Assembly (NCBI RefSeq): GCF_000244975.1
Contig: NZ_CM001440.1
Coordinates: 3,394,325-3,458,324 of the forward strand
DNA: 64,000 bases
DNA from: Saccharomonospora cyanea NA-134
GTDB taxonomy: Bacteria; Actinomycetota; Actinomycetes; Mycobacteriales; Pseudonocardiaceae
Direction: 5' to 3'
Position 1 is the stretch's first letter; the number at the start of each line of letters is the position of its first letter. The position numbers were made by a program, and so were the translations under genes. Under the pieces are notes generated by a model. The model was not told the DNA's origin. It was given only the letters and a program-made list of their open reading frames with translations, and did not search any database. Shown here piece after piece: positions 1 to 64,000 of the stretch.

Positions 1-562
1 CGTCCTCGGTGACCTCGATCTCGTCACCGTCCGACCAGGTCCGCGGCAGCACCGCCTCCACCGCGTCGCGAACGGTGATCGGGCAGTCGGTCAACGGCAC
101 CACCCGGTGACTGCGATGGGCCCTCAGTCCCGCGTGGCCGTCGGCGGCGGCCACGAAGCGCACGCGCGTCCGCCACCGCAGCAGGCCGCCCGGCAGCTCC
201 TCGACCGTCACCGGCAGGTCCAGCCCCGCGAGCCTGCCCAGTTGCTCCTCGACGACGCGTGCCTTGAGCTCGCGTTGCGCGTGGGCGCTCGCGTGCTGCC
301 AGTCACATCCCCCGCACAGTCCCGGGCCCGCCACGGGACACGGCGGCTCGACCCGGTCGGGCGACGGCGTCAGCACCCGGACGGCGTCCGCTCGGCAGAA
401 CGACTTCCCCGTGTCCTCGGTCACCTCGGCGAGCACCTTCTCGCCCGGCAACGCGTGCCGGACGAACACCACCCGACCGTCCATACGGGCCACACAGTGG
501 CCACCGTGCGCGACCGCCCCGACGGTCAACTCGAGCGTGCGGCCCGTCCAGTCCAGGCTCAC
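1..562 (-). CDS. TrmA/RumA-family RNA (uracil-5)-methyltransferase, 3' end outside window
   Basis: Only the N-terminal 187 codons are present; the gene runs off the left edge. Translation from GTG at 562 gives a TRAM-like beta domain (about residues 5-62), then Cys75, Cys83 and Cys86 in a CPVAGPGLCGGCDWQH stretch. That is the iron-sulfur cluster signature of RumA/TrmA-type enzymes, which methylate uridine C5 in rRNA or tRNA using S-adenosylmethionine. The SAM-binding and catalytic half lies beyond position 1, so the RNA target cannot be judged. The GTG overlaps the stop of the upstream permease (GTGA), implying translational coupling. Rv2689c holds the same place in M. tuberculosis. Confidence 0.85.
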   Translation of the reverse strand, partial: MSLDWTGRTLELTVGAVAHGGHCVARMDGRVVFVRHALPGEKVLAEVTEDTGKSFCRADAVRVLTPSPDRVEPPCPVAGPGLCGGCDWQHASAHAQRELKARVVEEQLGRLAGLDLPVTVEELPGGLLRWRTRVRFVAAADGHAGLRAHRSHRVVPLTDCPITVRDAVEAVLPRTWSDGDEIEVTED

Positions 563-2607
563 GAGCGTGTCCCCCTCTCTCCTGCCCCGGACGCGGTGGT
601 GGGGGGCTCACTCACGTGGAAACCGCGCCGCACGTCACCCGCCACCGGACGACGGCGCCTCTGAGCGGCACGTGTGGAGGCACGCCGGGAGGACTCCAGC
701 TGCCAGGGCACGCTCGTCACCATCACGCGCGGCTGGAACAGCAGGCGCGTCTTCAGCCGCAGCGCGCTCTGGTTGTGCAGCAACTGCTCCCACCACCGGC
801 CCACGACGTACTCGGGAATGAACACGGTGACGACGTTACGCGGCTGGTCGCCCCGCACTCTGCGGACGTAGTCGAGCACCGGCTTGGTGACCTCCCGATA
901 CGGCGACTCCACGACCTTCAACGGAACCGAGATCCGGCGCCTCTCCCACGCCCGCAACAACGCGCGCGTCTCCTCCTCGTCCACGTTGACCGTGACGGCC
1001 TCCAGCACGTCCGGCCGTGTCGCCTTGGCGTAGGTCAGCGCGCGCAGCGCCGGCTTGTGCAGTTGCGACACCAGCACGATCGCGTGGTTCCGGGCGGGCA
1101 GGGTCACCTCGTCGTCGGTTTCCGCGATCTCGGCGGCCACGCGGTCGTAGTGCCTGCGGATGGCACGCATGAGAACGTAGAAGAAGGCCATCGCGGCGAG
1201 CGAGATCCACGCGCCCTCCAGGAACTTGGTGACCAGGATGATGAGCAGCACGCACGCCGTCGTCACCAGCCCCACGGCGTTGACCGCCTGGGCCCGGTGC
1301 ATCCGTGCCCGGGCAGCGGGATCGGTCTCGTCGCGCAGTTCCCGGCGCCAGTGCCGGATCATGCCGCTCTGGCTCGCCACGAATGCCATGAAGACACCCA
1401 CGATGTAGAGGTGGATCAACACCGTCACCTGGGCGTCGAACGCGATCACCAGCACGATGGCGAACCCGGCGAGCACCAGGATGCCGTTGCTGAAGGCCAG
1501 CCGGTCGCCGCGCGTGTGCAGCTGCCGGGGCAGGAACCGGTCCTGCGACAGGATCGAACCGAGCACGGGGAAACCGTTGAACGCCGTGTTGGCGGCGAAC
1601 ACGAGTACCAGCCCGGTGAAGAAGATCACGTACCAGACACCGGGCGTGAAGTCGCCGAAGACGGCCCCGGCCACCTGCGCGACCAGGGTCTTCTGCTCGT
1701 AGCCCTCCGGCGCGTTGACGAACTGTCGTTGCGGATCCTCGGCCATCACGACACCGCTGGCGTCGGCGAGGAACAACAGGCCGAGGAACATCGGAATCGC
1801 GAGCAGCCCCATGAGCAGCAGCGTCGTGGCGGCGTTGCGCCCCCGAGGCCTGCGGAAGGCGGGGACGCCGTTGGCGATGGCCTCCACGCCCGTGAGCGCC
1901 GCGCTGCCGGACGAGAACGCGCGCAACAGCAGGGCCGCGAACCCCAGCCCGGCGAGTTGGCCGGGGTCCTCCACGAGTTCGAGCCCGGCGCTCTCCGCCC
2001 GCAGTTCGTCGCCGAACCCGAACGTGCGTATCGCACCCCACGCGATCATGCCGAGGATTCCCACGACGAACGCGTAGACCGGGACCGCGAACACCGTGCC
2101 GGACTCGCGCACCCCCCGCAGGTTCGCCGCGGCCAGGACCACGATCGCGGCGACCGCGAACTCCACCCTGTGGTCGGCCACGAACGGCACGGCCGACCCG
2201 ATCGTGGCAGCCGCCGAGGCGATCGACACCGCCACCGTGAGTATGTAGTCCACCAGCATCGCCGCGCCGACGGCGAGGCCGATCCGCGTGCCGTGGTTGG
2301 CTGTCGCGACCGCGTAGGCACCGCCACCGGACGTGTAGACGCGCACGTTCTGGCGATAAGCCGCGATCACCACCACCATGACCAACGCCACGACCACGCC
2401 GATCCACGGGCTGTAGACGTAGGCGGAGGCCCCGGCGACCGACAGCATCAGCAGGATCTCCTCGGGCGCGTACGCGACCGAGGACATCGGATCGGAGGAG
2501 AACACCGGCAGCGCGATCCGCTTGGGCAGCAACGTGCGCGGCAGGCTGTCGCTTCGGAAAGGTCTGCCCAGCAGAATGCGCTTCGTCGCCGTGGCGAACT
2601 TGGACAC
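559..2607 (-). CDS. APC-superfamily amino acid permease with cytosolic C-terminal domain
   Basis: A 682-residue membrane protein with about twelve hydrophobic segments. Near the N terminus it carries FSSDPMSSVAYAPEEIL, which resembles the substrate-binding unwound first helix of APC transporters, followed by several GxxxxG-rich helices. A hydrophilic tail of roughly 200 residues follows the membrane part. The reading frame is open further upstream, but GTG at 2607 begins the normal basic leader (VSKFATATKRILLGRP). The substrate is unknown. It matches Rv2690c in position and is next to ceoB/ceoC, potassium-uptake regulatory proteins, so a role in cation or amino-acid homeostasis is possible but inferred only. 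Its stop overlaps the start of the RNA methyltransferase. Confidence 0.85.
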   Translation of the reverse strand: MSKFATATKRILLGRPFRSDSLPRTLLPKRIALPVFSSDPMSSVAYAPEEILLMLSVAGASAYVYSPWIGVVVALVMVVVIAAYRQNVRVYTSGGGAYAVATANHGTRIGLAVGAAMLVDYILTVAVSIASAAATIGSAVPFVADHRVEFAVAAIVVLAAANLRGVRESGTVFAVPVYAFVVGILGMIAWGAIRTFGFGDELRAESAGLELVEDPGQLAGLGFAALLLRAFSSGSAALTGVEAIANGVPAFRRPRGRNAATTLLLMGLLAIPMFLGLLFLADASGVVMAEDPQRQFVNAPEGYEQKTLVAQVAGAVFGDFTPGVWYVIFFTGLVLVFAANTAFNGFPVLGSILSQDRFLPRQLHTRGDRLAFSNGILVLAGFAIVLVIAFDAQVTVLIHLYIVGVFMAFVASQSGMIRHWRRELRDETDPAARARMHRAQAVNAVGLVTTACVLLIILVTKFLEGAWISLAAMAFFYVLMRAIRRHYDRVAAEIAETDDEVTLPARNHAIVLVSQLHKPALRALTYAKATRPDVLEAVTVNVDEEETRALLRAWERRRISVPLKVVESPYREVTKPVLDYVRRVRGDQPRNVVTVFIPEYVVGRWWEQLLHNQSALRLKTRLLFQPRVMVTSVPWQLESSRRASTRAAQRRRRPVAGDVRRGFHVSEPPTTASGAGERGTRS

Positions 2608-2780
2608 GGCAGGAGCGTAAACCCCGGCGAGGCCACCGCGCGAAGGGCGTCGAGCCGCCCTCACCCGCGTGCTCGGTCCGGTGGCGGATCGAGCGGCCCG
2701 CCACCGGCACACGCGGGGTAGGTTGAGCTCTGACGCCAGTCGAGACGCCGGCCCGGTGAGGCGGCGAGGAGGAGAGCAGC

Positions 2781-3446
2781 GTGCACGTGGTGATCATGGG
2801 ATGCGGCCGGGTCGGCGCGTCCCTCGCAGCGGCCCTCGAGCGGCTGGGGCACGACGTCGCGGTGATCGACAAGCAGAGGGAGTCGTTCCGCAGGCTCGGC
2901 CCCCACTTCCACGGCCAGCAGGTGCTCGGCATGGGATTCGACCGGGACGTCCTCGTCGAGGCCGGCATCGAGAAGGCGGGAGCGTTCGCCGCGGTGTCCA
3001 GCGGCGACAACTCCAACATCATCTCCGCTCGGGTCGCCCGGGAGACCTTCGGCGTCGAACACGTCGTCGCCCGGATCTACGACTCCAAACGGGCAGCCGT
3101 GTACGAACGGCTGGGTATCCCGACCGTCGCCACCGTCCCGTGGACCACCGACCGGTTCCTGCGCACTCTGCTGCCGGAGGGCACCGCCACGTCCTGGCGC
3201 GAACCGACCGGCACCGTCGCGCTGCTGCAACTGCCGCTGCACGAGGACTGGATCGGCCGCAGCGTCCGGCAGCTCGAAACCGAGACGGGATGCCGGGTGG
3301 CGTTCATCATGCGGTTCGGGACCGGCGTCCTTCCCGATTCGAGGACCGTGCTCCAAGCCGACGACGTCGTCTACGTGGCGGCGTTGTCCGGCACTATCAC
3401 CGACGTCACGAGTGTGGCCGCGCGGCCACCCCAGGAGGAGAGCTGA
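2781..3446 (+). CDS. ceoB: TrkA-family NAD-binding potassium-uptake regulatory protein CeoB
   Basis: 221 residues: an RCK/TrkA-N Rossmann domain (about 2-120) with the dinucleotide motif G7-C-G9-R-V-G12 and acidic Asp30, which favours NAD(H), and a C-terminal TrkA-C domain (about 140-215). Such proteins gate Trk/Ktr potassium channels from the cytosol in response to NAD or nucleotides. GTG at 2781 has a GAGGAGGAG ribosome-binding site just upstream. The stop overlaps the start of the next trkA-like gene by one base (TGATG), so the pair is coupled. The arrangement equals ceoB-ceoC (Rv2691-Rv2692) of mycobacteria. No potassium channel subunit is encoded nearby. Confidence 0.9.
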   Translation: MHVVIMGCGRVGASLAAALERLGHDVAVIDKQRESFRRLGPHFHGQQVLGMGFDRDVLVEAGIEKAGAFAAVSSGDNSNIISARVARETFGVEHVVARIYDSKRAAVYERLGIPTVATVPWTTDRFLRTLLPEGTATSWREPTGTVALLQLPLHEDWIGRSVRQLETETGCRVAFIMRFGTGVLPDSRTVLQADDVVYVAALSGTITDVTSVAARPPQEES

Positions 3447-4129
3447 TGCGGGTCGCGATCGCGGGTGCCGGTGCGGTGGGACGCTCCATCGCCTCGGAGC
3501 TCATCGAGGCCGGGCACACCGTCATGCTCATCGAGCGCCAGTCGCAGCAGTTCCTGCCGGAGACCGTCGAACATGCCGACTGGGTGCTCGGTGACGCCTG
3601 CGAGGTCTCCACCCTGGAGGACTCGGGGCTGCAGTTGTGCGACGTCGTCATCGCCGCGACGGGGGACGACAAGGTCAACCTGGTGGTGTCCCTGCTCGCC
3701 AAGACGGAGTTCGCCGTACGCCGAGTGGTGGCTCGGGTGAACAACCCCGCCAACGAGTGGTTGTTCACCGAGAGCTGGGGCGTGGACGTGGCGGTCTCCA
3801 CCCCACGCATGCTGGCCGCGATGGTGGAGGAGGCGGTCAGCGTCGGCGACCTCGTGCGGCTGATGACGTTCCGGCAGGGACAGGCCAACCTCGTGGAGAT
3901 GACACTGCCCTCCGACACCCCGCTGGCGGGCAAGGCCGTGCGGGAGCTGGCTCTGCCGCGCGACGCCGCACTGGTCACCATCCTCCGGGGCGAGCGGGTC
4001 ATCGTGCCGCAGCCCGACGACCCGTTGGAGCCCGGCGACGAGCTGTTGTTCGTCTCACCGACCGACACCGAGCCCGGTATCCGTCGGGCTCTGGGAGTGG
4101 GCGAGAACGGCACGGGGACGACGCCGTGA
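3446..4129 (+). CDS. ceoC: TrkA-family NAD-binding potassium-uptake regulatory protein CeoC
   Basis: 227 residues, paralogous to the preceding protein: Rossmann fold with G7-A-G9-A-V-G12 and Glu30 at the adenosine-ribose position, then a TrkA-C domain from about residue 140. The two probably form the hetero-oligomeric gating ring of a Trk-type potassium importer, as proposed for CeoB/CeoC. ATG at 3446 is used because GGAGGAG lies directly upstream and the start overlaps the ceoB stop. The reading frame is also open further upstream, antiparallel to the permease gene and through ceoB, but this has no translational significance. Confidence 0.9.
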   Translation: MRVAIAGAGAVGRSIASELIEAGHTVMLIERQSQQFLPETVEHADWVLGDACEVSTLEDSGLQLCDVVIAATGDDKVNLVVSLLAKTEFAVRRVVARVNNPANEWLFTESWGVDVAVSTPRMLAAMVEEAVSVGDLVRLMTFRQGQANLVEMTLPSDTPLAGKAVRELALPRDAALVTILRGERVIVPQPDDPLEPGDELLFVSPTDTEPGIRRALGVGENGTGTTP

Positions 4130-4149
4130 CGCGGTGACGGCGCGTTGGT

Positions 4150-4944
4150 TCACGCCTGGGTGGGCGGCGGCTGACCGTACTTGACCCGCAACCGGGCCTC
4201 GATCTCCTCGTCGGTCTCGGCGGGCTCGGCCGCCGCCGCGAGCTCGGCGAGCCTGCGGTCGGAACGCCGCACGGCCCACACCACGACGAGAAGTGCCAGC
4301 CCGTACAGCGGGTAACCCATCGCGATCTTCGCGAAGGCCAGCCAGCCGGTGAGGTCCTCGTCGTAGAGCCACCGCTGGACCACGAACCGCGCTGCGAACA
4401 CCGCGGCCAGGGCCAGCGTGGCGATGTCGTAGCCGAGCCGGGACGTCCTGTCCTTCCGCCAGGCCATGCCGCTGCCGTTGAGGAGGTTCCACACCACGCC
4501 CGCCAACGGCCACCGGACCACCACGGACCCGGCGAGGACGGCGAAGTACACCAGGCTCGTCCAGATGCCGAACAGGAAGAAGCCCTTGGCCGACCCCGTC
4601 CGATACGCGAGGAACGCCGCGATACCGACCGCGAACAGCCCTGAGATCGCAGGCTGGAGCGGCTCCTTGCGCACCAGGCGGACCACGGCGATCGCCACGG
4701 CGCTGCCGACCGCGCTCCAGATGGCGACGGTGAGCCCGAACAGGGCGTTGGCCAGCACGAACACCACGACCGGCAACGACGAGTACAGCAGCCCCGAGAC
4801 GCCGCCCATCTGCTCAAGGAGGGTCGGCTGGGGTTCGCGCGAGTCCGAGCCGGGCGACTCCCCGGTCCGGCGGTCGTCCTCCTCCGAGGCCGTGTCCTGG
4901 TCGGTGTCGCCGTCGGTGCGGGATCGCTCGGAATGCTCAGTCAC
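4150..4944 (-). CDS. DUF3159 integral membrane protein
   Basis: 264 residues starting at GTG 4944. The first 45 residues are acidic and polar, followed by a conserved LLEQMGGVSGLLYSSLPVVV block and about six transmembrane helices. This is the actinobacterial DUF3159 family, of unknown function. It follows the OB-fold gene by 12 bases, so the two probably form one transcript, as for Rv2693c-Rv2694c. The gene converges with ceoC, leaving only 20 bases between stops. Confidence 0.88.
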   Translation of the reverse strand: MTEHSERSRTDGDTDQDTASEEDDRRTGESPGSDSREPQPTLLEQMGGVSGLLYSSLPVVVFVLANALFGLTVAIWSAVGSAVAIAVVRLVRKEPLQPAISGLFAVGIAAFLAYRTGSAKGFFLFGIWTSLVYFAVLAGSVVVRWPLAGVVWNLLNGSGMAWRKDRTSRLGYDIATLALAAVFAARFVVQRWLYDEDLTGWLAFAKIAMGYPLYGLALLVVVWAVRRSDRRLAELAAAAEPAETDEEIEARLRVKYGQPPPTQA

Positions 4945-4956
4945 GCGCGGATACTC

Positions 4957-5337
4957 TCATCTGGTCGGCTGCAACAGTTCGTAGTACGGGTTGTACAGCA
5001 CCTTGTGACCGTCGCGCTCGGCGAGCCTGCCCCGTACCTTGATCGTCCGGCCGGGCTCGATGCCGGGAATACGGCGTCTGCCGAGCCACACGAGCGTCAC
5101 GTCGTCGGTGCCGTCGAACAACTCCGCCTCCAGCGTGGCCGCAGCGCTGCCCGGACACAAGTCCACGCTGCGCAACCGCCCCAGCACGGTCACTTCCTCA
5201 CCAGAGCGGCAGTCGCACGCTCTGCGGGCTCCCCCTGCCTCGGACCGTTCTGAGAGGTCGTCGGCGTCCAGTTCGTCGATGTCACTGGTCAGTTTGCGAA
5301 CCAACCGGCTGAAATAGCCGCCGTCCTTGGCGGGCAT
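4957..5337 (-). CDS. Small OB-fold nucleic-acid-binding protein
   Basis: 126 residues. The middle part (EEVTVLGRLRSVDLCP ... IKVRGRLAERDGHKVLYNP) has the alternating beta pattern of an OB fold, as in single-strand DNA/RNA-binding or RecG wedge domains. Cys-x-Cys (ACDC) near residue 50 is unexplained. ATG 5337 has a GGAG site about six bases upstream. The homologue Rv2694c occupies the same place. A function in DNA or RNA metabolism is inferred from the fold only. Confidence 0.85.
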   Translation of the reverse strand: MPAKDGGYFSRLVRKLTSDIDELDADDLSERSEAGGARRACDCRSGEEVTVLGRLRSVDLCPGSAAATLEAELFDGTDDVTLVWLGRRRIPGIEPGRTIKVRGRLAERDGHKVLYNPYYELLQPTR

Positions 5338-5441
5338 GGCGCCTGCTCCTGTGTCATCCTCAAAGGCCCCGATGCCGGGCCCTTCACCGCCAGCGTAACC
5401 CTGTCCGGGGTAGCGAATCGGAGTTCCGCCAGGATCGCAAC

Positions 5442-6191
5442 GTGACCTCGGTTATGCCCGCCCGAACAGCCGTTCTCCTCCCCGGAACCGGGTCGGACGA
5501 GATCTTCGTCCGCGCGGTCTTCACCCGCCCGCTCGCCGCCGTCGGCGTCGCGGTGACGGCACCCGCGCCACCGCCGGGCGAGGCCGTCGTCACCGGTTAC
5601 ACCGCACTGCTCGACCGGATCGCCGAGAGGACGGACGGGCCCCTGCTCGTGGGGGGTGTGTCCCTGGGCGCCCATCTGGCCACCGCTTGGGCGGTACGCA
5701 ACGCCGACCGCTGCGCAGGCGTGCTCGCCGCGCTTCCCGCCTGGAACGGGCCTGGGGAGACCGCGCCCGCCGCCATCGCGGCCACCGCGTCGGCCGACCT
5801 GATCGAGCGCCACGGCCTCGACGCCGCGCTCTCACTGGCCACCCGCGACGTCGCCCCGTGGCTCGCCGAGGAACTGACCCGCGCGTGGCGGCGGCACGGC
5901 CAGGGGCTGGCGGCGAGTCTGCGGACCGCCGCCCGGCATCCCGCGCCCGAGCTACCGGCGCTGCGCACGCTCGACGTCCCCGTGGGAATCGCGACGTGTG
6001 TGGACGACCCGGTGCACCCGGTCGCGGTCGCCAGGGCGTGGGCCGGCGCCCTGCCCTGCTCCGCACTGGTCGAGACCACACTCGACGCGCTCGGCGCCGA
6101 CCGGGAGAGCCTCGGCCGGGCCGCGACACTGGCGTGGTTGCGGGCCACTACTCGGCGACCGCGACGAAGCCGCCCAGTCCGATCATGCTGA
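5442..6191 (+). CDS. Alpha/beta hydrolase-like protein
   Basis: 249 residues starting at GTG 5442. An oxyanion-type turn VLLPGTGSDE lies near residue 11, and a nucleophile elbow GGVSLGAH places Ser74 as the probable catalytic serine. A late Asp (CVDDPVHPV region) is the likely acid; the His is less clear. The protein corresponds positionally to the alanine-rich Rv2695. Substrate unknown. The C-terminal 15 codons overlap the convergent LysE gene by 44 bases, which is unusual and could mean that the true 3' end differs by strain or by a small frameshift. Confidence 0.75.
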   Translation: MTSVMPARTAVLLPGTGSDEIFVRAVFTRPLAAVGVAVTAPAPPPGEAVVTGYTALLDRIAERTDGPLLVGGVSLGAHLATAWAVRNADRCAGVLAALPAWNGPGETAPAAIAATASADLIERHGLDAALSLATRDVAPWLAEELTRAWRRHGQGLAASLRTAARHPAPELPALRTLDVPVGIATCVDDPVHPVAVARAWAGALPCSALVETTLDALGADRESLGRAATLAWLRATTRRPRRSRPVRSC

Positions 6192-6777
6192 GCCCGGCGG
6201 CCACCCGCTGGCGCACCCGCCACCGCGGGTTGTTCACGAGCCGCCCGGACAGCCCCCCGGCGAACACCGCGACGGCCAGGTCGACGAGAGCGGCCATGGC
6301 CACCGCGATGAAGCCGAGCAGTGCGAACACGAGCGGAGCGGGCGCCGTCTCGGGATGCACGAAGTGCGGCAGCAGCGCCATGAAGTACAGCGCGGTCTTC
6401 GGGTTGAGCAGCTCGGCGATCATGCCCTGGGCGAGCGGGGACCTCGCCCAGCGCTTCGCGCCGCCGTCCGAGTCGACCTCACCGTCGTCGCCCCGCCGCA
6501 CGATCGCCTGCACGCCGAGGTACACCAGGTACGCCGCGCCGGCGATCTTGACGACCGTGAACGCGACGGTGGACGCCGCCAGCAGGGCCGAGAGCCCCAG
6601 CGCCGCCGCGACCACGTGGACGGAGGCGCCGAGCGCGTTGCCGAACACCGAGCGCACGCCCTCGGTGCGGCCACCCCGCAGGCTGCGGGCGAGCACGTAG
6701 AGCACGCCGGGTCCGGGACTCAGCGCGAACAGCGCCGCCGTGCCCAGGAAGACGACCCACTCCGCTGAGGTGGGCAC
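6148..6777 (-). CDS. LysE/RhtB-family amino acid exporter
   Basis: 209 residues with six hydrophobic helices and the family signature FALSPGPGVLYVLARSLRGG at the N terminus. LysE/RhtB proteins export amino acids such as lysine, homoserine or threonine across the plasma membrane. GTG 6777 is preceded by AGGAGG at five-base spacing, a strong site. It lies nine bases after the DUF3710 gene and is probably the last gene of the dut-DUF3710-lysE transcript. The mycobacterial region lacks an exporter here, so this is a lineage addition. Confidence 0.9.
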   Translation of the reverse strand: MPTSAEWVVFLGTAALFALSPGPGVLYVLARSLRGGRTEGVRSVFGNALGASVHVVAAALGLSALLAASTVAFTVVKIAGAAYLVYLGVQAIVRRGDDGEVDSDGGAKRWARSPLAQGMIAELLNPKTALYFMALLPHFVHPETAPAPLVFALLGFIAVAMAALVDLAVAVFAGGLSGRLVNNPRWRVRQRVAAGLSMIGLGGFVAVAE

Positions 6778-6786
6778 CGCTACCTC

Positions 6787-7473
6787 CTACTGCTGTGACT
6801 GAGCCTGCTGGGCCGGAGCCTGCCTGCTCTTGATGTGGGAGGCGATGGCCTCGGGCAGCGTGATCTGCAACGGCGTACGCACCGGCATCGGCGCCTCGCC
6901 ACGGTCGACGACCGTGCCACGCATGATCGCGCGCAGCACCTCGGGCGCACGGGACGCCTCCGACTGCGGGCCCGCGATCACGCCCCGCAGCATCCACCGG
7001 GGCCCGTCCACGCCGATGAACCGCAGCGCGACCTCGCCCACGATGGCCGACAGTTCGATCCCCCACTCGCCACGCCCGAGGGCCACGCGCGCGCCGTCGG
7101 AGCGCAACTGCTCGGCCAGCTCACCGCTGACCTCGCGCCACAGCCCTCCCGACCTCGGTGCCGCGTACGCGCTTACCGTGACCTGTCCCTGAGGGGTCAC
7201 CACGTGGACCGCGCGCACCGTGCCGCTGCCCTGGTCCATCTCCACCTGTACCTGCGAACCGTTCGGCACAGGCACCCGGATGGAACCGAGGTCCATCCTC
7301 GGGACACCGTCTTCGGGCGCCTCCGAGACGTCGTACGGGCCCTCGGAGCGGCCGTCCCCGTCCACGGTGTCCTCCGGATCGGCCTCCGCGCCGGTCCCGG
7401 TGTCGTACGGCTCACGCCCGAAGTCGTGGTCGTCGACCGCCTGCTTCCGCTTCCGTCGTCCGAAAATGCCCAC
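6787..7473 (-). CDS. DUF3710 protein
   Basis: 228 residues. A basic start (GIFGRRKRKQ) and an acidic linker to about residue 55 are followed by the conserved DUF3710 domain (PRMDLGSIRVPVPNGSQVQV onward), rich in beta strands, and a Gln-rich tail. Function unknown; actinobacteria-specific. The GTG start at 7473 abuts the dut stop with no spacer (TGAGTG), so translation is almost certainly coupled to dut, as for Rv2696c-Rv2697c. Confidence 0.88.
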   Translation of the reverse strand: MGIFGRRKRKQAVDDHDFGREPYDTGTGAEADPEDTVDGDGRSEGPYDVSEAPEDGVPRMDLGSIRVPVPNGSQVQVEMDQGSGTVRAVHVVTPQGQVTVSAYAAPRSGGLWREVSGELAEQLRSDGARVALGRGEWGIELSAIVGEVALRFIGVDGPRWMLRGVIAGPQSEASRAPEVLRAIMRGTVVDRGEAPMPVRTPLQITLPEAIASHIKSRQAPAQQAQSQQ

Positions 7474-7938
7474 TCAGTTCTCCGTTCCGAGCGCGGCATG
7501 GCCACCCGTCGAGCCGTAGCCGCCCGCTCCCCGTACCGTGTCGTCCAATTGCTCGACCTCGACGAAGTCGGCGCGCTCCACCCGCTGCACCACCAGTTGC
7601 GCGATGCGGTCGCCCCGCCGCAGCACGATCGGCTCCCTGGGGTCGAGGTTCACGAGGCACACCCGGATCTCGCCCCGGTATCCGGAGTCGACCGTCCCCG
7701 GCGCGTTGACGATCGAGAGTCCCGTCCTGGCCGCGAGGCCCGAACGGGGATGCACGAAACCGGCGTACCCCTCGGGCAACGCGACGGCGACGCCCGTGCC
7801 CACCACGACCCGTTCACCGGGAGCGATACGCACGTCGGACGTCGTCACCAGATCGGCGCCCGCGTCACCGGGATGCGCGTACGACGGCAACGCGACATCC
7901 GGGTCGAGCCGGGAGATGAGGACCTGCACGCTGGACAC
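7474..7938 (-). CDS. dut: Deoxyuridine 5'-triphosphate nucleotidohydrolase (dUTPase)
   Basis: 154 residues from GTG 7938. It hydrolyses dUTP to dUMP and pyrophosphate, keeping uracil out of DNA and feeding thymidylate synthesis. All five trimeric dUTPase motifs are present: I D25-AGADL, II PRSGLA (64-69), [16 protein letters not shown] (78-90, with catalytic Asp84), [11 protein letters not shown] and [11 protein letters not shown] (136-145). The frame is open 45 bases further, but family alignment and a -10 element (TAGTCT) eight bases upstream support GTG 7938 as a leaderless start. First gene of a dut-DUF3710-lysE unit. Confidence 0.96.
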
Positions 7939-7946
7939 GACTCGCG

Positions 7947-7956
7947 AGACTACCCT
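7947..7956. promoter_or_regulatory. Overlapping divergent -10 elements between dut and the DUF3093 gene
   Basis: On the plus strand TACCCT (7951-7956) lies seven bases before the GTG of the DUF3093 gene. On the minus strand TAGTCT (7952-7947) lies eight bases before the dut GTG. The two hexamers share the TA base pairs at 7951-7952. Both spacings fit leaderless transcription from a TANNNT promoter. No good -35 hexamers were seen. Confidence 0.55.
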
Positions 7957-7963
7957 GATGTGG

Positions 7964-8482
7964 GTGACCGAGAGCGCGAACACGCGGACAAGAACTGATC
8001 TTGCGTATGCCGAGCGGCTCGCCGTGGCCTGGTGGGGCTGGTTGTTGCCGGTGGCGGCCGCCGTGCTCCTCGCGGCGCAGGTCCAGTTCGCCTATCCCGC
8101 TGTGCCGGCGTGGGCGCCCTACGCGGTGCTCGTGCCGCTGGCCGTCACGGTGGTCCTCGCCCTCGGCCGCATGCGCGTCAGGGTGGAGACGGGCGACGAG
8201 CCCCAACTGTGGGTGGGCGGGGCGCACCTGCCGTTGCGGTACGTGGCGGCCGTGGACGTGGTGACCAAACAGGACAAGCGCAAGGCGCTCGGGCCGGAAC
8301 TCGACCCGGCGGCGTTCTGCGTGCACAAGCCCTGGATCGGCACGATGGTCCGGGTCCATCTCGACGACCCGCAGGATCCGACCCCGTACTGGTTGTTCAG
8401 CACGCGCCACCCCGAGAAGCTCGCGACGTCGCTGACCGACGAGTCCCCCGACGCGGTGGGCGGCGACGTCGACAGGCACTGA
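7964..8482 (+). CDS. DUF3093 membrane protein
   Basis: 172 residues from GTG 7964. Two closely spaced N-terminal transmembrane helices (about residues 20-65) are followed by a hydrophilic domain with the conserved [12 protein letters not shown] and [15 protein letters not shown] segments of DUF3093. Function unknown. Divergent from dut with 25 bases between starts; corresponds to Rv2698. ATG 7958 is an alternative in-frame start, but it would lie inside the expected -10 to +1 interval. Confidence 0.88.
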
Positions 8483-8485
8483 CAC

Positions 8486-8532
8486 CAAGGCGGGTGGCCT
8501 CGGAGACCGATATCCCGAAACCACCCGCCTTG
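8486..8532 (+). terminator. Stem-loop terminator after the DUF3093 gene
   Basis: CAAGGCGGGTGG (8486-8497) is perfectly complementary to CCACCCGCCTTG (8521-8532): a 12-bp stem with a 23-base loop, starting four bases after the stop codon. There is no U-run, as is common in actinobacteria. Confidence 0.75.
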
Positions 8533-8627
8533 CGGATCGCATCCCCTCCGGACGAGTGCCACTGCACCGGACGCGGCGCCCCCGCCACCGCGCGGTGACC
8601 GGCAGTGCCGGGCGGCGTCAGACCGCG

Positions 8628-8936
8628 TCAGGCGCAGTCGCGGCAGATGAGACGCCCGCCGGACTCCTCGGCGAGCCTGCTGCGGTGGTGCACCAGGAAG
8701 CAGACGGAGCAGGTGAACTCGTCGGCCTGCTTCGGCACGACCTTCACCGTCACGTCCTCGCTCGACAGCCCGGAAAGGTCGGCGCCGGGGAGCTCGAAGT
8801 TCTCCGCCGACGCGTCCTCATCGACGTCCACGACGCCGGACTGGGTCTCGTTGCGCCTCGCCTTCAGCTCCTCCAACGAGTCCTCGGCCAGCTCGTCGGC
8901 TTCGCTGCGGCGCGGAGCGTCGTAGTCGGTCGCCAT
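8628..8936 (-). CDS. DUF4193 protein with four-cysteine zinc-ribbon-like end
   Basis: 102 residues. An acidic first half (TDYDAPRRSEADELAEDSLE) leads to a C-terminal module with Cys76-x2-Cys79 and Cys98-x2-Cys101, a probable zinc ribbon (CSVCFLVHH ... LICRDC). This is the actinobacterial DUF4193 family, matching Rv2699c beside cei. Function unknown; the acidic segment and zinc module suggest a protein- or polymerase-binding role, which is inference. AGGGGTGAAAGAGAA precedes the ATG. Confidence 0.9.
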   Translation of the reverse strand: MATDYDAPRRSEADELAEDSLEELKARRNETQSGVVDVDEDASAENFELPGADLSGLSSEDVTVKVVPKQADEFTCSVCFLVHHRSRLAEESGGRLICRDCA

Positions 8937-9387
8937 TTCTCTTTCACCCCTGCGATCAGCTTCGATACGTGTTCGCGGACTCGGCAGCCGCCGCCCGCGA
9001 GTTCTTCGTGCCGCTGGTCAACGTCCCAGCGCCCGTGTTTGTGCCCGGATTCCGGCGTGAGTGAGGTCTCTTTCGTCACCTCGCTGTCACCGACTGGAGC
9101 CCGGGAAGGGTAGCCCACCGCCTACCCCGACTCGAAGCTGGTCACCCAAGCCCTAAGATACGTCACCCAACAGGGTTAATACTGTGTGGAGCAGGACTTC
9201 CGTCGTTCGGGTTGTGGCGTGGCACCGGTGGCTGCACCGGGCGCCACTCGCTTGCCCGGGTGGGCACCGCCGTGATGCTATCCAGAGGCGGTCGGGAGCG
9301 CCGTGCTGTCACGCCCGGGCAACGACGACGGCGGACACACGGACGGATCTTTCAGGGGACCAACTTCTCACGTGAAGGGACGTGCAG
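8937..9387. other. 451-base divergent intergenic region
   Basis: No convincing gene is seen. Candidate -10 hexamers are TACCCT on the minus strand (9112-9107), which would give DUF4193 a leader of about 170 bases, and TACTGT on the plus strand (9180-9185) toward cei. No matching -35 boxes were recognised, so these are weak. Short open frames here have no credible ribosome-binding site or family resemblance. Confidence 0.4.
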
Positions 9388-10089
9388 GTGGCGGCGGGGA
9401 CAGGGGGTCGCACAGGGGCAGGCAGGCAGCGGACGGTTCGTCCTTACCGCAAGAGAAAACCTTTGCCCGCCCTCATCTTCATCGGGGTGTTGGGCGTGGC
9501 GGCCGTGGTCGTGTGGGTGAACGTGATCAGCTCGTCCGGTGACATCGCCGAGGCCGTCACGTGCGACCCGAGGCCGGCCCCGCCCGCCGACACCACGTTC
9601 ACACCGCTGCCCTACGACGCTCTCGTGACCACGCCCCCGGTTCCACCCTCCCGGGTCGAGGTCACGGTGCTCAACGCCAACAACACCCGTGGCGACGCCT
9701 CGATCACAACGGAAGCCCTGAGGCAGCTCGGGTTCACCCGCGTCACCGAACCGGCCAACGACGAGGTGTACACGGGCGACACCGTGGCGAACTGCCACGG
9801 TCAGATCCGCTTCGGCCCCGCCGGTGAGGGCGCCGCCCGCACGGTCCACCTCGTGAACCCGTGCCTGGAACTCATCAAGGACAACCGCAAGGACGCATCG
9901 GTGGACCTCGCGATCGGCACGAACTTCAACGACGTGAATCCGTCCGAGGCCGCCGTGGAGATCCTCGACCAGCTGAAGTCCTGGGAGGCCGAGAAGGGGC
10001 AGGACGACACCGACGAGCAGTCCACCGGCGGCGTCGGACCGGTCATCACCGAGACCCTGCTCACCGAGACCCTGCCGAAGCACTGCTGA
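9388..10089 (+). CDS. cei: Envelope integrity protein Cei (LytR C-terminal domain)
   Basis: 233 residues: short basic N-terminus, one transmembrane helix (about 25-47), and an extracytoplasmic LytR_C domain (about 80-175, beginning RVEVTVLNANNT). Its homologue Rv2700 was named Cei for its role in cell-envelope integrity in M. tuberculosis. GTG 9388 lies seven bases after AAGGGA; another GTG six bases upstream is too close to that site. The gene converges with suhB; a shared hairpin lies at the junction. Confidence 0.88.
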   Translation: MAAGTGGRTGAGRQRTVRPYRKRKPLPALIFIGVLGVAAVVVWVNVISSSGDIAEAVTCDPRPAPPADTTFTPLPYDALVTTPPVPPSRVEVTVLNANNTRGDASITTEALRQLGFTRVTEPANDEVYTGDTVANCHGQIRFGPAGEGAARTVHLVNPCLELIKDNRKDASVDLAIGTNFNDVNPSEAAVEILDQLKSWEAEKGQDDTDEQSTGGVGPVITETLLTETLPKHC

Positions 10090-10097
10090 GAGAGCCC

Positions 10098-10136
10098 GCG
10101 GCGTCGGTGAGGCGGCTCAGACCTCGCCGACGCCGC
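10098..10136. terminator. Bidirectional terminator hairpin between cei and suhB
   Basis: GCGGCGTCGGTGAGG (10098-10112) pairs with CCTCGCCGACGCCGC (10122-10136) over 15 bp with one G-T (G.U in RNA) pair and a nine-base loop. It begins eight bases after the cei stop. The suhB stop codon lies in the loop and the last suhB codons form one arm, so one hairpin can end transcripts from both sides. Confidence 0.75.
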
Positions 10137-10947
10137 ACTCCAGCAACGCGGCCCGCAACGGGTCCGCGATGGAGGGCGCGGCCGCCAGGATGGCGTCGGC
10201 ACCGAGAGCCGGGTCCTCCCCCGGCAGAGTGACCACCGCCCCGGCCTCGGCGGCGACGAGCGCGCCCGCGGCCCAGTCCCACCGGTTCAGCCCGTGCTCC
10301 ACGTAGGCGTCCAGCCAGCCCGCCGCGACCGCGCACAGGTCCAGCGCCGCGGACCCCTGCCTGCGCAGGTCCCGCACCCTGCCCAGAAGCTTCGCCGTGA
10401 ACTCAGCCTGCCTGGCACGGCGTTCGGAGCGGTAGGCGAACCCGGTCGCGAGCAACGCCACGTCGAGACCGGTGGGCTCCGACACTCGCAGCGGCCGCCC
10501 GTCCAGCCACGCACCTCGCCCCCGGGTGGCGGTCCAACGGCGTCGCGACGCGGGCTCCACCACTGCCCCCGCGACGGAGACACCGTCGACCTGCGCGGCC
10601 ACGGACACGGCGAACCACGGCAGCCCGTACAGGAAGTTCACGGTCCCGTCGATCGGGTCCACCACCCAGGTCACTCCCCCGGACGGCCGGACCGCACCGT
10701 GGGTGCCCTCCTCCTCACCCAGGACCGCGTCTCCCGGCCTCAACTCGGCGAGGCGCTCCCGCACCAGCCGCTCCGACGCGGTGTCCACCGCTGTCACGAC
10801 GTCGGTCTCACTGGTCTTCGTGTCGACGGCCACGGTCGCACCGGTCAGCATGGACTCGTAGGCGTCGCGAACCAGGTCGGCGGCGTCGGAGGCCACCCGC
10901 TCGGCGACGGCGGTCAGGGTTTCGGGGTCGGATTCCACTGCTCCCAC
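10117..10947 (-). CDS. suhB: Inositol-1-monophosphatase family protein SuhB
   Basis: 276 residues. This Mg-dependent phosphatase family removes phosphate from myo-inositol-1-phosphate, needed for phosphatidylinositol and mycothiol in actinomycetes. Metal-binding motifs are present: GEEEGT (Glu near 79), [11 protein letters not shown] (Asp97, Asp100) and the late [14 protein letters not shown]. The frame is open far upstream, opposite ppgK. GTG 10947 is chosen by family length; GTG 10938 is a possible alternative. It is divergent from ppgK with a 73-base gap, as in mycobacteria. Confidence 0.9.
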
Positions 10948-10966
10948 GCCGACTATGGGATCACAT

Positions 10967-10985
10967 CCGGTTAAAGTCTCGCCCA
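10967..10985 (+). promoter_or_regulatory. Probable ppgK promoter -10 region (TAAAGT)
   Basis: TAAAGT (10972-10977) is a TANNNT -10 candidate 44 bases before the ppgK ATG. The surrounding CCGGTTAAAGTCTCGCCCA is nearly repeated at 50068-50085 upstream of the polyamine operon. No clear -35 box is seen. Low confidence as a functional promoter. Confidence 0.35.
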
Positions 10986-11020
10986 ACGACTTCTGAATCG
11001 AGAAGGAAGGGGCCTCGCCC

Positions 11021-11782
11021 ATGACGGCGAACCGTGGGTTCGGCATCGACATCGGCGGCAGCGGCATCAAGGGTGCCCTCGTCGACCTGGACAAGGGTGA
11101 GCTCATCGGTGACCGGCTGCGCATCGACACGCCCAGGCCGTCGACGCCCGAGGCGGTGGCCGACGTGGTCGCCGAGATCGTGAACCACTTCGGCTGGGAC
11201 GGCCCCGTCGGCATCACGCTTCCCGCGGTCATCAAGAAGGGCGTCGCCCACACCGCGGCCAACATCGACCCGAGCTGGATCGGCCTCGACGCCGACGCGC
11301 TGTTCGCCGAGCGGCTCGGCCGTGACGTGGCCGACGTGGCCATGTTGAACGACGCCGACGCCGCGGGCATGGCCGAGATGCGTTTCGGCGACCCGGCCGC
11401 GAGGAAGGGCGTCGTCGCGCTGCTGACCTTCGGGACGGGCATCGGAAGCGCGCTGTTCCAGAACGGCTCGCTCATGCCCAACACCGAGTTCGGTCACATC
11501 GAGATCGACGGCCACGACGCGGAGAAGAAGGCGGCGGCCTCGGCGAAGGACAACGAGGGGCTTTCTTACCCCGATTGGGCCAAGCGAGTCAATCGTTATC
11601 TGACCGTGTTGGAGGACCTCATCTGGCCGGACCTGTTCATCGTGGGCGGCGGTGTGAGCAAGAAGTCGCACAAGTGGGTGCCTCTGCTGGACATCCGGAC
11701 ACCGGTCATCACCGCATCGTTGCTGAACAACGCGGGGATCGTGGGAGCTGCCGCCGCCGCGAAGGAGGGGCTCGCCCACTGA
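11021..11782 (+). CDS. ppgK: Polyphosphate glucokinase
   Basis: 253 residues of the ROK kinase fold. It phosphorylates glucose to glucose-6-phosphate using polyphosphate or ATP. The first phosphate loop is [13 protein letters not shown] at the N terminus, the second [11 protein letters not shown], and a catalytic aspartate lies in NDADAAG. It lacks the HTH of ROK repressors. AAGGAAGGGG is about nine bases before the ATG. Position and length match Rv2702. Located between suhB and sigA. Confidence 0.95.
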
Positions 11783-11864
11783 GCCGGCGCCCGCTGCGCG
11801 CCGCGCGACGGGCGGAAAACCCCTTGCGCGGCGCGAAGACGGGGGCCGCAGAGATGATCGCGGG

Positions 11865-11894
11865 TGCGACTGCTGCCGCTACCGTCGTTACAAT
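11865..11894 (+). promoter_or_regulatory. Candidate promoter of sigA
   Basis: TACAAT (11889-11894) is a good primary-sigma -10. TGCGAC (11865-11870), 18 bases upstream, is a weak -35. It would give sigA a leader of about 113 bases. It is the closest match to a housekeeping promoter in the ppgK-sigA gap. Confidence 0.45.
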
Positions 11895-12013
11895 GGAACA
11901 CGGCTCTCGGCTGCGGGAGACAAAACCGCAGGCCGGGGCAAGTTCCCCGAACCTGAGGCAGCCGGGACCCCACGTCTCGGTTCGTCGTGACCGACCGCTG
12001 CGAAAGGGCGTAC

Positions 12014-13411
12014 GTGGCAGCCGCAAAGACCGCAACCCGAAGCGGGACGAAGACAACGAGCGCCGCCGAACCGGCGACTGCCGACGAGACCACGGCGGCC
12101 GTGGACGGCACGGCCACGCCGGAAGCGAAGTCGTCGGGTCGCAAGACGGCCGCGAAGAAGGCTCCCGCGAAGTCCGCGAAGACCACCCGGACCCGCAAGA
12201 CCACCACCGCGAAGTCCACCAAGGCGAAGACGGCCGGGTCGAAGACCACCAAGGGCAAGGCCAAGACGTCCGCCGAGCTCGGTGAGGACGTCGACGGCGC
12301 CGAGCTCGAGGAGGTCGACCTCTCCGACCTCGACGTCGACGCCGTGGAGGTGGACGTCGTCGACGCCACCGTGACGGAGGAGACGGACGACTCCGAGGAG
12401 TCCGGCGGCTCTCGCAACGACCCCGACTTCGTCTGGGACGAGGAGGAGTCCGAGGCGCTGCGCCAGGCGCGCAAGGACGCCGAGCTCACCGCGTCCGCCG
12501 ACTCGGTGCGGGCCTACCTCAAGCAGATCGGCAAGGTCGCGCTGCTCAACGCCGAGGAGGAGGTCGAGCTCGCCAAGCGTATCGAGGCAGGCCTCTACGC
12601 CGCCGAGCGGCTGCGCGTGGCCGAGGAGGAGGGCGAGAAGCTCTCCACCCAGATGCGCCGCGACCTGAAGTGGATCGTGCGTGACGGTGAACGCGCCAAG
12701 AGCCACCTGCTGGAGGCCAACCTCCGGTTGGTGGTGTCGCTCGCCAAACGCTACACCGGACGCGGCATGGCCTTCCTCGACCTCATTCAGGAAGGCAACC
12801 TGGGTCTGATCCGCGCGGTCGAGAAGTTCGACTACACCAAGGGCTTCAAGTTCTCCACGTACGCGACGTGGTGGATCCGCCAGGCCATCACCAGGGCGAT
12901 GGCCGACCAGGCCCGCACCATCCGTATCCCGGTGCACATGGTGGAGGTCATCAACAAGCTCGGCCGCATACAGCGCGAGCTGCTTCAGGACCTCGGTCGC
13001 GAGCCCACTCCCGAGGAACTCGCCAAGGAGATGGACATCTCCCCCGAGAAGGTCCTCGAGATCCAGCAGTACGCGCGCGAGCCGATCTCGCTCGACCAGA
13101 CGATAGGTGACGAGGGAGACTCGCAGCTCGGTGACTTCATCGAGGACAGCGAGGCCGTGGTGGCCGTCGACGCCGTCTCGTTCACGCTGCTGCAGGACCA
13201 GTTGCAGTCGGTGCTGCAGACGCTGTCGGAGCGTGAGGCCGGCGTGGTGCGGCTGCGCTTCGGGCTCACCGACGGCCAGCCCCGCACGCTCGACGAGATC
13301 GGTCAGGTCTACGGCGTGACGCGCGAGCGTATCCGGCAGATCGAGTCGAAGACCATGTCGAAGCTGCGTCACCCGTCCCGGTCCCAGGTCCTGCGCGACT
13401 ACCTGGACTGA
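12014..13411 (+). CDS. sigA: Primary RNA polymerase sigma factor SigA (HrdB)
   Basis: 465 residues. The N-terminal 160 residues are Ala/Lys/Thr-rich then acidic, typical of actinobacterial region 1.1. Next come region 1.2 ([15 protein letters not shown]), regions 2.1-2.4 ([35 protein letters not shown], the -10 recognition and melting part), region 3 and region 4.2 ([20 protein letters not shown]). It directs RNA polymerase to housekeeping promoters. GTG 12014 is preferred over GTG 11987 because AAAGGG lies five bases upstream and the resulting start ([10 protein letters not shown]) is the family form. Synteny: Rv2703. Confidence 0.96.
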
Positions 13412-13442
13412 GTTCTCGGCCCTCGTCGCCGTGGTGGTGGGG

Positions 13443-14309
13443 TCAGCGGGCGCGCTCGCCACGAGACGTGTTCGAGCGCAACACCACCCCGATCACCACG
13501 GCGAGGATGCCGAGCGCCTCGACGAGCGTCGGCACCTGGCCCAGCACCACGAACCCGATGGCGGCCGCCGTCACGGGCAACAGGGCCAGCAGCAGCGCGA
13601 ACCGGGCCTGCCCGACACGCCGCAGCACCACTTGGTCGAGTGCGTACGGCACGACGGTGGCCAGCAGGCCCACCCCGATGGCGAACGCGAGCAGGTCGGG
13701 CTCACCCCACACGGCGGTCGTGCCGAGCACCAGCGGTGAGAGCACCACCGTGGCGACGGCGAAGCCCACCGCCAGGCTGTCCACACCACTGCCCGCGAGT
13801 GCGACGCGGCGGCCCAACACGATGTAGGCGGCCCACGCCACCGCCGCGCCGAGAGCGAAGGCGACGCCGCCCGGACTGCCCTCCCACTGGACGTCGGCGA
13901 TGAGGACGACCCCCACCGTGACTCCGGCGAGCGCCGCGTAGTCACGCACTCCCCGGGAGCCGAGGGCGGCGACGACCACGGGACCTGCGAACTCGATCGC
14001 CACGGCCGTCCCCAGTGGAAGCCGGGCGATGGCCTCGTAGAACAACACGTTCATCCCGGCCGTGACCACGCCGAAGGTGCCCGCGAGCAGCAACGCACGG
14101 CCGCGCCACGCCTGCCGTCCCGGTCTGCGCCACAGCAGCAGGATGAGTGCCGCGCCGAGGCAGCGCAGCCAGGCGACTCCGGCCGGTGTGGCGACGTCGA
14201 ACAGCCAGACGGCGAGCGCCGCACCGACGTACATCGAAATTCCGCTGACAACGAACACGAGGGGCGCGGGAACGGCATCCAGCGCCCGTCTCCCGGTGGA
14301 GATCGTCAC
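13443..14309 (-). CDS. EamA/DMT-family transporter
   Basis: 288 residues with ten hydrophobic helices in two EamA repeats, the drug/metabolite transporter architecture (RhtA-type exporters of amino acids or metabolites). GTG 14309 starts just before the first helix; no strong ribosome-binding site is visible, so the start is uncertain. The frame is open a further 270 bases upstream, but that stretch has no membrane character. Convergent with sigA, 31 bases apart. Substrate unknown. Confidence 0.85.
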   Translation of the reverse strand: MTISTGRRALDAVPAPLVFVVSGISMYVGAALAVWLFDVATPAGVAWLRCLGAALILLLWRRPGRQAWRGRALLLAGTFGVVTAGMNVLFYEAIARLPLGTAVAIEFAGPVVVAALGSRGVRDYAALAGVTVGVVLIADVQWEGSPGGVAFALGAAVAWAAYIVLGRRVALAGSGVDSLAVGFAVATVVLSPLVLGTTAVWGEPDLLAFAIGVGLLATVVPYALDQVVLRRVGQARFALLLALLPVTAAAIGFVVLGQVPTLVEALGILAVVIGVVLRSNTSRGERAR

Positions 14310-14572
14310 GCGGGCACATACTGCCTGACCACCACAAACGGGTGGTCGGGTGGGCCGTTCCCGCCACGCGTCGGCGGTGTCTCGTGACGCGCTGCGACAT
14401 TCGGGGTAAACAGGCGTGACACGGCTCCCACGGGGCCTGGGAACACTTGCGGGAGCCGAAACGTCTGCAAGAGTGGAGGCAGCGAGCCACCGCGCTCGGC
14501 GGTAGGTCCGACCACGGTGGTCGCGGCTGAAGATGGCATCGGCTGGCGATGCCGGGACGGAGGGAGACTCCA

Positions 14573-14752
14573 ATGACAACGACGACGCTCACCCGCCCCG
14601 AACTGACCGCTGCGGACCGTTGTGACCGTTGCGGAGCAGCCGCACAGATGCGCGCCGTTCTCCCGAACGGCGGAGAGCTGTTGTTCTGTGGCCACCACGG
14701 TCGTGAGTACGAGGCCAAGCTGAAGGAGCTGGACGCCGACATCCAGCGCTGA
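14573..14752 (+). CDS. DUF7455 small zinc-binding-type protein
   Basis: 59 residues. A Cys-x2-Cys pair (DRCDRCGAAAQ) and a later FCGHHGREY provide a probable four-ligand zinc site; the C-terminal helix is charged. The family is widespread in actinobacteria near sigA/sigB (Rv2708c type); function unknown. ATG 14573 is preceded by GGAGGGAGA, an excellent site. Followed 29 bases later by a 17-bp terminator stem. Confidence 0.85.
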   Translation: MTTTTLTRPELTAADRCDRCGAAAQMRAVLPNGGELLFCGHHGREYEAKLKELDADIQR

Positions 14753-14781
14753 CGCCGTCGCCCAGCCGCACGGAGTGTGAG

Positions 14782-14818
14782 CGGGGGCGGGAATCCCGAG
14801 CCGGGGTTCCCGCCCCCG
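14782..14818. terminator. Strong bidirectional hairpin terminator
   Basis: A 17-bp stem: 14782-14798 pairs with 14802-14818 with one G.U-type pair and a three-base loop (AGC). It sits between the end of the DUF7455 gene and the end of the ROK repressor gene and can serve both. Confidence 0.85.
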
Positions 14819-14848
14819 TCGTCGTGTTCGGGGTGTTCGGACCGGCCG

Positions 14849-16018
14849 CTACACCGTGTCCATGATCTCCTCGAACGCGACTTCGGCGGCTCCCAGCAGT
14901 TTGGCGTCGCGGCCCAGTGCCGACCGCTCCACGCGGACGCCTCCCATGGCGCGGCTCACCATGCTGCGCTGCCGCACCCGACTCACCACGTCCTTCAACA
15001 CCGCGTCGGGCAGGCCGGTGAAGAGGTCGCCGAGCACGACGAGTTCGGGCCCCAGGACGTTCACCACGTTGACGAGTCCGAGGGTCAGCCACTCCGCCAG
15101 CTCGCCCAGACGCCGGCGCGCCGCGTCCGGGTCGGCCGCCAGCGTGCGGAGCTCCACCACCACGGCACCCCTCGGGCTGTCCTCGGGCAGGCCCAGAGCG
15201 CGGCAGAACGCCGCCTCACCGACCTCGGTCTCCCAGCAGCCACGGCTGCCGCAGTAGCACTCACGGCCCTGCGGGCGCACCACCATGTGCCCGAGTTCGC
15301 CCACGTACCCGGTCGTGCCGCGCAACGCCGTGCCCTGGGCGATGACACCGCCGCCCACGCCGATGTCGGCCGACACGAACACCACGTCGTCGACCTCTCG
15401 GGCCGCTCCTCGCAGGTGCTCGGCCAGTGCCCCGAGTTCGGCGTCGTTGCCCACGACGGCGCGGACTCCGAGTGCGGCCGACAGCCGCTCCCCCAGAGCC
15501 ACGTCGCTCCACCTCAGGTTGGGCGCCTCGTGCACGTGTCCGTCGAGGCGGCGGACCACGCCCGGCACCGAGACCCCGCACGCCACCGGCCGCACTCCCA
15601 GGTCGGCCGCCAGTGGCGCGGTGGATTCGACGATCCGGGTGAGGACCTCGCCGGGAGCACGGGTACGGCTGTGGAGTTTCCAGCTGTTGCGGCCGAGGAT
15701 CTCACCACCGAGCCCGACCAGAGCCAACGCGACGTGCTCGACCTGGATGTCCACGGCCAGCACCACGGCGGCCTCGGGCTGCGGCAACACCAACAGCGAC
15801 GGCCTGCCCGCCTGCCTGCCCGGCCTCGGTACCCGCTCCGCCACCACGCCTGACTCGGCGAGCCCGTCGACGAGCGCCTTGATCGTGCTCCGGTTGAGCC
15901 CCAGCTCGGTGGCGAGCTCCGCTCGTGTGCTCGGCCCGCCGAGGTGGAGCAGACGCAACAGGCTGGCACGGTTGTACCGCCTCACCTCATCGGGCCGGGC
16001 CACAGGCGTGCTGGTCAC
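14849..16018 (-). CDS. ROK-family transcriptional repressor of the adjacent sugar transporter
   Basis: 389 residues. An N-terminal winged HTH (about 12-62; STRAELATELGLNRSTIKALV) is fused to a ROK sugar-kinase-like domain with the zinc motif GELGHMVV ... Cys254, Cys256, Cys261 (CYCGSRGCWE). XylR/NagC/Mlc-type proteins of this kind bind operators and are released by a sugar ligand. It begins 25 bases after the permease gene, so it is probably co-transcribed with the transporter it controls. The 7-5-7 palindrome at 19474-19492 before the operon is the likely operator. Confidence 0.88.
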   Translation of the reverse strand: MTSTPVARPDEVRRYNRASLLRLLHLGGPSTRAELATELGLNRSTIKALVDGLAESGVVAERVPRPGRQAGRPSLLVLPQPEAAVVLAVDIQVEHVALALVGLGGEILGRNSWKLHSRTRAPGEVLTRIVESTAPLAADLGVRPVACGVSVPGVVRRLDGHVHEAPNLRWSDVALGERLSAALGVRAVVGNDAELGALAEHLRGAAREVDDVVFVSADIGVGGGVIAQGTALRGTTGYVGELGHMVVRPQGRECYCGSRGCWETEVGEAAFCRALGLPEDSPRGAVVVELRTLAADPDAARRRLGELAEWLTLGLVNVVNVLGPELVVLGDLFTGLPDAVLKDVVSRVRQRSMVSRAMGGVRVERSALGRDAKLLGAAEVAFEEIMDTV

Positions 16019-16043
16019 GGCCGTAATCGTCGCATCACGGACC

Positions 16044-17462
16044 TCAGCGGGCCGCGTCGGCCGCGCGCCTGCGCGACACCGCGTCCACGGTGGCGGCGAG
16101 CAGCAGGACGAGCCCCGTGACGATCGACACGACCGCGGCGGGCTGCTTGAGCAGCCCGAGTCCGTTGGACACCACGGCGAGCACCGTGCCGCCGATCACG
16201 GCGTCGGACACCCGGCCCTTGCCGCCGAACAGGGACGTGCCGCCGATCACGGCGGCGCCCACGGCGAACAGCAACGTGTTGAGCCCGCCCGCCTGCGGGT
16301 CGACCGAGCCGACCTTCGACGAGTACACGATCGCGCCGAGAGCGGCCACCGAGGAACACACGACGAACACACTCGCCCTGACGCGCGTCACGTCGATGCC
16401 TGCCCGGCGAGCGGCCTCCCGGTTCCCGCCGACGGCGTAGATGTGCCTGCCGTAGCGAGTGCGGTTCAGCACGTAGGTGCCGACGGCGAGCAACGCCAGC
16501 ACGATCGGCACCACGTACGGGACACCGCGGATCTCGATGGTCGGGTTCGGCGACCGGTTGACCGTCAGCAGGGCGGTCGCCACCACGCCGAGGACGGCGA
16601 CCCCACCCACCTTGAGCGCGACGATGGTGGTCGGCTGGGTCACCAGGCCGCGCCGCAGCCGCCGGATGTGCCGACCCAGTGTGACGGCGGCGAATCCCCC
16701 GACGCTCACCGCGAAAAGCGCCCAACTGCCGGCCACGGACAGGTTGCCGTTCGCGACCGCGTTCAGCACCGGAGAGGTGGAGATACCGAGCACACCGCCC
16801 TCGCCGATGAACTGGAGGATCACTCCCTGCCACGTGAGGAACAGCGCGAGCGTCACCACGAACGACGGCATCCCGATCCGGGCCACGAGAAACCCGGTGA
16901 CACAACCGATGGCGGTGCCCACGCACAGCGCGAGGAGCATCTCCACCCACGGGTTGGCGGTCAGCCCTGACACGGTGAGCCCGATGCCGAGCACCGACAT
17001 CGCCGCCCCGGCCCAGATACGCAGCAGCACCGCGAGGATCGCCGCGAGCGCGAGCACGGCGTTGAACAGCACGAACACGGTCGAGCCCAGGCCCCCGAGC
17101 AGGTTGCCGTCCTCGACGAAGTGCATCGCGAGCACCGCCGCGGTGACACCGGAGGCGGTGCCCGCCGACAGGTCGATCTCCCCGACCAGCAGCACGAACA
17201 CGATGCCCATCGCGATGATGGTCTGTCCCGCGCCCTGCGCGAGCAGGTTGGCGAGGTTGTTCAATGACAGGAAGACGTCCGACAGGGTGGCGAACACCGC
17301 GACGAGCGCCACGAGTCCGAGCAGGGCGGGCAAGGAGCCGAGCTGACCGGCGCGCAGCCGCGCGAAGTAGTCGCGCACGGCGTCGGACGTCGACATCGCG
17401 GTGGTGTCGATTCCGAAGTCGGAGATCACCGCGCTCTGTTGCGCGGTAGGCGTTTGTGTCAT
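16044..17462 (-). CDS. Sugar ABC transporter permease (XylH/RbsC type)
   Basis: 472 residues with about 10-12 transmembrane helices. Family motifs: EIDLSAGTASGVTAAVLA near residue 120, and the cytosolic coupling loop GGNREAARRAGIDVTRVR. It forms the membrane channel for a periplasmic-type sugar importer of the xylose/ribose/fructose class. ATG 17462 has AGAGGA upstream; a polar N-terminal extension of about 35 residues precedes the first helix. It lies 29 bases after the ATPase gene. Length is above the usual 320-430 residues, as in XylH-like members. Confidence 0.9.
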   Translation of the reverse strand: MTQTPTAQQSAVISDFGIDTTAMSTSDAVRDYFARLRAGQLGSLPALLGLVALVAVFATLSDVFLSLNNLANLLAQGAGQTIIAMGIVFVLLVGEIDLSAGTASGVTAAVLAMHFVEDGNLLGGLGSTVFVLFNAVLALAAILAVLLRIWAGAAMSVLGIGLTVSGLTANPWVEMLLALCVGTAIGCVTGFLVARIGMPSFVVTLALFLTWQGVILQFIGEGGVLGISTSPVLNAVANGNLSVAGSWALFAVSVGGFAAVTLGRHIRRLRRGLVTQPTTIVALKVGGVAVLGVVATALLTVNRSPNPTIEIRGVPYVVPIVLALLAVGTYVLNRTRYGRHIYAVGGNREAARRAGIDVTRVRASVFVVCSSVAALGAIVYSSKVGSVDPQAGGLNTLLFAVGAAVIGGTSLFGGKGRVSDAVIGGTVLAVVSNGLGLLKQPAAVVSIVTGLVLLLAATVDAVSRRRAADAAR

Positions 17463-17491
17463 CTGAGGTCCTCTTGCTGACGGGAATCCGG

Positions 17492-18307
17492 TCACAGAGC
17501 CGCGTTCTCGGGCCGGGCGAGTCCGAGGTCGCCGGAGCGGCCGGCGGTGATCAACTCGACCACCTGCCCGTGTGTCACGTCCTTGGTTCGCACCTCGGCG
17601 ACCATGCGCCCCAGGTACAGCACGGCGATCCGGTCGGACACCTCGAACACGTCGGCCATGTTGTGACTGATGAGCACCACACCCAACCCCTGCTCGGCGA
17701 GCCTGCGCACGAGGTCGAGCACCTGCCGCGTCTGGGCGACACCGAGGGCGGCCGTGGGCTCGTCGAGCAGTACCACCGCGCTCTCCCACAGCACGGACTT
17801 GGCGATGGCCACGGTCTGCCGCTGTCCCCCGGACAGTGCGGAGACCGGGGTGCGCACGGACTTCACCGTGCGCACCGACAGCGACGCCAGCGTCCTGCGC
17901 GCCGCCTCCTCCATCCCCGCCTCGTCGAGCAGCCAGGCGCTGCCGCGTTCCCTGCCGAGGAACATGTTCTGCACGATGTCGAGGTTGTCGGCCAGGGCGA
18001 GATCCTGGTAGACGACCTCGATGCCCAGATCGGCGGCGTCCTTGGGACCGCGGACGGACACCTCCCGGCCCCGGAAACGGACGGTGCCCGAGTCCACGGG
18101 GTGGATACCCGCGATGCTTTTGACCAATGTGGACTTACCGGCGCCGTTGTCGCCGACGAGGGCGGTCACCTCGCCCGCTCGCACGGCGAAGTCCACGTCG
18201 TGCAACACGTGCACCGGCCCGAAACTCTTGTTGACCCCACGGAGTTCCAGCACCGGCTCCGCCGTGGTGTCGCCTGTGGCCTCCGAGTGGGTCGCGACGT
18301 CGGTCAT
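17492..18307 (-). CDS. Sugar ABC transporter ATP-binding protein, single-domain form
   Basis: 271 residues, one nucleotide-binding domain: Walker A GDNGAGKST (52-60), Q-loop Gln101, signature LSGGQRQ (158-164), Walker B VVLLDEPTAA (Asp182-Glu183) and His215. Most carbohydrate importers of this class have a tandem two-domain RbsA/XylG; the single-domain type resembles FrcA. ATG 18307 is used because GAGG lies six bases upstream. A GTG at 18319 that overlaps the stop of the binding-protein gene (GTGA) is an alternative. Energises the adjacent permease. Confidence 0.9.
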   Translation of the reverse strand: MTDVATHSEATGDTTAEPVLELRGVNKSFGPVHVLHDVDFAVRAGEVTALVGDNGAGKSTLVKSIAGIHPVDSGTVRFRGREVSVRGPKDAADLGIEVVYQDLALADNLDIVQNMFLGRERGSAWLLDEAGMEEAARRTLASLSVRTVKSVRTPVSALSGGQRQTVAIAKSVLWESAVVLLDEPTAALGVAQTRQVLDLVRRLAEQGLGVVLISHNMADVFEVSDRIAVLYLGRMVAEVRTKDVTHGQVVELITAGRSGDLGLARPENAAL

Positions 18308-18315
18308 GTCCCGCC

Positions 18316-19446
18316 TCACTCGATCCCGAGTTCGGAGCAGGCGTCGGCGAGGTCCCGCGTGCAGATCTCGTCGGCCGAGACGTAGCCCTCGTCGACGACC
18401 CGCTTCACCTCGTCCCTGGTGATCAGGTACGGCTCCAGCAGCACCGATGCGATCTCGCGCTTTCCCTTGGGGTCTTCGAGGACGTCGGTGGCGACCGCGT
18501 CGGCGGCGGCCTTGTCGCCGTTGACGAGCGCGGCGGCCAGCTCTGCCGTGGCCTCGGCCTCCTCCTTGACCGGCTTGAACACCGTCATGTACTGGTCACC
18601 GCGCAGGATCGCCCGCAGCCCCTCCGCCGTGGCGTCCTGGCCGGTGACCGGCACCCTCCCGTTCAGGCCGTACTTCTTCAGCACCGTGATGACGGCACTG
18701 GCGAGCCCGTCGTTGGCGGCGACCACGCCGTCGACCTCACCACCGTTGGAGGTCAGGATCTGCTCGAAGACCTGCCCGCCCTCCTGGTTGTTCCAGTCGT
18801 CGATCGGCTGGCTCCGCACGAGTTCCAACTCGCCGGAGTCGTAGAGGGGCTGGAGCACGTTGCGCTGGCCCTCGTGGAACAGCGTGGCGTTGTGGTCGGT
18901 CGGGGCGCCCTCGATCTCGATCACCTGGGCTCCCGACTCGCCGTCCAGCGCCTCGGCGAGGCCCTCGCCCTGCAACTCCCCGACCCGGACGTTGTCGAAG
19001 GAGACGTAGTACTCGGAACTGCCGCCGAGGTTCAGGCGGTCGTAGTCGATGGTGGGGATCCCCGCAGCCTTGGCCTTGGCCGCCACGGCACCGCCGATCT
19101 CGCTGTTGATCGACGCGATGATCAGGACCCGCACCCCCTGAGCGATCATGCCGTCGGCCAGGGTCGAGAACTTCTGCACGTCACCCTGGGCGTTCTGGAC
19201 GTCCGGGTCGAAGCCTTTCGCGCGCAGTGCCTCTTCCAGCATGGGCTTGTCGAAGCCCTCCCACCGGGCCGACGAGGCGGTCTCGGGGAGGATCACGCCC
19301 ACCTTGCCGAGCGGGGCGTCCGCCTGTCCACCGCCGGTCTCCTCCCCGGAGGCGTCACCACCGCCGGAGTTCGCACCACAGGCCGAGAGCGTGAGGGAAA
19401 TGCCCAGCGCGGCAGCGCAGGCGCGGAGTCGGAAGCGTCGTCGCAT
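18316..19446 (-). CDS. Sugar-binding lipoprotein of ABC transporter (XylF-like)
   Basis: 376 residues. A lipoprotein signal ends in LTLSAC, with a Gly/Ser-rich linker after the cysteine. The periplasmic-binding domain carries GVRVLIIASINSEIGGAVA, TIDYDRLNLGG and YYVSFDNVRVGELQG, resembling the D-xylose binding proteins XylF/ChvE; the exact sugar is inferred. ATG 19446 has GGGAAGG upstream. First gene of the binding protein-ATPase-permease-ROK operon. Confidence 0.9.
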   Translation of the reverse strand: MRRRFRLRACAAALGISLTLSACGANSGGGDASGEETGGGQADAPLGKVGVILPETASSARWEGFDKPMLEEALRAKGFDPDVQNAQGDVQKFSTLADGMIAQGVRVLIIASINSEIGGAVAAKAKAAGIPTIDYDRLNLGGSSEYYVSFDNVRVGELQGEGLAEALDGESGAQVIEIEGAPTDHNATLFHEGQRNVLQPLYDSGELELVRSQPIDDWNNQEGGQVFEQILTSNGGEVDGVVAANDGLASAVITVLKKYGLNGRVPVTGQDATAEGLRAILRGDQYMTVFKPVKEEAEATAELAAALVNGDKAAADAVATDVLEDPKGKREIASVLLEPYLITRDEVKRVVDEGYVSADEICTRDLADACSELGIE

Positions 19447-19473
19447 CGTCACACCTTCCCGGTGCCGAGATAA

Positions 19474-19492
19474 ATGTTGTGCGCGACAACAT
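19474..19492. promoter_or_regulatory. Palindromic operator upstream of the sugar transporter operon
   Basis: ATGTTGT-N5-ACAACAT is a perfect 7-5-7 inverted repeat, 28-46 bases before the ATG of the binding-protein gene. On the operon strand TATGTT (19493-19488) inside it is a possible -10, so binding here would block polymerase. The ROK repressor encoded at the end of the operon is the obvious candidate ligand-responsive binder. Confidence 0.7.
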
Positions 19493-19585
19493 ATGCACGA
19501 CGTCACAGGAACGGAATACCTGTATCGATTCAGTGCGCAAGTCCCGAGACGCAACCGTGACCCATGGGACCAGCGCTCCCGGCGC

Positions 19586-21352
19586 CTACCAGGACCGGAG
19601 AGTGGCGATGCGCTCCTCGAGTTGCTCCACGGTGGCCATCGCCGTGGGCGGGCCACCACAGATCCGGCGCAGCTCGTTGTGGATGGCGCCGTGCGGTTTG
19701 CGCGTCCGGTGGTGGTACAGGCCCACGAGCGTGTTGAGTTCCTTGCGCAGCGCCTTGATCCGCTCGTTCACCGAGGCGGGACGCGGTGTGGGGGCGGGCT
19801 GTGGTTGCTCGGCCACCGGCTTGCGACGCTTGGCGTCCGCGAGCTGTTCCTCCTGCCGCTTACGCAGCAGGGCCCGCACCTGGTCGGCATCCAGCAACCC
19901 GGGCAACCCCAGGTACTCCTGTTCCTCCTCGCTGCCGGAGAACACGGCCGTGCCGAACGAGTTGCCGTCGTAGATCACCTGGTCGAGCTCGGCCGACGCT
20001 CCGAGCGCGGTGAACGACTTCTCCTCGTCGCCGCGCTCGTCGTCGGTGCGGTTGGCCGCCACGAGGAGCTCGTCGTCCCAGCCGTCCTTCTCGCGGTGCG
20101 GCTTGCCCAGCACGTGGTCGCGCTCGGCCTCCAGCTCGCTGGCCAGCTCCAGCAGCACCGGCACGCTGGGCAGGAAGACGCTCGCCGTCTCCCCCGGCTG
20201 CCGAGACCGTACGAACCGGCCGATGGCCTGCGCGAAGAACAACGGTGTCGACGCGCTCGTGGCGTACACGCCGACGGCGAGCCTCGGCACGTCGACCCCC
20301 TCCGACACCATGCGCACCGCCACGAGCCAACGGTCGTTCGAGTCGGAGAACTCCCCGATACGCTTGGTGGCCTTGGGATCGTCGGACAGCACCACCACGG
20401 GCGCCTCCCCCGCGATGCCCGTGAGCAGCTTCGCGTAGGCGCGTGCGGACTCCTGGTCGGTGGCGATCACGAGACCACCCGCGTCGGGCATCCCGCCGGC
20501 CCGAAGCTGCGACAACCGCGTGTCGGCGGCCTGCAGCACGGCGGGCATCCACTCACCCGCCGGGTCGAGCGCGGTGCGCCACGCGCGCGCCGTCTGTTCG
20601 GCGGTGAGCGGCTCGCCGAGGCGGGCGGTGAACTCGTCACCCGCACTCGTCCGCCACGACGCCTCACCCGAGTACGCCAGGAACACCACCGGCCGCACGA
20701 CCCCGTCGGCGAGCGCGTCGGCGTAGTTGTACGAGTGGTCGGCCCTGCTCCGCAGCGCGCCGTCGGCGTCCGGCTCGTACGTGACGAACGGGATCGGCGA
20801 GTCGTCGCTGCGGAACGGCGTACCGGTCAACGCCAGCCTGCGCACGGCGGGCGTGAACGCCTCCGAGACCGCGTCCCCCCACGACTTGGCGTCTCCGGCG
20901 TGGTGGATCTCGTCGAGGATCACGAGCGTCTTGCGGTTCTCGGTGCGAACCCTGTGCAGGGTGGGATGGGCCGCCACCTGCGCGTAGGTGAGGGCGACAC
21001 CCTGGTAGTCCGACGACGTCACACCCGTGGTGTTGCGGAAGTTCGAGTCGATGGCGATTCCCGCACGCTCGGCCGACGCCGCCCACTGGTGCTTGAGGTG
21101 CTCGGTGGGCGTGACGATGGTGATCGCCTCGACCGTGCGGTCGGACAGCAGCTCGGCCGCCACTCTCAGACCGAACACGGTCTTGCCCGCGCCGGGCGTC
21201 GCCACGGCCAGGAAGTCCTTGGGCTTGCGGGTGAGGTACTTGGTGAGCGCCCGACGCTGCCACGCACGCAGGGGGCGGGCCGTCGCGTCGTGCGCGGGCT
21301 CGGGGGCGGCATAACCCTGCACGCCGTTCCGGGCCTGTGCGGTCTCCGACAC
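19586..21352 (-). CDS. DEAD/DEAH-box superfamily 2 helicase
   Basis: 588 residues. Helicase domain 1: Walker A TPGAGKT (52-58), Walker B DEIHH (147-151), motif III-like LTGTPFRSD (175-183). Helicase domain 2 follows, with VSEGVDVPRLAVG and the arginine-finger motif FFAQAIGRFVRSR. A charged C-terminal extension after about residue 410 has coiled-coil character (LLRKRQEEQLADAKRRK). This resembles the UvrB/RecG-like restriction-type (ResIII) subfamily; its substrate is unknown. GTG 21352 is chosen because GGAG lies five bases upstream; an ATG at 21382 is also in frame. Confidence 0.85.
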   Translation of the reverse strand: MSETAQARNGVQGYAAPEPAHDATARPLRAWQRRALTKYLTRKPKDFLAVATPGAGKTVFGLRVAAELLSDRTVEAITIVTPTEHLKHQWAASAERAGIAIDSNFRNTTGVTSSDYQGVALTYAQVAAHPTLHRVRTENRKTLVILDEIHHAGDAKSWGDAVSEAFTPAVRRLALTGTPFRSDDSPIPFVTYEPDADGALRSRADHSYNYADALADGVVRPVVFLAYSGEASWRTSAGDEFTARLGEPLTAEQTARAWRTALDPAGEWMPAVLQAADTRLSQLRAGGMPDAGGLVIATDQESARAYAKLLTGIAGEAPVVVLSDDPKATKRIGEFSDSNDRWLVAVRMVSEGVDVPRLAVGVYATSASTPLFFAQAIGRFVRSRQPGETASVFLPSVPVLLELASELEAERDHVLGKPHREKDGWDDELLVAANRTDDERGDEEKSFTALGASAELDQVIYDGNSFGTAVFSGSEEEQEYLGLPGLLDADQVRALLRKRQEEQLADAKRRKPVAEQPQPAPTPRPASVNERIKALRKELNTLVGLYHHRTRKPHGAIHNELRRICGGPPTAMATVEQLEERIATLRSW

Positions 21353-21515
21353 CGACGCTCCAACTCCTCGACACACGGACATGCGAAAACCCTCACGAGG
21401 ACGACCAGCTTGACGGCCGGCGGCCGTGCCGGGGTCGGTGAGGGTGCCTGCGAAAGCCTACCTGGCGCGCCGGCGGGAAACTCGGAAAGGACACGCCGCA
21501 GGGGTAGGCAAGCCG

Positions 21516-22757
21516 ATGGAAGCCGGATGGACCATGCTTGAAACCGCGATGCAGACGCGAGACGGCGGCACCACCGACGGCGAGGGCGAACGCCTGTCCA
21601 CACGGAGGACCAGGCGGAAAGGGCCCTGGCGTCTGCTGGGTCGCACGCTGAGCAAGGCGTGGGACGGCAACATCTTCTCCGAGTCGGCCGAGGCCGCGTT
21701 CTGGCAGACGCTGTCGCTGCCCCCGCTGTTGCTCGGGCTGCTGGGCAGCCTCGGGTTCATCGGCGACTGGTTCGGCGACAACATCGTGCGCCAGGTGCAC
21801 GACAAGATCATCGCGTTCTCGGAGACCATCTTCAGCGGCAGCGTGGTGACGCAGATCATCGAGCCGACGGTCGACGACATACTGACCACGGGCAAGGGCG
21901 AGATCGTCTCCGTCGGCTTCCTCATCTCCCTGTGGGCGGGGTCCTCGGCCATGTCGTCGTTCGTGGACGCCATCACCGTGGCCCACGACCAGTACGGCGT
22001 ACGCAATGAGGTGTGGCAGCGGATCTTCGCGCTGCTGCTGTACCTGGCCAGCCTCATCCTGCTCGTCATCGGGCTGCCGATCATCGCGATCGGCCCCGAC
22101 CTGCTCCCGGAGTTCTTCCCCGACGACTGGCAACCCACCATCGCGTCATGGCTGAGCGTGCTCTACTACCCCACCGTGGCGGTGCTGCTCGTCCTCGCGC
22201 TCGCCACCCTCTACAAGCTCGCGCTGCCACGCAAGCTGCCCTGGCACCGCGGCCTTCCCGGCGCGATGCTCGCGATGGTGATCTTCCTGCTGTCCAGTGT
22301 CGGGCTGCGTGTCTACATCAGTTGGATCACCACCACCGGCTACACCTACGGCGCGCTGGCGACCCCCATCGCGTTCCTGCTGTTCACGTTCTTCATCGGC
22401 CTGGCCATCGTGGCGGGGGCCTACTTCAACAGCGCCATCCAGGAGCTCTGGCCCGCGAAGATGACCCGCAGGCAGCGCCGCAAGTGGCGCAGGCTGGAGA
22501 TGGAACGGCTCAAGGAACGCATGCGTGCCGAGGACGAGGACCGCGGCACCCTGTGGCACCGCACCACCCAGCCGCTGCGCAGGCCACGGCGCGGGGACAC
22601 CGAAGCCGTCGTCGATCCGGCCGAACCCACCGAACCCACCGAACCCACCGTCCCCGTCGACCCGCTCGATCGGACGGGGGAGGAGCAGGGCCCGGCGTCA
22701 CCGGCCGCCGCGGACCCCGGCCCAGCCGAGAGTCCGCGGCAGGACGGGCGGGACTGA
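21516..22757 (+). CDS. YihY/virulence factor BrkB family membrane protein
   Basis: 413 residues. About six transmembrane helices include the family hallmarks AEAAFWQTLSLPPLLLGLLG and, late, TYGALATPIAFLLFTFFIG. The tail is charged and contains three EPT repeats encoded by a 9-bp tandem repeat at 22622-22648. BrkB/YihY proteins are inner-membrane proteins of uncertain function. ATG 21516 is a tentative start; ATG 21534 and 21549 are alternatives, none with a strong ribosome-binding site. A homologue sits close to sigB in mycobacteria. Confidence 0.85.
   Translation: MEAGWTMLETAMQTRDGGTTDGEGERLSTRRTRRKGPWRLLGRTLSKAWDGNIFSESAEAAFWQTLSLPPLLLGLLGSLGFIGDWFGDNIVRQVHDKIIAFSETIFSGSVVTQIIEPTVDDILTTGKGEIVSVGFLISLWAGSSAMSSFVDAITVAHDQYGVRNEVWQRIFALLLYLASLILLVIGLPIIAIGPDLLPEFFPDDWQPTIASWLSVLYYPTVAVLLVLALATLYKLALPRKLPWHRGLPGAMLAMVIFLLSSVGLRVYISWITTTGYTYGALATPIAFLLFTFFIGLAIVAGAYFNSAIQELWPAKMTRRQRRKWRRLEMERLKERMRAEDEDRGTLWHRTTQPLRRPRRGDTEAVVDPAEPTEPTEPTVPVDPLDRTGEEQGPASPAAADPGPAESPRQDGRD
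22622..22648 (+). repeat. 9-bp in-frame tandem repeat, three copies
   Basis: CGAACCCAC repeated three times without change; encodes repeated Glu-Pro-Thr in the hydrophilic tail of the YihY-like protein. The copy number may vary between strains. Confidence 0.8.
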
Positions 22758-22765
22758 CCCGGTCG

Positions 22766-23014
22766 TCACTCCTCGCCGCCGGGAGGCAGGTTCTCGAAGA
22801 TCCGCTTGCACTCCGGGCAGACCGGCGAACCGGGCTTCGGCGACTTCGTCACCGGGAAGACCTCTCCACACAACGCCACCACGTGCGTGCCCATGACCGC
22901 GCTTTCGGCGATCTTGTTCTTACGCACGTAGTGGAACATCTTCGGAGAGTCGTCGTCGGTGGTGTCGGTACTCTCCGGCCGGGTGTCGACTTCAGGCAGC
23001 GTCATCGTACTCAC
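22766..23014 (-). CDS. DUF3039 small protein
   Basis: 82 residues from GTG 23014. The conserved core MFHYVRKNKIAESAVMGTHV is followed by ALCGEVF and PVCPECKRIFENLP, a Cys plus CxxC arrangement that may bind zinc. The family is actinobacterial with unknown function. GTG 23014 and ATG 23005 are both plausible starts. Only eight bases separate its stop from that of the convergent YihY-like gene. Confidence 0.85.
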   Translation of the reverse strand: MSTMTLPEVDTRPESTDTTDDDSPKMFHYVRKNKIAESAVMGTHVVALCGEVFPVTKSPKPGSPVCPECKRIFENLPPGGEE

Positions 23015-23070
23015 GTGTTCCATGATGCCCCACGCGTCGCCGTGGGAAGGATGGACGAGGATGCGTAGTC

Positions 23071-24000
23071 GTGATCCGAAAGTCCCACTCTCCCCTGTCG
23101 ATGTCCCCCGAGGTCGCCGACGCCGTGGCCGACCACGCTCCGGTCGTCGCCCTCGAGAGCACCCTGTTGTCCCACGGCCTGCCGCCCGGTCGCAACCTCG
23201 AGGTGGCGCGCCGCCTCGAACGAACGGTGCGTGACGCCGGCGCGGTGCCCGCCACGATCGCCGTGCTCGACGGTGTTCCCCGGGTGGGCCTGACGAGCGC
23301 CGAGCTGGAGCGGGTCTGCGCACCCGACGCCGGGCTCGACAAACTGTCGTTGCGCGACCTCGGCCCTGCCGTGGCGCTGCGCGGCTCGGGCGCCACCACC
23401 GTGGCCAGCACCGCCGCGCTCGCGCACGCGGCCGGTATCGCGGTGTTCGCCACCGGCGGGCTCGGCGGCGTGCATCACCCGCTTCCCGGCGCGGACGTGA
23501 CCTGGGACGTCTCCGCCGACCTCGGCACGCTCGCGCGCACCGGAGTCGTGGTGGTGTGTTCCGGCATGAAGTCGATCCTCGACATTCCCGCCACCCTGGA
23601 GGTGCTGGAGACGCACTCGGTTCCCGTGCTCGGTTACCGCACCGACGACTTCCCCGCGTTCTACCTGAGCGCCTCGGGGCTCCCCGTGCCGCACCGGGTG
23701 GACGACCCCGCCCGGGCCGCCGCCGTGTTCGCCGCGCACCGGGACTTCTCCGACTCCGGTGTGCTGCTCGCCAATCCCGTGCCCGCCGAGCACGAACTCG
23801 ACCGTGCCACGCACGACCGGCTCCTTGCCGAGGGCCTGGAACTGGTGCGGAAGCGTGGAATCAGCGGTTCGGACGTGACACCGGTGCTGCTGGAGCACTT
23901 CCACACGGCGAGCGGCGGGGCGAGCCTGGACGCCAACGAGGCGCTCGTGCTCTCCAACGCCGACCTCGCCGCTCGCGTCGCCTCGGAGCTGGCGCGATGA
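23071..24000 (+). CDS. psuG: Pseudouridine-5'-phosphate glycosidase
   Basis: 309 residues. It cleaves the C-C glycosidic bond of pseudouridine 5'-phosphate to uracil and ribose-5-phosphate. Family signatures are present: ALESTLLSHGLPPGRN near the N terminus, TGGLGGVHH in the centre, and VVVCSGMKSILDIPATLE, where the Lys is the residue expected to form the Schiff base with ribose. GTG 23071 has GAGGA nine bases upstream. The stop overlaps the kinase gene (ATGA), so the two form a pseudouridine salvage pair. Confidence 0.94.
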   Translation: MIRKSHSPLSMSPEVADAVADHAPVVALESTLLSHGLPPGRNLEVARRLERTVRDAGAVPATIAVLDGVPRVGLTSAELERVCAPDAGLDKLSLRDLGPAVALRGSGATTVASTAALAHAAGIAVFATGGLGGVHHPLPGADVTWDVSADLGTLARTGVVVVCSGMKSILDIPATLEVLETHSVPVLGYRTDDFPAFYLSASGLPVPHRVDDPARAAAVFAAHRDFSDSGVLLANPVPAEHELDRATHDRLLAEGLELVRKRGISGSDVTPVLLEHFHTASGGASLDANEALVLSNADLAARVASELAR

Positions 24001-24863
24001 GGGTGGTGGTGGTCGGGGACGTCGGCCTCGACATCGTGGCGCGGCACGACACACCCATCGTCTACGGCGGGGACGCACGTGCCGCGGTGAGCGTCACCGG
24101 CGGTGGTGCGGGTGCCAACACGGCGTTGTGGTTGCGCGACCGGGGCGCTGACACCACCCTCGTGGCCCGCGTCGGCGACGACGCGGGCGGGCGGCTGTTG
24201 CGTGGCGAGTTGGAAACCGCAGGTGTGCGGTGCGCGTTCGCCGTCGACGACGACACGGCCACGTGCTGCGTCGTCGTGCTCGTCGACGCGGCGGGGCAGC
24301 GCACGATGCTGCCGGACCGCGGCGCGAACAAGAGGTTCCGCCCCTCCGACGTCACCGCCGACGCCCTTGCCGGTGCCGACCACCTGCACCTGTCCGGTTA
24401 CGTGCTGCTGGACCCCTCGTCACGGCCCGGTGGGTTGGAGGCGCTGGCACTGGCCAGACGATCGGGGCTCACGACGTCCGTTGACCCGCAGGCGGCGGCG
24501 CTGCTCACCGACCCGCAGGCGTTCCTCGACGACGTGCGGGGCGTCGACCTGCTGCTGCCGAACGCGGACGAGTTGCGCGCTCTCACCGGGTCGCAGGACG
24601 CTGAGGCGGCGCGGCACCTGCTCGGCACCGTGGGCGCGGTCGCGGTCACGTTCGGCCTGGACGGCGCGGCATGGGTGGACGGTGACGGCATCGTGAAGGC
24701 GCCCGCGGAGAAGGTGCCGTGTGTGGACAGCACCGGAGCGGGCGACGCGTTCGACGCAGGCGTCATCACCGCGTGGCTGCGGGGCGAGGCGCCGGACGCG
24801 ATCCTCGCGGAGGGTGCGTCGCTCGGCGCCAGAGCCGTCAGCCGGGTGGGAGCGCAGCCCTAG
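23997..24863 (+). CDS. PfkB-family kinase, probable pseudouridine kinase
   Basis: 288 residues, ribokinase fold. N-terminal GDVGLDIVAR, substrate-binding TGGGAGANTALWL, and the C-terminal catalytic DSTGAGDAFDAG with the base Asp. The ATGA overlap with psuG strongly suggests it phosphorylates pseudouridine to the psuG substrate (PsuK role). PfkB kinases for other sugars cannot be excluded from sequence alone. The stop TAG shares the palindrome CTAG with the stop of the convergent DUF3099 gene. Confidence 0.88.
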   Translation: MRVVVVGDVGLDIVARHDTPIVYGGDARAAVSVTGGGAGANTALWLRDRGADTTLVARVGDDAGGRLLRGELETAGVRCAFAVDDDTATCCVVVLVDAAGQRTMLPDRGANKRFRPSDVTADALAGADHLHLSGYVLLDPSSRPGGLEALALARRSGLTTSVDPQAAALLTDPQAFLDDVRGVDLLLPNADELRALTGSQDAEAARHLLGTVGAVAVTFGLDGAAWVDGDGIVKAPAEKVPCVDSTGAGDAFDAGVITAWLRGEAPDAILAEGASLGARAVSRVGAQP

Positions 24864-25195
24864 GAACTGGGCGGCTCCTCGGACGAGTCGATGACACGGT
24901 GCGGGCGGTCCTCGATCGCCCGCGCCCGGCGCTGGAACCTGCTGACCTGCTCGGACTTCCGGGGTGGACGGTCGTTGGCGATCAACACCGCCACCCACGG
25001 CAGCGGTACCGACAGCAGGACGAGCGCCAGTGCCAGCCACCAGGTGTGGTAAAAGACTCCCGCGAGGACCAGGCACGGCACGCGCAGGCTCATCATGATG
25101 ACGTACTTGCGCTTGCGCAGGGCCATCTCGTCGTCGTAGGAGGGCGCTGCCTCGGTGATCAGCACCGGAGCGGCGTGCTTGTCGTGCTCCTTCAC
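24860..25195 (-). CDS. DUF3099 membrane protein
   Basis: 111 residues from GTG 25195, chosen because GGAGG lies seven bases upstream; ATG 25216 is in frame but has poorer spacing. The conserved LITEAAPSYDDEMALRKRKYV segment precedes two adjacent transmembrane helices and a charged tail. This is DUF3099, a small actinobacterial membrane family of unknown function. The last base triplet overlaps the kinase stop on the other strand. Confidence 0.85.
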   Translation of the reverse strand: MKEHDKHAAPVLITEAAPSYDDEMALRKRKYVIMMSLRVPCLVLAGVFYHTWWLALALVLLSVPLPWVAVLIANDRPPRKSEQVSRFQRRARAIEDRPHRVIDSSEEPPSS

Positions 25196-25305
25196 CGCCT
25201 CACCTCCGTTGTCCATGCTCCCACCAGCCTTCCGCAGGCGACACCCCGGTCGGTCGCGTGTTCCCGATCCACCCCGCGGCAGGTCGCGTGCGACGATGAC
25301 ACACC

Positions 25306-26808
25306 GTGAACGATGCTCTTCCCGAGTTCTCCACCGAGACCTGCGCCCGGCTGCGGGACGCGTTCCGCAGCGCCCGCTACGACGCCGACGGCGTGGTCGA
25401 CCTCCTGGGCCTGCAGGCCCACGCCGCGCTCGGCCGTGGCGAGCCGGAACCCGCCCGGCGGGCGAGCCGGGACGCGGCCGCCCTCGGCGTGCTGGTGCGG
25501 TTGTTCCTGCTCGGGGACACCGAACCCGCCGACGCGGTCGAATCGGCGCTGTCGCCCCTGTCGCTGGACGACGCGCTCGCCACGGGCATCGTGCGCCGAG
25601 GTGGTGACGGGTCGGACGGCCTGCGCGCCGGGTTCGACATCCGCCCTCACGGTGACGAGCACGGCAGTTGGTGGATCGTGTCGGACCTCGACCCCGAACA
25701 GTCGGGGACGCCAGCCTCTCCCGACCACGTGCTCGGTGTCGGGCACGCGTCACTGAGTCTCGTGCGGGCCACCAGCAGGCGTCCCGCGGAGAGCGTGCTC
25801 GACCTCGGTACCGGCAACGGCGTCCAGGCACTGCACGCGAGCCGGTACGCGCGGCGGGTCACCGCCACCGACACGTCCGCCCGGGCGTTGCGCCTCGCGG
25901 CGGCGACGTTCGCGCTCAACGAGCTCGACGTCGAACTGCTCCGGGGCGAGTGGTTCGCGCCCGTGGCACGGCGCCGTTTCGACCGGATCGTGTGCAACCC
26001 GCCGTTCGTCGTGGGACCGCCGCGGGTGGACTACGTGTATCGCGACTCGGGCCTCGCCGGGGACGACGCGAGCGCGCTGCTCGTGCGGCAGCTCCCCGCG
26101 TTCCTCACCGACGGGGGCTCCGGCCACCTGCTGGCCTCCTGGCTGCACGTGCGTGGCGAGGACTGGGCCGACCGGGTGCACCGGTGGCTGCCCCCGAGGA
26201 CGGACGCGTGGTTCGTGCAACGAGACGTCGCCGACCCCGCTCTCTACGTGGGTACGTGGCTGCGCGACGCGGGCATCGACCCCCGCTCCGCCGAGGGGCG
26301 GGTGAAGGCCGCCGCGTGGCTGGACTGGTTCGCCGAGAACGACGTGGAGGGCATCGGCTTCGGGTTCGTGACCCTTCGCCGTACGGACGTCCCGACCCCG
26401 ACGGTGGTGTGTGAGGACCTGCGCCACGCCTTCGACGACCCGCTCGGCGAGGAGGCCGCAGCCTGGCTCGACCGGGTCGACTGGCTCCGCGCCCACGAGC
26501 CCGACCTCCTGGACGTCGTCTACCGCGTGCCCGGGAACGTCGCGCTGGAACGCATCGAGACGCCCAGCGAGGACGGTTGGTCCACGACCGTGCGCAGATT
26601 GCACCGCACGGACGGTCCCGGCTGGCAGCACGAGCTCGACGAGCTCACCACGGCACTGCTGGCGGGCTGCCGCGGCATGCTGTCGATGTCGGACCTGCTG
26701 GAGCTGCTTGCCGCGGCACACGGTGAGGACCCGGAGCTCCTGCGCACGGCCGCCCGGCCGCTGGTCGCCGAACTGGTGCGCCACGGGATGCTGGAGGAGA
26801 GCCGATGA
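25306..26808 (+). CDS. Class I SAM-dependent methyltransferase with N- and C-terminal accessory domains
   Basis: 500 residues. The centre is a class I methyltransferase: motif I DLGTGNG (166-172) and NPPF (231-234), the signature of N6-adenine or glutamine N5-methyltransferases (HemK/RsmC-like). The N-terminal 140 residues and the C-terminal 150 residues match the DUF7059- and DUF7782-type extensions of actinobacterial proteins. Substrate unknown; the NPPF motif points to methylation of a planar nitrogen. Start GTG 25306. The dtd start overlaps its stop (ATGA), so both are co-translated. Confidence 0.85.
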
Positions 26809-27230
26809 GGGCCGTGGTCGCGCGGGTCACCGAGGCGTCGGTGACGGTGGACGGCGACGTCGTCGGCGCCATCGACGAGCCCGGCCTGCTCGTGTTGCTC
26901 GGCGTGCACACGACCGACGACTCCGAGCAGGTGGAGACGATGGCCCGCAAACTGTACGAACTGCGCATCCTTCGTGACGAACAGTCGTGCGCGACCACGG
27001 GAGCGCCACTGCTCGTGGTCAGTCAGTTCACGCTCTACGGGGACACGCGCAGGGGCAGGCGTCCATCCTGGACCGCGGCGGCTCGGCCCGAGCACGCCGA
27101 GCCGCTCGTCGAAGCCGTGGTGCGGCGACTGCGCGACCGAGGCGCGCGTGTGTCCACCGGGCGCTTCGGCGCGATGATGTCGGTGCACAGCGTGAACGAC
27201 GGCCCGTTCACGGTTCTCGTGGAGGTCTGA
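26805..27230 (+). CDS. dtd: D-aminoacyl-tRNA deacylase
   Basis: 141 residues. Removes D-amino acids mischarged on tRNA, and glycine from tRNA-Ala. Both diagnostic motifs are intact: SQFTLYGDT (73-81) and NDGPFT (131-136, carrying the Gly-Pro cis-peptide of the active site). Length is typical (about 145). Acts as a cytosolic dimer. Its start overlaps the methyltransferase stop by four bases. Confidence 0.96.
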
Positions 27231-27500
27231 GCGCACCTCCGGTTCCACAAAGGTCTGGACCGGACATCTCGATGACGGAAACCCGAACCCTCGTGCACGC
27301 TCCCGCGCGGCCCGTGGATGCCCCGGGGTGAGCCACTCAACAGGCGGCCACGCTCGGGAACGATTCGGCACCCCGCGACGTTGACTGAGGTGTCCAGCCG
27401 GGGAGCTGGCACGCGGGGCGGGTTCCACAGGCTCGCCACGCGACGCGAGAAGCAGACGTGAGCGAACGCGACACGTCAGCCCGTTGACCGGGGAGGCAAG
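27231..27500 (+). other. 270-base leader/promoter region of sigB
   Basis: No gene seen. The region holds one good ECF-type promoter (27357-27382). The remaining sequence has no recognised hairpin. Confidence 0.5.
27357..27382 (+). promoter_or_regulatory. ECF sigma (SigR/SigH/SigE-type) promoter of sigB
   Basis: GGAAC (27357-27361) and GTT (27380-27382) are 18 bases apart, matching the GGAAY-N18-GTT consensus of SigR in Streptomyces and SigH/SigE in mycobacteria. It lies about 118 bases before the sigB ATG. In mycobacteria sigB is transcribed by SigE and SigH, which agrees. Confidence 0.65.
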
Positions 27501-28532
27501 ATGTCCGTCCAGACACTCGAACGTGAGGCTCGCGGGATCCGCCAGCGCAGCATTCCCGCACCCGCCGCCGACGACGTTGTGCCTGTGCCCGTCGAGGAAC
27601 AGCCCGACCTCGACGCCCAGGGACCTGCCGCCGACCTGGTGCGTGTGTACCTCAACGGCATCGGCAAGACCGCTCTGCTGACCGCCGAGGAGGAGGTCGA
27701 CCTCGCCAAGCGCATCGAGGCGGGTGTGTTCGCCCAGCACGTGCTCGACACCTCCGGCGACCTCTCCGCTGAACGCAGGGGCGAGCTGGCGGCCATCGTG
27801 CGCGACGGTGAGCGCGCCAAGAACCACCTCCTGCAGGCGAACCTGCGTCTGGTGGTGTCGCTCGCGAAGCGGTACACCGGGCGGGGGATGCCGCTGCTCG
27901 ACCTCATCCAGGAGGGCAACCTCGGGCTGATCCGCGCGGTCGAGAAGTTCGACTACGCCAAGGGTTTCAAGTTCTCCACGTACGCGACGTGGTGGATCCG
28001 GCAGGCCATCACGCGCGGCATGGCCGACCAGGGCCGCACCATCCGGCTCCCCGTGCACCTCGTGGAGCAGGTGAACAAGCTGGCGCGCATCAAGCGCGAC
28101 CTTCACCAGCGGCTCGGCCGGGAGGCCACCAACGAGGAGCTGGCCGCCGAGTCCGGGATCGCGGAGACGAAGGTCGCGAGCCTGCTCGACCACGCGCGCG
28201 ATCCGGTGAGCCTCGACATGCCGGTCGGCACGGAGGAGGACGCCCCGCTGGGCGACTTCATCGAGGACTCCGAGGCCACCGACGCCGAGAGCACGGTCAT
28301 CTCGACCCTGTTGCAGGACGACCTCCGCCGGGTGCTGGCGACCCTCGACGATCGCGAACAGCAGGTGATCCGCCTGCGCTACGGCCTCGACGACGGCCAG
28401 CCCCGCACTCTCGACCAGATCGGCAAGCACTTCAGCCTGTCCCGCGAGCGGGTGCGGCAGATCGAGCGGGAGGTCATGGCCAAGCTGCGCCACGGCGAGC
28501 GGGCCGACCGGCTGCGCGCTTACGCGAGCTGA
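27501..28532 (+). CDS. sigB: Principal-like RNA polymerase sigma factor SigB
   Basis: 343 residues. It lacks the long Lys-rich region 1.1 of SigA but has regions 1.2-4.2 almost identical to it: [36 protein letters not shown], and region 4.2 [20 protein letters not shown]. SigB of actinobacteria is a non-essential SigA paralogue used in stress and stationary phase. The leader carries an ECF-type promoter. In mycobacteria sigB lies about 3 kb from sigA and is followed by ideR; here the interval is about 14 kb and ideR is absent. Confidence 0.93.
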
Positions 28533-28610
28533 CCACACCGCCACAGCGGGTCACCACAACGAACGACACATCACCCGGACGTCGCGTTGACTCGCGCCCC
28601 GGGTTCACGA

Positions 28611-28652
28611 GACGGTCGAGAACGCGCTCACGAGGGCGCGTTCTCGACCGTC
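28611..28652 (+). terminator. sigB terminator hairpin
   Basis: A perfect 17-bp stem (28611-28627 with 28636-28652) around an eight-base loop, about 80 bases after the sigB stop. No T-run follows. Confidence 0.8.
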
Positions 28653-28773
28653 GTCGTTCGCGGCACGGGCGCGGCCATGTTTCGCCGTGTCACTGCGGGG
28701 TGATGGACCTCGCGATCGGCTCGCCGGTCGCCTGCCCCGGAAGGTCGGGTCCGTCGGGGTGGGCCCGGCCTTC

Positions 28774-28935
28774 CGACCCGCGGTAGCGGGTGATCGAGCA
28801 CCGACCCGCGGTAGCGGGTGATCGAGCACCGACCCGCGGTAGCGGGTGATCGAGCACCGACCCGCGGTAGCGGGTGATCGAGCACCGACCCGCGGTAGCG
28901 GGTGATCGAGCACCGACCCGCGGTAGCGGGTGATC
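28774..28935. repeat. 28-bp tandem repeat array with internal hairpins, six copies
   Basis: Repeat units begin at 28774, 28802, 28830, 28858, 28886 and 28914. The first five are identical 28-mers and the sixth is cut after 22 bases. Each contains the inverted repeat ACCCGC-GGTA-GCGGGT followed by GATCGAGCAC. There are no unique spacers, so it is not CRISPR, and 28 is not a multiple of three, so it is not protein-coding. It lies 90 bases before the fumarase start. Confidence 0.9.
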
Positions 28936-29024
28936 TGCATCGCGCGGCGGCGTGGGCTCCTGATCAGGGCTCCGGCCGCGCGATACGGTCTAACCCCCTG
29001 ACCACGCGCAACGGAGCCCGAGCT

Positions 29025-30731
<1,707 letters not shown>

Positions 30732-30740
30732 CGCACCCGC

Positions 30741-30784
30741 CACGGGCCGACGCCGTGGAGACGATCTCCTGGCGTCGGCCCGTG
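30741..30784. terminator. Fumarase terminator hairpin
   Basis: CACGGGCCGACGCC (30741-30754) pairs perfectly with GGCGTCGGCCCGTG (30771-30784), giving a 14-bp stem and 16-base loop, nine bases after the fumarase stop. It may also end the convergent lipoprotein transcript, whose stop is at 30790. Confidence 0.8.
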
Positions 30785-30789
30785 CGGCG

Positions 30790-31254
30790 TCAGTGCGTGG
30801 TGCGCTTGTGATCGAGCACGACCACGCGCTTGCCGAGGGGTTCGTCGAGTTCCACGGTGAGCGGCGGGTATCGCATGTCCATGGTGCACATCGTGTTCTT
30901 GTCGGCCGGTTTGGACTCGACCAGCGTCACCTCGACCCGCTCGGCGCTCTGCTCGGCCACCGTCGCACTGGCCTTCGTGCACCCGCCCTCCTGGGCGACG
31001 ATCGTCAACGTGCGCCCTTCCTCGGACACGGCGACGTCGACAGGGTATCCCTCCGGCAACGCACTCGCGTCGATGCGTCCCATCGGGACAGGTCCGTCGT
31101 TGGGCACCTCCTCCGGGGCGCGGGAAAGCTCCTGCGACGCGGGCGGCCCTCCCCCGGCCTCCCCGGACCCGTTGCCCGTCGTGGCCGTCTGTTCTCCACA
31201 CGCCGTCACGGTCAGCAACGCTGCCGCGGCGATGATCCCTCGAATCCACCTCAT
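30790..31254 (-). CDS. Putative lipoprotein
   Basis: 154 residues: signal peptide with lipobox LLTVTAC (Cys19), a Gly/Ser/Pro-rich linker, then a small domain with two further cysteines (EGGCTKASA; NTMCTMDMRYPPLTVEL) likely to form a disulfide outside the cell. No named family recognised. Divergent from the APC permease gene with 41 bases between starts. Confidence 0.75.
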   Translation of the reverse strand: MRWIRGIIAAAALLTVTACGEQTATTGNGSGEAGGGPPASQELSRAPEEVPNDGPVPMGRIDASALPEGYPVDVAVSEEGRTLTIVAQEGGCTKASATVAEQSAERVEVTLVESKPADKNTMCTMDMRYPPLTVELDEPLGKRVVVLDHKRTTH

Positions 31255-31282
31255 GTCCGACTGGACGTAACGCGGCCGGGGT

Positions 31283-31288
31283 TAGGTT
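31283..31288 (+). promoter_or_regulatory. Leaderless -10 element of APC permease gene
   Basis: TAGGTT ends seven bases before ATG 31296. No ribosome-binding site is present in the gap, consistent with a leaderless transcript. Confidence 0.55.
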
Positions 31289-31295
31289 GCATCCC

Positions 31296-32546
31296 ATGTC
31301 CTCCCGTCCTCGGTTGAAACGGACCCTCGGCACCCGCGACGCCGTGGTCGTCGGACTGGGTTCGATGATCGGGGCGGGAGTGTTCACGGCTCTCGCCCCG
31401 GCCGCCCGCGCCGCGGGCTCCGGCGTGCTGCTCGCCCTCGCGATCGCGGCGCTCGTGGCGTACTGCAACGCGACGGCCTCGGCACGGCTCGCCGCCCGCT
31501 ACCCGGACTCGGGTGGTACGTACGTGTACGGGAGGGAGCGGCTGGGGCCGTTCTGGGGTTACCTCGCGGGCTGGGGATTCGTCGTCGGCAAGACCGCGAG
31601 CTGCGCGGCGATGGCGCTCACCGTGGTCACCTACGCCGCCCCCGGGCTCGACCAGCCGTGGCGGAGCCTGGTCACGGCGGGGGTCGTGGTGGTTCTGACG
31701 GCGTTGAACTACGCGGGCGTGCGGAGATCGGCTCTCGCCACCCGCGTGCTGGTGGCCTTCAGTCTCGCGGTGCTGGCGCTCGTGGTGCTCGCGGTGGCCG
31801 TGGGCGGTGACGCCGACGCCACGCGCCTCGCGCCGACGACCGGGTTCGATCCGCTGGGCGTCGTGGAGGCGGCGGGGTTGCTGTTCTTCGCGTTCGCGGG
31901 GTACGCGCGCATCGCCACGCTGGGCGAGGAGGTACGGGAGCCGCAGCGGACCATCCCGAGGGCCGTCCGTACGGCGCTGGGCGTCGTGCTCGTGGTCTAC
32001 CTGCTCGTCACGGTGGCGACGCTGGCCCAGCTCTCAGCGGCGACGCTGGCCGCGCAACCCGACCCGCTCGCCCACGCCGTGGAGACGACGTCGTGGGCGG
32101 CGCTCGGCCCCGTGGTGCGGATCGGCGCGGTGGTCGCGGCGTGCGGGTCGTTGCTCGCGCTGCTGCTGGGTGTCTCCCGCACCGTGCTCGCGATGAGTCG
32201 GGACGGTCACCTGCCGGGCGGCCTCGCCGCCGTGCACCCCCGGCGCGGCATCCCCCACCACGCCGAGCTCGCCGTGGGCGCGGTGGTGGCCGCGCTCGCC
32301 GCGACGGCGGACCTGCGCGGGGTCATCGGGTTCTCGTCGTTCGCGGTACTGGTCTACTACGCCGTCGCCAACGCGAGCGCGTGGACGCTGGGAGCCGGGC
32401 GGCTCCTGCCCGCCGTCGGGCTCGCCGGGTGCACCGTGCTGGCGTTCGGTCTGCCGTGGACCTCCGTCGTGACCGGCACGGCGGTGCTGGCACTGGGGGC
32501 CCTGGTGTACGGCGTGCGGACGGCGTTGCCCCGCAGGCGGCGGTGA
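31296..32546 (+). CDS. APC-superfamily amino acid permease
   Basis: 416 residues, about twelve transmembrane helices. The first helix has the APC signature GLGSMIGAGVFTALAP; FFAFAGYARIATLGEEV matches the helix-6 substrate region of cationic or neutral amino acid transporters (YhdG-like). ATG 31296 lies behind a leaderless -10. Unrelated in sequence to the long-tailed permease at 559-2607. Substrate not predictable from sequence. Confidence 0.9.
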   Translation: MSSRPRLKRTLGTRDAVVVGLGSMIGAGVFTALAPAARAAGSGVLLALAIAALVAYCNATASARLAARYPDSGGTYVYGRERLGPFWGYLAGWGFVVGKTASCAAMALTVVTYAAPGLDQPWRSLVTAGVVVVLTALNYAGVRRSALATRVLVAFSLAVLALVVLAVAVGGDADATRLAPTTGFDPLGVVEAAGLLFFAFAGYARIATLGEEVREPQRTIPRAVRTALGVVLVVYLLVTVATLAQLSAATLAAQPDPLAHAVETTSWAALGPVVRIGAVVAACGSLLALLLGVSRTVLAMSRDGHLPGGLAAVHPRRGIPHHAELAVGAVVAALAATADLRGVIGFSSFAVLVYYAVANASAWTLGAGRLLPAVGLAGCTVLAFGLPWTSVVTGTAVLALGALVYGVRTALPRRRR

Positions 32547-32555
32547 CCGGCGGAC

Positions 32556-33269
32556 TCAGTCGTACTCGCGCTGCGGCCACCGCGGTTTCGCAGGTGGAGC
32601 GTCGGCCATACCGGGAATGCCGGAGATGTCGAGGTTCGGCGGACTGAGGCGGTTCGCGTGCAGCGGCGGCGCGGGGGCGAGCCGAATGTTGCCGTCACTC
32701 GTGACGCTCGTGGGCGAGGAGTCCGAGGGGGCGGCGGCGGACCGCGGAGCGGGTACCGGGCGCGAAGTGGTGGGCAGGCGCTCGTGAACCCCCGGGTTCT
32801 GCGCCGGGATGGCCGGTGGCGTGTGCGCGGTGAGAGCCCGGGGAACTCCAGCGTTTCCGAACGCGCCACCCGGCTGCTGCGACGCCTGTGACAACGACGG
32901 CGGCTGCGGTGGCTGCGGTGGCTGCGGGCCGCCCACGGCGGGCATGCCGGGCGCCGAGGCGTGGGGGTCGCGGCGTCGCGCCGCGTCCGTCGCCCGCATC
33001 ACCGGGTACGGGGAGAGCGGATCGGCCACCACGGGCCGACGCCGCCTCCGGGCCAGGCCCACCAGGCCGAGCAGCCCGGTGAGGCCCAGCAGTCCCCAGG
33101 GCGGTTCGTCGCCGGCTTCCCCGCGCTGCTGGGCATCCGGCGTCTGGGCTGCTGTCTGGGCTGCTGTCGCGGCGGACGGGGCGGTTTCGGCATGTGCCAC
33201 GGGTGTCCCCATGAGCGGCACGAGCACACACGCCACCGCCACCATCCTGCCAACGGTCACTTTGCGCAA
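32556..33269 (-). CDS. Secreted/anchored protein with a WG-x2-GL membrane motif
   Basis: 237 residues. TTG 33269 preceded by GGAGGAG at four-base spacing gives a canonical signal peptide (MRKVTVGRMVAVACVLVPLM, cleavage after AHA). A Gln/Ala-rich linker, then WGLLGLTGLLGLVGLARRRRR (described here as Trp-Gly, a Leu/Gly helix and five Arg) follow. The helix resembles WGxxGxxG-type and CTERM sorting tails, but here it is followed by about 140 Pro-rich residues. Function unknown; probably cell-envelope. It converges with the permease gene, nine bases apart. Confidence 0.7.
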   Translation of the reverse strand: MRKVTVGRMVAVACVLVPLMGTPVAHAETAPSAATAAQTAAQTPDAQQRGEAGDEPPWGLLGLTGLLGLVGLARRRRRPVVADPLSPYPVMRATDAARRRDPHASAPGMPAVGGPQPPQPPQPPSLSQASQQPGGAFGNAGVPRALTAHTPPAIPAQNPGVHERLPTTSRPVPAPRSAAAPSDSSPTSVTSDGNIRLAPAPPLHANRLSPPNLDISGIPGMADAPPAKPRWPQREYD

Positions 33270-33392
33270 AGCTCTCCTCCACGTGCGGTCACGACACGTG
33301 CTACCCACATCTCTCCTGCTCCACCTCGCCACCACCCGACCGTGCTGAGGCTGTGACCGCATCAGGTAGTGGCCGGGCTCGTGCGTGAGCGG

Positions 33393-34400
33393 TCAGTACG
33401 GTGCCGCGGCCTCGGCGAACTCCGGGTTCAGGGTGTCGTCGTCACGCGGGTAGGAGATCCGGGCGGGATCACCGTCGGAGGTGTAGAGCGACCCGGGGTC
33501 GGCCGCCAGCTCGTCCAGCCAGGCCGTCGAACCGAACTCCGCCCCCTCACCGTCCGGCCCCTGCGACCGGATACGGGGCACGGCCGCCGCGTCGAACTCC
33601 ACCGAAAACGGCGACGGGGCGGGATTGGCTCCCACCAACAGCACCGCCCGGTAGTCGTAGCCGTCACCGCGCAGGGCGAGTTCGCCCGGCTCGGGGCGCG
33701 CCCCGAACGGCAGAGCGAGCGTGGTGGGCGCGTAACCCGGCACGGCCTCGCGGATCGACTCGTCGCCGTCGGCGATGGCCTGCTGCGCAGCCCGGGGCGA
33801 CGAGGTGCCGAGGTCGGCGTGGCCGAAGGTGTGGTTGCCCACCTCGAACCCGTTGTCCACCAGCCAGCGCAACGCCCGCCGCCCGGCCTCTCCACCGCCG
33901 AAGGGCTCCTCGTTCACGTACACGCTCGCCGTGGGACGGAAACCCGGATTGTCCCGCGCGACGTCCAGCAGCGTCCCGATCGCCGTGTCGGGTGCGACGC
34001 GGGAGCCGTCCATCCGGATCGTGCTCGGATCACCGTCGTCGAACGTCAGCACGACCGGGTGGGTACCCGCGGGCAGGTCGAGTCGTCCCGTGGCCAGCTC
34101 GGCCGTCGTGACGGGCACGTAGCCGGAGTCGGCGAGGCGCTGCAGTTCCGCCCGGAAGTCCTCGGGCGTCCTGTCGTACACCGACGCGGGCTCCGGCACG
34201 ATCCGGTGGTACATGAGCACGGGCACCACACCGAGCTCGTTGGCACCGACCTCCTCGGGGTCCGGCAGTGGCGTGCTGGGGTCCGTGGGGACGTTCGCGC
34301 CGGTGGTCTCGTGCGGACTCGCCTCGGGCGCGACGGTGTGCGTGCAGCCCGCGACCAGCGATGCCGCCGCGGCCAGGAACAGGATTCGTCGAAGGGCCAT
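33393..34400 (-). CDS. Polysaccharide deacetylase lipoprotein (NodB domain)
   Basis: 335 residues from ATG 34400. The lipoprotein signal ends in LVAGC (Cys19). The NodB domain has motif 1 TFDDGD (119-124), with catalytic base and metal Asp, and motif 2 HTFGH (His190 and His194 bind metal). Such enzymes remove N-acetyl groups from peptidoglycan or other polysaccharides at the cell surface. The frame is open 126 bases further upstream without a signal sequence, so the later start is chosen. Divergent from a glycoside hydrolase gene. Confidence 0.9.
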   Translation of the reverse strand: MALRRILFLAAAASLVAGCTHTVAPEASPHETTGANVPTDPSTPLPDPEEVGANELGVVPVLMYHRIVPEPASVYDRTPEDFRAELQRLADSGYVPVTTAELATGRLDLPAGTHPVVLTFDDGDPSTIRMDGSRVAPDTAIGTLLDVARDNPGFRPTASVYVNEEPFGGGEAGRRALRWLVDNGFEVGNHTFGHADLGTSSPRAAQQAIADGDESIREAVPGYAPTTLALPFGARPEPGELALRGDGYDYRAVLLVGANPAPSPFSVEFDAAAVPRIRSQGPDGEGAEFGSTAWLDELAADPGSLYTSDGDPARISYPRDDDTLNPEFAEAAAPY

Positions 34401-34543
34401 GACCGGCAACGTAGGCCGAGCCGCACCCGACCGCGTGCCGCGCTCACTCGACCAGGCACTCCTGCCCCGGCCGACGTCCGCAACGGACACACCGTGGGTA
34501 GACCTGCGCTGACCGACCCACGGCAACGGGAGGGAGGCCGACG

Positions 34544-36106
34544 ATGCCGAGGTTTCGATTGAGTCCTCGATGGACAGTCGCGCTCGTGTCGGTGCCGGCG
34601 GTCGCCGCCGCCGTGCTCGTTCCTTCGAGCATCCCGGACCGGGCTGACGCGACCGTCACAGGCCTGCCGGACCACCCGGTGCGGCCGAACGTCCTGGAGG
34701 GGGTACGCATCTCCTCCCCACACGGACTCCACGGCCTCGTCGCCATGTTGGACGGCGAACGGTTGCCGCTGTACCCCGACGGCAACGTGCTGCGCCCCGA
34801 GACCGTCATCCTCGACGAAGGAGTGCACCTGCTCGTCGTCTCGCCCCCGCCCGGAGTCTTCGGTGACGCCGATCCCGCTCGGATCACCTTCCGGGTCGAC
34901 AACACCCCACCCGAGCTGGACGTCCAGCCTCCCGAACCCGTGAAGCAGGGCACCGAGGGTGAGATCCGGGGCAGCGCGCCGGGAGCGGTGCTGGTGTCGG
35001 TCGACGGTGAGCAGACACGCCCCGGCCCTGACGGTTCCTTCGTCTTTCCCGTGCGGGCCGGGACGAGCGTCGTCACGGTCGTCGCCCGCGACGAAGCGGG
35101 CAACGAGGCCGTCAAGCGGGTGCCGATCGCGCTGCGTCACCCCGGTATGAAGGCCGTCCACCTCACGGCGAGCGCCTGGGCGAGCCCCACACTGCGCGAA
35201 CCCGTGCTGGAGATGGTGCGGGAAGGCCGCATCGACACCGTGCAGCTCGACATCAAGGACGAGAGCGGGCGGATCGGCTACGCGTCACAGGTTCCGCTGG
35301 CCCAGGAGATCGGCGCGAACGCCGGTCTCTACGACGCCAGGGAGGCCCTCGACCTGCTCCACGAGGAGGGAGTCCGCGTCGTCGGCAGACTCGTGGCGTT
35401 CCGCGACCCCGTGCTCGGCAGAGCGTCCTGGGAGGAGGGGTACTACGACCGGGTCATCCAGACCACCGACGGAAGCGCGTGGTCCGGAGGATACGGCGAC
35501 TACTCGTTCACCAACTTCGCCGCTCCGGAGGTCCGGGCCTACAACATCGCGCTGGCCGAGGAAGCCGCCGAACTCGGGTTCGACGACATCCTCTACGACT
35601 ACATCCGCAGGCCGGACGGTGACTCCTCGGCCATGGTGTTTCCCGGCCTGACGACCACACCCGAGGAGTCGATCGCGAGCTTCCTCGCCGAGTCCCGCGC
35701 AGCCGTTCGCAAGCACGGTGCGTTCCAGGGCGCGTCGGTGTTCGGGATCGCCGCCACCCGGCCCGAGCAGATCGCGCAGGACATCCCGGCGATGTCGGAG
35801 CACGTGGATTACGTGGCCCCGATGGTGTACCCGTCGCACTGGGGTCCCGGCGAGTACGGCGTGGAGGACCCGGAGAGCCAGCCGTACGACATCACGGCGC
35901 GCTCACTCATGGACTTCCAGGACCTGGCTCAGGAGAACGGGCGCACGGAGGTGATCCCGTGGCTCCAGGCGTTCAGCCTCGGCGTCGAGTACGGGCCCTA
36001 CGAGATCCGCGCGCAGATCGAGGCCGCCGAGGACGTCGGTATCGACTCGTTCCTGCTGTGGAACGCCGCCTGCCGGTACGACCCGAGGGCGTTGCCGCCC
36101 ACCTGA
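34544..36106 (+). CDS. Putative secreted glycoside hydrolase (DUF4015)
   Basis: 520 residues. A signal-anchor helix (about 10-30) precedes one or two Ig-like beta domains (about 45-200; FRVDNTPPELDVQPPEP, VVARDEAGNEAV). A TIM-barrel DUF4015 domain begins near HPGMKAVHLTAS, with VQLDIKDESGRIGY, ILYDYIRRPDG and VAPMVYPSHWGPGEYG. Aspartate/glutamate-rich strand ends are consistent with a GH13-related hydrolase acting on cell-wall or exopolysaccharide. ATG 34544 has GGGAGG upstream. Its neighbour on the other strand is a polysaccharide deacetylase. Confidence 0.88.
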   Translation: MPRFRLSPRWTVALVSVPAVAAAVLVPSSIPDRADATVTGLPDHPVRPNVLEGVRISSPHGLHGLVAMLDGERLPLYPDGNVLRPETVILDEGVHLLVVSPPPGVFGDADPARITFRVDNTPPELDVQPPEPVKQGTEGEIRGSAPGAVLVSVDGEQTRPGPDGSFVFPVRAGTSVVTVVARDEAGNEAVKRVPIALRHPGMKAVHLTASAWASPTLREPVLEMVREGRIDTVQLDIKDESGRIGYASQVPLAQEIGANAGLYDAREALDLLHEEGVRVVGRLVAFRDPVLGRASWEEGYYDRVIQTTDGSAWSGGYGDYSFTNFAAPEVRAYNIALAEEAAELGFDDILYDYIRRPDGDSSAMVFPGLTTTPEESIASFLAESRAAVRKHGAFQGASVFGIAATRPEQIAQDIPAMSEHVDYVAPMVYPSHWGPGEYGVEDPESQPYDITARSLMDFQDLAQENGRTEVIPWLQAFSLGVEYGPYEIRAQIEAAEDVGIDSFLLWNAACRYDPRALPPT

Positions 36107-36122
36107 CCGGCCGTCGCCCGGC

Positions 36123-36872
36123 TCAGCCACGCCCCACGAACGGCATCCCGGTGGCGGTGACGGTCAGTGAGAACACGTTGGCCTCCAGCGGGAGACCGGC
36201 CATGTACCGCACGGCGTCGGCGACGTGGGACACGTCGAAGCTGGGCTCCGGCCGGACACTGCCGTCGGCCTGCTTGGCACCCGCCCCGAACCCCGCCGTC
36301 ATCTCGGTGGCGGCGTTGCCGATGTCGATCTGCCCGCAGCCGATGTCGAACGCGCGGCAGTCGAGCAGGATCGACTTGGTCAGTCCGGTGACGGCGTGTT
36401 TCGTGGCGGAATAGGCGACGCTCTCCGGCCGTGGTGCCGACGCGGCGATCGACCCGTTGTTGACGATCCTCCCGCCGCGCGGGTTCTGCGCCTTCATCAC
36501 CCGCACGGCCGCCCGCGCACAGAGGAACATGCCGGTGAGGTTCACGTCGACGGTGCGGCGCCACTCCTCCACCGGCACCGTGTCGATGGCTCCGGAGGGA
36601 CCGAGGGTGCCTGCGTTGTTGAACAGCACGTCCACGCGGCCCCACTCACCCACGACGGCGTCGAACAGCGCGCTCACGGCGTCGGGGTCGGTGACGTCGG
36701 TGGGGACCACGAGGGCCGTGCCCTCCGTGCTGCCCGCGGCGGTCTCCTGTAACGCTTCCTTGCGCCGGCCCGCGAGCGCGACGCGGTAGCCGTCGCTCAG
36801 AAACGCCCGCGCCACCGCCCTGCCGATGCCGGAACCCGCTCCGGTCACCACCGCGACCCGCCCGTCGTTCAT
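36123..36872 (-). CDS. SDR-family oxidoreductase
   Basis: 249 residues, classical short-chain dehydrogenase. Cofactor motif TGAGSGIG (10-17), NNAG near 88, catalytic Ser in NNGSIAAS, and Y-x3-K as AYSATKHAV. Arg at the end of the second beta strand (AGRRKEA) favours NADP(H). Substrate unknown. It converges with the glycoside hydrolase gene and is divergent from the vapB-like gene. Confidence 0.92.
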
Positions 36873-36945
36873 GCGCTCGTCCCTCCGCTCTCACACCGAC
36901 TGTGGTGCATCACAGCTTCGTCACTGACGATGCGATGACGCAACC

Positions 36946-37194
36946 GTGCGTACCACGGTGACCCAGGCCCCGGAGGTCGAAGCCGCGATCCGGCACATGA
37001 TGGAGGAGCGGGGCCTGTCGTTCAAGGAAGCCCTCAACAGCGCTGTCCGCGCGGGACTGAACCCCGGCCGCCCCGACTTCCACACACCGACTCGCTCGGT
37101 GGGCGAGCCCACGGTCCCACTCGATCGCGCGCTGGCGCTGGCGGGTGAGCTCGGGAACGCGGTGATCCGGCGAGAACTGAGCACCGGCCGGTGA
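36946..37194 (+). CDS. VapB-type antitoxin (ribbon-helix-helix)
   Basis: 82 residues from GTG 36946. The N-terminal pattern RTTVTQAPEVEAAIRHMM, followed by ERGLSFKEALNSAVRAGL, is the RHH fold of VapB antitoxins common in actinobacteria. A normal partner would be a PIN-domain VapC gene immediately downstream; only its decayed 3' end is found. The C-terminal part (after about residue 55) should bind the toxin. Confidence 0.8.
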   Translation: MRTTVTQAPEVEAAIRHMMEERGLSFKEALNSAVRAGLNPGRPDFHTPTRSVGEPTVPLDRALALAGELGNAVIRRELSTGR

Positions 37195-37311
37195 ACTCGC
37201 CAACGACACGCACCTCGCGGCCATCTCGCTGGAACACCGCGCCACGGTGGTCACCTTCGACCGGAACTTCAGCCGCTTCGCGGCGTGCGCGTCGAACTCC
37301 TGCCCGATTGA
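37193..37311 (+). pseudogene. Remnant of vapC toxin (PIN domain C-terminus)
   Basis: Directly after the antitoxin, the frame from 37193 reads ELANDTHLAAISLEHRATVV-TFDRNFSRF, the last two acidic motifs of a VapC PIN domain. Around 37279-37286 the frame shifts by one; in the other frame GVRVELLPD and a stop at 37309-37311 form the normal VapC end. The first two thirds of the toxin, including the first catalytic Asp, are missing. Hence a deletion plus a frameshift have inactivated it. Confidence 0.7.
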
Positions 37312-37321
37312 GGTGCCGAAC

Positions 37322-37927
37322 TCACACCGCCAACCCGACGGCGAACATGGCGGCCATCCCGGCGCTCATGACGGCCCGGCATCCGAACCTCGACGCCACG
37401 CCCTCCGGCAACGAGGCTCCGTCCCGCCGGGTTCGGACGACGCGGCGGACGGTCATCGCCGTGTCCACCGCGAAGTAGAGCACGCACGCGAGCGCCACGG
37501 CGGGCACCGCGAACTCGCCTTCCCCGCCCGTGACGTCCTCACCCACCATGATCGGCCACACGCTGTGCCCGGCATCACCGTGCGGTGCCGCCGCGAGCAT
37601 GTACACCATCGCGGCGGCGCTCACCGCGTGGTGGAGATCGCAACCGCGACACACTCTCCGCTCGGCCCGCTCCCGCGCAGCGGCGACGAGGAACCAGCAG
37701 GCCGTGACCACGAACAGGGCCTGCCAGCCCGCCACGGGCACGGGGAAGCCGACCGGCGACACCATCGCCGTCATCGCCACGGCCATGAGCAGTCCCGCGA
37801 GATCCGCCTGCCTGACCCCCGGCCCGAGCCGGGTGTAGTCGAGTCGCACCAGTCTCGACACGCACGGCCGCACCAGCAGTCCGAACACGGCGGTCGCGCC
37901 CCAGGCCACGGCCGTCGGAACGCCCAT
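37322..37927 (-). CDS. DUF5134 membrane protein
   Basis: 201 residues from ATG 37927, chosen because AGGAGG lies six bases upstream. About five transmembrane helices; the conserved VCRGCDLHHAVSAAAMVYM contains Cys-x2-Cys and His-His, probable metal ligands in or near the membrane. DUF5134 is actinobacterial, function unknown. Its stop is only ten bases from the decayed vapC end. Confidence 0.85.
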   Translation of the reverse strand: MGVPTAVAWGATAVFGLLVRPCVSRLVRLDYTRLGPGVRQADLAGLLMAVAMTAMVSPVGFPVPVAGWQALFVVTACWFLVAAARERAERRVCRGCDLHHAVSAAAMVYMLAAAPHGDAGHSVWPIMVGEDVTGGEGEFAVPAVALACVLYFAVDTAMTVRRVVRTRRDGASLPEGVASRFGCRAVMSAGMAAMFAVGLAV

Positions 37928-38091
37928 CGAAGCCTCCTGAGCGGAGTGGACACGGACCACCGGACCGGCCCGCCGGACCTCCCAACCGTGTCATCCGGAC
38001 CACGTGCCGACCAGCGGTCAGGCAGGTGAAAGATCACCCCACGGCCGCACTCACAGTGCACACCGGGCGGCAGACGGGCCGACCGGGCTCC

Positions 38092-38097
38092 TAGCCT
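38092..38097 (+). promoter_or_regulatory. Leaderless -10 element of esterase gene
   Basis: TAGCCT followed by seven bases and ATG 38105, with no ribosome-binding site. Confidence 0.5.
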
Positions 38098-38104
38098 CGG
38101 CACC

Positions 38105-39343
38105 ATGCGTCTGTCGTTCCGGGCTCGCCGAGCCGCCCAGCTCGCGCTCACCGCCAACGCCCTGCGTCCTCTGCGCGGAACCCACTGGGGATTCCCGGCG
38201 TTCGTCACCGGGTGGATCACCTCGGAGCTGGCACCGCACCTGCTCGCCCTCACCCTCACGGACACGGCCGCGCACCTGGCCCGACGCGGGGTACGCGACG
38301 CCGACCGCGTGGGCCTGGCGGCCGCCGCGCTGTCCACCGCCGGCCTCGGGTCGCTGATCGCCTCGGCGCAGCAGGCCAGGACTGCCGTGGAGCAGGCACT
38401 CGTCGACACGCTCGGCCCCGGCTACACCGACGTCCTGCGGCCTCCGCCCTCGGCCTCCGATCTGGCCACACCGTGGGGCCAGTTGGTGTTGCCGTTCCGC
38501 ATGCGGCACGCGGACGTCCGCACCGACCGCAACATCGCCTACTTCCAGGGCGGCAGGAGGTTCCTGCTCGACGTCTACCGACCGCGCGAACCGGGGTCGG
38601 GACGGCCGGTCCTGCTCCAGGTGCACGGCGGGGCATGGGTGTCGGGGAACAAGGAACAGCAGGGGCTTCCGCTCATGCTGCACATGGCGGCGCGGGGCTG
38701 GGTGTGCGTCGCGATCAACTACCCGCTCTCCCCTGCCGCCCGCTGGCCGCAGCACATCGTGGCGGCCAAGCGGGCGCTTGCCTGGGTGCGCACCAGGATC
38801 GCCGACTACGGCGGCGACCCGTCGTTCGTGGCCGCCACGGGCGGGTCGGCGGGCGGTCACCTGGCCGCGCTTCTGGCGCTCACCCCGAACGATCCGGCGT
38901 TCCAGCCGGGCTTCGAGGAGGTCGACACGAGCGTGCAGGTGTGCGTTCCGCACTACGGGGTGTACGACTTCGCGGCCACCACCGGTGCGCCCGCGAGCCA
39001 GGCCCGGCTGCGGTACCTGCTCGCACGCTACGTCGTCGGTAAGGACCCGCGCCTGTCGCTGGAGGACTACGTCGCGGCCTCACCGCTGGACCGCGTCGGC
39101 CCCTCCGCGCCCCCGTTCTTCGTGATCCACGGCGAGCACGACACGCTCGTGCCCGTCAGGGAGGCTCGGGAATTCGTGCGTCGGCTGCGCGAGGCGTCAC
39201 CCCGTCCGGTGGCCTACGCGGAGATCCCCGGAGCCCAGCACGCGTTCGACATCTTCCCGTCGATCCGCAGCGCCCACGTGGTCCGGGGGGTACAGCGGTT
39301 CCTCGACTGGATGTACGCGCACCGGGACACCGCCACAGGCTGA
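38105..39343 (+). CDS. Alpha/beta hydrolase, hormone-sensitive-lipase-like esterase
   Basis: 412 residues. A hydrophobic N-terminal 100 residues precedes the catalytic domain. Oxyanion-hole motif VHGGAW (173-178), nucleophile GGSAGGH with Ser248, acid Asp in HGEHDTLVP and His in GAQHAFDIF complete the triad. It resembles the membrane-associated LipO/LipF-type esterases of mycobacteria. Likely acts on acyl esters at the membrane; substrate unknown. Confidence 0.9.
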   Translation: MRLSFRARRAAQLALTANALRPLRGTHWGFPAFVTGWITSELAPHLLALTLTDTAAHLARRGVRDADRVGLAAAALSTAGLGSLIASAQQARTAVEQALVDTLGPGYTDVLRPPPSASDLATPWGQLVLPFRMRHADVRTDRNIAYFQGGRRFLLDVYRPREPGSGRPVLLQVHGGAWVSGNKEQQGLPLMLHMAARGWVCVAINYPLSPAARWPQHIVAAKRALAWVRTRIADYGGDPSFVAATGGSAGGHLAALLALTPNDPAFQPGFEEVDTSVQVCVPHYGVYDFAATTGAPASQARLRYLLARYVVGKDPRLSLEDYVAASPLDRVGPSAPPFFVIHGEHDTLVPVREAREFVRRLREASPRPVAYAEIPGAQHAFDIFPSIRSAHVVRGVQRFLDWMYAHRDTATG

Positions 39344-39398
39344 CACTGGACACCGTTGTCCGATGTCGGTTGCCGAGTGGACGGTCCCGCTCGGACGT

Positions 39399-40388
39399 TC
39401 AGGCCCTCAGCTTGGGCAGGACCTCATGGCCGAAGACCTCCAGCCACTCCTTCTGGTTGCGTCCCACGTTGTGCACGTAGATGCGGGTGAACCCCATGTC
39501 GATGAAACGCTGGAGCGACGCACGATGCACGTCGGGATCGGACGACACCACCATGCGCCCCTCGAAGTCCTCCCGGCGCACGAGCTTGGCCATCTGCTCG
39601 AAGTCGAACGGCGAGCGGATGTCGGCCTTGGGGAACTTCATCCCGCCGTTGGGCCACTGCTCCAGAGCGTTGCGCCACGCCTCCTCGTCGGTCGCGGCCC
39701 ACGACAGGTGCACCTGCAACAACTTCGGCATGCTCTCGGGGTCCTTGCCCGCCTTGCGCGCGCCCTGGGCGAAGTTGTCGAGGATGCCGGCGAGCTTCTC
39801 CAACGACGCGCCCGGCGTGATCAACCCGTCGGCGAGCTCCCCGGTCTTGCGGGTCGTGTACGGTCCCGCCGAGGCGATGTAGATCGGCGGCGGAGCCTCC
39901 GGCAGCGTCCACAGTCGAGTGTTGTGCAGCTTGAAGAACTCACCGCTGTGCTTGACGTCCTTGCCACTGAACAACTTCCGGATGATTTCGAGTGCCTCGA
40001 ACATGCGGCGCACCCGCTCGGGCGCCTCCGGCCAGTACCCGCCGATGATGTGCTCGTTCAGCGCCTCGCCGGAGCCGATACCGAGCCAGGTGCGCCCCGG
40101 ATACGTCGCTTCGAGCGTGGCCGCGGCCTGCGCCACCAGCGCCGGGTGCTGCCGGAACGACGGGCAGGTCACGCCCGGCCCGAGGTCACCGGTGGTGTTC
40201 TCGGCGAGGGAGGCGAGCACACTCCACACGAACGACGCCTCTCCCTGCGCGGGTACCCACGGCTGGAAGTGGTCGGCGGCCATCTGGCCCGAGAATCCGT
40301 GCTGCTCGGCCAGCGCGGCCAACTCGATGGACTCCCTCGGCGAGAACTGCTCCAGTGCCGCCGCGATGCCGATCTGCACGTCACCCAC
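39399..40388 (-). CDS. LLM-class F420-dependent oxidoreductase (TIGR03557 type)
   Basis: 329 residues, bacterial-luciferase-like TIM barrel similar to F420-dependent glucose-6-phosphate dehydrogenase. Conserved ADHFQPW, RTWLGIGSGEALNEH and IYIASAGP segments mark the F420-binding group. Start GTG 40388. Uses reduced or oxidised deazaflavin F420 as hydride carrier; substrate not assignable. Next to a second LLM enzyme on the same strand, 57 bases downstream of its stop. Confidence 0.88.
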   Translation of the reverse strand: MGDVQIGIAAALEQFSPRESIELAALAEQHGFSGQMAADHFQPWVPAQGEASFVWSVLASLAENTTGDLGPGVTCPSFRQHPALVAQAAATLEATYPGRTWLGIGSGEALNEHIIGGYWPEAPERVRRMFEALEIIRKLFSGKDVKHSGEFFKLHNTRLWTLPEAPPPIYIASAGPYTTRKTGELADGLITPGASLEKLAGILDNFAQGARKAGKDPESMPKLLQVHLSWAATDEEAWRNALEQWPNGGMKFPKADIRSPFDFEQMAKLVRREDFEGRMVVSSDPDVHRASLQRFIDMGFTRIYVHNVGRNQKEWLEVFGHEVLPKLRA

Positions 40389-40445
40389 GTGTCTTCCCCT
40401 CTTCGTCGCGGTCCTGTGGTGTCGGTGGTGTCACCTTCGCCGAAC

Positions 40446-41279
40446 CTACCCCGCGTGCCGCCGCGCCGACTCGGCCAACTCGTCGAGCACCTTCAGCGTC
40501 TCCGACTCGGGCAACGTGGGCAGGTCGAACGTCACCCGCTCGACGCCCGCGTCCGCCCACGCCTCGATCCGGGACTCGTCACGGTCGGCGGCGAAGATCG
40601 TCACGGGAACGTCGGGTCGGCCCTGCTCCGCCAGCGCCGCGAGCACACGGCGGATCTCCTCCGGCTCGGTGCCGCCCCTCGGCAGCCAGGCGTCACCGTA
40701 GGCGGCCAGGCGCGCGAGCGCGGCCGGGCTCTCCCCACCAACGTAGATCGGCGGATGGGGTTCGCTCACGGGCTTGGGCCAGGCGAAGACCGGGTCGAAG
40801 GAGACGTGCCGGCCGTGGAACTCGGCTTGCTCTTCCGTCCACAGCAGCTTGAGAGCCTGAAGCTGCTCGTTGAGCAGGGAGCCGCGGGTACGCGGGTCGG
40901 TACCGTGGTTCCGCATCTCCTCGCGGTTCCAGCCCACGCCCACACCGAGCGCGAACCGCCCGTCCGAGAGCAGGTCCAGGCTCGCCGCCTCGTTGGCCGT
41001 GTGGATGACGTCGCGCTGGACGAGCAGGGCCACGCCCGTCGCCAGCAGGAGCCTGTCGGTGACGGCCGCCGCCGCACTCAACGCCACGAACGGGTCGAGC
41101 GTGCGGTAGTACTTACGAGGCAGGTCGCCCCCGGCCGGATACGGCGTCTCCCGGCTCACCGGGATGTGCGAGTGCTCCGCGAGGAACAGCGAGTCGAACC
41201 CGCGTTCCTCCAGCGCCGTGGCCAGCGTGGTCGGCCGGATTCCCTCGTCCGTCACGAACGTCGCGATTCCGAACTTCAT
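40446..41279 (-). CDS. LLM-class F420-dependent oxidoreductase (TIGR03619-like)
   Basis: 277 residues from ATG 41279 (MKFGIATFVTDEG). Another luciferase-like monooxygenase fold: SLFLAEHSHIP, GRFALGVGVGWNREEMRNHG and PPIYVGGESPAALAR are typical of F420-dependent LLM enzymes. The open frame upstream of the ATG is not conserved. It lies 40 bases after icmF on the same strand, so it may be read through from it. Confidence 0.88.
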   Translation of the reverse strand: MKFGIATFVTDEGIRPTTLATALEERGFDSLFLAEHSHIPVSRETPYPAGGDLPRKYYRTLDPFVALSAAAAVTDRLLLATGVALLVQRDVIHTANEAASLDLLSDGRFALGVGVGWNREEMRNHGTDPRTRGSLLNEQLQALKLLWTEEQAEFHGRHVSFDPVFAWPKPVSEPHPPIYVGGESPAALARLAAYGDAWLPRGGTEPEEIRRVLAALAEQGRPDVPVTIFAADRDESRIEAWADAGVERVTFDLPTLPESETLKVLDELAESARRHAG

Positions 41280-41319
41280 GTCACCGGCCAACCACGCCCG
41301 GCTCCGGTTTGTTCCCGGA

Positions 41320-44300
41320 CTACACGTTCCGGCGATACTGCCCGCCGACCTCGAAGAAGGCGTGGGTGATCTGCCCGAGCGAGCACACACGCGCGGCGTC
41401 CATCAGCACGGCGAAGACGTTCTCCCCGCCTGCCGCCGCCTCCCGCAACCGTGCCAGCGCTCGCTGGGCCTCGTCGTGGTGCCTGTCGTGGAAGTCGGCG
41501 AGCCGCCGCAACTGCGACTGCTTCTCCTCCTCCGTCGCCCTGGCGAGTTCCACCTCGACCTCGTCGTCCTCCGGACGGGGGTTGCGGAACATGTTGACCC
41601 CGACGATCGGCAGTGAGCCGTCGTGCTTGAGCCGCTCGTAGAGCATCGACTCGTCCTGGATCTTGCCCCGCTGGTAGCCGGTCTCCATCGCGCCGAGCAC
41701 GCCACCCCGTTCGGTGATGCGCTCGAACTCGGTGAGCACGGCCTCCTCCACCAGATCGGTGAGCTCGTCGATGATGAACGACCCCTGGAGCGGGTTCTCG
41801 TTCTTCGACAGGCCCCATTCCTTGTTGATGATCATCTGGATGGCCAGCGCGCGGCGCACCGAACTCTCGGTCGGTGTGGTGATGGCCTCGTCGTAGGCGT
41901 TGGTGTGCAGCGAGTTCGCGTTGTCGTACAGGGCGCACAGCGCCTGCAACGTCGTGCGGATGTCGTTGAAGCTCATCTCCTGCGCGTGCAACGACCGGCC
42001 GGAGGTCTGCACGTGGTACTTGAGCTTCTGCGACCGCTCGTTCGCTCCGTAACGGTCGCGCATGGCGACGGCCCAGATCCGACGGGCCACCCGGCCCAGC
42101 ACCGAGTACTCGGCGTCCATGCCGTTGGAGAAGAAGAACGACAGGTTCGGCGCGAAGTCGTCGATGTGCATGCCCCTGGCCAGGTACGACTCGACGTAGG
42201 TGAAGCCGTTGGCCAGCGTGAAGGCGAGCTGCGTGATGGGGTTCGCCCCGGCCTCGGCGATGTGGTAGCCCGAGATCGACACCGAGTAGAAGTTGCGGAC
42301 GCCGTTGGCGATGAACCACTCCTGGATGTCCGACATCATCCGCAACGAGAACTCGGTGGAGAAGATGCAGGTGTTCTGCCCCTGGTCCTCCTTGAGGATG
42401 TCGGCCTGCACGGTGCCGCGCACCTGGCGCAGCGTCCACGCCCGGATCTCGGCGGCCTCGTCGGCGGTGGGCTCGCGGCCGTGTTCGGAACGGAAGGCGT
42501 CCATCCGCTGGTCGATGGCCGTGTTCAGGAAGAACGCCAGGATGGTCGGGGCGGGACCGTTGATGGTCATCGACACCGACGTGGTGGGCGCTGTGAGGTC
42601 GAAGCCGTCGTAGAGGGCCTTCATGTCCTCCAACGTCGCGATGGACACACCGGACGTGCCGACCTTGCCGTAGATGTCCGGACGCGTGTCCGGGTCCCAC
42701 CCGTAGAGCGTCACCGAGTCGAACGCCGTGGACAGCCGCTTGGCCTCGGAGTCGGACGACAGGTACTTGAACCGGCGGTTGGTGCGGAAGGCGTCGCCCT
42801 CGCCCGCGAACATCCGCGCCGGGTCCTCGCCCTCCCGCTTGAACGGGAACACCCCGGCCGTGAACGGGAAGTAGCCGGGCAGGTGCTCACGGCGAAGGAA
42901 CGACAACAGCTCGCCGGGATCGGAGTAGCGCGGCAGCGCGACCCTGGGAATGCGACTGCCCGACAGCGTGTCGCGCCACAACGAGGTACGGATCTCCTTG
43001 TCGCGCACGGTGAACACGAGTTCGGATCCCCGGTACTGTTCGGCCAGCTCGTCCCAGCGTTCCAGCAGCTCCTTCGTGTCCGCGTCGACCGCCGCCTCGG
43101 CCTTCTCCACGAGCCGGTCGAGGTCGTCGGTGGAGGCGTTCTCCGTGACCAGGGCGTCGCGAGCGGCCGCCAGGTGCGCCCGCCTACGCACGGCCTCCAC
43201 CTGCCGGCGGGTGCGCTCGTGGTATCCCCGTACCGTGTCGGCGATCTCGGCGAGGTAGCGGGTGCGGTTACCCGGGATGACGACGCTGGTGTCGGTGGAG
43301 ACCTTGCCCTCCACCCTCGGGAGCACCCCGGCCGAGACGGAGAGGCCGTTCTCGGAGAGCAGGTCGCGCAGATGCTGGTAGAGCGCCGTGACGCCGTCGT
43401 CGTTGAACTTCGCGGCGCTGGTGCCGAACACCGGCATGTCCTCGGGAGAGGCTCCGAACTGCTCGCGGTTGCGGATCATCTGGCGGGCCACGTCGCGGCG
43501 GGCGTCCTCGGCTCCGCGCCGCTCGAACTTGTTGATGGCCACGACGTCGGCGAAGTCGAGCATGTCGATCTTCTCGAGCTGCGACGCGGCACCGAACTCG
43601 GGGGTCATCACGTACAGCGTGTGGTCGACGTGGTCCACGACGCCCGCGTCACCCTGGCCGATACCCGGCGTCTCGATGATCACCAGGTCGTACCCGGCCG
43701 CCTTGCACGCCAGCACCGCGTCGTCGAGCCCGGTGGGGATCTCCGAGCCCGTTCCGCGCGTGGCGAGCGACCGGAAGTACACGCGGTCGCCGGTCAGGCT
43801 GTTCATGCGAATGCGGTCGCCGAGCAGCGCACCACCGCCCCTGCGGCGGGTGGGGTCGACGGCGAGTACCGCGATCCGCAGCTTGTCCTCCTGGTCGAGC
43901 CGGAACCGCCGGATCAGCTCGTCGGTCAACGACGACTTGCCCGAACCGCCCGTACCGGTGATGCCGAGGACCGGCACCGTGCGCGCGGACGCCACCTCGG
44001 CGATGGCCGTCCGCCAGTTCTCGGGCAACACCTCGTGCTGCAACCTCGTGATGGTGCGCGCGAGCGTCGGAACGTCACCGGACAGCAGCCCGTCCAGTGA
44101 ACCGGGTTCCCCGGCTGCGGGGTCCACGTCGCACTCCCGGATCATCAGGTTGATCATGCCCGGAAGGCCGAGTTCGAGGCCGTCGTCGGGCGAGAAGATC
44201 CGGGCGACCCCACGGGAGTGCAGTAGCTCGATCTCGTCGCGCACGATGACTCCGCCGCCACCGCCGTAGACGCGGATGTGGCCCGCTCCACGTTCCCTCA

Positions 44301-44556
44301 GCAGGTCCACGAGGTAGGTGAAGTACTCGACGTGCCCGCCCTGGTAGGCGCTGATGGCGACACCCTGGACGTCCTCCGAGATGGCGGCTGTCACCACCTC
44401 GTCGACCGACCGGTTGTGCCCGAGATGCACCACCTCGGCACCCTGCGACTGCAGGATGCGCCGCATGATGTTGATCGACGCGTCGTGACCGTCGAACAGG
44501 CTCGCGGCGGTCACGAACCGGACTGGGTGCGCGGGTCGATGGAGTTCGGAGGTCAT
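41320..44556 (-). CDS. icmF: Fused isobutyryl-CoA-type mutase IcmF
   Basis: 1078 residues, matching the family. It carries an N-terminal cobalamin-binding domain (DGHD at 22-25, His24 the probable cobalt ligand, then GVAISAYQGGH), a central MeaB-like G-protein with P-loop GTGGSGKSS (201-209) and DPTRRRGGGALLGDRIRM, and a C-terminal substrate-binding TIM barrel with YGWDPDTRPDIYGKVGTSGV. IcmF uses adenosylcobalamin to interconvert isobutyryl- and n-butyryl-CoA, while the G domain assists cofactor loading. Substrate variants (pivalyl-, isovaleryl-CoA) cannot be excluded. ATG 44556 is used; GGAGG lies very close, and a -10 (TATTTT) six bases before the ATG allows leaderless expression. Confidence 0.94.
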   Translation of the reverse strand: MTSELHRPAHPVRFVTAASLFDGHDASINIMRRILQSQGAEVVHLGHNRSVDEVVTAAISEDVQGVAISAYQGGHVEYFTYLVDLLRERGAGHIRVYGGGGGVIVRDEIELLHSRGVARIFSPDDGLELGLPGMINLMIRECDVDPAAGEPGSLDGLLSGDVPTLARTITRLQHEVLPENWRTAIAEVASARTVPVLGITGTGGSGKSSLTDELIRRFRLDQEDKLRIAVLAVDPTRRRGGGALLGDRIRMNSLTGDRVYFRSLATRGTGSEIPTGLDDAVLACKAAGYDLVIIETPGIGQGDAGVVDHVDHTLYVMTPEFGAASQLEKIDMLDFADVVAINKFERRGAEDARRDVARQMIRNREQFGASPEDMPVFGTSAAKFNDDGVTALYQHLRDLLSENGLSVSAGVLPRVEGKVSTDTSVVIPGNRTRYLAEIADTVRGYHERTRRQVEAVRRRAHLAAARDALVTENASTDDLDRLVEKAEAAVDADTKELLERWDELAEQYRGSELVFTVRDKEIRTSLWRDTLSGSRIPRVALPRYSDPGELLSFLRREHLPGYFPFTAGVFPFKREGEDPARMFAGEGDAFRTNRRFKYLSSDSEAKRLSTAFDSVTLYGWDPDTRPDIYGKVGTSGVSIATLEDMKALYDGFDLTAPTTSVSMTINGPAPTILAFFLNTAIDQRMDAFRSEHGREPTADEAAEIRAWTLRQVRGTVQADILKEDQGQNTCIFSTEFSLRMMSDIQEWFIANGVRNFYSVSISGYHIAEAGANPITQLAFTLANGFTYVESYLARGMHIDDFAPNLSFFFSNGMDAEYSVLGRVARRIWAVAMRDRYGANERSQKLKYHVQTSGRSLHAQEMSFNDIRTTLQALCALYDNANSLHTNAYDEAITTPTESSVRRALAIQMIINKEWGLSKNENPLQGSFIIDELTDLVEEAVLTEFERITERGGVLGAMETGYQRGKIQDESMLYERLKHDGSLPIVGVNMFRNPRPEDDEVEVELARATEEEKQSQLRRLADFHDRHHDEAQRALARLREAAAGGENVFAVLMDAARVCSLGQITHAFFEVGGQYRRNV

Positions 44557-44560
44557 GCCT

Positions 44561-44591
44561 CCAAAATACTTGGACTTCCTACTTTTTTTGG
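44561..44591. promoter_or_regulatory. AT-rich inverted repeat and -10 before icmF
   Basis: CCAAAA (44561-44566) and TTTTGG (44586-44591) form inverted arms around 19 bases, in a short AT-rich island with a seven-T run that stands out from the GC-rich surroundings. On the icmF strand TATTTT (44568-44563) is a good -10. The arms may be an operator; no regulator gene is adjacent. Confidence 0.45.
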
Positions 44592-44635
44592 AACCAAGCG
44601 ACACGGTGATGCGAACCTCACCGGCCCGAATCGGT

Positions 44636-45250
44636 TCAGGAGGCGGAGTTCGCCGCCCGCAACGCGATCCACTGCCGCATCGCGTACTCCACCAACGTGA
44701 TGAGCGTCTGCTTCGTGGACTCCCGGTCGCGGGCGTCACAACGCACGATGGGGATGCTCGGGTCGATCGACAGCGCCTCGCGAACGTCGTTCAGGTCGTG
44801 CTGCAGGATCCCGTCGAACGTGTTGACGCCGACGATGTAGGGCAGACCGCGGTCCTCGAAGAAGTCCACGGGCGCGAACGAGTCGGCGAGCCGCCGGGTG
44901 TCCGCGAGCACCACCGCACCGATGGCGCCCCGAACGAGGTCGTCCCACATGAACCAGAACCGCTGCTGCCCCGGCGTACCGAACAGGTACAGGATGAGGT
45001 CCTCGTCCAGGGAGACTCTGCCGAAGTCCATGGCGACCGTCGTGGTCGCCTTGTTCGGCGTCGCCTCCAGATCGTCGATGCCGGTGCTCGCATCGGTCAT
45101 CATCGCCTCGGTGGTCAACGGGACGATCTCGGACACCGAACCGACGAACGTCGTCTTGCCGGCGCCGAACCCACCCGCCACGACGATCTTGGCAGACGTC
45201 ATCGTCTTCGGCGCGGCTTCGCGCGGTGCCTTAAAGCCGGCGGAGTCCAC
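44636..45250 (-). CDS. cvnD: Conservon GTP-binding protein CvnD
   Basis: 204 residues, a small Ras/MglA-like GTPase: P-loop GGFGAGKTT (26-34), G3-like DFGRVSLDEDLILYLFGTPG and a G4-like NTFDG. It replaces the classical G4 motif NKxD, as usual in this family. Conservon (Cvn) systems of actinomycetes pair a sensor kinase with roadblock, DUF742 and GTPase proteins in a membrane complex compared to eukaryotic G-protein-coupled systems. GTG 45250 lies inside the cvnC end (20-base overlap). Confidence 0.92.
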   Translation of the reverse strand: MDSAGFKAPREAAPKTMTSAKIVVAGGFGAGKTTFVGSVSEIVPLTTEAMMTDASTGIDDLEATPNKATTTVAMDFGRVSLDEDLILYLFGTPGQQRFWFMWDDLVRGAIGAVVLADTRRLADSFAPVDFFEDRGLPYIVGVNTFDGILQHDLNDVREALSIDPSIPIVRCDARDRESTKQTLITLVEYAMRQWIALRAANSAS

Positions 45251-45752
45251 TCAACACCCTTTCCATCAACGTCAGGTGCGCCTCGGCGCCTTCGTCACCG
45301 GAGACGGTCCTGTGCACGGTGACCAGTCCCGCGTCAGCTGCATCGCTGATCAGCACCCGAGCCACGCCCAGTGGTACCCGGAGCCGAGATGCGATCTCCG
45401 CGACCGACTGCGGGGTACGACATTCTTCCATGATCACCTGGAGCTCGATCTGGTCGGGCACCGCGAGGAGCGCCGCGGTCCTCGTGGAGATCAGTGTCTC
45501 CAGCTCCAGGTGGTAGTTCGCCCTGGTCCGGCCGCCGGTGAGGGCGTAGGGACGGACGAAACCGGTCTCCTCCGTCGTCGGCTGCAACGGGAAAGCTTCG
45601 ACTGCCACAGGTTGCTCCTTGGTGCTCGTTCCGTCCTCGCCGTGTCCGTACTTCGACCGCGCGCGCTCGGGGCCTCGTGGTACCCGACCCGTCCCGGCGG
45701 ACGCCGCGGAGGCGTCCGGCTCGTCACGGGGAGTCAGGGGCCCCGGCTTCAT
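45231..45752 (-). CDS. cvnC: Conservon DUF742 protein CvnC
   Basis: 173 residues. An N-terminal polar extension of about 55 residues precedes the DUF742 domain (FVRPYALTGGRTRANYHLELETLI to the end), which has a winged-HTH-like core (SVAEIASRLRVPLGVARVLISD). Acts as a partner of CvnB and CvnD; no DNA binding has been established for the family. Start ATG 45752, seven bases after the cvnB stop. Confidence 0.92.
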   Translation of the reverse strand: MKPGPLTPRDEPDASAASAGTGRVPRGPERARSKYGHGEDGTSTKEQPVAVEAFPLQPTTEETGFVRPYALTGGRTRANYHLELETLISTRTAALLAVPDQIELQVIMEECRTPQSVAEIASRLRVPLGVARVLISDAADAGLVTVHRTVSGDEGAEAHLTLMERVLSGLRRL

Positions 45753-45759
45753 CGCGCGG

Positions 45760-46212
45760 TCATCCCACCGGTTCGCCGACCCTCGGTCCGCCCGACCCCT
45801 GGAGCTGGGCCCGGAGCTCCGGTGTGAGGAGCTGTCCCACCCGTTCGACCAGCAGTGTCATCTCGTACGCGACCTGGCCGATGTCGCAGTTCGGAGCGGC
45901 CAGCACCGCCAGGCACGACCCACCGCTGATCGACATGAGCACCATGGTCCCGAGTTCCATCTCGACGACGGTCTCGGTCACCGCGCCCGCCTCGAAGCAC
46001 CGCGCCGCCCCCTGGGTGAGACTGACCAGACCGGACGCCACCGCCGCGAGCTGGTCGGCGCGGTCGAGCGGCAGCCGGTTCGACGACGTCAGCAGCAGAC
46101 CGTCGGCCGACACCACCACGGCGTGCGCGACACCCGGCACCCGCTCGGCGAAGTCGTTCACCAACCATCCGAACTGGTTCTGCTGAGGCGCAGAGCGATC
46201 CGACACGGTCAT
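45760..46212 (-). CDS. cvnB: Conservon roadblock/LC7 protein CvnB
   Basis: 150 residues of the roadblock/LC7 fold ([54 protein letters not shown]). It probably modulates nucleotide exchange of the GTPase CvnD and docks to the sensor kinase. ATG 46212 overlaps the cvnA stop (ATGA), giving coupled translation. Confidence 0.93.
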
Positions 46213-49200
46213 TCACCCTCCAGTCTTTCGTCTGCGTTGTCGGTCTCACCTGCGGTGTGATGCCGACCTCTGCGGACTCCTTGTTGAAAGCTCGCCAGCC
46301 TCCCTCGCACGTCGGCAGGATCCCTCGGCAGCCTGCGACGCGGTTCAGCCTGTCCCTCGGGGGCCGCGCTGCCGGGAAGTAGCCTCTCCCCACGCCGTCG
46401 TCGAGGCAAACCGGCCGGTGTGTAGCTCGTCGGCTCCGCACGGGAGACCTCTTCGACCGTTCGCCAGCGTTCGTCGACGGCAAAGGCCCAGCTCGTACCG
46501 CCGTCCTCGGGTGCCCCCGTATCCGAGGACGCGACGCTCGCAGCGCCTTCGACGCCTTCGACGCCACCGGACGAATCGGTGGATGGTCGTGACGCGTCGG
46601 TGAACAGCCCTCCCGCGCTGCCCACGACATCGGTGGTCTCGGTGGCGTCGGGTTCGTCCGGCGCGGCTCCCGGCCGGATGCGCCTCGGCCGCTGCGGCAG
46701 CGCCGAGCCGGTGCCGTGGGCCCCTTCACCGTCGTCCGGCGAGTCACCCCTGCGGTGCCGACGTCCGCGCGTGACGCCCTGCTGGAAACTACTGAGCCTG
46801 CCGAGCACTTCGGCCGGATCACGTGGGCGGCGCGACCGCTCGCCCGTGGGCTCGGCTTCGCCGCCACCGTCCGGAGCGGCGCTGCCGGGCAGCAGTCGTT
46901 CCCCGCGTCGCCGCCGGGGCAGACCGGCGTCGGTGTACTCGGAGGGAGACTGCCGCTGCGAGACCTCCTGCACGGCCTTGAAGGTCTGGTCGGCGGCGAA
47001 CTTCCAGTCCCGGCTCTCCTCGGGCGGGACACTGCCCGCCGCGTCGGTGACCTTGCGGAACCACGCGGACACCATCTCGTCGAAGATCGGCGTCGTCTCG
47101 GCGTTCTCCACGGCCGCCTTCCGCGCCCTGCGTTGCTCCTCCGTGGGGGTGCCCGCGCTGTTCTCCGTGACGGCTGCGCTCCACCAGTCACTCACCGCCG
47201 TGCTGTTGGCCTCGAACAGCTTGCTGCCGGACAGCAGCTCGCCACTCGTACTGCTCACGTCCGTGGCCCGATCCCGGCCGCGCCGGTCAGCGTCGTCCCT
47301 GGTGTGTTCGGCCGCCTGCGCCTCGGAGGGCCAGGCAGGCCCGGCCTCGGCGGATTCGGCTCCGGGACCGTCCGGGTCGGCGGCTTCGTCCGCGGGACGG
47401 CCCCCCTGCCGCGGTGGTGAAGACGGCCTGCCGGACGTGGCGTCGTCCCAGCCCGCGGGAGTGACAGGAGTGAACAGCGCCGTTCCGGTCATCTCCGTGT
47501 CGCTCTGGTCGGGCACGGCCGCACCGTCACCACCCGGAGACGTCACCCGAGTCGCCGCGCTGCCCCCCGGCTTCCTCCGGGGCAGCGGGCCTCCCGAGGT
47601 GTTCAGCATCCCCGCCGGAGCCGGGTTCCCCTGTGCCGTGTCCGCAAGGCTGTCGCCGGCCTCACGCGGTGCCGGTTCGGTGTTCTCCCTGACCGGTGGC
47701 TCCGGCGCCGGGTACGGAGCCTGCTCGTCGGTCACCAACTCGGCCGGAACGGCAACGGTGGCCCTGACTCCGGCGATGTCCTTGCCGCCGTGCAGCTCCA
47801 CACCGAAACCGTGCCGGCTCGCGAGCCTGCCCACCACGAACAGCCCCATGCGACGCGAGGTGGTGAGACCGATCGAGCTCGCCTCGGACAGCCGTTCGTT
47901 GGCCTCGGCGATCTCGCGCTCGTTCATGCCGATGCCCTTGTCGAGGATGTCGATGGACAACGACGCGTCGTCGAGCTGACGCATGGCCACGGTCACCTGG
48001 GTCTCGGGTGCGGAGAACGCGGTGGCGTTGTCGAGCAGCTCCGCGACGAGCCGGATCAGATCGCCCGCCGCGTAGCCGACCACGCTCACCGACGGCGGCG
48101 TGCGCACCACCACGCGCTGGTACTGCTCGATCTCGGACACCGCGGCCCGCAGCACGTCGGTGGCGCTCACCGGCTGCCCCGACCGGCGCGCGGGCTCGGC
48201 ACCGGAGAGCACCATGAGGTTCTCGTTGTTGCGGCGCATCCGCGTGGCGAGATGGTCGAGCTGGAACAGCGTGGCGAGCTGGTCGGCGTCCTCCTCGTCG
48301 CGCTCCAGCCGCTCGATGAGCTGGAGCTGACGCTGCACGAGACTCTGGCTGCGGCGCGAGAGGTTCACGAACACGGACGCGTACCCGGCACGCATGCCCG
48401 CCTGCTCGGCGGCCAGCCGCAGCGCCTCGCTGTGCACGGCGTCGAACGCCCTGGCCACCTCACCGATCTCGTCACGGGTACTGACCGGGACGGGGTTGAT
48501 CTCCGTGTCGTCGGTGTGCCCCTCCTGGATCGCCTGCACGGCCTCGGGCAGTTCGTGCTGGGCGACTTCGAGGGCCGTGGTCCTCAGCACCTTGAGCGAA
48601 CGCAGCAGCTGCCGCGCGATGAGGAACACGACCAACGCGGCGAGCACGAACGCGACGAACAACGCCACGGCCAGCATCCCGACGCCGGTGCCCGCGTCGT
48701 CGGCCAGAGCCCCGGTGCCCCCTGTCAGCTCGTCGCCCAGCCGGTCGGCGAGTTCTCCCATCGCGGTGAACACGGCCGCCCCGGTCTCGGCCCACTCGTC
48801 GGCGCCCGTGGAGGACAGCATCTCGCTGCCCGCGTCCTGACTCGACAGCACGGCGTTGACGACCCGGCGGTACTCGTCGAACGCCGCGCCCCGCACCGTC
48901 TCGTCGAAGAGTGCCCGCTGCGCTTCCGTGGCGGCGGCGGAGAACTCGGTGAGCCGGTCGGACCGCCGCACGTCGGCGGTGCGGACGGCGTTGAACTCGC
49001 TGGGCGCCAGGCCGAAGGCGATGCCGTGGGCGACCAGCGCCTGATGGACCGACACCTCCTCACGGGCCACGAGAAGGTTGTGCACCGCGTCGGCGGTGGC
49101 GGCGAGGCCCTCGGCCCTGATCCCGCCGGCCACCGCCGTGTCGACCTCCAGCAACGCCGCCGTGACGGCCCGGTACTCGTCGACGGCCTCGACAGCGCCC

Positions 49201-49685
49201 AGTTGCCCTCCGGAGGCGCGTTCGCGGATCTCGGTCAGCGCGCCGAGCTGCTTGTCGAGCCCGGACCGCACGGCCGACAGTCGTTCGCCGACCGCGGCCA
49301 CGGCCTCGGTGAGCGGAGCCCGCGCACGGTCGACCTCGTCACGCACCCGGCGCAGTTCCTCGGAGTCGAGGCCGCTGCCCTCGGTCAGCGCGGCCGCGGT
49401 GAGAGTGCGTTCGCGCTGCACCGCGTCGAGCAGGGCTCGGGTGGAGGCGCCGACGTCGGCGAGCTGCCGTTGGGAGTCGTACTGGTCGGCCCTCCCGATC
49501 TGGTTCCCGAGGGTGATCGCGCCCAGTACCACCGCGATGACGATCGGGATGAGCGTGACCGCCCCGAGCTTGAGTGGGAGGTTCCAGTCACGCCAACGCA
49601 GGGCCGCACGCCAGCGGGAACGGGGGCGGTCCTCCTCGCCGAGGAGTTCGCCCACCGGCACCTGGCCATCTGACGCAACCTTCAC
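46209..49685 (-). CDS. cvnA: Conservon sensor histidine kinase CvnA with NIT sensor domain
   Basis: 1158 residues. TM helix 1 (about 37-60), an extracellular nitrate/nitrite-sensing (NIT)-type helical domain (about 65-330, with [11 protein letters not shown]), TM 2 (335-358), HAMP, a dimerisation region ([17 protein letters not shown]), and HATPase_c with N-box ELLDNA (549-554), G1 DKGIGM (582-587) and [13 protein letters not shown]. The 500-residue tail is Pro/Gly-rich and ends in two copies of a module containing [22 protein letters not shown] 49685 follows GGAGGAGGAG by eight bases. First gene of cvnABCD. Confidence 0.92.
46257..47009 (-). repeat. Two copies of a C-terminal module within cvnA
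   Basis: Module 1 (about 47009-46752) and module 2 (about 46493-46257) encode W-x-F/A-A-x-D ... EVS ... Y-T[16 protein letters not shown] and then GRLxSFQQGV-x-RGR-x-H. The block [19 protein letters not shown] is identical in both. An internal gene duplication; the roughly 170 codons between the copies are less conserved. Confidence 0.85.
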
Positions 49686-50274
49686 GAAGGTGACTCCTCC
49701 TCCGGCTCGCCCACTGTCGTCGCGGTGCGCGGCTCGTCCATCTGACGCGCGCGTCCAGCGCTCGTCGTACGGATGGGCGCCGCTGCTTCGTCGATTCGCG
49801 CCTTTTGTCGTCCGCTCGTACCGATTCTCCGGCCACGGCAGCACGTCACGTACGAGCAGACGCACCCTCCGTGACGCCCGTCGGCCGCGCCGGGGCGGGA
49901 GTCGGTCGGGTGGATCGAGCCTAACACCACGTACCGGCCCCTTGATCTTGGTCGCTGACACGCCGTTGACCTGCGGAAACCATCGACGAATCCGATCATG
50001 TGGCGTGGCACCACCACGAGCGGCGGCGAGGCGGTCGCAGTCTGATTACGGGTTTCATCAGTTCGGGCCGGTAAAGTCTCACCCACACAGCCGATGCGCA
50101 GCCCCCATGGTCACCCGTTCAGCTCAGCGCAGCAGGATTCTCAGTGGAACGCGTGGCATCAAGTGTGCACGATCTTGTGTCCCCGGAACGGCACACGAAT
50201 GGACAAAACCCTGTTACGAAACCCGGTCGCCCACGAAGACGGTGGCGAACCGGCCGCCCCTACCCTCGGAGGGC
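49686..50274. other. 589-base divergent intergenic region between cvnA and the polyamine operon
   Basis: No gene is supported. It should hold the cvnA promoter on the minus strand (candidate -10 TAGGCT at 49923-49918) and promoters for the decarboxylase. On the plus strand TAAAGT (50072-50077) lies in CCGGTAAAGTCTCACCCA, almost the same as the ppgK upstream motif, and a leaderless -10 lies at 50261. Open frames here lack coding signals. Confidence 0.45.
50261..50266 (+). promoter_or_regulatory. Leaderless-type -10 of the polyamine operon
   Basis: TACCCT followed by eight bases and GTG 50275. GGAGG within the gap is too close to the GTG to act as a good ribosome-binding site, so leaderless expression is the simpler reading. 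Confidence 0.5.
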
Positions 50275-51444
50275 GTGAACGACACGGTCACCCGCATCCG
50301 CGCCTTCCTCGACACGTACCGACCCCCGACCCCGTGCCTCGTGGTGGACGTCGACACCGTGGTCGACCGCTACCGACGGCTCGCGACGGCGTTCCCGGGC
50401 TCCCGCGTGCAGTACGCGGTGAAGGCGAACCCCCACCCCGCCGTGCTCCGGGCGCTCGTGGCCGCGGGAGCCGCGTTCGACGTGGCCAGTCCGGGTGAGA
50501 TCGACCTGTGTCTGGCAGCCGGGGCCGATCCGGCGTCACTGTCCTACGGCAACACTGTCAAGAAGCCCTCCGCCATCGCCCACGCCCACGCGGCGGGTGT
50601 CCGGGAGTACACCTTCGACGCCGAGAGCGACGTGGACAACCTCGCCCGGTACGCACCGGGATCCCAGGTGTCGGCGCGAGTGCTCGTCCAGGGCGGCCCC
50701 GACTCGGTCACCCCGTTCGGTCACAAGTTCGGCTGCCACGTCGACGAGGCCGTCCGGCTGCTGCTGCGCGCGGCGGGGAAAGGGCTCGACCCCGTCGGGG
50801 TCGGCTTCCACGTGGGGTCGCAACAGCTCGATCCCTCCGCCTGGGACGTGGCGGTCGCGTCCGCGGCGAAGGTGTTCGCGGCCACCGCCGAACACGGCGT
50901 GAACCTGCGGCGGCTCAACGTCGGCGGCGGATTCGGCATCTCCTACTCCGACCCCGCACCCGCCACGAGTGTGTACGCCGACGCCGTCACCGCCGCCGTG
51001 CGAGCCCACTTCGCGCAGCCACCCGAGCTGGTGTGCGAGCCGGGACGCGCCGTCGTCGCCGAAGCGGGCCTCGTCCGCAGCGAGGTGGTCGTCGTGTCTC
51101 GCAAGCTCCCCACGGACCCGCACCGCTGGGTGTATCTCGACGTCGGCCGCTACAACGGCCTGGCCGAGACCGAGAACGAGGCGATCGCCTACCGACTCGA
51201 CGTCGTGGGACCGCACTCGCAGGAGGACGGCCCTGTGATCATCGCCGGGCCGACGTGCGATGGTGACGACGTGCTCTACCAGAGGACGCCGTACCGGCTG
51301 CCCCTGTCGTTACGGCCGGGCGACGTGATCGACATCCTCGCGGCCGGCGCGTACACGGCGAGCTATTCGTCGGTGGCGTTCAACGGAATCGAGCCCCTGC
51401 GTACGTACTGCATTTCCGAAGGGAGGCTGATCAGTGGCGAGTGA
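50275..51444 (+). CDS. PLP-dependent ornithine/lysine-type decarboxylase
   Basis: 389 residues, alanine-racemase fold (type III) decarboxylase. Lys50 in YAVKANP forms the Schiff base; HVGSQQ, NVGGGFG and CEPGR bind the cofactor; GPTCDGDD carries the active-site Cys and matches ornithine rather than diaminopimelate decarboxylases. It would make putrescine (or cadaverine) for the following speD-speE genes. GTG 50275 fits a leaderless start; the frame is open far upstream without homology. The end overlaps speD by 11 bases. Confidence 0.9.
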   Translation: MNDTVTRIRAFLDTYRPPTPCLVVDVDTVVDRYRRLATAFPGSRVQYAVKANPHPAVLRALVAAGAAFDVASPGEIDLCLAAGADPASLSYGNTVKKPSAIAHAHAAGVREYTFDAESDVDNLARYAPGSQVSARVLVQGGPDSVTPFGHKFGCHVDEAVRLLLRAAGKGLDPVGVGFHVGSQQLDPSAWDVAVASAAKVFAATAEHGVNLRRLNVGGGFGISYSDPAPATSVYADAVTAAVRAHFAQPPELVCEPGRAVVAEAGLVRSEVVVVSRKLPTDPHRWVYLDVGRYNGLAETENEAIAYRLDVVGPHSQEDGPVIIAGPTCDGDDVLYQRTPYRLPLSLRPGDVIDILAAGAYTASYSSVAFNGIEPLRTYCISEGRLISGE

Positions 51445-51823
51445 GCTCGTGCCGGTTGGCGTGTTCTCCGGCAAACACGTCCTCGCCGAGCTGGACGGGA
51501 TCGACTCACGGTTGCTCGACGACGAGGAGTTCCTGCGTACCACCTTGGCGAGCACGCTGACCGACGCCGGCGCGACGGTGTGCGACGTCATCGCCCACCG
51601 TTTCGAACCCCAGGGCGTGACCGTGCTGGCGATGCTGGCGGAGTCGCACGCGTCCGTCCACACGTATCCGGAGATCGGGTCCATGTTCGTCGACGTCTTC
51701 ACCTGCGGCGAACGCGCTGACCCGGAACTCGCCGTGCGCCTGCTGGCGGCTGCGCTCGGCACCGAACCCGAGTCCATGTCCACGATCAGCCGGGGCCGGC
51801 GGCCCGCGGAGGTGGGAAAGTAG
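51434..51823 (+). CDS. speD: S-adenosylmethionine decarboxylase proenzyme
   Basis: 129 residues, the short prokaryotic class. The self-cleavage motif AESHASVHTYPE places Ser71 as the pyruvoyl precursor, with His76 and a downstream Cys (FTCGE) assisting. It supplies decarboxylated SAM, the aminopropyl donor for spermidine synthesis. GTG 51434 lies within the end of the decarboxylase gene, with AAGGGAGG upstream. Confidence 0.94.
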   Translation: MASELVPVGVFSGKHVLAELDGIDSRLLDDEEFLRTTLASTLTDAGATVCDVIAHRFEPQGVTVLAMLAESHASVHTYPEIGSMFVDVFTCGERADPELAVRLLAAALGTEPESMSTISRGRRPAEVGK

Positions 51824-52702
51824 ATGAGCACGCGAATCGTCGAGCCGGTGGGTGAGGGGCTCACCCGTGTCTGGGACGTCCCCGAGGTGATCCTCGACAC
51901 CCACACCGACTACCAGCACGTGGTGATCGGCCGTACGGCCCAGGGCGTGTCACTGTTCTGCGACGACGAGCGCCAGAGCACCGAGGCCAGCCAGCTCGTC
52001 TACCACGAGGCGCTGATGGTGCCGCCGATGCTGCTCGCCGACTCGGTGAGCCGGGTACTGATCATCGGCTCCAGCGAGGGGGTCGCGAGCCAGCTCGCCG
52101 TCGCGTACGGCGCGGAGGAGGTCGACCACGTCGACATCGACGCCGAGACCGTTCGGGCGTGTGCCCGGCACCTGCCCTACGGCTACACGCCCGAGGAGCT
52201 GGCCGAGGCCGAGCGCGGCGACGGCCCCGTGCGCGTCCACTACCGCGACGGTTGGGACTTCCTGTCCACCGCGACGACCGGCTACGACGTCGTGGTGATC
52301 GACCTGCCCGACGAGAACACCGACCCGGACGCGCAGCACAACCGGCTCTACGGCAAGGACTTCCTGCGCCGCTGCGCGGACGTGCTGGCCCCGGGTGGTG
52401 TGGTCTGCTGCCAGGCGGGGTGCCCCACGTTGTGGCGCAACGAGACTCTGCTCAGCGCGTGGGAACGGTTCACCGAAATGTTCGGCACGGTCGTCTACTT
52501 CGGCTCCGACGAGCACGAGTGGGCGTTTTTGTCAGGACGTCCGGACACCCGAAGCGCCCCGGTCGAGTCGATGACCGAGGCGCTCGCGAAGTCGGCCTAC
52601 CGGCCGGAGTCCATCGACGCCGACACGCTGCGGGGCTGCACCGTACCGCCGCGTTCGGTACGGCTCAGAGAACAGGCTCTCAGAGCTTCCGGCCCTCGGT
52701 GA
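51824..52702 (+). CDS. speE: Spermidine synthase (polyamine aminopropyltransferase)
   Basis: 292 residues. A methyltransferase-like fold with IIGSSEGVASQLAV as motif I, HVDIDAETVRAC for the aminopropyl-donor binding acid, and VVIDLPDENTDPDAQ with the catalytic Asp of the gatekeeping loop. Transfers an aminopropyl group from decarboxylated SAM to putrescine. ATG 51824 follows the speD stop directly. With the decarboxylase and speD it completes a three-gene spermidine pathway. The 3' end overlaps the convergent DUF3817 gene by 23 bases. Confidence 0.93.
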   Translation: MSTRIVEPVGEGLTRVWDVPEVILDTHTDYQHVVIGRTAQGVSLFCDDERQSTEASQLVYHEALMVPPMLLADSVSRVLIIGSSEGVASQLAVAYGAEEVDHVDIDAETVRACARHLPYGYTPEELAEAERGDGPVRVHYRDGWDFLSTATTGYDVVVIDLPDENTDPDAQHNRLYGKDFLRRCADVLAPGGVVCCQAGCPTLWRNETLLSAWERFTEMFGTVVYFGSDEHEWAFLSGRPDTRSAPVESMTEALAKSAYRPESIDADTLRGCTVPPRSVRLREQALRASGPR

Positions 52703-53024
52703 CCCTGCGGGTCACGGCCCGCTCGGCGACGAAGGAGAAGAAGGGCACGCATCCGGCGAGCAGCACGCCGATCGTGCCCTTCACCGACCAGCGGGCCTTC
52801 AACGCCAGGTCCACCGACACCACGAGGTACACCATGTAGATCACGCCGTGGATGGGCGAGTACACGGCCGAGGGCGTCGGGTTGTCGAGTCCGTAACGGA
52901 TCACCATGACCACGACCAACCCGAGCAGACCGAGGCCCGTGACGAAGGCCGCGACCCGGAATCGCTGCAACGGCTTACGCAGGTCGGCCTTCGCGCTCGT
53001 CTCGTCCCGCGCGGTCGTCACCAT
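52680..53024 (-). CDS. DUF3817 membrane protein
   Basis: 114 residues from ATG 53024 (AGGAGAGGAAC upstream). Three transmembrane helices with the conserved SPIHGVIYMVYLVVSVDL of DUF3817, a family of small actinobacterial membrane proteins of unknown function. Its start lies one base after the stop of the upstream membrane-protein gene, so the two are coupled. Confidence 0.9.
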   Translation of the reverse strand: MVTTARDETSAKADLRKPLQRFRVAAFVTGLGLLGLVVVMVIRYGLDNPTPSAVYSPIHGVIYMVYLVVSVDLALKARWSVKGTIGVLLAGCVPFFSFVAERAVTRRVTEGRKL

Positions 53025-53025
53025 G

Positions 53026-53460
53026 TCAGTTCCTCTCCTGCTCACTGGCATTCAGTTGCGCCAGATAGGCGTTGTACTCCGCCAGTGCCGCGTCCTCGTC
53101 GTCCATCGGACCGCCCTGCGACGTCGGGGGTTTCGAAGGCGTGGGGGCGGCGGCTCGGCGGGAAGTCGGCGCCGACGCGGTCCGCGTCCGCTCCCGCGAG
53201 ATGGCGGGGGTCTCGGTCGTGTCCTCGCCGCCGTTCGCCGCGGCCTGCCTGCGCAGCCTGGTCATTCGCCAGACCATGAAGGCGGGGAACAGCCCGAACA
53301 GTGGCCACTGGAGCACATAGCCGAGGTTCTGGAAGCTGCCGCCCGCGGAAGTGAACCGGTCCCACTGCCACCACGCCAAGCCGCAGCAGACGACGAGACT
53401 CAGCAGGCACGCGCAGGCGATGAGCAGCTTGCGCGAGACCGTGGAGCGACGATCGGACAC
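53026..53460 (-). CDS. Small membrane protein with disordered tail
   Basis: 144 residues from GTG 53460. Two transmembrane helices (about 11-30 and 45-65) flank WWQWDRFTSAGGSFQNLGYV, followed by RMTRLRRQ and a Ser/Pro/Thr-rich tail. Homologues beside DUF3817 in actinomycetes are sometimes labelled glucitol-operon regulators, for which the sequence gives no support. Function unknown. Confidence 0.75.
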   Translation of the reverse strand: MSDRRSTVSRKLLIACACLLSLVVCCGLAWWQWDRFTSAGGSFQNLGYVLQWPLFGLFPAFMVWRMTRLRRQAAANGGEDTTETPAISRERTRTASAPTSRRAAAPTPSKPPTSQGGPMDDEDAALAEYNAYLAQLNASEQERN

Positions 53461-53467
53461 GTATTCG

Positions 53468-53473
53468 ACGCTA
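53468..53473 (-). promoter_or_regulatory. Leaderless -10 of the small membrane protein/DUF3817 pair
   Basis: TAGCGT on the minus strand, seven bases before GTG 53460; no ribosome-binding site is seen between. Confidence 0.5.
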
Positions 53474-53538
53474 GCATTCCCGCGGACACGGGCGACGGCT
53501 TGCCCGGTTTCTCCTGCCTTGTCCGTCGGTGTCTCCCG

Positions 53539-54411
53539 TCACCGTTCGTCGGTGCCCCCCGATCCCGCGAACGCCGTTCGAGCGAGGTCGGCATAGTGCT
53601 CGGCAAGCGCGAACACCTTACGCCCGTAGTCCACGGAGTGGTTGTACGACAGCACGCCGTCCCACCAGCCTTCACCGGTGGCCAGATCGCGCCCGTGCGA
53701 GCACAGGTAGAACGCGGCGGACAGTGCGGCGTCGTCGATCTGCTGCGGGTCCGCCCTGCCGTCACCTGACGCGTCCACCCCGATCAGTGACCACGTGGTC
53801 GGGATGAACTGCATGGGCCCCACAGCCCGGTCGTGCTCGGAGTCACCGTCCAGTGTGCCGCCGTCGGTGTCGGCGATCGCCTTCACTCCGGGGGAGCCGT
53901 CGAGCGCGATCCCGATGATCGGCGGCGACGGCCGTCCGTCGTCGCCGAGCACCGCCCCGCCGTGGCGTCCGTGGTCGGACTCCACCCGGCCGATCCCCGC
54001 GAGCGTGGCCCACGACAGCCCGCACTCGGGCGCCTCGTCGCGGATGACCAGTTCGGCGTTGCCGTAGGCTCGCAGGGCGCGGGAAGGAACGCCGACGGCG
54101 GGGGCGAGGTGATCGGCCCACTCCTCGAGGGTCGTGACACCGGCCGTGCCGTCCTCGGCGCCAGGTCCCGTGCCACGCTCGTGAGCCGGGGCCTCGCTGC
54201 CCGGTTCGACGTCCGCGGGCTCGATGCCCAGCGCGGGAATGCCGGTGCTTGTCGGCCCCGCCGACGGCGACATGACCGTGGCCACCGCCCACACCCCGCC
54301 GGCGGCGAGGACAAACACCGCGGTGAGGACGAGCAGACGGGTGAGCACGGTTCGCCGGAGACCGGCGGGCGGCGACAGAGGCGCATCGGGCGTCCCAGGC
54401 AGGTCAGCCAC
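53539..54411 (-). CDS. Lytic murein transglycosylase
   Basis: 290 residues from GTG 54411 (GGGAAGGG seven bases upstream; an in-frame TTG at 54429 is less likely). N-terminal membrane anchor, Pro/Gly linker, then an SLT/Slt35-like domain: catalytic Glu in AGIGRVESDHGRHGG, GPMQFIPTTWSLIG and YNHSVDYGRKVFALAEHY. It cleaves glycan strands of peptidoglycan to anhydromuropeptides outside the membrane. Confidence 0.9.
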   Translation of the reverse strand: MADLPGTPDAPLSPPAGLRRTVLTRLLVLTAVFVLAAGGVWAVATVMSPSAGPTSTGIPALGIEPADVEPGSEAPAHERGTGPGAEDGTAGVTTLEEWADHLAPAVGVPSRALRAYGNAELVIRDEAPECGLSWATLAGIGRVESDHGRHGGAVLGDDGRPSPPIIGIALDGSPGVKAIADTDGGTLDGDSEHDRAVGPMQFIPTTWSLIGVDASGDGRADPQQIDDAALSAAFYLCSHGRDLATGEGWWDGVLSYNHSVDYGRKVFALAEHYADLARTAFAGSGGTDER

Positions 54412-54542
54412 CGACGCGCCCTTCCCCAAGCGGCGTGCGCCATACGCGCGTGGTGGAGATCAGGGGCACGAAACGGCACTGTATCCGGTTGCTGGCGGAC
54501 AGACAACGACGTGCCGGACCAGGTCACGGCACGTCGTGGGAC

Positions 54543-55040
54543 TCAGCCTGCGGCGGCGTCCCGGCGCTGCCGGGCGAGCCGGGCGACACACCACGCCGGC
54601 GCACTGCCTCGACGCAGGTGTTCGAGCACGGTCAGTGGTCCGAGCCTACGGGCCAGGTCGGCCGGCGTCAGTCCGGCGGCGCGGTAGTCGAGAGCACGCT
54701 GGTCGAGCGGGCTGACTCCCGCGTCCCACCAGGCCTGGGCCTCCTCGACGTCGCCCACCATCTGCCACCAGCCCGCCGCGGCGGCCAGCAGGTCGAGAGG
54801 CGCTTCCGGAAGCCGCTGTCGCATGGCCTCCACGAAGCCGGGGTCCGCGAGATCGACGGGAGCCCACCTGGCCGTGCCCATTCCTCTACGCTGACCCGGG
54901 ATTCCGGGCGCGTGCGACTCGCTCCGGGGAATCTCCGCCAGCCAGGCCGACGCGATGCGATGGACCTCCCGGTCCTCCTCGCTCTGCTCCCGTTCCGCCG
55001 CCCACTGCCGAATCACCGCGTCAACTCCGGGATCTCGCAT
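54543..55040 (-). CDS. Hypothetical helical protein
   Basis: 165 residues from ATG 55040, selected because AAGGAGG lies upstream; the open frame extends further without conserved features. The protein is charged and mostly helical, with AGWWQMVGDVEEAQAWWDAGV and a C-terminal ALDYRAAGLTPADLARRLGP segment resembling short tetrahelical motifs. No family recognised. No signal peptide. Confidence 0.6.
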   Translation of the reverse strand: MRDPGVDAVIRQWAAEREQSEEDREVHRIASAWLAEIPRSESHAPGIPGQRRGMGTARWAPVDLADPGFVEAMRQRLPEAPLDLLAAAAGWWQMVGDVEEAQAWWDAGVSPLDQRALDYRAAGLTPADLARRLGPLTVLEHLRRGSAPAWCVARLARQRRDAAAG

Positions 55041-55354
55041 CCCTGCCTCCTTCGCAACGCACTGCCGTGGTTCCTCAAGGACTGGTCGAGCACCGTCCGC
55101 AGATTTCGAAGCGTGATTTTTCGGGTACCGCGGGTCACGCAATGTGAGCACCGTAGGAGAGCCCACCGACAATCCGGAAGAGGTCAGCCGTGGAGGATTT
55201 CGGTGACCTGTGACTTCAGCGCCGTAATCCACCCGTTTGCCGCAGCGAAACGGCCGCAACCGGATTCATGATCACACTCAGTGGCCACATGCTGCGCGCA
55301 GCACAGTATCCGGCACCGGGGTAACCGGGTGCCGGACACCGTGGCGAAATGGGG
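55041..55354. other. 314-base intergenic stretch
   Basis: No gene is visible. It contains the terminator hairpin at 55309-55336 and presumably the promoter of the gene at 54543-55040; no clear -10/-35 pair was identified. Confidence 0.4.
55309..55336 (-). terminator. Hairpin downstream of the small membrane peptide gene
   Basis: TCCGGCACC (55309-55317) pairs with GGTGCCGGA (55328-55336); the loop can form extra pairs. It lies 18 bases after the stop at 55355. Confidence 0.55.
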
Positions 55355-55522
55355 TCAGGTGAACAGACTCTGGAAGAAAGTGATGATGGCTTCGGCGCCG
55401 TCCTGCAACCAGGCCAGCGCCGAACGCACGGCGTCCGCCGACTCGGTGGGCCGCGAGATCAGCAGGAACAGTACGAGCGCGACGACACCAAAGATGAGAA
55501 TCTTCTTCAGTCCCGGCGACAT
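55355..55522 (-). CDS. 55-residue single-pass membrane peptide
   Basis: A complete short gene: ATG 55522, stop 55355-55357. The sequence begins SPGLKKILIFGVVALVLFLL, a basic start and one transmembrane helix, then ISRPTESADAVRSALAWLQDG and a final aromatic AIITFFQSLFT. GGTGGG lies upstream. Small proteins of this form recur in Pseudonocardiaceae and related actinomycetes without known function. It is too short for most gene callers and is likely to be missed. Confidence 0.75.
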   Translation of the reverse strand: MSPGLKKILIFGVVALVLFLLISRPTESADAVRSALAWLQDGAEAIITFFQSLFT

Positions 55523-55736
55523 AATCCCACCCGTTCCGTCTCGTCACGGCTCACCGCGTTCTACGTGAACGCATCCTTCGGCACCGCGCCTCCGGCTTCT
55601 TCATCATGCCTGATCACGTGACCACGCGATGGCCAATCACGCGATGGAGGCATGGCCGGCGCTCTCACCGACCATTCGACTGTAGGAGATCATCGGGACC
55701 GACCCGGAGAGCAACACGCCGACGGCCGGGGAAGAT

Positions 55737-56888
55737 TCAGGCGATCGCCCCGGCGACGCGCAGCGACCGGACGTCGTCGCTGTCGTAACCCAGTTCCTCC
55801 AACACGTCGAGGGTGTCCGAACCACGTGCGTGCGGCGGCTGCGGTGCCTGCGCCGGGGTCCGGTCGAACTTCGGCCCCGGGGCGGGCTGCGTCACCCCGT
55901 CGACGTCCACGAACGTTCCCCTCGCGGCGTTGTGCGGGTGATCGGGCGCCTCCCACGGGGAGAGCACGGGTGTCAGGCACGCGTCGGTGCCCTCGGCCCT
56001 CGCCACGAGTTCGTCGCGCGTGCGTTTGCCGATGGCGTCGGCCAGTACTTCCCGCAGCCTCGGCCACTGGCGGGAGTCCAGGTGGGACGGCACCGCCTCC
56101 GGGTCGAGTTCGAGCACGTCGACCAGTGCGGCGAAGAACTTCGTCTCGATGGCGCCCACCGCGACGTAACGCCCGTCGGCGGTCTCGTAGGTGTCGTAGA
56201 ACGGCGCGCCGCCGTCGAGGACGTTCTCGCCGCGCTCCCCCTCCCACAGCCCGTTCGCCTTCAGACCGAACAGGTGCGTGGTGAGCAGCGCGGAACCGTC
56301 GACCATGGACGCGTCGACGACCTGCCCCCTGCCCGACGTCTGCCGCTCGAACAGCGCCGCCAGCACTCCCATCGCCAGGTACATACCACCGCCACCGAAG
56401 TCGGCGAGGAAGTTCACCGGCGGAACGGGCCGCTCACCACGCCTCCCGATCGGGTGCAGCGCCCCGGACAGGCCGATGTAGTTGATGTCGTGTCCAGCGG
56501 TGTGTGCCAGCGGGCCGTCCTGTCCCCACCCGGTGATCCGGCCGTAGACGACGCGGGGGTTACGCGCGTGGACGGCTTCGGGTCCGAGCCCCATCCGCTC
56601 GGCCACTCCGGGCCGGAAGCCCTCCACGAACACGTCGGCGCGCTCTGCGAGTTTCAGCACCACCTCCACGCCCTCGGGCGTCTTGGTGTTGAGGCCGATG
56701 GTCCTACGGCCCCGCAGCAGGGGGTCGCGCGGTATGGCGAGCACGTCCTCGCCCCCGCTGACCCGGTCGATCCGCACGACTTCGGCGCCCAGGTCGGCCA
56801 GCATCGTGCAGGCGAACGGGGCCGGCGCGAGCCCGGCCAGTTCGACGACCCTCAACCCGCTCAGCGGTCCGGGCTTCCTCGCGTTCAA
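55737..56888 (-). CDS. CaiB/BaiF CoA-transferase family, alpha-methylacyl-CoA racemase-like
   Basis: 383 residues. Type III CoA-transferase fold; GPLSGLRVVELAGLAPAPF at the N terminus, GHDINYIGLSGAL with the catalytic His and NFLADFGGGGMYLA with the catalytic Asp match alpha-methylacyl-CoA racemase (AMACR/Mcr), which epimerises 2-methyl-branched acyl-CoAs before beta-oxidation. The start is TTG 56888, with GGAAGGCGG upstream; family alignment places the N-terminus here. It lies 30 bases after the acyl-CoA dehydrogenase gene. Confidence 0.9.
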   Translation of the reverse strand: MNARKPGPLSGLRVVELAGLAPAPFACTMLADLGAEVVRIDRVSGGEDVLAIPRDPLLRGRRTIGLNTKTPEGVEVVLKLAERADVFVEGFRPGVAERMGLGPEAVHARNPRVVYGRITGWGQDGPLAHTAGHDINYIGLSGALHPIGRRGERPVPPVNFLADFGGGGMYLAMGVLAALFERQTSGRGQVVDASMVDGSALLTTHLFGLKANGLWEGERGENVLDGGAPFYDTYETADGRYVAVGAIETKFFAALVDVLELDPEAVPSHLDSRQWPRLREVLADAIGKRTRDELVARAEGTDACLTPVLSPWEAPDHPHNAARGTFVDVDGVTQPAPGPKFDRTPAQAPQPPHARGSDTLDVLEELGYDSDDVRSLRVAGAIA

Positions 56889-56918
56889 AGGTTCCGCCTT
56901 CCTCTCGCTGTTCCTTCG

Positions 56919-58070
56919 TCACAACGTGCGGGAGATGATGTCCTTCATGATCTCGTTCGTGCCGCCGAAGATGCGGGAGACGCGGACGTCGGCCCACGCC
57001 CGGGCGATCGGATACTCGGTCATGTAGCCGTAGCCGCCGAAGAGCTGCACACAGTCGTCGACGACCTTGTTGACCCGCTCGGTGCTCCACAGTTTGACCA
57101 TGGCCGCGCCCTGCACGTCGAGTTCGCCCCGCAGGTGCCGTTCGATGCACTGGTCGAGGAACGCGCGGGCGACGGCCGCCTCGGTGGCGGCCTCGGCGAG
57201 CGTGTACTTGGTGTTCTGGAAACCGAACAACGGGCGCCCGAAGGCGGTGCGCTCCTTGGTGTAGTCGATGGTCTGCTCGATGGCGCTCTCCATGCCCGCG
57301 ACGGCGGTGATCGCGATGATGAGCCGCTCCTGCGGCAGTTGCTGCATGAGCTGGACGAAGCCCTGGCCCTCCTCGTCCCCGAGCAGGTTCTCCGCGGGCA
57401 CGCGGACGTCGTCGAAGAACAACTCGGCGGTGTCCTGGCCGTGCATGCCCACCTTGTCGAGCACCCGGCCACGCCGGAAACCGGGAGTGGAGGTCTCCAC
57501 CACGATCAGCGACACTCCCCTGGCCCCGGCGTCGGGGTCGGTCTTGACCGCGACCACGACGAGGTCGGCGAGCCCGCCGTTGGTGATGAACGTCTTCGCG
57601 CCGTTGACGACGTAGTGGTCGCCGTCTCGCACCGCCCTGGTGGAGATCGCCTGGAGATCCGATCCCGTGCCCGGTTCGGTCATCGCGATCGCACCGACGT
57701 ACTCGCCACTGGCGAGCTTGGGCAGCCACTCGCGCTTCTTCTCCTCGGAGGCGTAGGCGAGCAGGTAGTGCGCCACGATGCCGTTGTGCACGGTGACCCC
57801 CCAGGCGCTGTCGCCGGAGCGTGCCTGCTCCTCGTACAACACGGCCTCGTGGGCGAACGTGCCGCCTCCGCCGCCGTAGGTCTCGGGCACGGACAGCGCG
57901 AGCAGCCCCACCTCGCCCGCCTTCGTCCACACTTCCCTGTCGATGTGCTTCTGCCGCGCCCACCGCGCCTGGTGCGGTGCGAGTTCGTTGCGGCAGAAGG
58001 TCCGTGCGAGGTCGCGGACGTCGTCCAGTTCCTCGGTCATCCACGACGACCTCGGGGTCTGCAGTGGCAC
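56919..58070 (-). CDS. Acyl-CoA dehydrogenase
   Basis: 383 residues from GTG 58070 (GGAGGAG five bases upstream). Acyl-CoA dehydrogenase N, middle and C domains: AIAMTEPGTGSDLQAI and FITNGGLADLVVV bind FAD and substrate, and near the end GGYGYMTEYPIARAWADVR and IFGGTNEIMKDII carry the usual FAD-contact segments. Catalyses alpha,beta-dehydrogenation of acyl-CoA. In an operon with the racemase; divergent from a TetR regulator. Confidence 0.93.
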   Translation of the reverse strand: MPLQTPRSSWMTEELDDVRDLARTFCRNELAPHQARWARQKHIDREVWTKAGEVGLLALSVPETYGGGGGTFAHEAVLYEEQARSGDSAWGVTVHNGIVAHYLLAYASEEKKREWLPKLASGEYVGAIAMTEPGTGSDLQAISTRAVRDGDHYVVNGAKTFITNGGLADLVVVAVKTDPDAGARGVSLIVVETSTPGFRRGRVLDKVGMHGQDTAELFFDDVRVPAENLLGDEEGQGFVQLMQQLPQERLIIAITAVAGMESAIEQTIDYTKERTAFGRPLFGFQNTKYTLAEAATEAAVARAFLDQCIERHLRGELDVQGAAMVKLWSTERVNKVVDDCVQLFGGYGYMTEYPIARAWADVRVSRIFGGTNEIMKDIISRTL

Positions 58071-58089
58071 TGGGACTCCTCCGATAGAA

Positions 58090-58125
58090 ACATTCCAGCC
58101 GTAAGGTAAGTTCTGCACGGAATGT
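58090..58125. promoter_or_regulatory. Inverted repeat between acyl-CoA dehydrogenase and TetR genes
   Basis: ACATTCC (58090-58096) and GGAATGT (58119-58125) form perfect 7-bp arms separated by 22 bases. They lie in the 93-base divergent gap, where a TetR operator is expected; GTAAGGTAAG occupies the middle. Binding is not shown. Confidence 0.5.
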
Positions 58126-58163
58126 ACGCCACTCCCTTCGTCCGGTAAAGGAGTCGCGCGACC

Positions 58164-58766
58164 ATGCCGGAACGCAGTCATCGCACGCAGGCCGAACGCA
58201 GGGCGCACACCCGAGCCGCCCTGCTCGACGCCACGATCTCGTGCCTGGTGGAGCTCGGGTACGCACGCACGTCGATGCAGGAGATCTGCGCGCGGGCCGG
58301 AGTGTCGAAGGGCGCGGTCCAGCACCACTTCGCCGACAAGGCCGAGTTGATGGCCGCAGCCGTCGAACACCTCACGACCCGACTGTCCGAACGCAACCTC
58401 CCCGACGAGAACGAACTGCCCGCGGGACCGGAGCGCGTGTCCGCGATGATCGAGCTGCTGTGGCGGTCGTACTCGGGCACGCTCGCGACCGCGGCCATGG
58501 AACTGTGGATCGCCGCACGCACCGACCCGCCCCTGGCAGCGGCGATGAGGCCCGTCGACAAGGCACTCGGCCGGTCCACTCTGGACCGGATCACGGAGCT
58601 GGTCACCGACGTGCCAAGGGAACGCCTCGAGATGGTCTTCTGGCTCACGGTCAACCTCACGCGCGGTCTCGCGCTCGACGCCGAACTCGGCGGCGATCCA
58701 CAGCGCCGCGAGCAGTTGCTGCGCGAGTGGAAACGCGTGGCGACCGCGATCTGCTCCGAAGCCTGA
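58164..58766 (+). CDS. TetR-family transcriptional regulator
   Basis: 200 residues. N-terminal TetR HTH (about 15-62; SMQEICARAGVSKGAVQHHF), then a ligand-binding helical domain. AAAGGAG precedes the ATG. It is divergent from the acyl-CoA dehydrogenase/racemase operon and 107 bases before the succinic semialdehyde dehydrogenase gene, so it could control either. An acyl-CoA or fatty acid ligand is an inference from context. Confidence 0.92.
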   Translation: MPERSHRTQAERRAHTRAALLDATISCLVELGYARTSMQEICARAGVSKGAVQHHFADKAELMAAAVEHLTTRLSERNLPDENELPAGPERVSAMIELLWRSYSGTLATAAMELWIAARTDPPLAAAMRPVDKALGRSTLDRITELVTDVPRERLEMVFWLTVNLTRGLALDAELGGDPQRREQLLREWKRVATAICSEA

Positions 58767-58805
58767 GGGCAACCCACCTCGCGACGGACGCGGTGCACTT
58801 TCCGC

Positions 58806-58820
58806 CATACCGCCGGTATG
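58806..58820. promoter_or_regulatory. Perfect palindrome before gabD2
   Basis: CATACCG-C-CGGTATG, a 7-1-7 palindrome, lies 53 bases before the gabD2 ATG. A second palindrome, AGAGT-CT-ACTCT, is at 58833-58844 and contains TACTCT, a possible -10. The layout resembles a TetR operator next to the promoter. Confidence 0.55.
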
Positions 58821-58873
58821 CTCTTCGGGAGCAGAGTCTACTCTCCAGTAACAATGCGGTTGGCGGAGGTGTC

Positions 58874-60481
58874 ATGACCGGCACGCTTGCGGCGGTGGGA
58901 CAGGACCACGGACCGGGCACGATCGGAGGTGTCGTCGGAGCTCCCCCCGCGACGAGAGCGGAGTTCCTCGTCGAGCGGGCGGTGACCGGCCCGGGCCTGG
59001 AATCGGTGACGATGACCGCACCGTTCACCGGGTTGCGCACCGCCGTCCTGCCCCAGGCGTCCGACAGGCTCACCCGCGCCGCCTTCGCCCGTGCGCGCGA
59101 AGCGCAGCCGTCGTGGGCCGCCACGAGCGTCGCGCAGCGGCAGCGGATCCTGCTGCGGCTGCACGAGCTCGTCCTCGCCCGGCAACGGGAAGGGCTCGAC
59201 CTGGTGCAGGTCGAGTCCGGCAAGGCGCGCCTCGACGCCTTCGACGAGATCAGCGCGACCGCGCTCGTGGCCGACTACTACGGCAGGCACAGCGCACGCC
59301 TGCTCGCGCCACGGCGCGCCCCCGGAGCACTTCCCGTGCTCACCCGGGCCACGCACACCCGGCATCCCCGTGGCGTGGTCGGGATCATCTCCCCCTGGAA
59401 CTACCCCCTGGCGCTGACCGCGATGGACGTACTGCCCGCACTCGCCGCGGGCAACACCGTGGTGCAGAAGCCCGACAACCAGACGGCGTTGTCGGCGCTG
59501 TGGCTGCACGAACTCGCCGAGGAGGCCGGGCTCCCCGCAGACGCCTGGCAGATCGTGCTCGGCAGGGGCTCGGTGATCGGCGACGCCATCGTCGAGGAGT
59601 CGGACTACGTGTGCTTCACCGGGTCGACGCCCACAGGCAGGCGGCTGGCGTCCGCCATCGCAGGGCGGCTGACCGGGTACTCGCTCGAACTCGGCGGCAA
59701 GAACCCGATGATCGTGCTGCCGGATGCGGACGTGGCGAAGGCCGCGGCCGGTGCGGTGACGGCGTGCTTCTCGTCGGCGGGTCAGCTGTGCGTGTCGGTG
59801 GAGCGCATCTACGTCCACGACAGCATCCGCGAGCGCTTCCTCGCCGAGTTCACGCGGCGGACCCGTGCGCTGCGGCTGGGCGCCTCCCTCGACTACCGCG
59901 CAGGCATGGGGTCGTTGACGACCGAGGACCAGCTGCGCGCGGTGTCCGAGCACGTCGCCGACGCGCGGGCGCACGGCGCCACCGTGGTGACCGGTGGCAG
60001 TGCCCGACCTGACGTCGGCCCGCTGTTCTACGAGCCGACGATCCTCACCGACGTCACACCGGAGGCCGCCGTGTTCGCAGACGAGACGTTCGGCCCGGTG
60101 GTCTCCGTCTACGGCTACACCGACGTCGACGAGGCGATCGAGAAGGCCAACGAGACCGTCTTCGGGCTCAACGCCAGCGTGTGGTCACGCGACACCCGCC
60201 GCGCCCACGAGGTCGCGACCCGGCTGAAGGCGGGCACCGTCAACGTCAACGAGGGCTACGCGGCCACCTTCGGCACCGTGGGCGTGCCCATGGGCGGCAT
60301 GAAGGACTCCGGCGTCGGCAGGCGCAACGGGGCCGAGGGGCTGTTGAAGTACACCGAGTCGCAGTCCGTCGCCGTCCAGAGAGGACTACGACTGCGACCG
60401 TCCCGGGGTGTTCCACCCGCACTGTGGACGGCGGCGTTGACGGCGGGTCTGCGCGTGCTGCGGAGGCTGCCGGGCCGGTAG
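58874..60481 (+). CDS. gabD2: Succinic semialdehyde dehydrogenase (NADP-type)
   Basis: 535 residues, aldehyde dehydrogenase superfamily. Cofactor loop FTGSTPTGRRLA, catalytic Glu in LELGGKNPMI and nucleophile Cys in SSAGQLCVSVERI. The actinobacterial GabD2 pattern (SPWNYPLALTAMDVLPALAAG; TATHTRHPRGVVGIIS region) is clear. Oxidises succinic semialdehyde to succinate, feeding the TCA cycle. ATG 58874 has GGAGGTG upstream. C-terminal extension of about 40 residues has some hydrophobic character. Confidence 0.9.
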   Translation: MTGTLAAVGQDHGPGTIGGVVGAPPATRAEFLVERAVTGPGLESVTMTAPFTGLRTAVLPQASDRLTRAAFARAREAQPSWAATSVAQRQRILLRLHELVLARQREGLDLVQVESGKARLDAFDEISATALVADYYGRHSARLLAPRRAPGALPVLTRATHTRHPRGVVGIISPWNYPLALTAMDVLPALAAGNTVVQKPDNQTALSALWLHELAEEAGLPADAWQIVLGRGSVIGDAIVEESDYVCFTGSTPTGRRLASAIAGRLTGYSLELGGKNPMIVLPDADVAKAAAGAVTACFSSAGQLCVSVERIYVHDSIRERFLAEFTRRTRALRLGASLDYRAGMGSLTTEDQLRAVSEHVADARAHGATVVTGGSARPDVGPLFYEPTILTDVTPEAAVFADETFGPVVSVYGYTDVDEAIEKANETVFGLNASVWSRDTRRAHEVATRLKAGTVNVNEGYAATFGTVGVPMGGMKDSGVGRRNGAEGLLKYTESQSVAVQRGLRLRPSRGVPPALWTAALTAGLRVLRRLPGR

Positions 60482-60484
60482 CGC

Positions 60485-63400
60485 CTACGGCGTCTCAGCC
60501 TCCGGGGTGAGCAGACCACGGTCGTAGGCGATGGCCACCGCCTCCGCGCGCCTGCTCGCCCCGAGCTTCGCCATGACCCGGGACAGGTGGACACTCACCG
60601 TCTTCTCGCTGATGTAGAGCTGCTCGCCGACCTGGCGGTTGGTGAGCCCGGCGGCAACGCGTTCCAGCACCGCGCGCTCCCTGGCGGTGAGCGGGTCGAC
60701 ACCGTCGCGCCGGGGCCGTGTTCCGGGGAGGTCGATGCGAGCGCGGCGAGCGAGGTCCTCGACGGCCTCCCGCAGCGGGCGCGCGCCCAACCGCCGTGCC
60801 AGCCGGTGGGTCTCGGTCAGCGCCGCGGCGGCCCGGTCGGGCTCGCCCGCCTGTAACAGGGCCTCCGCGAGGTGGCGACGGCACAACGCTTGCTCGTAGA
60901 CCGCGCCGAAACCGAACTCGGTCACCGCCTCCTCCCACAACGCCGGGTCGGCGGGTCCCTCCAGACCGCTCGCCGCCGCTCGTGCCCTCGCGAACCAGGC
61001 TCTGGCCTCGGGGCCGAGTGTCCCGTCGCGAGGCACGCCCTCGTCGAGCGTGCGCCGTACCCGCTCCATGAGCGCGGTGCCCGCCTCGACGGCCTCCTTC
61101 ACGCCGTCCACATGCCCCCGCCGCCGCGCTTCGGCCGCCCAGGCGGCACTCGCCTCGATGCCGAGGGCTCCGATGCGGATGCCGACGAGTCCGTCGGGAA
61201 AGAGCCGTTGCGCACGTTCCATACCTTCGGCGACGACATCGACGGCCTTACGGTATTCACCTCGCCAGTAGGCCAGTTCCGCACCCCCCGCGGCCGCCGC
61301 GCCCACCACCCACAGATCCACTCCGCGCCGGTCACCATCCTGCGGGCTCAGCAGTTCCAGGACCCGGTCCGCGTCGTCGAACCGGCCACGGGCCACCAGG
61401 AGGTGCAGCCACGTCGACTGCAGGATGGCCGTCACGAGGTCGGAGACCCCGGGCTCTGGCCGGTCCCGCTCGGTGTCGTCCGGCCAGTCCCCCGTGGTGT
61501 ATCGCAACACGAGCAGCCGGGTCCGCGCCGAAATCCCCAGCGGTGACCAGGTGAGCCCGGACTCCGCGGCCCGCTCCGCCGTGTGGCGGTACCCGCGCAG
61601 AGCCTCGTCCAGCTCGGCGCGGTCGTCGTGACTGAGAGCGCGGTAGTAGCCCGCGCGGAGTTCGACGTCGAGTGCGCCCACCTCCAGCGCCTCGCGTTCC
61701 GCCTGGCGGAGGAGTGCCCGTGCGGTGTCGACGTCCCCCCTGATGTCGGCGAGCACTCCCTGGATGGTGAGGGCCGCCGCGTGAGGGGCGCCGGCACCCG
61801 CGGCCTTCGCCGCGTCGGCCGCCATCCGAGCGCTGCGCTCGGCGTCGTCGAGACGGCCGACCCCGCGCAACACCTGAGCGCGGGTGGCGAGCACCCACGC
61901 CTGCTCGGTACACGGCTCGCCGTCGGCGACCAGGTCCCACGCCCTGTCTATGGCCTCGACGGCCTCGTCGTACGTACCTTCCAGCGTCATGAGCGCCTCG
62001 GCGAGCCTGCGCCAGATCGCCGCCTGCCGCACCACCGGGCTGCCGTCCACCAGACGAACCGCCTCCCTGGCGAACGCGATCGCGCGCTCGGGCTCTCCCG
62101 ACCTGGCGGCGAGCTCCGACGCCGACAGCAGCAGCGTCGTCTCGTGGCACTCGGGTGGCCTTCGCTCGGCGGGCACCGCGTCCCAGATCTCCAGCGCCTG
62201 CTCCACGTGCCGCAACGCGGACCCGGGAGCTCCGAGCTGTTCGGCCTCGTCCGCCGCGCGCACGAGCGCGGCCAGTGCCGTGGGCAGGTCCCGGCTGCGC
62301 AGACTGTGGTAGGCCAGGCGGGCGTCACTGCCACGTGACGGCGGCAGCGCGCGGATGCGAGCGGCGTAGGCGGCGTGCATGCGGGAACGTTCGCCCGGCA
62401 ACAGGTCGTGGTAGACGGCCTCCCGCAGGAGTGCGTGCCGGAACCGGTAACACCCCTGCTCGATGACGAGGACGTGGTGGTGGACCGCCTCCCGCAGCGT
62501 CTCCTCCACGTCGAGTTCCCCCACCCCGGCGACCTCGGCGACCGCCGTGTCGGCCACGTCCACGCTCGCCACCGACACCGCGCGCAGCACCCGCCGGGTC
62601 TCCGGTGACAGTCGTTCCAGGCGAGTCAGCAGCACGTCGGCCAGCCCGTCCGGAACGTCGTCCGCCGACACACCTGCGGCCACCAACTCCTCCGCGAAGA
62701 AGGGGTTGCCCTCACAGCGGCGCACGAGCCGGTCGAGAGTGTCGGGCGAAAGGGGACGTTCCGCCAGCGACGTCAGGAAGGCCCTGGTCTCGTCGTCCGA
62801 CAGCGGAGGCACGTCCACGCGCTCGACGGCCGCCGACCGCACCAGTTCCGCCAGCAGCGGTCGCAGCGGGTGTCGCCGGTGCACCTCCTCGGCCCGGTAA
62901 CTGGCGACCACCAGCAACCGCCGCCCTCCCAGCCGTCCCACGAGGAACGACAACAGGTCGCGTGTCGCGCCGTCGGCCCAGTGGAGATCCTCCACGACCA
63001 GCACCACAGGGCGGCGGCGGGCGAGTTCGCTCAACACTCCCAGCACGGCGTCGAACAATCGGAGCTGACCGAGGTCGTGCTCGGTCCTGACCCTGTGGAC
63101 ATCCTGTTCGGACGCCGCCGGCCGGGCCGAAACCTCCTGCCTGCCCGCTCCGGCCGACACCTGGGACACCAGTGTGGACAGTGCGGGCCAGGCGGCCACG
63201 GCGTCCGCCACGTCGGGGTCGCCGGACGCGGCGAGTGTCCCCAGCGCCTCCGTGAACGGCAGGTACGGCAGCCCGCCCTCGTACAGGTCGAGACACCGGC
63301 CGGTCAGGACGAGATGTCCGCGCCCGGCGGCGTCGGCCGTGAGCTCCGCCAGCAGGCGCGTCTTGCCCACCCCCGCGTCGCCCGCGAGGAGCACGCCACG

Positions 63401-63505
63401 CCCCCGCGTCCGTTCGATGTCGGCGAGGGCCGCGCGCAACCGGCGCAACTGCTCCACGCGGCCGACCAGCGGCAGTGTCAGACCCAGTCGAGGCACGAGT
63501 GCCAT
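60485..63505 (-). CDS. LuxR-family large ATP-binding (LAL/MalT-like) transcriptional regulator
   Basis: 1006 residues. N-terminal AAA/STAND ATPase: Walker A GDAGVGKT (42-49) and Walker B-like VLVVEDLHWADGAT. A long region of TPR-like helical repeats follows (Ala/Arg-rich). The C-terminal LuxR HTH (last 65 residues) reads LTARERAVLERVAAGLTNRQ and then VGEQLYISEKTVSVHLSRVM. Such regulators are activated by small ligands and ATP. ATG 63505. It converges with gabD2, only three bases apart. Confidence 0.92.
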   Translation of the reverse strand: MALVPRLGLTLPLVGRVEQLRRLRAALADIERTRGRGVLLAGDAGVGKTRLLAELTADAAGRGHLVLTGRCLDLYEGGLPYLPFTEALGTLAASGDPDVADAVAAWPALSTLVSQVSAGAGRQEVSARPAASEQDVHRVRTEHDLGQLRLFDAVLGVLSELARRRPVVLVVEDLHWADGATRDLLSFLVGRLGGRRLLVVASYRAEEVHRRHPLRPLLAELVRSAAVERVDVPPLSDDETRAFLTSLAERPLSPDTLDRLVRRCEGNPFFAEELVAAGVSADDVPDGLADVLLTRLERLSPETRRVLRAVSVASVDVADTAVAEVAGVGELDVEETLREAVHHHVLVIEQGCYRFRHALLREAVYHDLLPGERSRMHAAYAARIRALPPSRGSDARLAYHSLRSRDLPTALAALVRAADEAEQLGAPGSALRHVEQALEIWDAVPAERRPPECHETTLLLSASELAARSGEPERAIAFAREAVRLVDGSPVVRQAAIWRRLAEALMTLEGTYDEAVEAIDRAWDLVADGEPCTEQAWVLATRAQVLRGVGRLDDAERSARMAADAAKAAGAGAPHAAALTIQGVLADIRGDVDTARALLRQAEREALEVGALDVELRAGYYRALSHDDRAELDEALRGYRHTAERAAESGLTWSPLGISARTRLLVLRYTTGDWPDDTERDRPEPGVSDLVTAILQSTWLHLLVARGRFDDADRVLELLSPQDGDRRGVDLWVVGAAAAGGAELAYWRGEYRKAVDVVAEGMERAQRLFPDGLVGIRIGALGIEASAAWAAEARRRGHVDGVKEAVEAGTALMERVRRTLDEGVPRDGTLGPEARAWFARARAAASGLEGPADPALWEEAVTEFGFGAVYEQALCRRHLAEALLQAGEPDRAAAALTETHRLARRLGARPLREAVEDLARRARIDLPGTRPRRDGVDPLTARERAVLERVAAGLTNRQVGEQLYISEKTVSVHLSRVMAKLGASRRAEAVAIAYDRGLLTPEAETP

Positions 63506-63523
63506 TGTCGCCCAACCGTGTGA

Positions 63524-63748
63524 TCAGGAGGCCATCAGCAGGTCTTCGCCCGCTTCCGTGGGCTTCTCGCCGTGCTCACCCTCTCCCCGCGACCGCGCGT
63601 CGCCCGGCTGTACCCGCTCGGGTCCCGCTTCGTCCGACCCGCCACCGTGCCGAGGCTTTCCCGGCCTCGCGGCGTACCGGCGCAGCGTCTCCTCCCGGTA
63701 GCCGATCTCGGCCCACGTCGAACCGATCGTCCAACTCGATCCCAGCAT
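63524..63748 (-). CDS. Small hypothetical protein upstream of the LAL regulator
   Basis: 74 residues from ATG 63748 (GAGGGG nine bases upstream). The front GSSWTIGSTWAEIGYREETLRRY is neat and possibly conserved; the rest is polar, Gly/Glu/Arg-rich and probably disordered. Family not recognised. It ends 18 bases before the LAL regulator start, so the two may be co-transcribed. Confidence 0.5.
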   Translation of the reverse strand: MLGSSWTIGSTWAEIGYREETLRRYAARPGKPRHGGGSDEAGPERVQPGDARSRGEGEHGEKPTEAGEDLLMAS

Positions 63749-63854
63749 CGTGGTCACACCCCTCGCGTCGTGTCCGTGTCGTGTCCTTGCCCCACGAACA
63801 CTGCTGCGAAGGCCCGGTGCCGGACATCGGTCGTTCACGTCGCTCAGAACGCAC

Positions 63855-63896
63855 TCGACCCCTTACCACGCCGTCCTGAGGTGGGTAAGGGGTCGA
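63855..63896 (-). terminator. Terminator hairpin after the DUF397 gene
   Basis: TCGACCCCTTACC (63855-63867) pairs perfectly with GGTAAGGGGTCGA (63884-63896), a 13-bp stem extendable past one bulge, 11 bases downstream of the DUF397 stop on the minus strand. Confidence 0.75.
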
Positions 63897-63907
63897 ACGA
63901 ACGGCCT

Positions 63908-64000
63908 TTAGCTCAGATCGAGCTCACCGGCTCGGGCAGCGGCCAGGAAAGCGTCCCATTCCGGACCGGACAGCGTCAGCGCGCCGCCGGCGGGATTCTT
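63908..64000 (-). CDS. DUF397 protein, 3' end only
   Basis: The last 30 codons of a gene whose start lies beyond position 64000: NPAGGALTLSGPEWDAFLAA then ARAGELDLS. This is the standard end of DUF397 proteins, small partners of XRE-family regulators in actinomycetes. Stop TAA at 63910-63908. An XRE regulator gene would be expected further right. Confidence 0.85.
   Translation of the reverse strand, partial: KNPAGGALTLSGPEWDAFLAAARAGELDLS

Follow-up and report, generated by a model that had tools for sequence, protein, structure and literature searches.

What is a perfect 28-bp tandem array doing between the sigma factor gene sigB and a fumarase gene of Saccharomonospora cyanea NA-134, and how did it arise there? 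In the window, the 64,000-nucleotide stretch of contig NZ_CM001440.1 that we analysed (positions 3,394,325 to 3,458,324), Tandem Repeats Finder placed the array at 28773-28935, on neither strand in particular, as 5.8 x CCGACCCGCGGTAGCGGGTGATCGAGCA, head to tail without spacers (period 28, 100% matches, no indels, score 326). An initial annotation of this DNA had called the same array from one base later, 28774-28935, as identical 28-bp units without spacers, each with an inverted repeat ACCCGC/GCGGGT around a GGTA loop. The array is real, the 5.8 copies match at 100% without indels, and the repeat ACCCGC-GGTA-GCGGGT occurs in every copy. The array is an already known kind of element: its head-to-tail units (28 bp x 5.8, 100%) fall within the range of about 10-100 bp that marks minisatellites.

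The genes on either side are readily assigned. Upstream, sigB (27501-28532, plus strand) matches NCBIfam model NF005920, RNA polymerase sigma factor SigB, with 615 bits against a cut-off of 464. Downstream, the gene at 29025-30731 (plus strand) encodes a class I, Fe-S fumarate hydratase. Its best match, NF011920 (E 5.6e-247), scores 820 bits, below the cut-off of 1094, and the protein falls under the cut-offs of the full-length class I fumarate hydratase models; it exceeds that of the domain model TIGR00723 (188 bits against 145). The array adjoins fumarase, as first described, and the computed gap between the array end and the GTG at 29025 is 89 bases rather than 90. A predicted fumarase -10 (TACGGT, 28984-28989, plus strand), conserved in eight congeners, lies 48 bases after the array, and the fumarase promoter would be located there; a sigma-70 consensus scan of 28400-29200 returned no site for this -10. 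Between the two stands a conserved fumarase upstream motif, GGTGATCTGCATCGCG (28929-28944, plus strand), whose first 7 bases are the last bases of the array and which is found in the same form or as close variants in L195-L198. In the form GGTGATCTGC(A/G)TCGCG, this motif, centred some 60 bases upstream of the inferred start of fumarase, resembles a CRP box (GTGA-N6-TCGC), and its distance to the -10 is fixed in nine species. An open reading frame of 712 aa on the minus strand (28605-30743) crosses the array antisense to fumarase and is taken as spurious.

On the sigB side, the array had been said to follow the sigB terminator. Hairpins do precede it, but they are not only that: a promoter-like block and the hairpins of a conserved sRNA-like gene, at 28587-28775, end where the array starts. 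Within this gene, a 17-bp hairpin (GACGGTCGAGAACGCGC / GCGCGTTCTCGACCGTC; 28611-28652, plus strand), read from the sequence and partly conserved in congeners, is probably what had been taken for the sigB terminator, and it shares bases with the -10 predicted for the sRNA-like gene. The array itself begins within the last bases of the hairpin that closes the gene, here termed H3 (ending at about 28775).

The genome, a single contig of 5,408,301 bases, contains the 26-mer of the unit five times, all inside the array, and this count was unchanged with 3 mismatches allowed. A dispersed intergenic repeat of the REP, BIME or MIRU type, which the initial annotation had put forward as the case that would make the array ordinary, is thus ruled out for this genome by the single locus. 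A CRISPR array is likewise ruled out, because the units abut without spacers. When 858 kb of the 5.4-Mb genome (the window and 40 other stretches) was scanned for tandem repeats, the array ranked third by score and was the sole perfect one among arrays with at least 3 copies and a period above 10 bp. The only arrays that outscored it were two imperfect repeats, one of 282 bp x 1.8 (L087, 14086-14595) and one of 72 bp x 3.3 (L102, 3040-3275). Across 12 genomes of the genus, a 21-mer scan allowing up to 3 mismatches found the six array copies and, in seven other genomes, one site apiece that was 2 or 3 mismatches off; a backward-read control gave three sites. An exact scan for the unit junction in a genome collection and in viral contigs gave no match, and exact scans found no second strain of the species in either collection, both of which may leave out records near the window.

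Eleven congeners were searched for the spacer between sigB and fumarase, which was matched in eight of them and not in G007, G008 and G011. The array was missing from the spacer in all eight congeners read. In these eight and in the window, the left border of the spacer is a hairpin ending in CCTTCC and the right border is GTGATCTGC(A/G)TCGCG. The bases GACCC follow CCTTCC in the window and in only four of the eight congeners, so the left end of the unit is not a strongly conserved element. The distance from CCTTCC to the motif ranges from 7 to 85 bases in the eight congeners and is 155 in the window, while that from the motif to TACGGT is 39-40 bases in all nine species, which indicates that the length of the spacer is free and that the promoter spacing is held.

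The borders also account for the unit. Its start equals the tail of the adjoining hairpin, CCGACCC, and it contains GGTGATC, the start of the fumarase upstream motif; the first copy of the array opens with the hairpin tail, and the last closes on the GGTGATC of the motif to its right. Because the unit ends equal the two flanks, the unit is the boundary itself plus GAGCA, as an expanded local tandem duplication would leave it. This composition points to a local tandem duplication, followed by expansion, as the origin of the unit. A short stretch spanning CCGACCC (the tail of the terminator-like hairpin), the filler GAGCA and GGTGATC (the left edge of the fumarase motif) would have been duplicated, and then multiplied via replication slippage or unequal recombination. 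A recent expansion, which had been proposed from the identity of the copies, fits the single locus in the genome, the absence from the eight congeners read and the perfect copies. We consider it highly probable that the array is a species-specific minisatellite of recent origin, a duplicated boundary multiplied by slippage or unequal recombination. It sits where the DNA of the region varies most freely, with the 3' end of the sRNA-like gene on one side and the fumarase upstream motif on the other, and would be near-neutral filler between two transcription units whose conserved elements are retained on both sides. The mode of expansion and the near-neutrality are both what we infer from this arrangement. 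Should the array have an effect, it would come from spacing or from read-through ahead of the fumarase promoter, and it would vary with the number of copies.

The same spacer holds arrays in some relatives. The pattern of the left hairpin was matched in 132 of 297 family genomes, and we fetched 100 of the 132, at 10.6-20 kb each. Unrelated arrays with a score of at least 150 lay in the post-hairpin spacer of 4 of these 100 relatives, where the DNA of the site totals 12.7 kb; the other intergenic DNA of the same stretches, about 298 kb, held 10 arrays, from which about 0.4 would be expected at the site. In sigB-sense coordinates they are found at 10102-10320 in L117 (unit of about 55 bp), 10128-10306 in L120 (61 bp), 10087-10197 in L140 (12 bp) and 19884-20000 in L180 (22 bp, with the contig ending inside the array); all four belong to other genera. 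The survey relied on crude gene calling, and the four arrays were already known when it began; an array hotspot is therefore a lead and not a test, and these arrays lend post hoc support to a freely varying spacer.

Other functions for the array can be weighed against these observations. Perhaps the copy number alters the distance or the supercoiling between the end of the upstream gene and the fumarase promoter, such that the array is a variable-number promoter repeat tuning fumarase. Its location 48 bases upstream of the predicted -10 would suit this role, the perfect copies imply recent change, and there is a precedent in Mycobacterium tuberculosis, where promoter tandem repeats are linked to expression (PMC12817950). 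However, the spacing between the motif and the -10 stays constant whether the preceding spacer measures 7, 85 or 155 bases, and we regard such tuning as improbable.

The initial annotation had also raised a series of RNA hairpins, which would act on a transcript that reads through into fumarase, by attenuating or stabilising it. For one unit alone the folding energy is -12 kcal/mol, equalled or bettered by 6 of 200 shuffles, and the whole array gives z-scores of -3.0 and -3.2 on the two strands, with 1 of 200 shuffles as good as the -3.0; this better-than-shuffle folding may come partly from repetition. Perfect stems of at least 6 bp with a loop of 3-8 bases occur, however, in 6.8% of shuffled units and in 7.2% of random 28-mers from the window, both read as tandem units, so stems of this length are found in about 7% of random units. 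With about 3-7% of controls matching it, the 6-bp hairpin of the unit is only mildly unusual. Moreover, the array is positioned after H3, a conserved and much stronger hairpin, and the terminator scan of 28400-29200 gave no site, although the same scan misses H3 too. The case for a hairpin series is consequently weak, and we judge it very unlikely.

An iterated operator, with a regulator bound at each unit, fares no better. Every unit does repeat GTGATC, the left part of the conserved CRP-like fumarase motif, and GGTG-N6-CACC forms a short dyad. The consensus for CRP is GTGA-N6-TCAC. Set against it, the units read GTGA-TCGAGC-ACCG and lack the right half, TCGC at CRP spacing, whereas the sequence following the last copy completes GTGA-TCTGCA-TCGC, such that the full motif is reached by the last copy alone. 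In addition, 28 bp corresponds to 2.67 helical turns at 10.5 bp, which is not a whole number, and no such array is present in the eight congeners. With copies that hold just GTGATC of the motif, the iterated protein-binding site that had been suggested is weak and can hardly be expected. An assembly artefact, in copy number or in presence, is just as hard to credit: short perfect repeats are easily mis-assembled, and the L180 contig ends inside such an array, but this genome is in one contig of 5,408,301 bases. Taken together, the interpretation given in the initial annotation is partly supported.

At its left edge the array adjoins the sRNA-like gene, which has an organization of its own. A covariance model, R1, matches its core at 28689-28777, reaching 77.4 bits on the plus strand (E 9.5e-11 when the whole genome is searched), the window sequence being one of the 52 in the model. 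Two helices lie within this core. H2, GCGAUCGG-CUCG-CCGGUCGC, spans 28712-28731 (plus strand); the family-wide test covered the outer five of its pairs. H3, at 28738-28775 (plus strand), is a 16-bp hairpin that closes the gene and is terminator-like, without a U-tract; its minimum free energy is -31.9 kcal/mol (z -5.8), against -21.8 for the opposite strand. In a hand-picked alignment, the upstream order is TTGAC, a palindrome, a -10-like block, the H2 stem GCGRYCGG/CCGRYCGC, a short linker and then H3. RNAalifold recovered both H2 and H3 from each of two parts of the family, of 28 and 37 sequences.

The pairing was examined across 101 loci, which are the window and 100 relatives. Alignment A3, used for the model, comprised 52 of the 101 loci, chosen by hand for spread and leaving out L117, in which H2 is broken. 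In its 52 rows, 98.4% of cells were paired, and 5 pairs, with 56 cells, had changed on both sides. Among 500 shuffles, none equalled the real alignment in pairing, compensatory counts or covariation score; overall, 0 of 500 were as high on four measures, and the number of pair types was reached by 3 of 500. Sliding the helix partners cut the pairing to 31-56%. Because A3 had been hand-picked without L117, we recounted the pairing over all 101 loci. H3 was paired in 1312 of 1313 cells (99.9%) and H2 in 472 of 504 (93.7%), with at least one unpaired H2 cell in 25 of the 101 loci, in most cases at the inner pair. A conserved structure in which changes are compensatory, one of the properties expected of an sRNA gene, was thus found for 28587-28775. 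A U-G wobble in H3 was retained in 99 of 101 loci; it pairs only on the sigB-sense strand, and so counts only if that strand is the RNA.

The location of H3 argues against its being a general leader of fumarase. It lies 92-282 bases past the sigB stop in 98 of 101 loci and farther away in three, L121, L157 and L209 (661, 1165 and 1310 bases). Fumarase is within 600 bases in 69 of 101 loci and within 6 kb in 95. In the other 32, fumarase lies over 600 bases beyond H3 or was not located, two of these having a contig that ends first. We rejected the leader reading because H3 follows sigB in these loci as well. The locus is probably an independent sRNA, which would be transcribed from its own promoter and end at H3. 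Judged by the distance between promoter and hairpin, its predicted length would be about 150 nt here and about 70-190 nt among the relatives.

Matches to the covariance model were found in 323 of 390 genomes of the Pseudonocardiaceae, a family known for its antibiotic producers, up to 52 of them holding by construction as members of the model. They cover 40 of 46 genera, and five of the 323 genomes contain two matches. In a sample of the order, 45 of 298 genomes matched, 43 of which belong to the family and two of which are weak (E 0.003 and 0.009). A sample of the class gave 4 matches in 296 genomes; two of these come from family members, and the remaining two are weak (E 7e-4 and 8e-4). Among the 80 of 593 fumarase loci listed, at least nine had a plus-strand match with E below 1e-5. 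Five of these are from Amycolatopsis, one of them a MAG, and the others from Umezawaea, Lentzea, Sciscionella and an unclassified Pseudonocardiaceae MAG; there were weaker minus-strand matches over the same hairpin as well. No other fumarase locus among these 80 matched at E below 0.1, and among the loci listed Saccharopolyspora rosea and two Pseudonocardia gave no model match within 1,200 bases upstream of the fumarase gene. In the window, a minus-strand match (E 0.42) over the hairpin was set aside as the mirror of the same hairpin. The hairpin pattern matched a second time in G103, G235 and G251. In the two of these that were read, as L052 and L059, the additional hairpin shares the stem base, is located at 1501-1543 in both, and adjoins what by eye resembles a crp-like gene; in L052 no TTGAC-palindrome block was seen before it. 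These second hairpins were not counted as the RNA.

Rfam 15 gave no match in the window at gathering score. Seven sub-threshold matches (E up to 5) fall in 28450-29100, five of them to microRNA models. The best is MIR7486 at 28593-28674, with E 8.8e-5 and 36.7 bits against a cut-off of 67. All seven were taken as chance likeness of GC-rich hairpins, and a known RNA family was rejected on this basis. No RNA between sigB and fumarase is described in the titles and abstract starts that the literature search covered. Published work on Saccharopolyspora erythraea lists 647 predicted and 190 putative ncRNAs (PMC3827479, PMC4008361), which may include this RNA.

A promoter-like block precedes the gene at 28587-28616 (plus strand), with TTGAC at 28587-28591 and GACGGT at 28611-28616. 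TTGAC was present within 300 bases upstream in all 101 loci, where about 0.14 would be expected per locus, and column counts showed conserved -10-like columns across the surveyed promoters. A scan of 28400-29200 with sigma-70 and terminator consensus sequences returned 0 promoter-like and 0 terminator-like sites. At the sRNA-like gene the scan was negative because the -10-like block departs from TATAAT and H3 has no U-tract. Between the two promoter elements, 80 of the 101 promoters carry at least 7 of the 8 core bases of GTGA-N6-TCAC, all 7 bases after the start of TTGAC; 5 of 859 other TTGAC sites in the same stretches reach 7/8, an excess that is not a p-value, since related sequences are not independent. 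The 21 loci that score lower are all eight surveyed members of the genus of the window (5-6/8) and 13 of other genera. The box of the window is accordingly eroded, with 5/8 core bases at best and TTCAC kept at 28604-28608. CRP of M. tuberculosis is reported to bind a palindrome (PMC4117774). A CRP site between -35 and -10 would be expected to repress, and in many genera cAMP-CRP would shut off the sRNA-like gene.

Each of the two elements has counterparts elsewhere. M. tuberculosis carries promoter tandem repeats at lpdA, cysG and dop for which copy-number variation has been found and effects on expression have been reported or proposed (PMC12817950), and promoter tandem repeats have been reviewed (PMC3899988). 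These VNTRs and the S. cyanea array are alike in having a unit of tens of bases, repeated head to tail directly before a promoter; the copy-number variation is a feature of the M. tuberculosis loci, and the S. cyanea array is likened to them by layout. The sRNA-like gene, for its part, has a promoter-like block, covarying helices and a terminator-like 3' hairpin, and is nearly always present in one copy per genome. In these respects it is like the conserved actinobacterial small RNAs 6C RNA, Ms1, scr5239 and Mcr11. In a comparison that covered Rfam families, none reached its gathering score in the window. Spot 42 RNA of the enterobacteria is a CRP-repressed sRNA. By working mode alone the sRNA-like gene may be likened to it, as most surveyed relatives have a CRP-like box lying across the promoter-like block; the window differs, its copy of the box being eroded.

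One may join the two elements into a single picture, which we put forward as tentative and on balance unlikely. It would have an unnamed Pseudonocardiaceae sRNA directly after sigB, with a promoter gated in most genera by a CRP-type regulator, acting in trans on carbon or energy metabolism; the spacer after its 3' hairpin would be a recurrent birthplace of arrays, and the array of S. cyanea would modulate fumarase.

The array would matter as a strain marker, or if it is shown to change fumarase expression. Its sRNA-like neighbour matters more: it is a structured locus, single-copy in most cases, that 323 of the 390 sampled family genomes carry and that is without a match in Rfam 15, a ready target for studies of RNA, and the CRP-like box leads to a direct, testable hypothesis on when this putative sRNA would be made.
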